From NCBI GenBank assembly GCA_019912395.1, contig JAIOIH010000012.1, positions 1 through 36,225 of the forward strand: DNA of 36,225 nucleotides, read 5' to 3'. A program made the translations under genes and the position numbers. This document shows positions 1 to 36,225 of this stretch, in pieces. The DNA is from Flavobacteriales bacterium. GTDB lineage: Bacteria > Bacteroidota > Bacteroidia > Flavobacteriales_F > PHOS-HE28. Below the pieces are notes generated by a model. That model did not search any database. It was not told the DNA's origin and saw only the letters and a program-made list of their open reading frames with translations. The stretch's first letter is position 1. Each line of letters opens with the position of its first letter.

Positions 1-134
1 ACCCCGAGTTGTTCACAGAGCTAACAGTGATCAACAAAGAGAAAAGGACCAAAAGAGAAAAATCACAACACAACCAACAAATCGAGTTGACAGAACACTG
101 AAAAGAGGTCAACGTCTGGCAGGACTTGACATCC

Positions 135-162
135 TGACAACGGACAACGGACAACTGACAAC
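135..162. repeat. Four-unit heptamer array (TGACAAC/GGACAAC)
   Basis: Four consecutive 7-base units are seen: TGACAAC, GGACAAC, GGACAAC, TGACAAC. Arrays of the same family, also with exactly four units, occur at 5428-5455 (same orientation) and 15783-15810 (opposite orientation). All three lie between genes. They resemble the short tandemly repeated repetitive (heptanucleotide) sequences described in cyanobacteria. Function is unknown. Confidence 0.85.
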
Positions 163-186
163 TAAGGGGAACTCGGAACTATCAAC

Positions 187-194
187 CACCTTTG
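187..194 (+). promoter_or_regulatory. Possible -7 box before the BatA-type gene
   Basis: CACCTTTG matches six bases of the Bacteroidota -7 consensus TAnnTTTG except for the first T, and lies 8 nt before the ATG at 203. A transcript starting here would have almost no leader. No clear -33 TTG is seen, so the call is weak. Confidence 0.3.
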
Positions 195-202
195 CGCCGC
201 CA

Positions 203-2239
203 ATGGCCTTTCTCCATCCCTCCTTCCTCTGGGCGCTCGCTGCGCTGGCCATCCCGGTGATCATTCACCTCTTCCAGTTGCGGCGGTTCAAGCGGATCGA
301 CTTTCCCAATGTGCGCTTTCTGCAAGAAGTGACGCAGCAGACCCGCTCGCGCAAGAAGGTGCGGCATTGGCTGGTGCTCCTCGCGCGGTTGCTGGCGCTG
401 GCCTGCTTGGTAATGGCCTTCGCGCAGCCCTATTTGAAGACCGATGACGGAGCGGTGAAGGCGGGCGAACGCGCCGTAAGCCTCTATCTCGATGATAGCT
501 GGAGCATGGACGGCCAGAACAGCGGCGGCCGACTTTTGGACCAGGCCCGCACCGATGCACAGGACGCCGTGATGGGCCACAACCCCACGGACCGCTTCCA
601 AGTGCTCACCAACCTCTTCGAGGGTCGCCAACAGTTGCTGATGGGGCGCGATGAAGCCTTGGCCGCCGCCGGACAGGTGGAGGTGGGGCCGTATGCCCGG
701 CCGATCTCACAGGTGATGGAACGCCAACGCGAGGCCTTGGCTCGAAGCGATGCTCCGGCGAAGCGGGCTTTCCTCTTCACTGATCTTCAGCGCGTGACCA
801 CCGACGTGGAGGAATGGAGCAACGATAGCACGGTGCATACCGTGATCGTATCGCTGGAGGCTGCCAATGCGGACAACCTCGCCATCGATTCGGTCTGGTT
901 CGGCAACCCGGTGCGCCGCCTGGGGCAAGTGGAAGAGCTGCACGTCCGCGTGCGGAACTATGGGAAGCAGGAGCTGCGCAACGTGCCGCTGAAGCTCACG
1001 ATAGACGGACGCCAGCGCGCGATGGCCACCTTCGGGATCGGTGCCAACGCCATGGTGGACACCGTACTGAACTTCACCAATGATGCTACCGGCTACCATC
1101 GGGGCGAGGTCTCCATCGATGACCGGCCGATCACCTTTGACAATAACTTCCACATCGCCTACCGAACGGCGGAAAAGCTGCACGTGCTACTGGTGAGCGG
1201 GGGGCAGGCCACCAGCGACAAGGACATTGCGGCGGTGTTCACCGGGGACAGCGTACATGCCTTCACCAGCCAGCCGTACCGCCAGATCGATCTCGCTGAG
1301 TTGGCAAAACAGGACCTCGTTGTACTGAATGCCCTGCCGGAGATTCCCAGTGGCTTGGCCAATGAATTGAAGGACTTCGTTGAAGGCGGGGGGAGCGTTG
1401 CGATATTCCCTGCGGCCGATGCCGATGCCGCATCCTATGGGGCGGCCCTGACCCAGTTCGGAGCAGGATTCGGTGCGCGCGATACCACGGGTATAAAGGT
1501 GGAACGGATCGATCTGCGTTCGCCCTTCTTCCGGGATGTATTCAGTAGCATGCCCGCCAACGTCGATCTGCCGATGGTACGGACGCGCTATGCGATCACC
1601 CCGGCACCGGCGGCCGATGTGCTGCTGCGCCTGCAGAGCAGTGCGGCATTCCTCAGCTCCACGCCGCAGGGCAAGGGCCGCGTGTACTTGAGCGCCGCCC
1701 CGCTGGATGCTTCGGGTGGCACCTTCAGCCGCCACGCCTTGTTCGTCACTTCCATGTTGCGCATGGCCGAACTGGCGCGCCCCATGGGTCCGCTCTACCA
1801 CATCATCGGCGATGAGGGCGCCATTCCCTTGGAAGGTGCCGACCTGCAAGGCGAGGCCCCTCCGCATTTGAAAGGACCCGAAGGGATCGACATCATCCCG
1901 GAAGTGAGGCGCACCGTAGGCGGCGTATCGCTGGTGCTTCATGATGAGGACCTGCAGCCCGGCCCCTATGCCGTAACGGTGGAGGATGATACGATCGCCA
2001 TCCTCGCATTGGATCTTTCCCGCAAGGAGGGCGACCTCAGTGCCTACACGGCGGATGAACTGAAGGAGATATTGGTACAGCGCGAACTCACTACTATTTC
2101 CGTGTTGGAGAAATCCGGCAACGAACTTGCAGCCAGCCTGAAGGACCTCGGCCAAGGCCCGAAGCTTTGGAAATGGTTCATCCTGGCCGCCCTGATCTTT
2201 TTGATCCTGGAGATCCTCTTGATCCGCATTATCCGATGA
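203..2239 (+). CDS. BatA-type aerotolerance membrane protein
   Basis: A 678-residue protein with the BatA N-terminal signature (MAFLHPSFLWALAALAIPV, then IIHLF and RRFKRIDFPNVRFL). It has a membrane segment at about residues 5-22 and another at about 55-75. A von Willebrand-A-like stretch follows with a MIDAS-like DDSWS near residue 96, then a long extracytoplasmic region and a C-terminal membrane helix at about 655-677. Members of this family in Bacteroidota are membrane-anchored proteins linked to the Bat/MoxR group, and their exact role is unsettled. The stop overlaps the ATG of the dihydroorotase-family gene (ATGA, 2236-2239), so the two are probably translationally coupled. The start at 203 is chosen because the conserved motif begins at this Met. 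Confidence 0.85.
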   Translation: MAFLHPSFLWALAALAIPVIIHLFQLRRFKRIDFPNVRFLQEVTQQTRSRKKVRHWLVLLARLLALACLVMAFAQPYLKTDDGAVKAGERAVSLYLDDSWSMDGQNSGGRLLDQARTDAQDAVMGHNPTDRFQVLTNLFEGRQQLLMGRDEALAAAGQVEVGPYARPISQVMERQREALARSDAPAKRAFLFTDLQRVTTDVEEWSNDSTVHTVIVSLEAANADNLAIDSVWFGNPVRRLGQVEELHVRVRNYGKQELRNVPLKLTIDGRQRAMATFGIGANAMVDTVLNFTNDATGYHRGEVSIDDRPITFDNNFHIAYRTAEKLHVLLVSGGQATSDKDIAAVFTGDSVHAFTSQPYRQIDLAELAKQDLVVLNALPEIPSGLANELKDFVEGGGSVAIFPAADADAASYGAALTQFGAGFGARDTTGIKVERIDLRSPFFRDVFSSMPANVDLPMVRTRYAITPAPAADVLLRLQSSAAFLSSTPQGKGRVYLSAAPLDASGGTFSRHALFVTSMLRMAELARPMGPLYHIIGDEGAIPLEGADLQGEAPPHLKGPEGIDIIPEVRRTVGGVSLVLHDEDLQPGPYAVTVEDDTIAILALDLSRKEGDLSAYTADELKEILVQRELTTISVLEKSGNELAASLKDLGQGPKLWKWFILAALIFLILEILLIRIIR

Positions 2240-3507
2240 AAGACCTGTTGCTTCGCCAAGTAAAAGTGCTGGACCCCGGTGGTCCGCTGCACAACACGGT
2301 CACCGACCTGCAGATGGAGAACGGCCGATTGGTGAAGGCCGGAGCGAAACTGCCCAAGGGAAAAGGGGAGGAGATCGCCATGGAAGGGCTGCACGCTTCC
2401 CCCGGTTGGGTGGACCTGCGGGCGCACTTCCGCGATCCCGGCGAGGAATACAAGGAAGGCCTGGTGAACGGGCTGGATGCCGCTGCAGCCGGTGGTTATA
2501 CAGCGGTGGCCGTCCTGCCGAGCACCAACCCGCCAGTGGACCAGCGGGCCGCGGTGGAATACCTGCTGCGCAAGGGCCAAGGACATGCGGTACGGGTGCT
2601 GCCGCTGGGAGCGATCACCAAGGGGTTGAAGGGGGAGCAGCTCGCGGAGCATTTCGATATGAGCGATGCGGGTGTCGTGGCCTTCACCGATGACCTTGCG
2701 CCCTCCCGGAACGCACGCGTGATGCTGCTGGCATTGCAGTACGTCATGAATTTCGATGGGCGCGTGATGGCCCATGCACAGGATGTGGACCTCGCAGCGC
2801 TGGGACAGATGCACGAAGGAGTGATGAGCACCCGGCTGGGCATGCGGGGCATTCCGCCCATGGCGGAAGCGGTGCGGCTGGCCCGCGACCTGGAGCTGCT
2901 GGCATACACCGGTTCCCGCTTGCACGTGGACCTGGTGAGCACGGCGGAAGGAGTGGAGCTGATCCGACAAGCAAAGGCCAAAAAGCTGCGTGTGACCGCC
3001 AGCGTAGCCGCGCACCACCTGATGCTGGACGACGGCAGCCTGCGCGGCTTCGACACCAACTACAAGGTAATGCCGCCCCTGCGCAGCCTCGAGCACATGG
3101 AGGCCTTGCGTGAGGGTGTGAAGGACGGCACCATCGATAGCATCGTCAGCGATCACCGGCCGGAGGATACCGAGCACAAGAAGGTGGAATTCGCACAAGC
3201 GGCCTTCGGCATCATCGGGCTGGAGACGGCGTATGCCGTGGCCAACACCGCCTTGAAGAGCCGGATGTCCGCACGCAGGATCGTGGAGCGTTTCTGCCAA
3301 GGCCCCCGCGCTGCCTTGGGCCTTTCCGTGCCGCACCTCGTGGAAGGCGAGATGGCCGAGATCACCCTCTTCGCTCCGGAGCACCAGTGGATGTTCACCG
3401 AGAAGGACATCGTGAGCCGCTCGCGGAACACGCCTTTCGTCGGGCATCGCTTTACCGGGAAGGCCATGGGGATCGTGAGCAATGGGCAGGTGAGGATGAT
3501 CAGCTGA
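2236..3507 (+). CDS. Dihydroorotase-family protein, probably not a normal metalloenzyme
   Basis: A 423-residue amidohydrolase-superfamily protein resembling type I/II dihydroorotases along its whole length. Recognisable blocks are DLRAHFRDPGEEYKEG (60-75), LPSTNPPVD, the AHHLMLDD and KVMPPLRS blocks, and SDHRPED...GIIGLETA near residue 310. In active enzymes the first block reads HxH and both His bind metal; here it is RAH (R62-A63-H64), so one ligand is missing. The Asp of the SDH block is kept. Degenerate DHOase homologues of this sort occur in Bacteroidota beside or instead of catalytic PyrC, so activity in pyrimidine synthesis cannot be assumed. I chose ATG 2236 because it overlaps the upstream stop and gives a normal N-terminus; an earlier in-frame start at 2167 would add 23 residues encoded inside the upstream gene. 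Confidence 0.85.
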   Translation: MKDLLLRQVKVLDPGGPLHNTVTDLQMENGRLVKAGAKLPKGKGEEIAMEGLHASPGWVDLRAHFRDPGEEYKEGLVNGLDAAAAGGYTAVAVLPSTNPPVDQRAAVEYLLRKGQGHAVRVLPLGAITKGLKGEQLAEHFDMSDAGVVAFTDDLAPSRNARVMLLALQYVMNFDGRVMAHAQDVDLAALGQMHEGVMSTRLGMRGIPPMAEAVRLARDLELLAYTGSRLHVDLVSTAEGVELIRQAKAKKLRVTASVAAHHLMLDDGSLRGFDTNYKVMPPLRSLEHMEALREGVKDGTIDSIVSDHRPEDTEHKKVEFAQAAFGIIGLETAYAVANTALKSRMSARRIVERFCQGPRAALGLSVPHLVEGEMAEITLFAPEHQWMFTEKDIVSRSRNTPFVGHRFTGKAMGIVSNGQVRMIS

Positions 3508-3530
3508 TCAAGCCCCGTGCCCCCGGAACC

Positions 3531-3538
3531 TAATTTCG
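3531..3538 (+). promoter_or_regulatory. -7 promoter box of heme A synthase gene
   Basis: TAATTTCG fits the variant TAnnTTCG of the Bacteroidota -7 box, and lies 6 nt before the ATG at 3545. The same TTCG variant precedes ssb (7275-7282, minus), hup (10590-10597) and prfB (14626-14633), which supports its being a real box in this genome. No good -33 TTG is seen. Confidence 0.45.
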
Positions 3539-3544
3539 CGCTCC

Positions 3545-4633
3545 ATGTCCAACGCAAGTGCGCATCCGCTCCGGCCAGTGGTGATCTGGCTGCTCACCGG
3601 TTGTTTTCTCATTGCCTGCATGGTGGCCATCGGTGGCATCACCCGGCTCACCGGCAGCGGGCTCAGCATCACCGAGTGGAAGCCGATCATTGGGGCGTTG
3701 CCTCCGATGAATGAGGTGGAATGGCACGAAGCGTTTGACAAGTACAAGCAGATCCCGGAGTACAACTTGATCAACCAGCACATGGAGCTGGACGATTTCA
3801 AGGAGATCTTCTTCTGGGAATTCCTGCACCGCAACTGGGGCCGGTTGATGGGCATCGTCTTCATTGTGCCTTTTGTGTGGTTCTGGGGGAAGGGCCTGTT
3901 GAAGGGTTGGCTGATGCGCCGCGGTTGGAGCATTCTGATCGGCGGCGGGCTGGTGGGTGCGCTGGGTTGGTTCATGGTGGTCAGCGGCTTGGAGGACAAT
4001 CCCGATGTGAGCCAATACCGGCTGGCCATCCACCTCTGCGCGGCCTTCATCGTGTTCTGCCTTGTGCTCTGGACCATCTTCGACATCCGATGGGGGCGAA
4101 GGAGCTTCCTGGGCGATGGTACATCGGCGGCCAAGTGGTCGCGCTGGCTCCTGCTCATAGTGATGGTGCAGATCATCTATGGAGCCTTCACCGCAGGTCT
4201 CGATGCCGGGCGCATCTACAACACCTGGCCGCTCATGAACGGCGAGTTCATGCCGGCCAACGTCACTGCGTTCGGCAGCCTTTGGAAGGACTTCACCGAT
4301 CACCGCGACGGCGTGCAGTTCATCCACCGCAACTTCGCATGGGTGGTGGCCATTGCCGTGATCTGGTTCGGCCATGCCAACCGCAGGAACAAGGCGCTGA
4401 AGGGCGGGGACATCCTGCTCTTCTTCGCCGTCTTCATCCAGTTCGCGCTTGGTGTGCTCACCCTGATCACACAGGTATGGCTGCCCTTGGGCGTGCTGCA
4501 CCAACTGGGTGCGCTGCTGCTATTGTCGGTGCTGTTGCACGTGCTCCACCACACCGGCCGGGTGCTCCCAGCGGAGGCTGTGCGCGAAGCGGCTGATGTC
4601 CGTGCGGATGCGATCGGTCACCGGGGCCAGTGA
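3545..4633 (+). CDS. ctaA: Heme A synthase (COX15/CtaA family)
   Basis: A 362-residue polytopic membrane protein that oxidises heme O to heme A for the aa3-type terminal oxidase. It carries the COX15-type landmarks: GGITRLTGSGLSITEWKPI at about residues 27-46; FLHRNWGRLMG and IHRNFAWVVA, with paired heme-binding His; IHLCAAF; and a final GVLHQLGALLLL...HVLHH. About eight membrane helices are expected. A cytochrome oxidase assembly role implies aerobic respiration. The last 38 codons (4520-4633) overlap the 3' end of gldD on the other strand; the conserved part ends near HVLHHTG (about 4558), so the overlap uses non-conserved tails of both proteins. Confidence 0.92.
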   Translation: MSNASAHPLRPVVIWLLTGCFLIACMVAIGGITRLTGSGLSITEWKPIIGALPPMNEVEWHEAFDKYKQIPEYNLINQHMELDDFKEIFFWEFLHRNWGRLMGIVFIVPFVWFWGKGLLKGWLMRRGWSILIGGGLVGALGWFMVVSGLEDNPDVSQYRLAIHLCAAFIVFCLVLWTIFDIRWGRRSFLGDGTSAAKWSRWLLLIVMVQIIYGAFTAGLDAGRIYNTWPLMNGEFMPANVTAFGSLWKDFTDHRDGVQFIHRNFAWVVAIAVIWFGHANRRNKALKGGDILLFFAVFIQFALGVLTLITQVWLPLGVLHQLGALLLLSVLLHVLHHTGRVLPAEAVREAADVRADAIGHRGQ

Positions 4634-5143
4634 ATCGGCGTTCGGACGCACATCGAAGTAGAGCGCGCCGTAGAGAAAATTCGAGACGCTATCGGTGAGG
4701 TAGAACACCATGGGGCTGGCCACATTGCCGTCCACCGCGAAAATGGTCCCGAACACGCGGTTGCTATCGCGAAGCACTTCCTCCACCTTGATCCGCGTGG
4801 CCAAGGCCATGTGCTTGTCCTTGAATTCGTGCGCATCCCGCACCAGCTCCGGCAGGTCGCCCTCCACACGACGCCAGGTCATGTGTACCGCTGCCCGCTG
4901 CTCCGGGAAGAGCATGTCGCTCCAACAGGTCCTTCCATCATCCAGGCCGGTCCCCTTACCCTTCACCAGTTGGGCATACACCGGCACGTCCGCGGTGAAC
5001 GGGCAATGGCTGGTGACGGTCCGGGTGCTGTCCGGCGGAAGGTCGATCCGGAAATAGCCGCGAGGCTTGGGCACGGGGTCCTCCGTACAACCCGCAGCAA
5101 GGGTTGTTAGTAGCACCAAGCCAAGAACTGCAGTCAGCCCCAT
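4520..5143 (-). CDS. gldD: Gliding motility lipoprotein GldD
   Basis: A 207-residue lipoprotein. The signal peptide MGLTAVLGLVLLTTLAAGC ends in a lipobox with the acylated Cys at residue 19. The mature part has GldD hallmarks (PKPRGYFRIDLP, CWSDMLFPEQRAAVHMTW, AHEFKDKHMALATRI, VASPMVFYLTDS, FLYGALYF, FAHSLRWE). GldD is required for gliding and type IX secretion in Flavobacterium johnsoniae and lies beside gldE there, as here. Start 5143 is chosen because the signal peptide begins at that ATG; upstream in-frame sequence is repeat-rich spacer. The C-terminal extension after SLRWE overlaps the convergent heme A synthase gene. Unusually, gldE and gldD are separated by a 316-bp spacer full of repeats. 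Confidence 0.92.
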   Translation of the reverse strand: MGLTAVLGLVLLTTLAAGCTEDPVPKPRGYFRIDLPPDSTRTVTSHCPFTADVPVYAQLVKGKGTGLDDGRTCWSDMLFPEQRAAVHMTWRRVEGDLPELVRDAHEFKDKHMALATRIKVEEVLRDSNRVFGTIFAVDGNVASPMVFYLTDSVSNFLYGALYFDVRPNADSLAPVTDRIRTDISRFAHSLRWEHPAGVVEHVQQHRQ

Positions 5144-5288
5144 CGTTCGCCTGCCGTCGCCGAAGCGCTTTGGCGACGGCCCCCCAGGGCTATCGGGTCT
5201 AATGCGCCCGTTGGGCGCTGCATCCAAGGTCGCATAGCTCCCAGCGGAAGGGTTTGATCGCCCTGCGGGCGAGCACCCTTGATGTTTT

Positions 5289-5363
5289 GAACCACGGATG
5301 GACACAGATGGACACGGATGAGCACAGTATTTATCCGTGTGGATCCGTGTCCATCCGTGGTTC
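5289..5363. repeat. Large inverted repeat in the gldE-gldD spacer
   Basis: Arm 1 (5289-5319) and arm 2 (5333-5363) are 31 nt each and complementary at 28 positions, with a 13-nt loop. Both arms are built from the words GGACAC and GGAT (for example CCACGGATGGACAC). No open frame of interest is present. The RNA of the gldE-gldD transcript would fold into a strong hairpin here. The rest of the 5144-5459 spacer holds the heptamer array and no other gene. Confidence 0.85.
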
Positions 5364-5427
5364 CTCTCTAAGGGCCAACCACGCCGCAAGGCATGGCCGG
5401 AAGACCCGATAGCCCTGGAAGGCACCC

Positions 5428-5455
5428 TGACAACGGACAACGGACAACGGACAAC
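5428..5455. repeat. Four-unit heptamer array (TGACAAC/GGACAAC)
   Basis: Units TGACAAC, GGACAAC, GGACAAC and GGACAAC are followed by a partial unit TGAAC that reaches the gldE stop codon (5460-5462). It is the same family and unit number as 135-162 and 15783-15810. Confidence 0.85.
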
Positions 5456-5459
5456 TGAA

Positions 5460-6743
5460 CTAAGCCACCTCATCCCGTATATGCACTTTTACCCGGCGCA
5501 CCCGTTTGTTGTCCGCGCTTTCCACGGTGAAGTTGAAGTTGTGCAGGCTCACGCGTTCGCCTTTTTTGGGGATGCGTCCGGTAAGCTCCAGTACGAACCC
5601 GCCCAAGGTCTCGCTTTCGCCCTTGTGCTCCTCGAACAGCTTGCCATCGATACCGAGGATGCGGTACATGTCCGTGAGCGGGGCACGGCCCTCGAACACG
5701 TAGGTGCGGTCGTCCAGTTTGCTATAGATCAGGTCCACATCATCGTACTCGTCGGTGATGTCGCCCACGATCTCCTCGATCACATCCTCCAGGGTGATGA
5801 TCCCGCTGGTGCCGCCATACTCGTCCACCACGATGGCCAAGTGGACATGCTTCTTCTGGAATTCCTTCAGCAGCTCGTCGAGCTTCTTGTTCTCGGGCAC
5901 GAAATAGGCGGGGCGCAACAGGGCGTTCCAATCAAAGTCCACCGATTCGATGTGCGGCAGCACATCCTTGATGTAGAGCACGCCCACCACGCGGTCGGCG
6001 GTTTCCTCATAGATCGGCACCCTCGAAAAGCCGCTGGAGATGATGGCCTCCATCAGCTCCTTGAAGCTGATGTCCTTGTTGAAGGCGGTCATCTCGGTGC
6101 GGGCGCGCATCACCTGCCGGGCTTCGATGTTGCCGAACTTCACGATGCCGCTAAGGATGCGCTGCTCCTCGGCGGTGGTGCTGGCATCGGTGGTGAGCTC
6201 CAGGGCATGGCCCAAGGATTCGGCGTCCACGTTCTGTGCCCGCTTCTTGTAGCGTTTTTCAATGAAGGAGGTGGAGCCCAGCAGCAGCTTGGTCACCGGT
6301 GTCCAGAAGAAGCGCAGGCCCAAGATCGGGGTGCTGAACACCTGCGCCACGCGCATGGGGTGGCTGGTGGCGTATACCTTCGGCAGCACCTCGCCGAGCA
6401 TCAGGATGATGGCCGTAACGGCGATCACCTGGATCAGGAAGACCAGCTTCTCGCCCATCGCCCCCAGGTCCATGAGGCTGGCCACCACGATCGTGGAAAG
6501 CACGGTGATGCCCACATTGGCAAAATTGTTGGTCACCAGGATGGTGGCCAGCAATCTGCGCGGCTTGGAGAGGAGCTCCAGCACATTGGCACCGCTGGCG
6601 CCCCCGCGTTCCTTCAGGTCGCGCATGTGGGTGGCGTTCAGGGAGAACAGGGCCACCTCGCTGGCCGCAGTGATCGCCGATACGGCAAGGAGCAGAACGA
6701 TGCCGATCAACGCGGCCAAGGTCATGGGGTCGAAGCTTCCCAT
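5460..6743 (-). CDS. gldE: GldE, CNNM/CBS-domain (CorC/HlyC-type) membrane protein
   Basis: A 427-residue protein with the CNNM (DUF21) transmembrane domain at about 10-195 (AASEVALFSLN; LATILVTNNFANVGITV; EVLPKVYAT). A CBS pair follows at about 200-330 (MRARTEMTAFNKD; SRVPIYEE; HLAIVVDEYGGTSGIITLED), then a CorC/HlyC C-terminal domain (GFVLELTGRIPKKGE). The domain order is that of GldE, which partners GldD in gliding/type IX secretion; the wider family includes magnesium/cobalt efflux proteins. ATG at 6743 is preferred over TTG at 6746. It follows ssb by 68 nt in the same direction, the usual ssb-gldE-gldD order in this phylum. Confidence 0.92.
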   Translation of the reverse strand: MGSFDPMTLAALIGIVLLLAVSAITAASEVALFSLNATHMRDLKERGGASGANVLELLSKPRRLLATILVTNNFANVGITVLSTIVVASLMDLGAMGEKLVFLIQVIAVTAIILMLGEVLPKVYATSHPMRVAQVFSTPILGLRFFWTPVTKLLLGSTSFIEKRYKKRAQNVDAESLGHALELTTDASTTAEEQRILSGIVKFGNIEARQVMRARTEMTAFNKDISFKELMEAIISSGFSRVPIYEETADRVVGVLYIKDVLPHIESVDFDWNALLRPAYFVPENKKLDELLKEFQKKHVHLAIVVDEYGGTSGIITLEDVIEEIVGDITDEYDDVDLIYSKLDDRTYVFEGRAPLTDMYRILGIDGKLFEEHKGESETLGGFVLELTGRIPKKGERVSLHNFNFTVESADNKRVRRVKVHIRDEVA

Positions 6744-6811
6744 CAATGCGCGGCCCGTTCAGCGGGTGCCGCGGGGATCGCCCGAGGCGTGGAAGGTCGT
6801 CGTCTCAAAGC

Positions 6812-7255
6812 TCAGAAGGGAAGGTCATCATCATCACCCGGATCGGCTGATCCAGGAGCGGCGTGAGCAGGTTGGGCAGCCTCCGCTTGGCGGGGTGCGC
6901 CTCCTTGTGCAGGGCCGTCACCGGTGGGGCGGTCCAGCATGGTGAGGTTGTCCGCCATGATCTCCGTGGTGTAGCGGTCGATGCCGTCCTTTTCCCATTT
7001 GCGGGTGCGCAGCTTTCCTTCCACGTACACCTTGCTGCCCTTCTTCACGTATTTCTCCACCACTTCCGCCAGGCCGCGCCACACCACCACGCGGTGCCAT
7101 TCGGTCACTTCACGCTTTTCACCGGTCTGGCGGTCCTTGTACGTTTCGCTGGTGGCCAGGTTGAAGTTGGCGACGGTCACATCGTTCTGGAGGTGCCGTA
7201 CTTCGGGATCGGCCCCGAGGTTGCCGATCAATATCACTTTGTTCACGCCGCTCAT
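6812..7255 (-). CDS. ssb: Single-stranded DNA-binding protein
   Basis: A 147-residue SSB with an OB-fold at about residues 4-105 ([41 protein letters not shown]), then a Gly/Pro/Ala-rich linker and the acidic tip DDDDLPF that recruits partner proteins. Start 7255 gives the canonical MSGVNKV N-terminus; the longer open frame upstream is non-homologous. A TATCTTCG promoter box lies 19 nt upstream. Between that box and the next gene sits a remnant of a mutY 3' end (7305-7370). Confidence 0.96.
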
Positions 7256-7274
7256 GGGGATGGGTATTGGGCTA

Positions 7275-7282
7275 CGAAGATA
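7275..7282 (-). promoter_or_regulatory. -7 promoter box of ssb
   Basis: Read on the minus strand the sequence is TATCTTCG, the same octamer as the box before hup (10590-10597). It ends 19 nt before the ssb ATG and just downstream of the mutY-end remnant, as expected for the ancestral mutY-ssb spacer. Confidence 0.45.
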
Positions 7283-7304
7283 ACGGCTGGCTGATGTTTG
7301 CTGC

Positions 7305-7370
7305 TCAAGGAATTTGAACAGTGGGTGGATCCAGCAGGGACGCAAGCCATCGCTCGATCAAGCGGGGCAC
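7305..7370 (-). pseudogene. Remnant of a mutY 3' end
   Basis: On the minus strand this reads [16 protein letters not shown] followed by TVQIP and a stop at 7305. The intact MutY (9500-10552) ends with [15 protein letters not shown], so ten residues, [10 protein letters not shown], are identical. The DNA at 7342-7370 matches 9516-9544 at 26 of 29 positions. The remnant lies exactly where mutY would end in the usual mutY-ssb arrangement. It is interpreted as the displaced original terminus of mutY after the two-gene insertion now at 7381-9354. Confidence 0.7.
7342..7370. repeat. Direct repeat, left copy (mutY end)
   Basis: 29 nt that match 9516-9544 in the same orientation with three mismatches, 2174 bp apart. 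The pair brackets the secreted-protein cassette. Confidence 0.8.
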
Positions 7371-7380
7371 ATCCGGCGGC

Positions 7381-8910
7381 TCACTCACAGATGACCTTCA
7401 CCACGCCGAGGCTTCCCTTTTTGCCAAGCACTTCCACCATGTACAGCCCGGCGGGCAATCCATTCCGCTCAATGGTGTAGGTGGGACCGACCTGCCCTAC
7501 TGCCGTCCGCCGCAGCACACTTCCCAAGGCATTACGCCAGATCAGACTTTCCGGTTGGGTGGCGCCACTGAAGACCAAGGCCGAACGGTCCGCCATGGGG
7601 TTGGGCCGGATGCCGATCCTGTTTGGCATGGTCCCCTCCGCAATTGCAGTGGTGACCGGCGCTATGTTCACATAACGTTTGCAAGGGGTTGGAAAACCGG
7701 CAAGTGGATTGATATCGTAAAATGTACTTTCATGATTGTGTCCCCCGTTTACGATGTCGGCGAGGGGTGGCGTATATGCGCGCATCGTTCGACCTGGCAA
7801 CGTGGTATTGCCTCGTAATTGGAACAATAGTTGACCTGGCGGGGCAACCGCAAGTGTCGGTGCATGAAGATGGATGTACGTGGAATCAAGAAGGTCAGTC
7901 GTGCCAAGAAGTGAATAGGATGTTGCCGCGATGTTGTCAGGTGATGCCATCGAACATTGGATCAAGAGGTCTGCGACATACGAAGTATACGATGCCAAAG
8001 CCAAGTAAAGATGTTGGCCGGAAGGGTCAAAATCCAGGCCCAAGACCTTTGATGGTCGGAAATTTAACGGGGGGCCACCCGGAAAGATGACCAGGTCCAT
8101 GCCCAGTTCGCTCCAAAGATCCAATTGGCCCGTGGCCCGGTCAAATTGAAAAAACTCGATCTTGCTGGTGTCCAACGAGCTCGCGAGCTTGGCAACGGCC
8201 AAAAGGGTTCCTGGCTTTGAAAATATCATTTGTCCTAGCCGGTCCACATTTTCATGTGGTGCGACCTCCGGAAGGAAATCGGACCCGACGTTGGAAGTGA
8301 CCGGTAGATCGGCGAGCCCTCCGGAGGTGAAGTGGAATGCCAAAAAAGTGTCTCCGGAGTCCTTGTGCTGCACCACCCAATAGCCTGTCTCGGAGGAGTC
8401 CACCGTTGCGGAGATCTTGGCCGTGGCGCGCTCCATGTACCAAAGTGTTCCACTACCGACCACGGCACCCGTGCCACCATTGGCGGCCACGTCCACTTCC
8501 ACGTAGCCCGCTCTGGAACTGGGCGGAAGTTCGTTGATGAAAACACCGTACCGTTCGGGAAGACCGGGCACTGGGAGGATCAAATAGTTGCCCGCGGGAA
8601 CGGACCATCCGAGATCGGCGGCGCTTCCTCCTGCCACCGTTCCGAACAGCGCATTTCGTATGCCATGGTCATCCGCCAAGAGCACAAATTGACCAGCGGT
8701 GTCACTGATACAGGCACTGTGGTCCGAGATCGGATCGTTCAAGGAAAAGAGGGTAAGCCCCAGGTCGTCATAAGGTAACCCTTGTGGTAGGCTATCGGGA
8801 AAATGGATCCATACCCCACTCCCGAACACCCAGTTGGCATTGCGGGACTGCGCTTGTGCGAGCTGGGCAATCACCAAGCAAGACCATAATATATGATGTC
8901 GCCTTTTCAT
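7381..8910 (-). CDS. Secreted T9SS-sorted beta-propeller-like protein
   Basis: A 509-residue protein with a signal peptide (about residues 1-20, ending AQAQ). The long middle region has WVFGSGVWIHF, GRxxYVEVDV-like strands and LGLDFDPSGQHLYLA, reminiscent of the WD40/propeller-like secreted proteins common in Bacteroidota. The C-terminal ~80 residues form a type A T9SS sorting domain (IRPNPMADRS near 430; LPAGLYMVEV near 488). It should be exported across the outer membrane by the type IX system; its ligand or substrate cannot be read from the sequence. It begins 9 nt after the end of the 144-residue secreted protein gene and is probably co-transcribed with it. Its stop abuts the mutY-end remnant. 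Base composition looks more AT-rich than the flanking genes. Confidence 0.85.
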   Translation of the reverse strand: MKRRHHILWSCLVIAQLAQAQSRNANWVFGSGVWIHFPDSLPQGLPYDDLGLTLFSLNDPISDHSACISDTAGQFVLLADDHGIRNALFGTVAGGSAADLGWSVPAGNYLILPVPGLPERYGVFINELPPSSRAGYVEVDVAANGGTGAVVGSGTLWYMERATAKISATVDSSETGYWVVQHKDSGDTFLAFHFTSGGLADLPVTSNVGSDFLPEVAPHENVDRLGQMIFSKPGTLLAVAKLASSLDTSKIEFFQFDRATGQLDLWSELGMDLVIFPGGPPLNFRPSKVLGLDFDPSGQHLYLALASYTSYVADLLIQCSMASPDNIAATSYSLLGTTDLLDSTYIHLHAPTLAVAPPGQLLFQLRGNTTLPGRTMRAYTPPLADIVNGGHNHESTFYDINPLAGFPTPCKRYVNIAPVTTAIAEGTMPNRIGIRPNPMADRSALVFSGATQPESLIWRNALGSVLRRTAVGQVGPTYTIERNGLPAGLYMVEVLGKKGSLGVVKVICE

Positions 8911-8919
8911 GGGTCAATC

Positions 8920-9354
8920 TCACGGACGGATGTGCCGACAGGTAATTTCGAACATCAGGCCAGGGTATAATGTGGTCACAAAGTTCGAGGCTTCATTCTC
9001 GCAATGTGGGTTAATTGGTGACGAGCCGCTGGACCAAGACCATTGTGCGCAATTCCAGGAATAGAGGAAGGTACCGCCCGTGGTCGGGTAATAAAAATCC
9101 AGCTGATATATGATAAATCCAGAAGGCGGCGTGATCGTGGCCGGGGTATTGGATGGCCCAACTGAAATTGCATCTGGCGACGATGGTCCTGAAGGTAACT
9201 GTAAACAACTCGTGGAGTACCAGGGAACCACCATCACCGGACATTCGCACTTGGAGTAAAATGTTGCCGATTGTGCAAAGGCAGAACTGATCAATAGGCT
9301 AAAAAAGGCTATGGAAATGAGGTGCACAGTGCGGCGTGGGGGGGGGAGTTTCAT
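8920..9354 (-). CDS. Small secreted protein, unknown function
   Basis: 144 residues. A signal peptide runs from MKLPPPRRTVHL to about SSAFAQ (residue 28). The mature part is rich in Ser, Pro, aromatic residues and Cys (SKCECPVMVVPW, STSC, WNCAQWSW, PHCENE, ITC), which suggests disulfide-stabilised folding outside the cytoplasm. No family is recognised. ATG 9354 is chosen because the signal peptide starts there; the open frame continues upstream into mutY spacer. Codons 3-6 contain a run of nine C (plus-strand G run 9338-9346), so slippage could switch the gene off. Confidence 0.65.
   Translation of the reverse strand: MKLPPPRRTVHLISIAFFSLLISSAFAQSATFYSKCECPVMVVPWYSTSCLQLPSGPSSPDAISVGPSNTPATITPPSGFIIYQLDFYYPTTGGTFLYSWNCAQWSWSSGSSPINPHCENEASNFVTTLYPGLMFEITCRHIRP
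9338..9346. repeat. Homopolymer G9/C9 tract at start of secreted-protein gene
   Basis: Nine consecutive G on the plus strand (C on the coding strand), within codons 3-6 of the gene starting at 9354. Tracts of this length early in surface-protein genes are typical contingency loci. Confidence 0.8.
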
Positions 9355-9499
9355 TGGGCTGTGGTTTGGAGGGATGAAATTAACGAGAATTTTTACATTC
9401 TTCCAACTTTGAGGGTATAGTCTGCTGAGGATGGTCCCGCCCCGGATGCAGGTGCTGCATGCACCCGCAGATCGTTCGTTGCAAAATTCCTGCTGGGGC

Positions 9500-10552
9500 C
9501 TATTCCAACGATGGGGCAAGCCACCGCTCGATCAATCGCGGCACGGCCAATGCCCTCAGCTTCTTAAGCGGCACGAGTTCCCATTCTTCCGGTGGTGCAT
9601 GACCCTTAGGCGGGACCACCGTCCAGAACACGGCATGGATCACTTGGTGGCTCAATACGTGCCGAGCCTCCGCGCCTTTGGCCGAAACGGTCCATCCCTT
9701 TCCGAAGGCGTGGTCCAGTTCGGCTTTCAAGGACCGGTTCTTCACGGGGGCCTTGCTTTCCACCATCGGTGGTTCCCACAGCCCCTGCCAAATGTCCTTG
9801 CCCGTGCGCTGCTGCATGTACAGCCCCTTCGCCGTGCGGATATGCAGGTAGTTGAAGAAGCGGTCGCGGGACTTCGTTCTGCCCTGCTTTACCGGTAGCG
9901 CTTGGACCGTCCCGGTGGCCAGCGCAATGCAGTTTGCATGCAAGGGGCAATGGGGGCAATCGGGCGATCGTGGCATGCACACCGTGGCCCCCAGTTCCAT
10001 CACCGCCTGGTTGTGGTCACCCGGTTGCTTGGGGTCCAACAGCTCTCCGGCCAGCTCCTTGAAGCGCTTCCTTCCTTCTGTGCTGTCGATCGGCATATCG
10101 ATGCCGAATACCCGCGCCAGCACGCGGTACACGTTGCCGTCCACCACGGCGTGCGGCCGGTGGAAGCAGATGGAGGCGATGGCCGATGCGGTATAGTCGC
10201 CCACGCCCTTCAACATTACCAGGTCGGCGTGGTTTTCGGGGAGTCTCCCGCCGTGCTCGTCCATAACCTGTCGGGCGGCCGTCCGCAGGTTCCTGGCCCG
10301 GCTGTAGTAGCCCAGGCCTTGCCATTCCTTTAACACCTCATTCTCGCTTGCCGTGGCCAGGTCGGCCACCGTGGGCCAGCGTTCGGTGAAGAGCAGGAAG
10401 TATCCCAAGCCTTGGTCCACACGGGTCTGCTGGAGGATCACTTCGCTGAGCCATACGCGGTACGGGTCCCGGGTTTCCCGCCAGGGCAGGGGGCGGTGGT
10501 TTTCCCGGTACCAGGGCAGCAACAGCTTCGAAAACCACGAACGGCTTGACAT
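9500..10552 (-). CDS. mutY: A/G-specific adenine DNA glycosylase MutY
   Basis: A 350-residue enzyme that removes adenine mispaired with 8-oxoguanine. It has the catalytic Glu region WLSEVILQQTRVDQG (about 35-49), the helix-hairpin-helix LKGVGDYTASAI (about 114-125) and the catalytic Asp in VVDGNVYRVLARVFGID (about 135-151). The [4Fe-4S] cluster is C-x6-C-x2-C-x5-C (CMPRSPDCPHC ... ANC). A C-terminal NUDIX-like 8-oxoG-recognition domain follows. It is divergent from hup with a 69-bp shared promoter region, the standard arrangement in Bacteroidota. The last ~15 codons exist as a second, diverged copy at 7305-7370. Confidence 0.96.
   Translation of the reverse strand: MSSRSWFSKLLLPWYRENHRPLPWRETRDPYRVWLSEVILQQTRVDQGLGYFLLFTERWPTVADLATASENEVLKEWQGLGYYSRARNLRTAARQVMDEHGGRLPENHADLVMLKGVGDYTASAIASICFHRPHAVVDGNVYRVLARVFGIDMPIDSTEGRKRFKELAGELLDPKQPGDHNQAVMELGATVCMPRSPDCPHCPLHANCIALATGTVQALPVKQGRTKSRDRFFNYLHIRTAKGLYMQQRTGKDIWQGLWEPPMVESKAPVKNRSLKAELDHAFGKGWTVSAKGAEARHVLSHQVIHAVFWTVVPPKGHAPPEEWELVPLKKLRALAVPRLIERWLAPSLE
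9516..9544. repeat. Direct repeat, right copy (inside mutY 3' end)
   Basis: Partner of 7342-7370 (26 of 29 identical). It encodes the [10 protein letters not shown] segment of intact MutY. Confidence 0.8.
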
Positions 10553-10589
10553 CCAGTGACAAAGATGCGTAATGGATCGAAATGGTCCC

Positions 10590-10597
10590 TATCTTCG
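10590..10597 (+). promoter_or_regulatory. -7 promoter box of hup
   Basis: TATCTTCG, identical to the octamer before ssb. A purine-rich stretch (AAGAAGGGAGTGA) directly precedes the hup ATG at 10622 and may act as a ribosome binding site. Confidence 0.45.
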
Positions 10598-10621
10598 CAG
10601 CCCGAAAAAAGAAGGGAGTGA

Positions 10622-10915
10622 ATGACGAAGGCGGAACTGGTGGCGGCCATTAGCAGCAGGACAGGCGTTGAGCGCGCGGTGGTGCTCAACACCATCGAGG
10701 CGTTCATGGACCAGGTGAAGAACAGCTTGGAGGCCGGTGAGGACGTGCATTTGCGCGGCTTTGGCAGCTTTCTGCTGAAGCACCGTGCCAAGAAGGTGGG
10801 CCGGAACATCAAGCACAACACGCCCATCATCATCGAGGCGCACGACATCCCCTACTTCAAGCCGGCCGACATTTTTGTGGACAAGGTGAAAAACCGGCCG
10901 AAGGTGACCGCTTGA
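10622..10915 (+). CDS. HU/IHF-family DNA-binding protein
   Basis: A 97-residue nucleoid protein with the family pattern MTKAELVAAIS at the N-terminus, LRGFGSF at about 43-49 and the beta-arm GRNIKHNTP...FKPAD at about 60-82. In E. coli HU the arm has RNP with a DNA-intercalating proline; here Ile follows RN, as in many Bacteroidota homologues. It overlaps the next gene by ATGA (10912-10915), so the pair is probably co-translated. Confidence 0.95.
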   Translation: MTKAELVAAISSRTGVERAVVLNTIEAFMDQVKNSLEAGEDVHLRGFGSFLLKHRAKKVGRNIKHNTPIIIEAHDIPYFKPADIFVDKVKNRPKVTA

Positions 10916-11472
10916 TGGGATTGAAGCGCCAGCATTGGATGATGATCGCGACCGCCGTCCTGGTGGTCGTGCTGCTGGCCTTGGCCCCGCGTACCCCGTC
11001 CGGGCAAGCCGAAATGAACGCCACCTCGGCCCGCGTGAGCGAGGATCCCAACAGCGGCTCCACACCCCGTGCCGACGGCCCACGCGAGGGAGCAACCAGC
11101 TCCGACCCCAAGGTGTCCGCCATCCTTGGCGAACTGGCCGCCGGCAAGCCCCCCATGGAGACCATCGTGAAGTTGAGGGACCTTGCCGAGGACGAACCCG
11201 ACAACGTGGAAGCCCAGTACCACATGGGCCTATTCAGCTGGCAAACCAACCAGTACGACAAGGCCATGGAACGCTTCCGGAAGACGATCGCCCTGGACCC
11301 CAAGGGGTACCCGGACGCATACGCCTACCTGGGCCAAGCCTACGCCACCCTGGACAGCACCGAAAAGGCGATTGAGGTACTGGAGACATACAAGACACTG
11401 GTGACCGACACCTCCCTGATCAATGGGGCGGACCGGTACATCATTGAGATCAAGAACAAGACCAAACATTGA
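10912..11472 (+). CDS. Membrane-anchored TPR protein
   Basis: 186 residues. An uncleaved signal anchor at about 9-25 (MMIATAVLVVVLLAL) is followed by a flexible linker and tetratricopeptide repeats at about 95-165 (EAQYHMGLFSWQTNQYDKAM; DAYAYLGQAYATLDSTEKAI). The TPR region probably faces the periplasm and binds a partner protein. It sits in the conserved HU-TPR-COX24-rng order; the specific role is unknown. Confidence 0.85.
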   Translation: MMGLKRQHWMMIATAVLVVVLLALAPRTPSGQAEMNATSARVSEDPNSGSTPRADGPREGATSSDPKVSAILGELAAGKPPMETIVKLRDLAEDEPDNVEAQYHMGLFSWQTNQYDKAMERFRKTIALDPKGYPDAYAYLGQAYATLDSTEKAIEVLETYKTLVTDTSLINGADRYIIEIKNKTKH

Positions 11473-11478
11473 CCGAAC

Positions 11479-11571
11479 ATGCCCTGCGGTAAAAAACGGA
11501 AGCGCCATAAGATGGCCACGCACAAGCGGAAGAAACGCTTGCGCAAGAATCGCCACAAGAAGAAGAAGTAG
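11479..11571 (+). CDS. 30-residue highly basic AURKAIP1/COX24-type protein
   Basis: MPCGKKRKRHKMATHKRKK, then RLRKNRHKKKK: 30 residues, about 60% Lys/Arg. This near-invariant mini-protein is found throughout Bacteroidota upstream of rng and is annotated as an AURKAIP1/COX24-domain protein. The related mitochondrial protein belongs to the small ribosomal subunit, so a ribosomal role is likely, though that part is inference. It begins 6 nt after the TPR gene stop. It is easily missed because of its length. Confidence 0.88.
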   Translation: MPCGKKRKRHKMATHKRKKRLRKNRHKKKK

Positions 11572-11592
11572 GCGTTGAAGCCCGGCATGGCC

Positions 11593-11655
11593 CCGGTCCG
11601 TGGAATGACGGACCGCGGGCGCATGCGTGCAGGGATTTCGCGCCCCACTGGGCGC
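11593..11655 (+). promoter_or_regulatory. Two hairpins in the rng leader
   Basis: Hairpin 1 has arms GGTCCGT and ACGGACC around a 6-nt loop (about 11595-11614). Hairpin 2 (about 11640-11655) has GCGCC/GGCGC arms. They lie in the 106-nt gap between the small basic gene and rng. In E. coli the RNase E leader folds into hairpins used for feedback control; a similar role here is inference. Confidence 0.4.
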
Positions 11656-11677
11656 TTCACCTTATTTCTTATTTCTC

Positions 11678-13228
11678 GTGAGCGTAGATCTGATCATCCG
11701 CTCCCAAGGGAGCGAAGTTGCCATCGCCGTGCTGCGCGACAAGCTCCTCATGGAGCTCCATCGCGAGCGGACCGAGCGTGGTTTTGCCGTAGGCGATATT
11801 TATCTGGCCAAGGTACGCAAGGTGGCCCCCGGCCTCAACGCCGCCTTCGTGGACGTGGGGCACGAGAAGGACGCCTTCCTGCACTACTACGACCTTGGTC
11901 CGCAGTACCGCAACAGCTACAAGTTCGCCAAGGGTGCGGTGAGCGGCACCGTAAAGACCTCCTTGCTGGAAGGCTGGAAGCCTGAGCAGGACATTACCAA
12001 GGACGGCAAGCTGGCCGAAGTGCTCAGCGCCAGCCAGAGCATCCTGGTGCAGATCGCCAAGGAGCCCATCAGCACCAAGGGCCCACGCCTCACGGCGGAA
12101 GTGACCTTGGCGGGTCGCTACATGGTACTGGTTCCATTCATCAATAAGGTCAGCATCAGCAGCCGCCTCACCGACGAGACGGAGCGCAAGCGCCTCAAGG
12201 GCCTCATGCAGGCCATCCGCCCGAAGAACTTTGGCATCATCATCCGAACCAATGCCGAAGGCCGCAAGACCGAGGACCTGGAGGCCGACCTGAAAAGCCT
12301 GTTGCAACGCTGGGACGAAATGTTCCGCAACCTGCGCAACGGCATCCCGCCGAAGAAGGTACTGGGGGAGATCGACCGCACCAGTGCCGTGCTTCGCGAC
12401 GTCCTGAACAAGGACTTCACCAGCATCATCGTGGACGACGAACTGGTCTATGAGGAAGTTCGCCAAACCCTGGAGAAGACCGCGCCCGACCGGGTGGATA
12501 TCGTGAAGCACTACAAGGGCAAGCTCGATATTTTCGACAACTTCGGTATCAACAAGCAGATCAAGCAGGCCTTCGGCCGACAAGTGATGCTGCCCAGCGG
12601 GGCCTACCTCATCGTTGAGAAGACCGAGGCCATGCACGTGGTGGACGTGAACAGCGGCAGCCGCAAGGGAGGCCGTAGCGATCAGGAGGAGAACGCGCTC
12701 GCCATCAATGTGGAGGCGGCCAGGGAGATCGCACGCCTGCTGCGGCTCAGGGACATGGGCGGCATCATCTGCGTGGACTTCATCGACCTGTACGAAGCGG
12801 AGAACCGCCGCACCTTGCACAAGGTGCTGAAGGATGCCATGGTGGACGATAAGGCCAAGCACAATGTGCTCCCTCCCAGCAAGTTCGGCGTGATCGAAAT
12901 GACGCGCCAACGCGTGCGCCCGGAAACGGAGATCGACACCAGCGAGAGCTGCCCCACCTGCGGCGGAACCGGCGAAGTGAGCGCCCCGGTCCTCATCGTG
13001 GACGAGATCGAGAACGGCCTCAACTACCTGCTCTCCGAAAAGGACATGAACGGCGTAAGCCTGCACGTCCATCCATTCGTGGCCGCGTACTTCACCAAGG
13101 GTTTCCCCAGCATCCAGCACAAGTGGTGGTGGCGCTGGAAGAAATGGGTGAAGGTGGTGCCGAAAGGTTCCAGCAGGTACCTCGAGTTCCACGTCTTTGA
13201 TAGCGAGGGGAAAGAGGTGCCTGTGTAG
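11678..13228 (+). CDS. rng: Ribonuclease G/E family endoribonuclease
   Basis: A 516-residue Rne/Rng-type RNase for 5'-end-dependent mRNA decay and rRNA processing. It has an S1 domain at about residues 30-120 (GDIYLAKVRKVAPGLNAAFVD), a 5'-sensor/RNase H-like region, and the DNase I-like catalytic part with Mg-binding Asp in VVDVNSGSRKGG (about 325) and ICVDFIDLYE (about 370). The Zn-link CPTCGG is at about 428-433. I chose GTG 11678 (SVDLIIRS follows) because family members begin there; GTG 11627 would add 17 unrelated residues. It is preceded by two possible hairpins and closes the HU-TPR-COX24-rng block. Confidence 0.93.
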   Translation: MSVDLIIRSQGSEVAIAVLRDKLLMELHRERTERGFAVGDIYLAKVRKVAPGLNAAFVDVGHEKDAFLHYYDLGPQYRNSYKFAKGAVSGTVKTSLLEGWKPEQDITKDGKLAEVLSASQSILVQIAKEPISTKGPRLTAEVTLAGRYMVLVPFINKVSISSRLTDETERKRLKGLMQAIRPKNFGIIIRTNAEGRKTEDLEADLKSLLQRWDEMFRNLRNGIPPKKVLGEIDRTSAVLRDVLNKDFTSIIVDDELVYEEVRQTLEKTAPDRVDIVKHYKGKLDIFDNFGINKQIKQAFGRQVMLPSGAYLIVEKTEAMHVVDVNSGSRKGGRSDQEENALAINVEAAREIARLLRLRDMGGIICVDFIDLYEAENRRTLHKVLKDAMVDDKAKHNVLPPSKFGVIEMTRQRVRPETEIDTSESCPTCGGTGEVSAPVLIVDEIENGLNYLLSEKDMNGVSLHVHPFVAAYFTKGFPSIQHKWWWRWKKWVKVVPKGSSRYLEFHVFDSEGKEVPV

Positions 13229-13245
13229 TTCCATTTGGATTTCCC

Positions 13246-13329
13246 TAGCCTCAAGCCATTAGCCTCAAGCTGCAAGCTTGGGTTGCTCTGGTAGTTAAGC
13301 TTGTGGCTTGAAGCTATCGGCTAATGGCT
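13246..13329. repeat. Inverted repeat of CTTGAGGCT-type words after rng
   Basis: Arm 1 (13246-13279) and arm 2 (13297-13329) are imperfectly complementary. The best part is AAGCTTG..GCTTGA.GCTA against its complement, with a 17-nt loop. Both arms are built from repeated AAGCTTG/GCTTGAG words. It may act as the rng terminator. The start codon of the recX fragment (13324) falls inside arm 2. Confidence 0.65.
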
Positions 13330-13430
13330 GAACAACCGATCTCCGAAACACTCCTCCTCGCCAAAGCCCGCGCCTACTGCGCCCGCCAAGAGCGGTGCCA
13401 GCAGGAAGTGCGGGAAGGTGTACACCTGGT
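13324..13430 (+). pseudogene. Truncated second copy of the recX 5' end
   Basis: Translates as MAEQPISETLLLAKARAYCA, then RQERCQQEVRE, after which the frame is lost. Intact RecX reads ILSKARNYCARQERCQQEVR at the same place. The DNA at 13363-13415 matches 14154-14206 at 51 of 53 positions, including 41 identical bases. Just after that the fragment lacks two bases (CA) relative to recX and similarity fades by about 13430, where the hepT end begins. It is a duplicated, diverged gene end rather than a functional gene. Confidence 0.85.
13363..13415. repeat. Direct repeat, left copy (recX 5' end)
   Basis: 53 nt matching 14154-14206 with two mismatches, spacing 791 bp. The pair brackets the mntA-hepT module. 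Confidence 0.92.
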
Positions 13431-13437
13431 GCGCGCA

Positions 13438-13773
13438 TCATTCCGGCAACGAATCGAGGATCGCCTCCATTTGGGGCTTTAGCGCAGGAATGTGGATCCG
13501 TACCACCTCCGCAACGATGGCCGTATCGATACGGAAATAATCGTGGACCAAGCGGTTCCGCATACCAATGACCAAGTTCCAAGGAACTTCCGGGTGGGCT
13601 TGACGAAGTTCCTTTGTCAGCAAGTTGGAGGCTTCGCCGATCACTTCAATGAGTTTAACCACCGCATAGCGGAGCATTGCATCCCGGTCCAGTTTGTCCT
13701 CGGTGACCGGGTAGGCATGTTCCTCCAATTCCCGGATGGCATCAAGAATATGGCCGGATCCTGTCGGCTTCAG
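13438..13773 (-). CDS. hepT: HepT-like HEPN ribonuclease toxin
   Basis: The RNase toxin of an MNT-HEPN toxin-antitoxin pair (DUF86). The catalytic motif R-x4-H-x-Y is visible as RNRLVHDY at about residue 80 of the long form; the Tyr is the site that MntA AMPylates to silence the toxin in characterised systems. An ATG-started form is not available. TTG 13728 gives 96 residues but cuts off the conserved GHILDAIRELEE helix. Extending the frame reaches CTG 13773, which overlaps the mntA stop as CTGA and yields the usual ~111 residues, so a CTG start coupled to mntA termination is proposed; the start remains uncertain. Confidence 0.85.
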   Translation of the reverse strand: MKPTGSGHILDAIRELEEHAYPVTEDKLDRDAMLRYAVVKLIEVIGEASNLLTKELRQAHPEVPWNLVIGMRNRLVHDYFRIDTAIVAEVVRIHIPALKPQMEAILDSLPE

Positions 13774-14066
13774 GCCCGCGCATAGATCAGCTGCTTGTCG
13801 CGGTCCACGTATGGCTTCACATGCGGGCTGAGCCCCTTCGTGGTGACCAAGTCCACGCGTCGTTTCAGCAATGCTTCCAGGTCCAGCTCCATTTGGATGA
13901 AATGCAAGCCGATGGGCTTTGAATGGTCCAGTTCCACTAAAATGTCCACATCGCTCTGGGCATCAGCAGCCCCACGGGCGAATGAACCGAAAAGGAATGC
14001 CTGCTTCACGGGCTGGATCGCGAAGTAGGTGCAAAGCCGTTCCAAAGTTTGATCATCCAAGGCCAT
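13770..14066 (-). CDS. mntA: MntA-like minimal nucleotidyltransferase antitoxin
   Basis: 98 residues. It has the nucleotidyltransferase signature GSFARGAADAQSDVDILVEL, i.e. GS-x10-DxD, near residues 28-47, and a downstream RRVDLVT segment with the third acidic residue. In MntA-HepT systems this enzyme adds AMP groups to the HEPN toxin. ATG 14066 is chosen for homology and because a TACCTTTG promoter box ends 4 nt upstream. It is followed without a gap by hepT. The pair lies between two copies of the recX 5' end and reads against recX, so it was probably acquired. Confidence 0.9.
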   Translation of the reverse strand: MALDDQTLERLCTYFAIQPVKQAFLFGSFARGAADAQSDVDILVELDHSKPIGLHFIQMELDLEALLKRRVDLVTTKGLSPHVKPYVDRDKQLIYARA

Positions 14067-14070
14067 ATTG

Positions 14071-14078
14071 CAAAGGTA
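14071..14078 (-). promoter_or_regulatory. -7 promoter box of mntA-hepT
   Basis: On the minus strand this is TACCTTTGC, a perfect TAnnTTTG, ending 4 nt before the mntA ATG. Transcription from it would give an essentially leaderless mRNA. Confidence 0.6.
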
Positions 14079-14114
14079 TGAGCTGCGCCCGCAGCAGTAG
14101 GTTCGCGCCTGTTC

Positions 14115-14609
14115 ATGCACAAGGATCCACCGCTACAGCATAATATCCTCTCAAAAGCCCGCAACTACTGCGCCCGCCAAGAGCGGTGCCAGCAGGAAGT
14201 GCGGGACAAGGTGTACGCATGGGGTGGGCACGAAGAATCGGTGGAACAGATCATTGCGCAGCTCATCGGTGAAGGTTTCTTGAATGAAGCCCGGTTCGCG
14301 GAGCACTACGCGGTGAGCAAGAGCAGGCAGAAAGGCTGGGGCGAGCGGAAGATCGAGCAGGCGTTGAAGGCGAAGGGCGTTTCGGAGCGCTGCATCGCTT
14401 CGGGCCTGAAGGCCATCGATGGGGATGAAGAGGAACAGCAGCTCCGGTTGGCCGTGACCAAGCGCTGGGAAAAGCTGAAGAAGGAGGAACCATTCATAAG
14501 GAAGGGGAAGCTGGTCCGCCATTTCATCGGAAGGGGTTTCTCCCGGGAGCGGATCGAGAAGGCGTTGGAGGAACTGCAGGAGGAAAGTGGAAGTTCGCAC
14601 CGTTCTTGA
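14115..14609 (+). CDS. recX: Regulatory protein RecX
   Basis: A 164-residue, mainly helical, charged protein with the RecX three-helix repeats (ARNYCARQERCQQEVRDKV; IIAQLIGEGFLNEARFAEHY; GERKIEQALKAKGVSE; LVRHFIGRGFSRERIEKAL). RecX binds RecA filaments and limits recombination. The first ~12 residues differ from those of the upstream fragment (13324-13430) while the next ~20 are almost identical. Its 3' end contains the -33 element of the prfB promoter (14606-14608). Confidence 0.9.
   Translation: MHKDPPLQHNILSKARNYCARQERCQQEVRDKVYAWGGHEESVEQIIAQLIGEGFLNEARFAEHYAVSKSRQKGWGERKIEQALKAKGVSERCIASGLKAIDGDEEEQQLRLAVTKRWEKLKKEEPFIRKGKLVRHFIGRGFSRERIEKALEELQEESGSSHRS
14154..14206. repeat. Direct repeat, right copy (inside recX)
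   Basis: Partner of 13363-13415; encodes KARNYCARQERCQQEVR of intact RecX. Confidence 0.92.
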
Positions 14610-14633
14610 TGCGCATCGTACTGTGTACTTTCG
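14606..14633 (+). promoter_or_regulatory. Promoter of prfB (-33 TTG, -7 TACTTTCG)
   Basis: TTG at 14606-14608 and TACTTTCG at 14626-14633 are separated by 17 nt, a good match to the Bacteroidota -33/-7 layout. The -33 element overlaps the recX stop codon. A leader of about 25 nt follows. Confidence 0.6.
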
Positions 14634-14663
14634 CGGCCCGAAAGCACCGGGACCTCCCGCACC

Positions 14664-15761
14664 ATGATCACGATCGACAAGATAAATGACCTCGCCGAGC
14701 GGCTGGACGCATTGAAGGGCTACCTGGAGATCGAGGACAAGCGCGGTCGCATCCTGGAAGAGGAGAAGTACACCCTGGACCCGGATTTCTGGAACGACCA
14801 GAAGAAGGCCCAAGCGGTGATGCGCAAGATCCGGGAGCTGAAGCGCTGGGTGGGGATGTACGAGAACGTGAAGCGCGAAGTGGACGACGCGGTGGTTACA
14901 TACGAATTCTTCAAGGCCAAGGAGGCCAGCGAAGTGGAGTTGGAAGCGCAGTTCAAGAAAGCTTCGGACGCGTTGGAGGAGCTCGAGTTCAAGAACATGC
15001 TGAGCGCCGAGGAAGATCCCTTGAGCGCGGTGGTGCAGATCACCAGCGGCGCGGGCGGCACGGAGAGCAACGATTGGGCCTTGATGCTGCTCCGGATGTA
15101 CCGCATGTGGGCCGAGAAGGAAGGATACCAAGTAAAGATCCTCGACTATCAGGACGGTGATTCTGCGGGCATCAAGCAGGCCACCATGGAAGTGGGAGGC
15201 GAGTTCGCATTTGGGATGCTGAAGGGTGAGAACGGCGTCCATCGCCTGGTGCGCATCAGCCCGTTCGACAGCCAGGCTCGGCGCCACACCAGCTTTGTGA
15301 GCGTCTATGTGTTCCCCTTGGTGGACGAGAGCATCGACATCGACATCAATCCCGCGGACATCACCTGGGACACTTTCCGCAGCGGCGGTGCCGGTGGCCA
15401 GAACGTGAACAAGGTGGAGACCGGCGTGCGCCTGAAGCACGCGCCCACGGGCATCATCATCGAGAACACCGAGACGCGCAGCCAGTTGGACAACAAGACC
15501 AAGGCGTTGCAACTGCTGAAGAGCCAATTGTACGAGGCTGAACTGGAGCGCCGCAGAAGCAAGCGGAGTGCGATCGAGGCGGGCAAGAAGAAGATCGAAT
15601 GGGGCAGCCAGATCCGCAACTACGTGCTGCAACCCTACAAACTGGTGAAGGACGTCCGCACGGACCACGAGACCAGCAACGTGGACGATGTGCTGAACGG
15701 TGAGATCGACGAATTCCTGAAGGCCTGGCTGATGCAGAACGGACTGAGCCAGAAAGCGTGA
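14664..15761 (+). CDS. prfB: Peptide chain release factor 2
   Basis: A 365-residue RF2 that terminates translation at UGA and UAA. The anticodon-like SPF (199-201, in RISPFDSQARRHTSF) marks it as RF2 rather than RF1, and GGQ (244-246, in GGAGGQNVNK) is the hydrolysis motif. Many bacteria place an in-frame UGA and a +1 frameshift near codon 26; here the corresponding ALKGYLEIEDK is read straight through, so autoregulatory frameshifting is absent. Confidence 0.97.
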   Translation: MITIDKINDLAERLDALKGYLEIEDKRGRILEEEKYTLDPDFWNDQKKAQAVMRKIRELKRWVGMYENVKREVDDAVVTYEFFKAKEASEVELEAQFKKASDALEELEFKNMLSAEEDPLSAVVQITSGAGGTESNDWALMLLRMYRMWAEKEGYQVKILDYQDGDSAGIKQATMEVGGEFAFGMLKGENGVHRLVRISPFDSQARRHTSFVSVYVFPLVDESIDIDINPADITWDTFRSGGAGGQNVNKVETGVRLKHAPTGIIIENTETRSQLDNKTKALQLLKSQLYEAELERRRSKRSAIEAGKKKIEWGSQIRNYVLQPYKLVKDVRTDHETSNVDDVLNGEIDEFLKAWLMQNGLSQKA

Positions 15762-15782
15762 TTTGACGATTGAAATGGTAGA

Positions 15783-15810
15783 GTTGTCAGTTGTTAGTTG
15801 TCGGTTGTCA
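15783..15810. repeat. Four-unit heptamer array, inverted orientation
   Basis: Units GTTGTCA, GTTGTTA, GTTGTCG and GTTGTCA: four heptamers, the reverse-complement family of 135-162 and 5428-5455. It lies in the 170-bp spacer between prfB and arsC. Confidence 0.85.
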
Positions 15811-15883
15811 GGCGTGGCCGCGATAGGCACTTGGCAAATTCAATGGGGGCCTTTCTCTCACGGGTCACCAACTACTTCATATC

Positions 15884-15921
15884 AGCGTAGATCATAACGA
15901 TCTGCGCTATCTGCGTTCCAA
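15884..15921. repeat. ATCTGCG word repeat with hairpin
   Basis: AGCGTAGATC (15884-15893) pairs with GATCTGCGCT (15899-15908) with one mismatch and a 5-nt loop, and a second ATCTGCG follows. It is another short-period spacer repeat, directly upstream of arsC. Confidence 0.6.
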
Positions 15922-15931
15922 ATAGAACAAC

Positions 15932-16288
15932 ATGTCGGACTACACCATCTACCACAACCCACGCTGCAGCAAGAGCCGCGAAGCACTTTCACTGCTGAAG
16001 GAGAACGGCATTGAGCCGAAGGTGCTCCAATACCTGAAGGAGGTACCCACCCGGAAGGAGCTGGAGTTGCTCGTGATGCAGCTCGGCATACCGGCCTCGG
16101 AGCTCGTCCGCAAGAATGAAGCACTGTACAAGGAGAAGTACAAGGGCCTGAAACTGAACGAACACGAATGGATCCGTGTCATGCACGAGAACCCGCAGCT
16201 GATCGAACGCCCCGTGGTGGTAAAAGGACACAAAGCCGTGATCGGCCGACCAACGGAGAACGTGAAGGAACTGATCGATAAAAAGTAG
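15932..16288 (+). CDS. arsC: ArsC/Spx-family arsenate reductase
   Basis: A 118-residue thioredoxin-fold protein with the ArsC active site [13 protein letters not shown] (Cys12), the conserved PTRKELELL segment and the ERPVVV strand. ArsC reduces arsenate using glutathione/glutaredoxin. No arsenite pump or arsR lies nearby, so it may serve a general redox role instead. The stop codon is embedded in a perfect 36-bp palindrome. Confidence 0.88.
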
Positions 16289-16320
16289 GGTATGGCGATG
16301 CATGCATCGCCATACCCTAC
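16285..16320. terminator. Perfect 36-bp palindrome overlapping the arsC stop
   Basis: An 18-nt half-site beginning GTAGGGTATGGCGATGCA is followed immediately by its exact complement, centred between 16302 and 16303. The arsC TAG (16286-16288) lies within it. No T-run follows. It could end transcription, protect the arsC mRNA 3' end, or be a mobile palindromic repeat. Confidence 0.7.
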
Positions 16321-16332
16321 GCCCCAAGAACC

Positions 16333-17727
16333 ATGAACTACCGCATAGAAAAGGACACGATGGGCGAGGTGAAGGTCCCCGCCGACAAATACTGGGGCGC
16401 GCAGACGGAGCGCAGCCGCAACAATTTCAAGATCGGTCCGCCCGCGAGCATGCCGATCGAGATCATCCATGCCTTCGCCTACCTGAAGAAGGCCGCCGCA
16501 CTGGCGAACTTGGAGCTGGGCAAGCTTCCGCAGGAAAAGTGCGACCTCATCGGCAAGGTTTGCGACGAGATCCTCACCGGCCAGTTGGACGATCAATTCC
16601 CGCTGGTGATCTGGCAGACGGGCAGCGGCACCCAGAGCAACATGAACGTGAACGAGGTGGTGGCCAACCGCGGGCACGTGCTGCAAGGTGGCAGTCTCAC
16701 CGATACCGAGAAGGTGCTCAAGCCCAATGACGACGTGAACAAGAGCCAGAGCAGCAACGACACCTTCCCCACGGCCATGCACATCGCGGCCTACACCGCT
16801 GCGGTCAAGGTCACGTTGCCGGGGGTGAAAAAGCTCCGGGAAACGCTGGCGAAGAAGAGCAACGACTTCAAGGACATCGTGAAGACGGGCCGCACGCACT
16901 TCATGGATGCCACGCCGCTCACCTTGGGGCAGGAGATCAGCGGCTATGTGCAGCAGTTGGACAACGGCATCCGCGCGGTGAACAACGCGTTGGAGATGAT
17001 CCGCGAGCTGGCGCTGGGCGGTACCGCCGTGGGTACGGGGCTCAATGCGCCGAAAGGCTACAGCGTGCTGGTCGCAAAGAAGATCGCGGAGCTTACCGGC
17101 CTGCCCTTCATCACCGCACCGAACAAGTTCGAGGCCTTGGCCGGGCACGATGCGATGGTGGAACTCAGCGGGGCTTTCAAGCGCTTGGCGGTTTCCCTCA
17201 ACAAGATCGGCAACGACGTGCGCATGCTCAGTAGCGGTCCGCGCAGCGGCATCGGCGAGATCATCATCCCGGACAATGAGCCCGGTTCCTCCATCATGCC
17301 GGGCAAGGTGAATCCCACCCAGCCCGAGGCCCTCACCATGGTGTGCGCCCAGGTGATCGGCAACGATGTGGCGGTGAGCGTCGGCGGCATGCAGGGCCAG
17401 TTCGAGCTGAACGTCTTCAAGCCGGTGATCGCCGCCAACGTGCTGCAAAGTGCACACTTGCTCGGTGATGCTTGCGTGAGCTTCAACGACCACTGCGCGG
17501 AGGGGCTTCTGCCCAACAAGCCCGTGCTGAAGCAGCACTTGGACAACTCCTTGATGCTGGTGACCGCGTTGAACACGCACATCGGCTACTACAAGAGCGC
17601 GGAGATCGCCAAGAAGGCGCACACCGAAGGCACCACCCTGAAGCAGGCCGCGCTCGCACTGGGCTACGTAAGCGCCGAAGATTTTGACAAGTGGGTGGAC
17701 CCTGCGAAGATGGTGAGCGGGGGATAG
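16333..17727 (+). CDS. fumC: Class II fumarate hydratase
   Basis: A 464-residue homotetrameric, iron-independent fumarase of the TCA cycle. Family blocks in order: [29 protein letters not shown] (about 98-114), [31 protein letters not shown], and the signature [11 protein letters not shown] at about 317-327 with the mobile catalytic loop. Length matches E. coli FumC (467). It starts 12 nt after the 36-bp palindrome, so it may be transcribed separately from arsC. Confidence 0.97.
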
Positions 17728-17746
17728 GGCATTCTAGGGCATCCAA

Positions 17747-17806
17747 GATCCGCTCTGCGGGACCTTGAGGGGACGTAGCTCCCTCAGCGATCTCCCGCAG
17801 GGGATC
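17747..17806. terminator. Imperfect long hairpin after fumC
   Basis: Arm 1 (17747-17773, containing CTGCGGGA and TTGAGGGGA) pairs imperfectly with arm 2 (17780-17806, containing TCCCTCA and TCCCGCAG). It may be a terminator for fumC or a spacer repeat; no T-run follows. Confidence 0.5.
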
Positions 17807-17843
17807 CTGAGGAGCTCCGGTACCTGGCCAGAGGGAACCTACC

Positions 17844-17852
17844 TACTTTTGC
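17844..17852 (+). promoter_or_regulatory. -7 promoter box of the antitoxin/Doc pair
   Basis: TACTTTTGC is a perfect TAnnTTTG and touches ATG 17853. Transcription would start near or after that ATG, favouring use of the second in-frame ATG (17859) on a leaderless mRNA. Confidence 0.55.
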
Positions 17853-18047
17853 ATGGCTATGACCAACAAGCAAAAGCAGATCGAGATCGCCAAGAAGCTG
17901 GAATCAGCTCCTGATGCAATTCTCCAAGAGGTGCTCGATTATCTGAACGATTTCGAGCGGAAGAGCCTGGAGGAGCAGAAACGCATCATCGCCTTACGAG
18001 AGATCCTCGCTGAAAAGCGGGAGCTGCTGCTTCGCTTAGCGCAATGA
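17853..18047 (+). CDS. Small antitoxin-like protein upstream of doc
   Basis: 64 residues, or 62 from ATG 17859. It is charged and helical (KQKQIEIAKKLESAP; EVLDYLNDFERKSLEEQKR). The stop overlaps the doc start (ATGA, 18044-18047), the usual layout of a Phd/Doc-type toxin-antitoxin pair, so this is probably the antitoxin. No DNA-binding fold is certain. It is intact although the toxin is broken. Confidence 0.65.
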   Translation: MAMTNKQKQIEIAKKLESAPDAILQEVLDYLNDFERKSLEEQKRIIALREILAEKRELLLRLAQ

Positions 18048-18429
18048 TCGGGCTGGATGAGGCTTTGGCGATCCATCAACAAGTGGTCGCGGCGACCGGA
18101 GGTTACATGGTGTTCGGGACAAGGGCGGACTTGAATCCGCGTTGGCCCGGCCGAATATGACTTTTGAAGGGACCGAACCATATCCCGGTGCCATTGACAA
18201 GGCTGCTGCCATATTGGAAAGTGTTGTGAAGAATCATCCCTTCGTTGATGGGAACAAACGTGCCGGGTACACGCTCGTGCGACTTACGCTCGGACCTATG
18301 ATCTGGACTTGTGTGCAGAGGATGACGAGGAATACGACCGGGTCATTCAAGTAGCTACCGGACAGCTGGACGCCGATGGCGTGCTCATGGCTGGAAAGTC
18401 GCGTGGTTCAGATGAAGTCCGGGTCATAG
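18044..18429 (+). pseudogene. doc: Frameshifted Doc (death-on-curing, Fic-fold) toxin
   Basis: Three frames together give a nearly complete Doc protein: MIGLDEALAIHQQVVAATGG, then ALARPNMTFEGTE...HPFVDGNKRAGYTLVRL, then YDLDLCAEDDEEYDRVIQVATG and a short tail. The Fic motif HPFxDGNKR is intact. Frame breaks lie near 18103-18107 (one base short), 18289-18292 (one base short) and 18384-18388 (net -2 or +1). The protein would normally inactivate EF-Tu by phosphorylation. Three breaks make a dead toxin more likely than sequencing error, but errors in the assembly cannot be excluded. Confidence 0.85.
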
Positions 18430-18576
18430 GGTGAGGCCTCGGCAGTCAGGCTCTCGAGGGGGACCTCCGGTCCGAAATGCTTTCGTTCAGGCACCTCCCC
18501 AGACCGGTCAGCTTTCCAGCATTTCGTGACGATCGTTACTAAAAGCCTCCTGAAAAGCCCGACCTTCGCGGAAATC

Positions 18577-18969
18577 ATGGTGAAGGACACGAAGCTCTAC
18601 AGCATCCTCAATTTCAAGTGCCCGTATTGCCACCAGGGTGATTTCTTCGTGGCCCATCCCTATAACCTCAAGCGCGTGGGCGATCTCCACGACCGATGTT
18701 CGGAATGTGATGGCCGGTACTCCATCGAGCCGGGCTTCTACTTCGGCGCCATGTACGTGTCCTATGCATTGGGCGTGGCCTTGGCCGTGAGCATCTGGGT
18801 GGCCTTCCTGGTATTGGCGCCGGATGCTCCGCTACCTTGGATGATCGGGGTGATCGGCACGGCAATGCTGCTTGTCGGGCCTTTGTTCTATGCCTTGAGC
18901 AAGATCATCTGGGCCAACCTGTTCCTCGATTTCGAGAATCCTACGGGTACACGGCGCAGTGGGGACTGA
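18577..18969 (+). CDS. DUF983 membrane protein with zinc-ribbon motifs
   Basis: 130 residues. Two CxxC pairs (FKCPYCHQGDFF and DRCSECDGRY, at about residues 12-50) probably bind zinc. Two membrane helices follow (GAMYVSYALGVALAVSIWVAF and MIGVIGTAMLLVGPLFYAL). It is the conserved DUF983 family; function unknown. ATG 18577 is chosen because the family begins just before the first CxxC. The preceding 147 bp (18430-18576) hold nothing recognisable. Confidence 0.85.
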   Translation: MVKDTKLYSILNFKCPYCHQGDFFVAHPYNLKRVGDLHDRCSECDGRYSIEPGFYFGAMYVSYALGVALAVSIWVAFLVLAPDAPLPWMIGVIGTAMLLVGPLFYALSKIIWANLFLDFENPTGTRRSGD

Positions 18970-18996
18970 AGCGCTGGCGGATCGCGGGTCGGCCAG

Positions 18997-19004
18997 TATC
19001 TTGC
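18997..19004 (+). promoter_or_regulatory. Possible -7 box of the Crp/Fnr gene
   Basis: TATCTTGC lies 4 nt before ATG 19009. It fits TAnnTTkG loosely and would again give a near-leaderless mRNA. Confidence 0.3.
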
Positions 19005-19008
19005 GATC

Positions 19009-19641
19009 ATGTTCACCGAACAAGCGTTACAGGATGCGTTCTCGACCGTGGTCAAACGCCGCAGCTTTCCCGCCGGAACGGTGATCATGCAGGTGGGGGA
19101 CACGATCACGCAGATCCCCATCGTGGAGAAGGGCAGCCTGCGCATCCTGGCCCAGGACACCGAAGGGAAGGAACGCTTCCTCTATCACATCATGCCGGGA
19201 GAGACCTGCTCCATGTCGTTGACCTGCTGCGAGGCGAAGAAGACCAGCGGCATCATGGCCGTGGTGGAGGAGGATGCCGACCTGTTGATGGTGCCCGCCC
19301 GGTACGCCGATGAATGGATGGTATACCCCGAATGGCGGAGGTACGTGGGTGCGGCACAGGCCCAACGCTTCGGCGAATTGTTGGAGACCATCGAGAAGCT
19401 GGCCTTCCTGAAGATGGACGAGCAGTTATGGGATTATCTGGTGAAGCGTGTGCAGGCCACCGGGGTTACCACATTGAAGGCCACCCACCAGGATATCGCC
19501 CAGGAACTGGGCTCGCCGCGTGAAGTGGTGACACGGTTGCTTCAACAACTGCAAGCACGTGGCATGGTCACGCTCTCACGTGGCGCTATTGAAGTACACT
19601 TGGCCGATGTGGCCGAACGGGCATCAGAGGAAGGGCTGTAG
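19009..19641 (+). CDS. Crp/Fnr-family transcription regulator
   Basis: 210 residues. A cyclic-nucleotide-binding-type beta-barrel lies at about 10-115 and a winged helix-turn-helix at about 150-200 ([27 protein letters not shown]). There is no FNR N-terminal cysteine cluster, but three Cys sit together in the barrel (C67, C73, C74, in [15 protein letters not shown]), suitable for thiol or persulfide sensing; that is inference. It faces the sulfur-trafficking cluster and its 3' end overlaps thioredoxin by 18 nt, so it probably regulates that cluster. Confidence 0.9.
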
Positions 19642-19929
19642 CGCCTCCTGAAGCTGGGCCGATCCCACGACCCCGGATTGCCGCCATACCACCTGTCCCT
19701 TCTTGAAGATCGCCAAGGTGGGCACGCCCCGCACTTGGTAGGCCTGGGCTGCGGCAGGGTTCTTATCGATATCGATCTTGATCACCACGGCCTTGTCGCC
19801 CACCTCCCGCTTGAACTCGTCGAGGATCGGCTTCATGGCCTTGCAGGGGCCGCACCATTCCGCAAAGAAGTCCACCACCACGGGCTTATCGCCGTTGATC
19901 AATTCCTTGAAGGTTGTCTTTTCAGCCAT
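19624..19929 (-). CDS. trxA: Thioredoxin
   Basis: A 101-residue thioredoxin with active site WCGPCK (Cys26 and Cys29), the cis-Pro loop RGVPTLAIF and the VVVDFFAEW strand. ATG 19929 gives a normal N-terminus; ATG 19950 would add 7 residues. It reduces protein disulfides and persulfides and is the last gene of the minus-strand sulfur cluster. Confidence 0.93.
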
Positions 19930-19953
19930 CGTCCCTGTTGTCTGGTCCATCGG

Positions 19954-20778
19954 CTACGCGACGGCTTGCCCCATCTTTTTGATGTTATGCACTACGCCTC
20001 CATCCACCAGAATGTCGGTACCTGTGATATAGCCAGCGGCATCACTGATCAGGAACCGCACAACGCCCGCCACCTCCTCCGGCTTGCCATGCCTTTTCAG
20101 GGGTGTCGCTTGCCGGATCATTTCCATTCTTTCCGGATGTTCCTCCGCAGCCTTCAAGGCCATTGGTGTTTCAATGACACCCGGGGATACGGCCACGATC
20201 CGCGCACCTTTTGCCCCCCATTTATCCGCGTTCTTTTCCACCAGTAGCAGCACGCCCCGCTTGGCATGGTTGTACATCAGGTCCGAGTCCCCCTTGACGA
20301 ATTGGTTCACCGTTTCGAAAGAGCCGGTTCCCTGGGGATCGCGAAGTGCCGCATCAAGGGCCTCGTTGGTTGGTACCGTATGCGCCATCATGGAGGAGAG
20401 CAGAACGGCCACCGTGCCTTCCGTTGCCAGTTCATGGAATGCATCGACAAGGATCTCGCTGCCGATCAGATCGATGGTATAGACCTTCTTCGTATCCTTT
20501 ACGGTCCCACTGACACCGGCCGTATGGACCAATGCCTTCAGCCCTCCATGCTTGGAGACGTGGTCCTTGAGCCGGTCAACGTCCTCCTTGTCCGTGATGT
20601 CGCAGGCGATCCCCGTGGCGCTGTAGCCTTCGCTCGCAAGCTGCTCAACAACCTTGGCGACCTGTTCCTGCGAGTAGTCGGTAATGATCAGTTGTTCCCC
20701 CTTGAATGCTCGTGCACAAGCCTGTCCTATCCCTCCGGCGCCTCCAGTGATCACGATCGCTTTTTTTGGTGAGTTCAT
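19954..20778 (-). CDS. Short-chain dehydrogenase/reductase
   Basis: A 274-residue classical SDR. The cofactor motif TGGAGGIG lies at 11-18. An acidic residue (IITDY) after strand 2 suggests NAD rather than NADP. The active site is Ser128/129 with Tyr169-x3-Lys173 (YNHAK), followed by the C-terminal ILVDGG. The insertion between the Ser and Tyr regions resembles 3-alpha-hydroxysteroid dehydrogenase-like SDRs. Substrate unknown. It lies between thioredoxin (24 nt downstream) and the sulfur genes and may be co-transcribed. Confidence 0.88.
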   Translation of the reverse strand: MNSPKKAIVITGGAGGIGQACARAFKGEQLIITDYSQEQVAKVVEQLASEGYSATGIACDITDKEDVDRLKDHVSKHGGLKALVHTAGVSGTVKDTKKVYTIDLIGSEILVDAFHELATEGTVAVLLSSMMAHTVPTNEALDAALRDPQGTGSFETVNQFVKGDSDLMYNHAKRGVLLLVEKNADKWGAKGARIVAVSPGVIETPMALKAAEEHPERMEMIRQATPLKRHGKPEEVAGVVRFLISDAAGYITGTDILVDGGVVHNIKKMGQAVA

Positions 20779-20894
20779 TTCAAGTTGGTTCGTTGATGGG
20801 GTTGAAGTTGAATTGGACCACGTTCAAGCACGATCGAGGAATCCCGGGGATCCGGTTGGCTGGACGTTATTTTTCAAGGCTGCACGTTCATCGC

Positions 20895-21131
20895 TCAGTT
20901 TACCTTCTCGTGGTCCACTTCTTGAACAACGCCCACCGCCTTCCGGTTCGCTGGTGGCGCGGCGCAGCTTGCTCCGCAGCAGCCCACATTGAAAATGGCC
21001 TGTACCCCGAACACAGCGGCGGCGATGTAGGCCAAGGTTTCACCTTCGCTGATGCCTGCGGCCAGGAAGACCGCGGCGAGCACCAGGCGCAGCACGCGGG
21101 CCGTGGTCCAGTTGCGGAGCAGGTCGCGCAT
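20895..21131 (-). CDS. Small DUF2892-like inner membrane protein
   Basis: 78 residues. Two helices (ARVLRLVLAAVFLAAGI; TLAYIAAAVFGVQAIFNVGCCGASC) resemble the membrane part of YgaP/DUF2892 proteins that accompany rhodaneses. A Cys-rich NVGCCGASCAAP follows the second helix. Its start overlaps the rhodanese stop (TGATG), so the two are coupled, effectively a split YgaP (rhodanese plus membrane anchor). Confidence 0.75.
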   Translation of the reverse strand: MRDLLRNWTTARVLRLVLAAVFLAAGISEGETLAYIAAAVFGVQAIFNVGCCGASCAAPPANRKAVGVVQEVDHEKVN

Positions 21132-21436
21132 CAGCCCTTGAGCGCGCGGTCGAGGCCGGACCAACCCCCGCCGTTATAGGCCTCGTAGCCTTGGGCCTTC
21201 AAAATCGAAACGGCACTTCCGCTGCGCGCCCCGCTGAGGCAGCATGCGATCACGGGTTTGCCCTTTGGCAATTTCTTCAGCTGTTGCTGAAGCCGGTCCA
21301 GCGGGATATTGACGGAACCCTTCACATGGCCTCCGGCGAACTCACCCGTGGTGCGTACGTCCAGGATCACCGCTCCTTGGGCCTTGATCTCCTTGAGGTC
21401 CACCTTGGGACCCATTCCGAAAAGTGTGCGAAACAT
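21131..21436 (-). CDS. Rhodanese-like sulfurtransferase
   Basis: A 101-residue single-domain rhodanese with active-site loop CLSGAR (66-71) preceded by another Cys (C65), and the family strands VILDVRTTGEF and HVKGSVNIPL. It carries sulfane sulfur as a Cys persulfide. It is coupled to the membrane protein downstream and follows the DUF6132 gene with no gap. Confidence 0.92.
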   Translation of the reverse strand: MFRTLFGMGPKVDLKEIKAQGAVILDVRTTGEFAGGHVKGSVNIPLDRLQQQLKKLPKGKPVIACCLSGARSGSAVSILKAQGYEAYNGGGWSGLDRALKG

Positions 21437-21655
21437 TCAGTTCTTGTTTTGGTTGTCGTTGGGTAGTTCGGTCTTCTTCTCCTTCTTGAAGGTGTTCACG
21501 ATCAAGCCGCCCATGAACCCTCCGTACAAGGTGCTCCGTATCGGGCTGCTGGTAATGGCACAGCCCACCTCACAGCGCCATTGGCTCCAGTAGAACCAAC
21601 CGGCCACCGCCCCGAGCAGGACGCCCAGTGCGGTGATCAGCCATGTGCGCTTCAT
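21437..21655 (-). CDS. DUF6132-family small membrane protein
   Basis: 72 residues from ATG 21655 (75 from 21664). One or two helices (WLITALGVLLGAVAGWFYW and LYGGFMGGLIVNTF) frame a CEVGCAITSSPIRSTLYGG segment typical of this family, which travels with rhodanese and TauE genes in Bacteroidota. Exact function unknown. The preceding spacer (21656-21834) holds a CTGTGCCTCCGCGGTG-type word repeat and no gene. Confidence 0.8.
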   Translation of the reverse strand: MKRTWLITALGVLLGAVAGWFYWSQWRCEVGCAITSSPIRSTLYGGFMGGLIVNTFKKEKKTELPNDNQNKN

Positions 21656-21834
21656 TTCCTTCATTGTTGATCGCAAAAGTCCGGACCACGCCCTCAGCGG
21701 TCAGTGACGATCCTCACGGAAGCTGGCGAAGTTTGGTCGCTCGCATCGCCCCCTTCGTTCGTACGTGGCTCCTCTCATTCAATTCCTCTGTGCAGCGCCG
21801 TGACCCCTGTGCCTCCGCGGTGTATGCACCTCCT

Positions 21835-23247
21835 CTATTTCTCCGCCTTGCTCGGGCACGCGAACTCCGTGGTCGGCAGATCGGTCTGCTTGATCCCGTC
21901 AAAGCCCCCGGCAACCTCCACCACGTTGTGGAATCCGCGTGCCTTCAGCACCGATGCCGCGATCATGCTCCTGTAGCCGCCCGCACAATGCAGGTAGTTC
22001 GGCTCCGTCCTGTTGAATTCGGCGAGATGGTCGTTGAGGAATTGCAGGGAGGCATGCTTGGCATCCTCCAAGTGTTCCCCGTCCCATTCACCTTGCTTGC
22101 GGACATCGAACACGATCAGTTTCCCTGTCTTCATGCGCTGGGCGAACTCCGGGGCTGAAATGCTTTCCAGGGCATCCACGTCCCTCCCGGCGCTCCTCCA
22201 CGCCGTGATGCCACCCTTCAGGTAGCCGAGCACATTGTCATAGCCCACGCGGGCCAAGCGTGTCACGGCCTCGTCCTCGTTGCCTTCATCGGTCACCACC
22301 ACCAAGGGATGCTTCACGTCGGGGATCATCGCGCCCACCCACGGTGCGAAGTCGCCTCGCAGCCCGATGTTGATGCTGCGCGGCACGAAACCATCCTTGA
22401 ATGTTTGTGCGGCGCGCGTGTCCAGCACCAAGGCACCCTCGCTCTCCACGATCAGCTCCACTTGGTCCGGTGTCAGTGCGCGGAGACCTTTCTCCTTCAC
22501 GGTATCCAAGCTGGGTATGGCACCCTTGTTCATCGCCACGTTCTGCGGGAAGTAGGCCGGTGGCGGCAGGATCCCGTCGGTGACCTCCTTGATGAACTGG
22601 TCCTTGGAGGCGGCCTTCAGCGCGTAATTCACTTTCTTTTGGTTGCCCAGGGTGTCCCAGGTCTCCTTGCTCATGTTCTTGCCGCAGGCGCTGCCGGCCC
22701 CGTGCGCCGGGTAGACGATCACATCGTCCGGGAGCGTCATGATCTTGGTGTGCAGGGAATCGTAGAGGTGGCCGGCAAGGTCTTCCTTGGTGAGCACCCC
22801 CATTTTCTGCGCCAGGTCAGGCCGGCCCACGTCGCCGATGAATAGCGTGTCACCGCTGAAGATGCAGTGCGGCTTGCCCTGTTCATCCAGCAAGAGGTAG
22901 GTGGTGCTCTCCATGGTGTGCCCAGGCGTGTGCAGCACCTTGATGGTGACCTTGCCCAGCTTGAGTTCCTCGCCGTCGGCGGCGATCTGCGCGGTGAAGT
23001 CCGTTTTGGCATTGGGCCCGTAGATGATCGTCGCCCCCGTGCGCCCGGCGAGGTCCACGTGGCCGCTCACGAAGTCGGCGTGGAAGTGCGTCTCCAGCAC
23101 GTACTTGATCTTCGCGCCGCTTTTCTCGGCGCGATCGATGTAGGGCTGGGATTCACGCAGGGGATCGATCACGGCCGCTTCGCCGTTGCTTTCGATGTAG
23201 TAGGCGCCTTGTGCGAGGCATCCGGTGTAGATCTGTTCGATTTTCAT
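21835..23247 (-). CDS. CstB-like persulfide dioxygenase-rhodanese fusion
   Basis: 470 residues in three parts. An ETHE1-type metallo-beta-lactamase domain (1-~245) carries iron ligands in THFHADFVSGH (H54, H56, D58), H110 and SGDTLF (D133). A rhodanese-like domain lacking the catalytic Cys follows (~265-360; VTDEGNEDE replaces the loop). A C-terminal rhodanese is active, with loop HCAGGYR (Cys421). This is the order in Staphylococcus CstB, which oxidises persulfides to thiosulfate. It is preceded by the TauE/SafE gene (54 nt), consistent with sulfide detoxification. Confidence 0.92.
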   Translation of the reverse strand: MKIEQIYTGCLAQGAYYIESNGEAAVIDPLRESQPYIDRAEKSGAKIKYVLETHFHADFVSGHVDLAGRTGATIIYGPNAKTDFTAQIAADGEELKLGKVTIKVLHTPGHTMESTTYLLLDEQGKPHCIFSGDTLFIGDVGRPDLAQKMGVLTKEDLAGHLYDSLHTKIMTLPDDVIVYPAHGAGSACGKNMSKETWDTLGNQKKVNYALKAASKDQFIKEVTDGILPPPAYFPQNVAMNKGAIPSLDTVKEKGLRALTPDQVELIVESEGALVLDTRAAQTFKDGFVPRSINIGLRGDFAPWVGAMIPDVKHPLVVVTDEGNEDEAVTRLARVGYDNVLGYLKGGITAWRSAGRDVDALESISAPEFAQRMKTGKLIVFDVRKQGEWDGEHLEDAKHASLQFLNDHLAEFNRTEPNYLHCAGGYRSMIAASVLKARGFHNVVEVAGGFDGIKQTDLPTTEFACPSKAEK

Positions 23248-23295
23248 TTTCTTCGGTTGGGGTGCGGGTTGGGGGCGCGTGATCTCGCGCCCGTA

Positions 23296-23323
23296 CGAGC
23301 TTTATGCCAAGGCATAAAGCTCG
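23296..23323. terminator. Perfect hairpin at the end of the TauE/SafE gene
   Basis: 13-nt arms CGAGCTTTATGCC (23296-23308) and GGCATAAAGCTCG (23311-23323) flank a 2-nt gap. It spans the TauE stop codon. It may reduce transcription into the next gene or stabilise mRNA. Confidence 0.55.
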
Positions 23324-24105
23324 CGAATGATGATGTAAACGCCCATGGCCATGATGAACCAGCCGAACGCGGGGCGTAGTGTTTCATTGCTCAGGCGCTT
23401 GGAAAGACGGCTCCCAACAACGATGCCGAGGATGGCCAGTGCCAGGAAGGGCAGCAAGATCGTCACATGGTCGGCCAAATGAACATAGGGGTCGCCGAGA
23501 AAGCCGATGTAGGCATTCACGGTGATGATGAGCAGGGAGGTGCCGATGGCGCGCTTCATGTCCACGCCGGCCAACAGCACCAGTGCGGGCACGATGAGGA
23601 AGCCCCCGCCCGCGCCAAGCACGCCGGTAAGCAGCCCCGTGAACAGGCCGGTGAGCAGTAATGAGGGTAAGTGCCGCTCGCCGTTGTCCGCAGGCGCGTT
23701 GAGCTTCCTCCGGCGGATCATGCTCCAGGCGGAGAGCACCATCACCACGGCGAACAGGCCGAGGATCGCGGTGCCCTTGCTCACTTCCACACCACCGATG
23801 GACAGGAGCTGGTCCGGCATGGCGGGCACGAGCCACCGCCGGGTGATGAACACGCTGATGATGGAAGCACTACCGAAAACGCCGGCCGTGCGCCATTCGA
23901 TGTTGCCCTGCCGGTGATGCGAGAAAAGCCCCGCACCACTGGTGGTGCCCACGATGAAGAGGGAGAGGCCGGTAGCGGTGACCGGGTCCTGCCCAAAGAG
24001 ATAGACCAGGATCGGAACCGTAAGGATGGATCCACCGCCCCCCATAAGGCCCAGGGCCAAACCCATCACGATCGCACCGGCATAGCCCAAGATCTCCCAG
24101 CTCAT
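23302..24105 (-). CDS. TauE/SafE-family transporter
   Basis: A 267-residue polytopic protein with the duplicated glycine-rich family motif (GLALGLMGGGGSILTVPIL at the start; TGVLGAGGGFLIVPALVL in the second half) and about eight helices. The family exports sulfite and other organosulfonates; next to a persulfide dioxygenase, export of sulfite or thiosulfate is likely. A TACGTTTG promoter box lies 35 nt upstream, making this the probable first gene of the sulfur operon. Confidence 0.92.
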   Translation of the reverse strand: MSWEILGYAGAIVMGLALGLMGGGGSILTVPILVYLFGQDPVTATGLSLFIVGTTSGAGLFSHHRQGNIEWRTAGVFGSASIISVFITRRWLVPAMPDQLLSIGGVEVSKGTAILGLFAVVMVLSAWSMIRRRKLNAPADNGERHLPSLLLTGLFTGLLTGVLGAGGGFLIVPALVLLAGVDMKRAIGTSLLIITVNAYIGFLGDPYVHLADHVTILLPFLALAILGIVVGSRLSKRLSNETLRPAFGWFIMAMGVYIIIRELYALA

Positions 24106-24140
24106 GCGGTGGCGTGCGGTTGTGCGGTGTTCATGCCGTG

Positions 24141-24148
24141 CAAACGTA
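24141..24148 (-). promoter_or_regulatory. -7 promoter box of the sulfur operon
   Basis: On the minus strand TACGTTTGC fits TAnnTTTG exactly, with a leader of about 30 nt to the TauE/SafE ATG. Confidence 0.55.
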
Positions 24149-24225
24149 GGACTGCACGCGGTGGTGGAAGGTGATAAGGGTTACCGTGGAATGAATAGAT
24201 GCTCCAACACGTCGGCGGGTCCTTT

Positions 24226-25350
24226 TTAGATCACCGCCAGCAAGGCCGGCCCGAATTCCCGTGCCTGGTAACGGCGCAGTCCGGGTATGGCCAGCAGGTC
24301 GTCCTGGCCCGCAGGTTTGGCCCGTGCGATATCCAGGAGCAATTGATTGGCCGCGATGATCCCGGGGCGCAGGTCCTGCGCAAGGGCCATTTTGTCCCGT
24401 GCGGCTTTCAGGCGCTTTACGCGTTCCTCCAGCTGCGGGTCCCGGGGGAAGCGTTTGGGCCGTTCCAAGCGCGGCCATTGATCCTTGGGCGTCGTCAGCC
24501 CGCGCTGGAGGGCTTCGAGAATATCGGTCCCGTACTTTTCCATGGTGGACGGTCCAACACCTTTCAGCCGGGCCAGTGCGGCCAAGCTGGTCACCGGTTC
24601 CCTCGACAAGGTCAGGAGCACATCATTGCCCAGAACCATGAAGGCGGCCCGGTCCAGTCCGGAAGCCACGCCGGCGCGCCATTGGTGCAGCTCCTTCAGC
24701 ACGGCCAGTTCGTGTGGCTTCAGGGCCTTGGCCCCTTTGATCCGCAGAAAGCCGGGTGTGGGGTCCTCCTTGGCTTGAAAGGGCACTTCGGTGAGCAGTT
24801 CAAATTCTTCCATGGCCCAGTCCCACCGGCCCGCACCCCGGAGCTTGGCGGCGAGCTCGTCCCGCAGCCCGATGAGGTAGCGCGTGTCCATCGCGGCATA
24901 GGCCAGCATGCCCGGCGTCAGCGGACGCTTGCACCAATCGGCTTTCTGGTAGCGCTTGTCCAGTTGAATGCCGAAATATTTCTTCAGCAGGGAGGCCAGG
25001 CCCAGTTCGGGCTCGTTCACCAGCTCCGCGGCGATCAGCGTATCGAAAACATGACGCACGCGGAATCCATACATCCGCTTCAGCAGGCGGAGGTCGAAGT
25101 CGGCATCGTGGACCACGGTTTCAGCGTGTTGGGAACCGAGCAGCTTACCCAAGGTCCCCATGTTGTCCAAGGCGAGGGGATCGATCAGCCACGTATCCTT
25201 CCGGTTGGAGAGCTGGATCAGCCCGATGCGCTCGTGGTACCGATGGAAGCTGCTCGCCTCGGTGTCCAGGGCAATGCAGGGTTCATCCGCCAACTGCCCC
25301 ATCAGGTCTTGGAAGGCGGCAGGTTGGGCTATGAGGGGTGTTTCCTCCAT
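24226..25350 (-). CDS. rnd: Ribonuclease D
   Basis: A 374-residue 3'-5' exoribonuclease with the DEDDy motifs ALDTEAS (D29, E31), VVHDADFDLRLL and YAAMDTRYL (Tyr and Asp), followed by HRDC domains (HELAVLKELHQWRAGVA). It matures tRNA and other stable RNA 3' ends. ATG 25350 is preferred over TTG 25371 because a TTCCTTTG promoter-like box (about 25359-25366, minus strand) lies within the longer form. Confidence 0.93.
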   Translation of the reverse strand: MEETPLIAQPAAFQDLMGQLADEPCIALDTEASSFHRYHERIGLIQLSNRKDTWLIDPLALDNMGTLGKLLGSQHAETVVHDADFDLRLLKRMYGFRVRHVFDTLIAAELVNEPELGLASLLKKYFGIQLDKRYQKADWCKRPLTPGMLAYAAMDTRYLIGLRDELAAKLRGAGRWDWAMEEFELLTEVPFQAKEDPTPGFLRIKGAKALKPHELAVLKELHQWRAGVASGLDRAAFMVLGNDVLLTLSREPVTSLAALARLKGVGPSTMEKYGTDILEALQRGLTTPKDQWPRLERPKRFPRDPQLEERVKRLKAARDKMALAQDLRPGIIAANQLLLDIARAKPAGQDDLLAIPGLRRYQAREFGPALLAVI

Positions 25351-25508
25351 GGAAAACGCAAAGGAAGCCAATTGTGGTCCGAGGAAGAACCGGAATCGAT
25401 CACCGGACCCGATAATTGTCAGGCCCCGATCGTTAGGATGATCCGGGAACTAGCCGGGTCTTGTCGAGCTTCTCACTCTGGAATACGCTGTTGGACAGGC
25501 GGTTGTGG

Positions 25509-26582
25509 CTAATTCCGGACCACCTTGTCGATGTATCTCGAATTCATCAGCCCCAATGCTCCCATGTAGTTGATACTGAAGGAGATAAGGTCGCCTACTT
25601 GGATGTTGCCGGGGTTGTCGCCCAGGTCCAGTACCAGCATGTCCGAACTGGCCTCGATGATGGAGATGCCCTTGACCAAGGGGGTGAGGTCCTTGGGGTT
25701 CACGTCCAGAAGCCCGATATCGATAATGGCCCGGAACGCGGTTCGGCCGATGTCGCTCTCCTTCACTTCCGGCTTAATGCCGGCCACATTGGTGCGTTGC
25801 TCACCGGTGGGTGTCATCGGTTTTTCGTAGAGCTCGATCACCTCGGCGTGCAGTTTGAACACGTCGTTGCGCATGCCCTTGATCATACCGTCGGTGAAGA
25901 GGTCCTTGCCGAAGAACAAGGCCTCGCCCACCCGGAAGTGGTTCATGCCCTTGGGCAGTTGTTTTTTCAGCAGCAAGGGGATGGTGACACTGGTACCACC
26001 GGTGACCCAGGGGATGCGCTTGTTGAACTTCGTTTCGATGAGCTGCTTGTACAGGCCGAGCTGGATCAGCTTGTCCTGCGTGGGCATGATGCCATTGAGG
26101 CAGTTGAGGTTGGTGCCCAGGCCCACGATGGCGATGTTGGGCAGCTCGAACACCTTCGCATAGAAATCCACCAAGTGGTCGCCCATCACGCCTTCGCGGA
26201 GGTCACCCATCTCCACCATGATGATCACCTTGTGGGTACGCCCTTGCTTCACCGCTTCGGCGCTCAAGGCCTTGATGGTGTCCAGGTCGCTATTGAAACT
26301 GACATCGGCAAAGCGCACCAGATTGGGGATCCCGCGCTTGGCGGGCGGCTTGATGTACACCGTTTGTGCGTCCGGTGCGAGCTTCTTCAGCACCTTGAGG
26401 TTGCTGATGCGCGTATCGTGGAATTCCTTTTCACCCAGTTCCACCACCTCGCGCAGGAAGGTCTCGTTGCCACAGAGCAGTTTGGTCACAATGCCCCATT
26501 CGATGTTGTTCTTCTTGAACAGGTTGGCCAGGAAGCGATGGTTGTGCCGGAGCTTGTCGCGGTAGAGTTCGAGGAAGGCCAT
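25509..26582 (-). CDS. Ornithine/alanine racemase-like PLP enzyme
   Basis: 357 residues; fold-type III PLP barrel like alanine racemase but of the ornithine racemase (Orr)/YhfX-like group. The PLP lysine is probably K34 (GIVTKLLCG). Other blocks are VIIMVEMGDLREG, GLGTNLNCLNG and WVTGGTSVTIPLL. Substrate may be ornithine, lysine or another amino acid; it cannot be decided here. It begins 3 nt after alr and is the last gene of the operon. The 158 bp between it and rnd contain no gene. Confidence 0.88.
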   Translation of the reverse strand: MAFLELYRDKLRHNHRFLANLFKKNNIEWGIVTKLLCGNETFLREVVELGEKEFHDTRISNLKVLKKLAPDAQTVYIKPPAKRGIPNLVRFADVSFNSDLDTIKALSAEAVKQGRTHKVIIMVEMGDLREGVMGDHLVDFYAKVFELPNIAIVGLGTNLNCLNGIMPTQDKLIQLGLYKQLIETKFNKRIPWVTGGTSVTIPLLLKKQLPKGMNHFRVGEALFFGKDLFTDGMIKGMRNDVFKLHAEVIELYEKPMTPTGEQRTNVAGIKPEVKESDIGRTAFRAIIDIGLLDVNPKDLTPLVKGISIIEASSDMLVLDLGDNPGNIQVGDLISFSINYMGALGLMNSRYIDKVVRN

Positions 26583-26585
26583 GTT

Positions 26586-27746
26586 TCAGGGGTGCTTTTC
26601 CACTACCACGCGGGGAATGGAGTGGGGCAGTCGGGTCAACAGTTCATAGTTCAACTGGTCGCTGAGGTCTCCGAACGAGGCTACGCTGATGCTGTTGCCA
26701 TCCTGCGTGCCGATCAGCACCACCTCATCACCTTTCTCCACGCCCTCGATGCCGGTGACGTCCACGGTGATGCAGTTCATGTTCACGATGCCGCGCACGG
26801 GTGCCTTCCTGCCCCGCACCAGCACATGGCCGGTGTTGCTGAGGCTTCGTGCATAGCCGTAGGCGTAGCCCATGGGGATGGTGGCAATGCGCGTCTCGGT
26901 CTGCGCTTGGAAGTCGTTCCCGTAGCCCACGAAGCCCCCGGCCGGCACGGTGGTGATGGACATCACGCGGCTCCACCAGCGGATCACGCGCATCAGTGGG
27001 TCACCCACGATGCCGTGTTGCTTGGTATAGCGTTCCCGGGTCTCGTTGTTGGGCCAGAATCCGTAGTGCAGAATGCCCACGCGGGCCATGTCGTACACGG
27101 TGTCCGGCTCGTTGAGGATGCCTGCCGAGCAGGCCAAATGGCGAAGGCCGGTGGGCTGGCCGTGCAGCTCGGCAATGGCCACGGCTTCCTGAAAGCGTGC
27201 CTTTTGCGCGTCTATGCGGAGGCGATTGTCCCGGCTTTCGGCCCCGGCCAAATGCGAGCAGATGCCTTTCAGTTCGATCCTCTCGGGATTGGCCCGGCAC
27301 AGCTCCAATACCTCAGGGAGGTCGGCCATGGGAAAGCCGGTGCGGTGCATGCCGGTCTCCACTTCGATATGTACCTGGGCCTTTTTGCCTTGGGCCTTGG
27401 CCGCATGAAGGGCTTGGGACAGCCGGTTCCTTTCGAACACATTGAACGCGATGTCATGCTCCACGGCCCAGTCCAAGGCATGCCCGTCCACATCCCCCAT
27501 GATGTAGATCGCCGCACCGTTCGTCAGTTGCTTTTTCAGCTCGAAGGCCTCGGAGGCGGAGTACACCGCGAACATCCCCGCACCCAGACGCTGGGCCAAG
27601 GAGGTGAAGGTGCCGATACCGTGCCCGTAGGCATTGCCCTTCACCACGCTGCAGAGCTTGGTGCCCGGCTGCATCGCCTTGCGAATGAAGGAGAGGTTGT
27701 TGCGAAGGGCTTCCGCGCTGAGCTCTATGGTGGAAACGTTGAACAT
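26586..27746 (-). CDS. alr: Alanine racemase
   Basis: A 386-residue PLP enzyme that makes D-alanine for peptidoglycan. The PLP lysine is K36 in VVKGNAYGHG and the second catalytic base is Tyr in GFVGYGNDF (about 265), with the C-terminal beta domain after ~250. The start overlaps the M20 stop (TAATG). Unlike most Bacteroidota, where alr is free-standing or fused to murF, it lies here in an uptake-type operon. Confidence 0.95.
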   Translation of the reverse strand: MFNVSTIELSAEALRNNLSFIRKAMQPGTKLCSVVKGNAYGHGIGTFTSLAQRLGAGMFAVYSASEAFELKKQLTNGAAIYIMGDVDGHALDWAVEHDIAFNVFERNRLSQALHAAKAQGKKAQVHIEVETGMHRTGFPMADLPEVLELCRANPERIELKGICSHLAGAESRDNRLRIDAQKARFQEAVAIAELHGQPTGLRHLACSAGILNEPDTVYDMARVGILHYGFWPNNETRERYTKQHGIVGDPLMRVIRWWSRVMSITTVPAGGFVGYGNDFQAQTETRIATIPMGYAYGYARSLSNTGHVLVRGRKAPVRGIVNMNCITVDVTGIEGVEKGDEVVLIGTQDGNSISVASFGDLSDQLNYELLTRLPHSIPRVVVEKHP

Positions 27747-28885
27747 TAGCGCTGTAGGAAGGAACGCACCGCCGTGTGGAAGAGTTCAATGCCGTGGGGG
27801 ATCAGCTCATCGGGGAAGTCATAATCGGGATTGTGCAGCGCGGGCATGTCCTCGCCGGCCCCCAGCCCGAACATGCAGCCTTTGTACTTCGCCGTAAAGA
27901 GGCCGAAGTCCTCGCCCCACTTGAAGGGATGGTCGCGCTTCACCAGCGTATGGCCGGTGGCTCGCACCGCTTCGGTCACCAGTTCGGCGGCGGCATCATC
28001 GTTCTGGTTGGCCTTGAACGTAAAGCAGTAGCCGATCTCAATGCCCAGCTTGTGGGTCGCGGCCACCCTCCGGGAGAGGGCCTCGATGTCCTGTTCCAAC
28101 CGCTTCAACTCGGCGTCGGTCCAACAGCGCACGGTGAGGTGTACTTCGGCGTTCCCGGCGGAAATACCGTAGTCCTTGCTACCGAGATCCACATGCACCA
28201 CTGTCACCACGCGCAGGCCGTCCTCGGTGGGCACGTTGTGCTGGAGGGCGATGGCACCTGTGAGGATCTCGGCCACGGCGAGCGCCGGATTGATCCCATG
28301 TTCCGGTTCCGCGGCGTGCGATGTGCGGCCTTTCAGCGCGATCACCATGCTGTTGACGCTGGCGGTGAAGGCTCCCTTCCGCACCACGGCATGGCCCAGC
28401 GGATAGCCCGGCAGGTTGTGCAATGCCAACACCAGGTCGAAATGCCTGTCCTTCATGCGCGGATCCTTCAACACCGCTGCTGCTCCGGCGCCGTTCTCTT
28501 CCGCAGGCTGGTAGAGCAGGTGTACGCGACCGTTCGACGGTCGGTCCTTTGCGAGCTTTTCGGCCAGCCCGGTGACGATGGCGGTGTGACCATCATGCCC
28601 GCATTTGTGCGAGACGCCTTTGATCGTGGAGGCGTGGCTGAAGCTGTTCACCTCCTGGATCGGCAGCGCGTCCAATTCGCACCGCACCATCACCTGCGGG
28701 CCTTTCTCTTCCGTTCCGAAGGTGGCCAGAATGCCGGTGCCGCCCACTTCCGTGAGCAACGCATCCGGTTTCAGCTTGTTCAGCACGGCCAGTACGCGCT
28801 TGGCGGTCTCGCGCTCCTCGCCGGAAATTTCCGGGTGGGCGTGCAGCTCGCGGCGGAAGGCCTTCAGGTCTAGCGCAGTGCTCAT
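27746..28885 (-). CDS. M20-family amidohydrolase
   Basis: A 379-residue metallopeptidase of the M20D/HipO type. Metal-site residues are in SHKCGHDGHTA (C95, H97), QPAEENGAG (E129, E130) and ALHNLPG; a dimerisation domain lies at about 175-290. Such enzymes deacylate N-acyl amino acids (N-acetyl-diaminopimelate, hippurate, indole-acetyl amino acids). It overlaps the acetyltransferase gene upstream (ATGA) and alr downstream (TAATG). An acyl-amino acid substrate fits the racemase neighbours but is inference. Confidence 0.92.
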   Translation of the reverse strand: MSTALDLKAFRRELHAHPEISGEERETAKRVLAVLNKLKPDALLTEVGGTGILATFGTEEKGPQVMVRCELDALPIQEVNSFSHASTIKGVSHKCGHDGHTAIVTGLAEKLAKDRPSNGRVHLLYQPAEENGAGAAAVLKDPRMKDRHFDLVLALHNLPGYPLGHAVVRKGAFTASVNSMVIALKGRTSHAAEPEHGINPALAVAEILTGAIALQHNVPTEDGLRVVTVVHVDLGSKDYGISAGNAEVHLTVRCWTDAELKRLEQDIEALSRRVAATHKLGIEIGYCFTFKANQNDDAAAELVTEAVRATGHTLVKRDHPFKWGEDFGLFTAKYKGCMFGLGAGEDMPALHNPDYDFPDELIPHGIELFHTAVRSFLQR

Positions 28886-29313
28886 TGTTGAAGGCGCATT
28901 TCGAGGTACTTGTTGGTGAAGCCGAGGGATTCGTACAGCTTCTTCGCAGGGTTGTCCGGCTCCACGTGCAGGGCGATGCCACCGGTGGAACTGGCGATGG
29001 CCTTCTCCATCAGCTTGCGCCCGACTCCCTTGCCTCGCATGGAACCGTCCACGGCGATGTAGACCAAAATGTTAGCGGGGATGTAGCCGCCCATCTTCGT
29101 ATCGTTCACCACCACGGCACCGATGACCTTTCCGTCCTCGCTTCCTGCCAGGACGAAGCCTCCACGTGCCGGGTCCAGTGAATAATCGATGGCCATGCGG
29201 ATGTGTTCCTTCGGGTCCCCGAATTGGTCCAAGTGGTTCTCCAGGAAGGATGCCACAGCGTCGCGTGCGGCTGCATCGGCGGGATGATCGGGGGTGTATT
29301 TTTCAATCTTCAT
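28882..29313 (-). CDS. GNAT-family N-acetyltransferase
   Basis: 143 residues. The acetyl-CoA-binding motif A is RGKGVGRKLMEKAI (about 92-105), preceded by ILVYIAVDGSMRG and followed by GIALHVEPDNPAKKLYESLGF. ATG 29313 is chosen because the long upstream extension is inside the symporter frame; it overlaps the symporter stop by 11 nt. Substrate unknown. Confidence 0.9.
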   Translation of the reverse strand: MKIEKYTPDHPADAAARDAVASFLENHLDQFGDPKEHIRMAIDYSLDPARGGFVLAGSEDGKVIGAVVVNDTKMGGYIPANILVYIAVDGSMRGKGVGRKLMEKAIASSTGGIALHVEPDNPAKKLYESLGFTNKYLEMRLQQ

Positions 29314-30772
29314 TGGAGATCGGGTTCGGTATAGCCTGCAAGTTACTGGCAGGGAGCAGGCGGTCGGTGATAAAGAAGAGCAGCGCGGAAACGGTGATGC
29401 CGAAGACGTTGGCATCCAGGCCCAGCGGCAGGTCCATGCCGATATTCCCGAGGATGATGGTGGTGAGCCCGCCACCGATCATGGCTGCCAAGGCGGCATT
29501 GCCGTTGCGTTTACCGAGGAATACGGCCGCGATCAGGGGAACGAACAATCCGCTCACCATGAAGGCGTAGGAGGCGAGCATCAGGCTCAGCACGTTCTGC
29601 ATGTTGGCCGCGATGATCATGGCGATGATGCCGAGCGCCAAGGTGAGCAGTTGCGATACACGTAGCACTTGCGCCGTAGTGGCCGTGGCGGGCATCCGCT
29701 TGCCGATGATGTCCGTCAGCGTGTTCCCGCTGGCGGCCATCAGGCAGCTATCGGCCGTGCTGAGGATGGCGGAGAAATAGGCCGCCAGGACCAGGCCGAG
29801 CAGGCCCACCGGCAGAATGGCCCGCAACAGCAAAGGCAAGCCCAGCTCAGGATCGATATCGACCACGCCCGATGCCAAGAGATGGCTCAACAGCCCTTGG
29901 TCAAAAGCAACGCGGCCGAGCAGTCCGAGCGTAACGCCCATGAAGGCCATCAACGGCCATTCCAGCGCACCGGCGATGTACCACGCGCGCTTGGCCGATC
30001 GCTCGCTCCGGCTGGCATAGATCCGCTGGTAGAGCGTCATCCCCACGAACCAGATCGGCACGATGGTAACCGCCCAGTTGATGATGGTAACGGGTGCCAC
30101 ATTGGTGAGTGAGAGATGTGCCGGCCCCACGGAGTCGTGAATGCCATGCCAGCCACCCACGGCCTGCCAAGCCATGGGGATGGCGACCAGGCTGAGTCCC
30201 GCGATCAGGACCATCCACTGTACCATATCGGTGTATATCACGGCTTTCAGGCCACCCATCACGGTATAGCCCACGATGATCACGCCCATGATCAGCAAGG
30301 CCGTGCCGAGATCCAGGCCGACGAAGGCGGAGGAAGCGAGCTTGGCCCCGGCCAGCAGCTGCGAGCTGGTAAAGCCCAAGTAGCCGATGGCGCTGATGAT
30401 GCCCGCCACCAGCGCCGCACGCTTATCGTAGTGGTGCCCGATCAGCTGCGGGAAGGTGAGGAACTTCATTTTCCGGGCCAGGGGATACACGCGCGGAATG
30501 AGGAACACAGCGGCCAGCCAAGCACCGATCAAGCCGGTGAAGAGCATCCATGCCCCGGAAAGGCCCATGATGAAGCCCAAACCTCCCAAGCCGATGGAGA
30601 ATCCGCCACCCACATCGGTAGCGGCCACACTAAGACCGATGGACCAACTGCCCATGCCCCTGCCGCCGACGAAATAATCCTCCTGGTCGGTGTTCTTGCG
30701 CATGAAGTACACGCCGATCCCCACAAGGGCGATCATGTAAACGATGAGGATTGTGCCGTCGATCCAATGCAA
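29303..30772 (-). CDS. Sodium:solute symporter (SSS family)
   Basis: 489 residues with about 13 membrane helices. Family blocks are YFVGGRGMGSWSIGLSVAATDVGGG (N-terminal sodium/substrate region, residues about 33-57), TFPQLIGHHYDKRAA, GGLKAVIYTDMVQ and LAAYFSAILSTADSCLMAASG (about 325-345). It takes up an organic solute, possibly amino or acylamino acids given its operon. TTG 30772 (HWIDGT follows) is the only start that fits the family N-terminus. A TACCTTTG box lies ~110 nt upstream. Confidence 0.92.
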   Translation of the reverse strand: MHWIDGTILIVYMIALVGIGVYFMRKNTDQEDYFVGGRGMGSWSIGLSVAATDVGGGFSIGLGGLGFIMGLSGAWMLFTGLIGAWLAAVFLIPRVYPLARKMKFLTFPQLIGHHYDKRAALVAGIISAIGYLGFTSSQLLAGAKLASSAFVGLDLGTALLIMGVIIVGYTVMGGLKAVIYTDMVQWMVLIAGLSLVAIPMAWQAVGGWHGIHDSVGPAHLSLTNVAPVTIINWAVTIVPIWFVGMTLYQRIYASRSERSAKRAWYIAGALEWPLMAFMGVTLGLLGRVAFDQGLLSHLLASGVVDIDPELGLPLLLRAILPVGLLGLVLAAYFSAILSTADSCLMAASGNTLTDIIGKRMPATATTAQVLRVSQLLTLALGIIAMIIAANMQNVLSLMLASYAFMVSGLFVPLIAAVFLGKRNGNAALAAMIGGGLTTIILGNIGMDLPLGLDANVFGITVSALLFFITDRLLPASNLQAIPNPISNED

Positions 30773-31291
30773 AAGAGCGGGGAGGGGGATTTTGAAAGTG
30801 AAGGAACCGATCTACTCCGCAAACGACCGAAGCTGACCAAATGACCGCCTAAAAACAGGCCACCGTTCCGAGAAATGACGCGCAAAGGTACTGATCCTCA
30901 TCGAATTGGCCGGGGACGCATGCGCCCGAACCTCTTGTACGCCCCGTCAATGCTGGGGTATTTGCTTGGAAGTCCCCGCACGGTCATCGCCGCGAGATCC
31001 TGCGTTGGACGTTAGCTGTGAGCGTCCCATCGCAGGGTCCGCTTAGCATCGGGATACCGGTTGGCGTGACCCTGCAGGGACTTTCAGAGCAAGCGCGAGA
31101 AGCGCAAGGCCCAGCGGAATGCCAGGAGCAGCGATTCATAGAGGCCCCTGTTGGAGAGCGACTACATGCTGCCATCGGCACGCAAACTCGCAACGCCCCC
31201 AATTGCTTGCCCGGGATTCAATTGTCCGTTGTCAGGAAGGACCCTGCCGGTGACGTGGCCGTTCGCTTGCCGGTGCGCAATAACAACCTTC
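30773..31291. other. 519-bp spacer: symporter promoter and no intact gene
   Basis: The left part is the leader and promoter of the symporter operon. From about 30900 to 31291 no convincing gene is present. On the minus strand, 31084-31161 reads SLSNRGLYESLLLAFRWALR between stop codons, faintly like the N-terminus of a MacB/FtsX-type permease, and may be a gene remnant. No RNA gene is recognised. Confidence 0.45.
30883..30890 (-). promoter_or_regulatory. -7 promoter box of the symporter-racemase operon
   Basis: On the minus strand TACCTTTGC fits TAnnTTTG exactly. The ~110-nt leader contains a small GCCT/AGGC hairpin. No -33 TTG at the usual distance. Confidence 0.5.
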
Positions 31292-34015
31292 TCATTTAAT
31301 CAGCAGCTGACCCCTTCGTTCGGCACTACCATCCAAGGCCCGGAGGCCCACCATGTACATGCCGGCTTCCAGGCTTTGAAGATCCAGTGGCAATCGGCTC
31401 CCACCTGGACCAACCGCCCGGATCTCATTGAATACTAACTTTCCAATGGCATCATGCACGGTCAAATTGAATTGTCCTTTCAGGTCCTCCGGTAGAGTTA
31501 TTTCAATAATTCCATTGCCCGGATTCGGAAAGATCAATAGCGCTGAACCGTTCTCATCAGCATTTGCATGCTCTTCCACCCCCACACCACTGCCATGTCT
31601 TAGATCGGCGTAGAAAGCTTCCATTGTGCCCGGCTGCATGGTGGCGTAGGTGAGGTAACAATACGGATTGGTAGTGGATGGGCAGGCGAAAGGATAGGCC
31701 GAAGTGCTCATGGAGGAACCTGCCATATAAAGCTGCCCGGCAACGGGGGCCACGATCATATGCGGACTTTCATTCCCCACACCACCCATGTAAGTTCCAT
31801 GGCGCAGCTCATCTTGGGGGGTGAAGGAAAAGACCATGGCATCCGATGAAGCACCGATGCCAGCGTTGCCATTCACGTCTTGGTAATATACTCCGTCCAT
31901 TTGGGCCAATGGGATGATTTCGGATTCAGTAGAACCTGCCACCCATACATTGCCCCCCTCGTCCCAGTCCAATGCGAGTACTACATCAACACCACTGCCG
32001 CCAAGTAAAGTGGTCCAGCGCAAACGATGGTCTGATAGTGAGAACCTGGCCACAAAACCGTCCTGCCATGCTGCCGGTGCAGTTAGAGGGTACTGAGCTT
32101 GGCCCCCGCTCGCGCAAGACGGGAATCCCGGACCTGATGGTGGTTGACAGTCATTGGCCGCATATCCAATAGAGCTATAACCTCCTGCGAGGCCACCGAG
32201 ATAGAGCTGATTCGTAACCGGATTTATGGATATGTCCCAAGCGGCATCCTCATGATCGCCACCAAAGTATGTGGACCAAAAAAGCGAGCCGTTGTCTTCA
32301 AACCCGGCAATGAAAGCATCGAAATTAAAGTTATAATAGCCATTGTTCAGGTCCTCTTGAAAATAGGAGCCGGATAGGTTGCACAATGGAAAGTTGCCTG
32401 AGGTAGGGGGCTGGCAGTTGTCATAGGCCGTTGACCTGGAGCTCTCGGTGTATCCGGTAATGTAGACCCTGCCGGTAGAGTGTATTGCCAATTTGGAGCC
32501 ATGATCGTACCTGCTGCCGCCAAATAAGGTACTATACACCAATTGTTTCTGAGAATTGAAGCGCGCCAGGAAGATATCCCCGCCTCCTGCATTGGCCGTT
32601 TGCTGATATGCCTGCGGCCCGAGTTGATTGCACATGGGAAAGGTGCCATCGGTGCCATTGCAGGTGAATTGTATATTGGGCTCAGGTGCTGGGTATCCCA
32701 ACGTACTTCCAAGTATGTACAGGTCTCCCTGTGGGCTTTGGCGGACGCACGTAGCCCGTCCGATGCCATCGCCGAAGTAGGTGACCCATTGCGGCACGCC
32801 GGGAGGGTTACTTGTTCTCGATAGTTGTGCGATGTAACAGTTCCGGGATTGAGAACTATTGTCGATGAACGCTCCACCGCCCGGATTGGTGACGAGCAAG
32901 TTGCTACTGGTAGTCATACCGAACAAGAACACGGAATTACCATCCGATGAGAGCGCCACGCTGCTGCCATCATCGGCTCCGTTACCACCGAAAAGGGTGG
33001 TGTAGATCCTCGAGTATTGCCAATCGAACTCGGACAAATAGGCCATGCGTGAGCCTTGGAATTGACCAGCCACGACATTATATACTGGAAAAAGCGGACT
33101 ATAAGTGGTGCCCGCCACCAATAAGCCTCCGCCGGGCAGAACCGTTCCATCATTGGACCAGTCGTCGGCTGTGTTGCCATAGAACGTATTCCACTTAGGC
33201 GGTACGGTCGCACCGGCAGCATCGGCATCGCCCATGGCACTTATGTCGATGATCAACGGATAGTCAGGGTTGTAGCTCACCGGCTGAAAGTTCACTTCCG
33301 CGCTGCTTTCGTCCAGCTGGTAGGCCAATTGAGCATTCACCAGCACCAAGTTGCCGCCGATCTCCTGATAGCAGAGGCCCTTTGGCAGCACGATGTTGCG
33401 CCCATCGATGAAAGGCTTCAGGTAGCCGAAGGCATCCATTATCAAACTATCCTGGCCCATGAATTTCATCCGCAAGTCGGTCGGATTCGCTCCGGGACGC
33501 ATTACCATATATAGCTTTGGACCCCACTTGTTGCTATACACGTGTACGTCAATGAAAGGATACACATCGCGGTATATCACGCGCCGGTAGCTCGTTTGCC
33601 CCATCATGGGACTTGCAAGATGGCCAAACACGAAGTTGTACTTGTCCGGGAGCGGCTCGTACAGGCTGATCGAGCTTGAAGGGTTCAGATGTTCCCCGAT
33701 GAACTTGATCTCGAATTTCACGATGGTATCCTGCGTTTCCGGAATGGTATCACGCGTATCCAAGGTAATCGCAAGGGTGTTGTCCTTCTCCATGAACATC
33801 TGCGGGAAGTATTGCATACTGTACGCCGTCACTCTGGAGGCAGGTTCCCTCTCGGAATTCAGTAGTTGGCCTTTATTGTAAATGAAACAACCGTTTGGCG
33901 ATGGCGCTTCTCCTTTGAAGTCCAAAGGGATATACGCCGACACTTGGGCAATGGCGGCAGTGGTGAACATGATCGCCGCAAACTGGATCAACCCGAACCG
34001 TAGAATGCTTTTCAT
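31292..34015 (-). CDS. Large T9SS-exported SBBP-repeat beta-propeller protein
   Basis: 907 residues. The signal peptide (MKSILRFGLIQFAAIMF to about IAQ) is followed by a conserved N-terminal region (~25-250; FIYNKGQLL, YRRVIYRDVYPFIDVHVY) found before SBBP repeats. At least seven propeller repeats come next, each of the form W/Y-x-T-x-FGG...D......G.VY..G.T (for example YSTLFGGSRYDHGSKLAI, WSTYFGGDHEDAAWDIS, WTTLLGGSGVDVVLAL). The C-terminal ~80 residues are a type A T9SS sorting domain (IFPNPGNG; LEAGMYMVGL). It is secreted and probably surface-attached; ligand unknown. ATG 34015 is chosen for the signal peptide. Confidence 0.9.
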   Translation of the reverse strand: MKSILRFGLIQFAAIMFTTAAIAQVSAYIPLDFKGEAPSPNGCFIYNKGQLLNSEREPASRVTAYSMQYFPQMFMEKDNTLAITLDTRDTIPETQDTIVKFEIKFIGEHLNPSSSISLYEPLPDKYNFVFGHLASPMMGQTSYRRVIYRDVYPFIDVHVYSNKWGPKLYMVMRPGANPTDLRMKFMGQDSLIMDAFGYLKPFIDGRNIVLPKGLCYQEIGGNLVLVNAQLAYQLDESSAEVNFQPVSYNPDYPLIIDISAMGDADAAGATVPPKWNTFYGNTADDWSNDGTVLPGGGLLVAGTTYSPLFPVYNVVAGQFQGSRMAYLSEFDWQYSRIYTTLFGGNGADDGSSVALSSDGNSVFLFGMTTSSNLLVTNPGGGAFIDNSSQSRNCYIAQLSRTSNPPGVPQWVTYFGDGIGRATCVRQSPQGDLYILGSTLGYPAPEPNIQFTCNGTDGTFPMCNQLGPQAYQQTANAGGGDIFLARFNSQKQLVYSTLFGGSRYDHGSKLAIHSTGRVYITGYTESSRSTAYDNCQPPTSGNFPLCNLSGSYFQEDLNNGYYNFNFDAFIAGFEDNGSLFWSTYFGGDHEDAAWDISINPVTNQLYLGGLAGGYSSIGYAANDCQPPSGPGFPSCASGGQAQYPLTAPAAWQDGFVARFSLSDHRLRWTTLLGGSGVDVVLALDWDEGGNVWVAGSTESEIIPLAQMDGVYYQDVNGNAGIGASSDAMVFSFTPQDELRHGTYMGGVGNESPHMIVAPVAGQLYMAGSSMSTSAYPFACPSTTNPYCYLTYATMQPGTMEAFYADLRHGSGVGVEEHANADENGSALLIFPNPGNGIIEITLPEDLKGQFNLTVHDAIGKLVFNEIRAVGPGGSRLPLDLQSLEAGMYMVGLRALDGSAERRGQLLIK

Positions 34016-34041
34016 GGTCTGTGTGGTTTTTTGGAAACGGA

Positions 34042-34049
34042 GCAATGTA
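34042..34049 (-). promoter_or_regulatory. Possible -7 box of the SBBP gene
   Basis: TACATTGC on the minus strand, 26 nt before the ATG, with TTTTTGG about 14 nt further upstream. Approximate match only. Confidence 0.3.
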
Positions 34050-34094
34050 TGGTCACTTTTTGCCAAAAACACTTCCAGAAAATGGATTTTTTAT

Positions 34095-34109
34095 CCACCG
34101 GGTGGATTT
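34095..34109. promoter_or_regulatory. T-flanked palindrome between two T9SS genes
   Basis: TCCACC-G-GGTGGA forms a perfect short palindrome with TTTTTT on both sides of the plus strand. It could be an operator or, read on the plus strand, a small terminator; both neighbours run on the minus strand. Confidence 0.4.
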
Positions 34110-34203
34110 TTTCCGACGGGAAACTTTAGAGTGACAAACATCAGAGGAGCATCAAACCGGGAACCTTGACCGGTACCGCAAATGCAAATGAATAGACTGC
34201 GGA

Positions 34204-35604
34204 TCAATGCACGATCACCCTGCCTGTGAGGTAAGTGGCACCATCGCTACCGCTAATACGCACGAGGTAGATACCCGGTACTCTGGCTTGAAGCTCAACG
34301 GAAATGCTGCCTGTGCCCGGTGCCCTTGCCTTCGCCATCAAATCGACCTCATTGCCAAGCGCATCATACACCACTACTTGCTGTGCCTTGAACCCTGCGG
34401 GCAGGTCCACTTGAAAAGTGCCATAATTCGGGTTGGGGTGGATGTGCAAGCGGCGATCATCGGTCCACTCCGGCTCGCCGATCCCTACGGGCAAGGACAG
34501 GCAGGTATCAAAACCCTGGGAAATGTCATAAAGGGCAAGCACTCCCAACGGAACTCCGTCAACGACCAAGTCGGGATAGTTGGGTGCCACGTAAAGACCG
34601 CCCGGCACGCCAGCGATCGCGTTCATGGCAGCGGTCAAATTCTTTCCGAACAAGCAGATCTGGCCGGGGGTGTACATGGCCAAGGTGTAAAAGTCACTGG
34701 AACCCGGCAACAGCATGTAACCACTGAAAAAAAGCTTACCATCGAACACGTCCATATCAAAAACCTGGGTGGCGCATTGCACCCCCGGTATCGGGTCACT
34801 CCAGTTCTCCCCATCCCAGATCATGATGCCGCTACCAGGGTTGCCCCAGCCCGCATAGAATTCGCCCCCCACGAAAAGTTTGCCGTCGTACACCTTCATA
34901 TCATTCACCCATGAGTCGCCAAGAATGCCCGATCCCATCGGGCGCAGCGAATCATTGAGCAGAACACCTATTTCATTCAGGTCCGGAAAATCACCGTTGA
35001 TATTCCCGCCAAAAATGTACTGGCCTTGGTATTTGGCAAGCGCTGAGTAGTGTTTATATCCACTATTGTCCGGGTAAACACAAAGATCCTCCCATTCCCC
35101 ATTGCGGTAACGGGCTATGGAGTTGGAAGGTATGCCTCCCATTTCCGTGAAGCCGCCGGCCATGGTCCAACCATCTTCATTGGCCAACATCCCTGCGGCA
35201 TTGCCATTGCCCCCCAAGCCGCCGATGCTTTTCCATTCGCTGCCATTCCACAAGGCGATGCGCTTTGTGTTGGGTACGCCCACCAATGTATTGAAGGCTC
35301 CTGAGATCATCACGCTATCGTTCCGCAAATAGGCATCCATCACACTCCATGCAAACACGTTCTCCACACCTTCCCCCATTGGGTGCCATTGGCCATCTTC
35401 CAGAAAAGTGGTGCCGTTCACCACCTGCCCACCAGCTTCAAGAAAGCGACCGAAGGCATAGAGGCGGTCATTGAGGCTATCGTAACATAGCGTGCTCACA
35501 TATTCATTGGGTCCATCGGTCATTCCTGTCCATTGTGCCTGAGCAGCGGGCATGCCTGATACCAGTCCAATGAGGGTAATGGCCCAGATTTTTGTAGCGT
35601 GCAT
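34204..35604 (-). CDS. T9SS-exported propeller-like surface protein
   Basis: 466 residues. The signal peptide (MHATKIWAITLIGLVSGM...AQAQ) is followed by kelch-like repeats of the form ALWNGSEWKSIGG...GWTMAGGFTEMGG and IMIWDGENWSDPI...KLFFSGY, suggesting a propeller. A type A sorting domain follows (IHPNPNYGTFQVDLP at about 390; VPGIYLVRISG at about 445). It starts 13 nt after the small lipoprotein gene and is probably co-transcribed. An unusual Shine-Dalgarno-like TAGGAGAAAC precedes the ATG. Confidence 0.88.
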   Translation of the reverse strand: MHATKIWAITLIGLVSGMPAAQAQWTGMTDGPNEYVSTLCYDSLNDRLYAFGRFLEAGGQVVNGTTFLEDGQWHPMGEGVENVFAWSVMDAYLRNDSVMISGAFNTLVGVPNTKRIALWNGSEWKSIGGLGGNGNAAGMLANEDGWTMAGGFTEMGGIPSNSIARYRNGEWEDLCVYPDNSGYKHYSALAKYQGQYIFGGNINGDFPDLNEIGVLLNDSLRPMGSGILGDSWVNDMKVYDGKLFVGGEFYAGWGNPGSGIMIWDGENWSDPIPGVQCATQVFDMDVFDGKLFFSGYMLLPGSSDFYTLAMYTPGQICLFGKNLTAAMNAIAGVPGGLYVAPNYPDLVVDGVPLGVLALYDISQGFDTCLSLPVGIGEPEWTDDRRLHIHPNPNYGTFQVDLPAGFKAQQVVVYDALGNEVDLMAKARAPGTGSISVELQARVPGIYLVRISGSDGATYLTGRVIVH

Positions 35605-35617
35605 GTTTCTCCTATAG

Positions 35618-35989
35618 CTACGGCAAGTGGGCGCATCCGACATGCGCCGTGATGGTCCGTGTGAGAATATCACCCTCTGCCCTCACGATGATGACGGCAG
35701 AGTCCTGGCCCAACGGGCAGGCACTTATGCGGGGTTCTTCTTTTTCCCCAAGAACGACATGATACCCTGCTGTCCATCCTGCAACGGTATCAACAATCGC
35801 ATCGCCGCTCGTCCAAGTATAATTGATGTGGCCGAACATAGTATCCCGGTGCATTGCTCCTTGGCCGTCGTAGTACTCAATCGCGCATCCTTTGCAGTAT
35901 GCGGAGAGATTCACAGGCAGGCGTACCTCGTCCTTCTTACACGATAGTAGAGAAGCGGTCAAGAAGAGCAAAAACAGGGGGTATTTCAT
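35618..35989 (-). CDS. Small lipoprotein, unknown function
   Basis: 123 residues. The signal peptide MKYPLFLLFLTASLLSC is followed directly by KKDE, a classical lipobox. The mature part has Cys pairs (AYCKGCAIEYYD; SACPLG; HVGC) and a beta-rich look. No family recognised. ATG 35989 is chosen for the signal peptide. It leads a two-gene unit with the T9SS protein downstream, so it may anchor or assist it. A CATCTTTG promoter-like box lies at 36011-36018 (minus). Confidence 0.75.
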   Translation of the reverse strand: MKYPLFLLFLTASLLSCKKDEVRLPVNLSAYCKGCAIEYYDGQGAMHRDTMFGHINYTWTSGDAIVDTVAGWTAGYHVVLGEKEEPRISACPLGQDSAVIIVRAEGDILTRTITAHVGCAHLP

Positions 35990-36162
35990 TTCGTTCGACG
36001 GGAGGATGGGCAAAGATGCATCGTCGCCCTTCTGGCATTTTGCACGGCAGTCAGCATTCTCGTATTTGGTAAAGTTAGGCTTAGGGGTGGTTCGAAGAAC
36101 CTGTTGACAACTTGATGCCTGATGATCTTGACAATGTGGGGTGTGATCGATCTCTTTGAGGC

Positions 36163-36225
36163 ATGAACAAGAAGCGTCCCACTGCCGGTCTTTTCGATGT
36201 GCATCACAAGCAAGCCAAGCTGGCC
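36163..36225 (+). CDS. Probable transposase N-terminus (partial, runs off the edge)
   Basis: 21 codons, MNKKRPTAGLFDVHHKQAKL and A, reaching the window end. The GLFD...KL pattern resembles the first residues of IS5-type DDE transposases, but with so little sequence the call is tentative. If right, the left end of the element lies between about 36070 and 36162; a GGTTCGAAGAACC palindrome at about 36091-36103 might be part of it. Confidence 0.4.
   Translation, partial: MNKKRPTAGLFDVHHKQAKLA

Follow-up and report, generated by a model that had tools for sequence, protein, structure and literature searches.

Displaced ends of housekeeping genes beside small cassettes in an uncultured Flavobacteriales genus

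How small islands and toxin-antitoxin pairs move without an integrase or transposase has long been an open question. Integron arrays consist of small genes, some of them toxin-antitoxin genes, separated by a repeated element. The loci described here resemble such arrays of small genes, but what is repeated in them is a housekeeping-gene end. A gene end is also replaced at icd of Escherichia coli, where, in the account of that site in PMC6379469, the e14 insert brings a new end for the gene, and the old end, 163 bp long, is displaced. A second copy of the gene end likewise lies behind the insert at our loci, and at two of them, acs and a carboxyltransferase gene, the displaced pieces are similar in size to the one in that account. 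Unlike at e14, however, both 3' ends (mutY, acs, and the carboxyltransferase gene) and a 5' end (recX) are affected, and Pfam detected no integrase in the mutY cassette or in 10 ORFs at the carboxyltransferase site.

Two further systems are close to what we describe. Minimal mobile elements of Neisseria, as set out in PMC3082526, are varied whole-gene cassettes between conserved genes that are exchanged via homologous recombination. The mutY-ssb site shares with them its different whole-gene content and lack of mobility genes, but their definition, as worded in the part of PMC3082526 devoted to it, does not extend to a second, displaced gene end, unlike the present case. At T6SS and Rhs loci, the old 3' part is shifted downstream by an incoming module that is anchored in a conserved stretch, and the passages on these displaced ends in PMC5361080 propose homology-facilitated illegitimate recombination as their origin. 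The displaced parts in those passages belong to the effector system, whereas here they are the ends of unrelated housekeeping genes. Narrow word searches of open-licence papers returned no description of cassettes capped by a housekeeping-gene end.

A second mutY end beside ssb

The window, by which we mean the whole stretch of DNA analysed, comprises 36,225 nt of the forward strand of contig JAIOIH010000012.1 (GCA_019912395.1), from a member of the Flavobacteriales (PHOS-HE28) whose genome is here called W. As a preliminary description had reported, coordinates included, mutY (9500..10552, minus strand) and its conserved neighbour ssb (6812..7255, minus strand; Pfam SSB) are split by two genes for exported proteins, with a second mutY end on the ssb side. 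This displaced 3' end encodes 21 residues and a stop (7305..7370, minus strand) and was recognized by a repeat match: positions 7342-7370 and 9516-9544 are identical at 26 of 29 bases and start 2174 bp apart, which reproduces both figures given earlier. The repeat scores 43, a value reached by 0 of 2000 dinucleotide shuffles of the ssb side (best 29); shuffling the whole mutY-ssb spacer (n = 500) gave a top score of 32. By eye, the three mismatches each fall at a synonymous third position, and the longest exact run common to both copies is 11 bp. Past the repeat the tails are unlike, with PSLE on the mutY side and 11 other residues on the ssb side. MutY itself, with the terminus LAPSLE, is intact, as had been claimed: it has its full 350 aa and passes TIGR01084 (317 bits, cut-off 286.5).

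The window corresponds to one of the 87 contigs of an assembly in which two strains might have been joined. We regard such an artefact as highly improbable: an exact run of 11 bp would be too short to mislead an assembler, and the same anatomy is found in G010, assembled as a single contig, and in G004 (4 contigs). For mutY, W contains a single gene and a further, distant match (E 1.7e-4), so no second full mutY from a chimaeric assembly is seen.

The first cargo gene encodes a 509-aa secreted beta-rich protein (7381..8910, minus strand) with a weak T9SS C-terminal sorting domain, and the second a small exported protein of 144 aa (8920..9354, minus strand). Both proteins begin with what looks by eye like a signal peptide. 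The type A sorting domain of the 509-aa protein stays under the cut-off (16.3 bits vs 23), and TIGR04183 is matched by 7 of 21 members of its family at E 0.01; SprA is encoded in the W genome. The predicted structure of the 509-aa protein has a mean pLDDT of 73 and Foldseek matches of modest TM-score, several of which are presumably beta-propellers. Pfam found no family in either gene, and no integrase; the cassette holds these two genes only, with no mobility gene.

The insertion sits upstream of TATCTTCG (7275..7282, minus strand), which lies ~27 bp ahead of the ssb start and which we take to be a Bacteroidetes -7-like promoter motif. The pattern TAnnTT[TCG]G occurs 26-36 bp ahead of the ssb ATG in 37 of 38 listed genomes; G006 has none in the 60 bp searched ahead of its ssb. 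On the cargo side, TGAGCCGCCGGA, the 3' flank of the 509-aa gene, resembles by eye TGAGCCGCTGCCGGA behind the homologue in G004. Also by eye, this G004-like flank changes abruptly into mutY sequence at 7371..7380 (no strand), and a by-eye reading for microhomology at this junction gave nothing firm.

An abrupt junction without clear homology is what a one-off homology-facilitated illegitimate recombination would leave, with one end pairing in the gene and the other joining randomly in the recipient copy. This mode is described for natural transformation in the relevant part of PMC3240628; in that of PMC5361080 it serves to explain orphan 3' ends and displaced immunity genes. As a separate accident at each site it is possible, though on the whole we doubt it: the same two genes are hit genus-wide with pieces shorter than ~195 bp (see below), and random joins should leave longer ones.

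The remnant is closest to the mutY of W itself (26/29, vs at most 24/29 for that of any relative), and a recent local duplication would also give such closeness. In that case, a tandem event would have placed the mutY end against the 3' flank of the cargo, with later deletion of the second cargo copy. We consider this improbable, since it requires two exact events and the tails past the repeat differ. In addition, the remnant-to-ssb spacing of 115 bp is near the 125 bp counted from the same codon in the sister genome G022, where the site is empty. Between the repeat and the ssb promoter, no similarity to the G022 leader is detectable (p 0.11), so the case for an unbroken empty-site segment is one of similar length only.

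The mutY-ssb site across the genus

In the usual arrangement mutY immediately precedes ssb, as the preliminary description supposed: by motif searches, the gap is at most 200 bp in 29 of the 38 genus genomes in which ssb was found. In G022, mutY lies directly beside ssb, with synteny kept around the site. Across the genus, with species rather than strains compared, the site is empty, or holds the small and sorting-domain (CTD) genes, GH20 genes, all three, or other genes. GH20 genes lie between mutY and ssb in G004, G006, G019, G049, and G051 (Pfam check on the G004 gene only). Homologues of the 509-aa protein are encoded at the site in G004, G006, and G017, the G017 copy being split over two frames, and homologues of the 144-aa protein in G004, G006 (partial), and G017, with one weak match elsewhere in G043. 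The four copies at the mutY-ssb site form one group in the best tree (support 61/60). Varied whole-gene content between two conserved genes, a feature of minimal mobile elements among strains, is present here among species. From these comparisons, mutY-ssb is best explained as a small variable locus of this uncultured Flavobacteriales genus, for which both occupied and empty forms would exist.

The displaced mutY end itself is found in W alone among the 38 genomes. Other cargo with a duplicated mutY end, which had been predicted, did not turn up in any of them, nor did the expected empty site with a LASLLDPP-like mutY end; the mutY of the empty sister G022 ends otherwise. Neither a relative ending in LAPSLE with no second copy nor an ancient tandem mutY duplication was seen among the genomes compared. 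A scan of genome contigs found MAG contigs of the same genus, none nearer by MutY than the genomes already compared. The earlier idea of a recombination that leaves a second, diverged gene end without an integrase remains the best reading and has parallels elsewhere; the cargo, however, is no fresh arrival, as its homologues occupy the same site in G004, G006, and G017.

We lean towards reading W as a recombinant of an occupied and an empty mutY-ssb allele, with cassettes able to travel together with the end of the neighbouring gene. The mutY side would be the occupied allele, made up of mutY ending in LAPSLE, the small exported gene, and the T9SS-type gene. The ssb side would be the empty allele, of which the last 21 mutY codons, the stop, and the ssb leader would be left over. 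If one partner brought a complete mutY, a join within the other copy would be harmless and would leave a displaced end. In general terms, a cassette may travel with a short piece (~70-195 bp) from the end of the gene beside it; this piece would pair with the same gene in the recipient, restore it, and push the old end behind the cassette. We infer that homologous recombination acts through the gene end, whether or not combined with an illegitimate join on the far side, and that natural transformation is the probable source of the DNA; a ComEC-type gene was found in the W genome. Against this explanation, the mutY case is a single one, and its 29-bp repeat with an 11-bp exact run makes a poor recombination arm; moreover, the predicted empty donor allele is absent from the genomes compared.

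Displaced ends at recX, acs, and a carboxyltransferase gene

The same anatomy, a gene with its own end, a cassette, and a second diverged end, recurs at recX, the carboxyltransferase gene, and acs, and the cargo of these cassettes includes toxin-antitoxin genes. In the window, ~4 kb from the mutY-ssb case, an intact recX (14115..14609, plus strand; Pfam RecX HTH1-3) is separated by a second cassette from a displaced recX 5' end (13324..13425, plus strand); positions 13355-13415 and 14146-14206 form a 61-nt repeat of 93% identity. The cassette encodes an MntA-like nucleotidyltransferase antitoxin (13770..14120, minus strand; Pfam NTP_transf_2 53.5 bits; NCBIfam MntA 52.7, cut-off 60) and a HepT-like toxin (13438..13728, minus strand; Pfam HepT-like 81.4 bits; NCBIfam HepT 35.4, cut-off 60). 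MntA/HepT cassettes occupy the same place at recX in W, G006, G019, and G050. Displaced recX 5' ends beat all 100 shuffles in W, G019, G058, and, weakly, G050, out of 14 testable genomes (those with a long enough gap among the 23 with both genes).

Of the 38 genomes with an acs match, at least 9 have displaced acs ends behind the main gene, and G004 has four such ends. G043 is included in this count at the protein level, as no DNA alignment was possible; fragments in G042, G050 (no main gene on the contig), G060, and G002 stand outside it. Related cassettes with acs ends are found in different species.

At the carboxyltransferase gene, 24 displaced 3' ends were found in 17 of 27 loci, and none for seven other 70-residue segments or for ten shuffles. 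One of the 27 loci, in G044, shows 139 bp behind the gene. The other 18 of the 45 searched genomes fall outside this set (end missing, contig-cut, or not fetched); displaced carboxyltransferase fragments are present in two of them, G014 and G056, and on a second G050 contig. Measured from the carboxyltransferase stop, the first displaced end comes after 0.1-4.6 kb (9.3 kb in G004), whereas e14 is a 15-kb, site-specific prophage. G011 carries an array of displaced ends. Outside the genus, a displaced end was found in 1 of 86 genomes of the class that have the carboxyltransferase end. G010 and G039, which are identical in MutY, HU, and GldE (trees), are yet 88% identical over the last 120 nt of this gene, and their sequences are wholly different past its stop.

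These displaced gene ends point to recurring insertion of DNA without breaking the neighbouring gene. Their boundaries bear on whether a recombinase, acting in trans or since lost, could have inserted small elements at fixed positions close to gene ends, with every element bringing its own end. The anatomy is like that of e14, with its 163-bp displaced icd end, in the relevant account (PMC6379469). Nine of the 12 acs boundaries fall 176-193 bp from the stop, and these tight left boundaries (-176 to -193) belong to at least three unrelated cassette types. No displaced end at acs or the carboxyltransferase gene is longer than ~65 codons, and bounded lengths together with tight acs boundaries fit a site-specific recombinase better than random joins. 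The fixed crossover expected of an e14-type event is, however, loose at the carboxyltransferase gene, where boundaries span residues 484-524 (16 of 17 loci; in G017 the end could not be placed on the DNA). Furthermore, cassettes of a few hundred bp are too small to hold a recombinase, Pfam found none in the 10 ORFs scanned at this site, and no core common to the different genes was apparent by eye. We consider site-specific integration unlikely.

If instead the recombination through a gene end favoured above for W is extended, it would yield a genus-wide, integrase-free system in which small cargo, toxin-antitoxin genes in several cases, moves with the terminal 70-195 bp of a housekeeping gene. 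We put this forward tentatively. The gene end would serve as an attachment arm, allowing entry at that gene in any relative and repair on entry. The old end, left as a new arm, may allow arrays to form behind acs and the carboxyltransferase gene, and the mutY and recX cases in the window may be sites at which this process is rarer. A displaced gene end can be read as a scar that can show where a cassette entered and on which side it was anchored. Since two housekeeping genes of this genus carry many such scars, it becomes testable whether homologous recombination at the gene end suffices to move cassettes or a recombinase in trans is required. Truncated gene ends in annotation can, by the same token, be insertion scars, not decayed duplicates.

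Unselected scans and divergence of neighbouring genes

DNA scans gave 2 hits in the 36-kb window and 2 in 318 kb of the W genome, compared with 4 in G022 (440 kb), 5 in genus loci (555 kb), and 6 in non-genus loci (759 kb). Protein scans at 30 bits gave real/decoy counts of 5/0, 2/0, 2/1, and 3/0; they miss the mutY repeat because the shared end is too short. Neither scan showed a clear excess of the genus over non-genus controls in these non-random samples, for which the window and mutY loci were chosen and true gene ends judged by eye. A 400-kb sample of G010 gave 7 hits, of which, judged by eye, only that at acs is a clear in-frame end.

Three further ideas about the carboxyltransferase site were examined. 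Nearest neighbours of its end and body differ in 17 of 21 genomes, which had suggested that gene ends are swapped between lineages; in a control, nine other 55-codon windows of the gene change nearest neighbour in 12-18 of 21 genomes and the end in 16 of 21, and this support was withdrawn. Translational coupling of cassette ORFs to the carboxyltransferase stop did not differ significantly (14/17 vs 5/9, p 0.19). A REP-associated transposase seemed to lie beside several displaced ends; the two checked scored 51.7 and 62.7 against an NCBIfam cut-off of 80, and no link was established. Pfam Y1_Tnp has 7 matches in the W genome.

MutY of W and G022 are 73% identical, while most other window genes with a G022 match reach 84-99%, and a foreign mutY tract was considered for this reason. 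It was dropped: the MutY distance of 0.272 at a flank distance of 0.06 is matched by control sister pairs (0.205-0.307 at flank distances of 0.053-0.074), so the divergence is ordinary for a fast-evolving gene, and import from a distant relative finds no support. The last 50 full MutY columns side with G022, and the ssb tree groups W with G022 (support 90/88).

The HU gene (10622..10915, plus strand) is unusually diverged from that of G022, at a distance of 0.208 vs 0-0.043 in the five other pairs with the smallest flank distance. An AU test did not reject W with G022 (p 0.14); the HU trees place W with G006, G019, G049, and G051 (96/91, then 85/90), and we record this divergence as an oddity.

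The mutY-ssb site and its second gene end

The minus-strand gene order in this genome is mutY (9500-10552), a gene for a 144-aa exported protein (8920-9354), a gene for a 509-aa secreted protein (7381-8910), ssb (6812-7255) and gldE. A displaced mutY end, i.e., a second, diverged copy of the gene's end on the far side of the cassette, separates the 509-aa gene from ssb. It comprises 66 nt (7305-7370) of open reading frame closed by a stop, and its first 29 bases are identical to the mutY end at 26 positions, with a repeat score that was reached by none of 2,000 shuffles. The second mutY end reported on the ssb side in the preliminary description is therefore real. A TATCTTCG motif, located 27 bp upstream of ssb, has counterparts in 37 of the 38 genomes listed, so the insertion spares both mutY and the promoter region of ssb. 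Promoters of mutY and ssb have been suggested to drive gldD transcription in Flavobacterium psychrophilum (PMC5682007).

Near-full mutY matches were found in all 22 same-genus genomes of a first set and in 40 of 44 further genus genomes, and loci from 41 genus genomes were compared with this one (G050 with a partial mutY). ssb was found behind mutY in 38 genomes, this one included; the gap was at most 200 bp in 29 of these and longer in 9. The sister genome G022 is syntenic with this genome, and its site is empty. Homologs of both cargo genes occupy the site in G004, G006, and G017, while genes for GH20 hexosaminidases are found there in G004, G006, G019, G049, and G051 (Pfam was run on the G004 gene). 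The 144-aa gene had no other strong match among 45 genus genomes. The 509-aa gene belongs to a multi-copy family, and the best tree unites the four members located at this site, with weak support (61/60). Based on these homologs, the lack of other strong matches to the small gene and the grouping of the large one, the cargo appears to have long been associated with the site, being gained and lost repeatedly. In G017 (locus L033), the 509-aa homolog is broken across two reading frames, an apparent sign of cargo decay. The preliminary description had proposed a secreted-protein cassette that inserted with its own gene end and no integrase; the second gene end without an integrase holds, and its anatomy is recurrent, but the homologs at the site argue against a plain drop-in of cargo. 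The search it suggested, for duplicated mutY ends with other cargo in further genomes, gave none: this genome alone carries one among the 38, and none was found in the 42 contig loci with ssb (of 80; some are the same contigs as the 38). An intergenic repeat of the ACAACGGACAACTGACAACT type occurs at 130-163 and 5423-5456 of the window, with similar stretches in G022.

Downstream of the stop of the large gene, TGAGCCGCCGGA resembles TGAGCCGCTGCCGGA of G004 and then changes abruptly to mutY sequence. Between the first repeated codon and the start of ssb there are 115 bp, versus 125 bp in the empty G022. The closest match of the displaced piece is this genome's own mutY (26/29, versus 24/29 for the best relative), and the three mismatches are, by eye, all synonymous. 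The simplest reading of these sequences is that the displaced end would be a recombinant of an occupied and an empty allele from closely related strains. Alternatively, single homology-facilitated illegitimate recombination events might have been involved, and these would fit mutY alone well. Such events have been described in transformation and conjugation (PMC3240628) and suggested to underlie T6SS immunity arrays (PMC5361080). Import of mutY, first suggested by low MutY identity to G022, was dropped, as control pairs show that MutY evolves fast throughout the genus; the last 50 full MutY columns side with G022. Triplet counts for MutY often conflict with those of flanking genes, control trios included. 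The neighboring HU (10622-10915) is much more distant from its G022 counterpart than HU is in control sister pairs, and its changes affect positions that the other aligned subclade genomes conserve, although an AU test did not reject a grouping of this genome with G022 (p 0.14).

Displaced ends at recX, a carboxyltransferase gene and acs

A repeat search of the window revealed a second case approximately 4 kb from the mutY end. Here (13324-14609), the recX start is present in two copies (13355-13415 and 14146-14206; 93% over 61 nt), with a minus-strand MntA/HepT-type toxin-antitoxin pair between them. The same type of pair is found at the RNase E/G-recX site in G006, G019, and G050. Both flanking genes were on the fetched stretch in 23 genomes, 14 of which had a gap long enough for testing; in 4 of these 14, a displaced recX start outscored all 100 shuffles (this genome, 113 versus 25; G058, 50 versus 24; G019, 35 versus 24; G050, 33 versus 25). 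The displaced fragment is similar to the recX start of G002, where the gap is 119 bp.

Scanning 318 kb of this genome yielded a carboxyltransferase gene of the mmdA/PccB type (best NCBIfam match below cut-off), whose last 117 bp are repeated at 85% 314 bp 3' of its stop, behind a small antitoxin-like ORF (L184 10808-12879, contig C4). Across 27 fetched genus loci, 17 contained displaced copies of the last 70 residues, 24 in all; control searches with seven further segments of 70 residues and with ten shuffles were empty. Arrays were present as well, with at least four displaced ends in G011 and two each in G006, G010, and G043. Cargo included a RelB/ParD-like antitoxin (a weak match), RhuM, ParE, MlaD, and secreted proteins, and no integrase was found in the 10 ORFs scanned. 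Outside the genus, a similar second end was found in 1 of 86 same-class genomes having the gene end (G077). G010 and G039, whose MutY, HU, and GldE are identical in trees, carry unrelated cassettes behind this gene, each with a displaced end; their carboxyltransferase genes share long identical stretches but diverge in a patch close to the start (0.83-0.97) and drop to 88% over the last 120 nt. Support for a swapping of gene ends between lineages was dropped after a control, in which other windows of the gene changed nearest neighbors just as often. REP-associated tyrosine transposase-like genes, below the NCBIfam cut-off, lie near displaced ends at L280 2475-3212 and L252 6098-6745, and by eye similar ORFs occur in several other loci.

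Similarly, sampling 400 kb of G010, a single-contig genome, led to acs (acetate-CoA ligase, TIGR02188). The last 182 nt of this gene reappear with 87% identity after a cassette of 492 bp that encodes a ParE-type toxin (L286 10913-13499). Displaced acs ends follow the main gene in at least 9 of the 38 genus genomes that gave a match. Among them is this genome, where the end lies on contig C87 (L308/L317) behind a 77-aa ORF without a Pfam match and a PIN-domain gene. G004 contains four. One related cassette-end type is common to G004, G006, G010, G054, and G056 (ParE in G010), and another to G000 (this genome), G004, and G017 (PIN in G000). Left boundaries are tight at acs, where 9 of 12 displaced ends begin 176-193 bp upstream of the stop, and are spread over residues 484-524 of 546 at 16 of 17 carboxyltransferase loci. 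A recombinase acting in trans could account for the bounded length of displaced ends and for the tight acs boundaries.

Possible origin and generality

Displaced ends behind small cassettes thus recur in this genus, and we infer how they may arise. Cassettes would carry a gene end and recombine homologously through it, which would account for gene repair, displaced ends, and arrays alike. A ComEC-type gene is present, and the host may be competent. In its behavior the mutY-ssb site resembles the minimal mobile elements defined in PMC3082526, and the scar is similar to the one left by e14, which displaces 163 bp of icd (PMC6379469). Small variable segments amid collinear regions are reported as common in well-studied species (PMC2884548). 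Narrow word searches of the literature returned no account of short integrase-less cassettes combined with several housekeeping genes, both gene ends, and arrays in one genus. The mutY case, seen in one genome of a non-randomly chosen and mostly fragmented sample, is by itself a modest curiosity; it gains real interest by drawing attention to a process that recurs.

Unselected scans showed no clear excess of displaced-end hits in the genus: DNA hits numbered 2 in 36 kb of the window, 2 in 318 kb of this genome, 4 in 440 kb of G022, 5 in 555 kb of genus loci, and 6 in 759 kb of non-genus loci, and protein scans at 30 bits gave real/decoy counts of 5/0, 2/0, 2/1, and 3/0. Judged by eye, non-genus hits resemble dispersed repeats, while genus hits include in-frame gene ends. 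The strongest evidence comes from carboxyltransferase and acs, the two genes with arrays across the genus, rather than from a high rate everywhere. Two further loci were observed. In G022 (L073 3828-6654), a gene ending in FVFWKRQAP is followed approximately 1 kb downstream, behind another ORF, by a second end, FVFWKRENP (82.5% over 40 nt). In G007 (L049 7182-9498), a 164-nt copy of a gene 3' end (95%), its frame broken, lies approximately 550 bp behind the stop.
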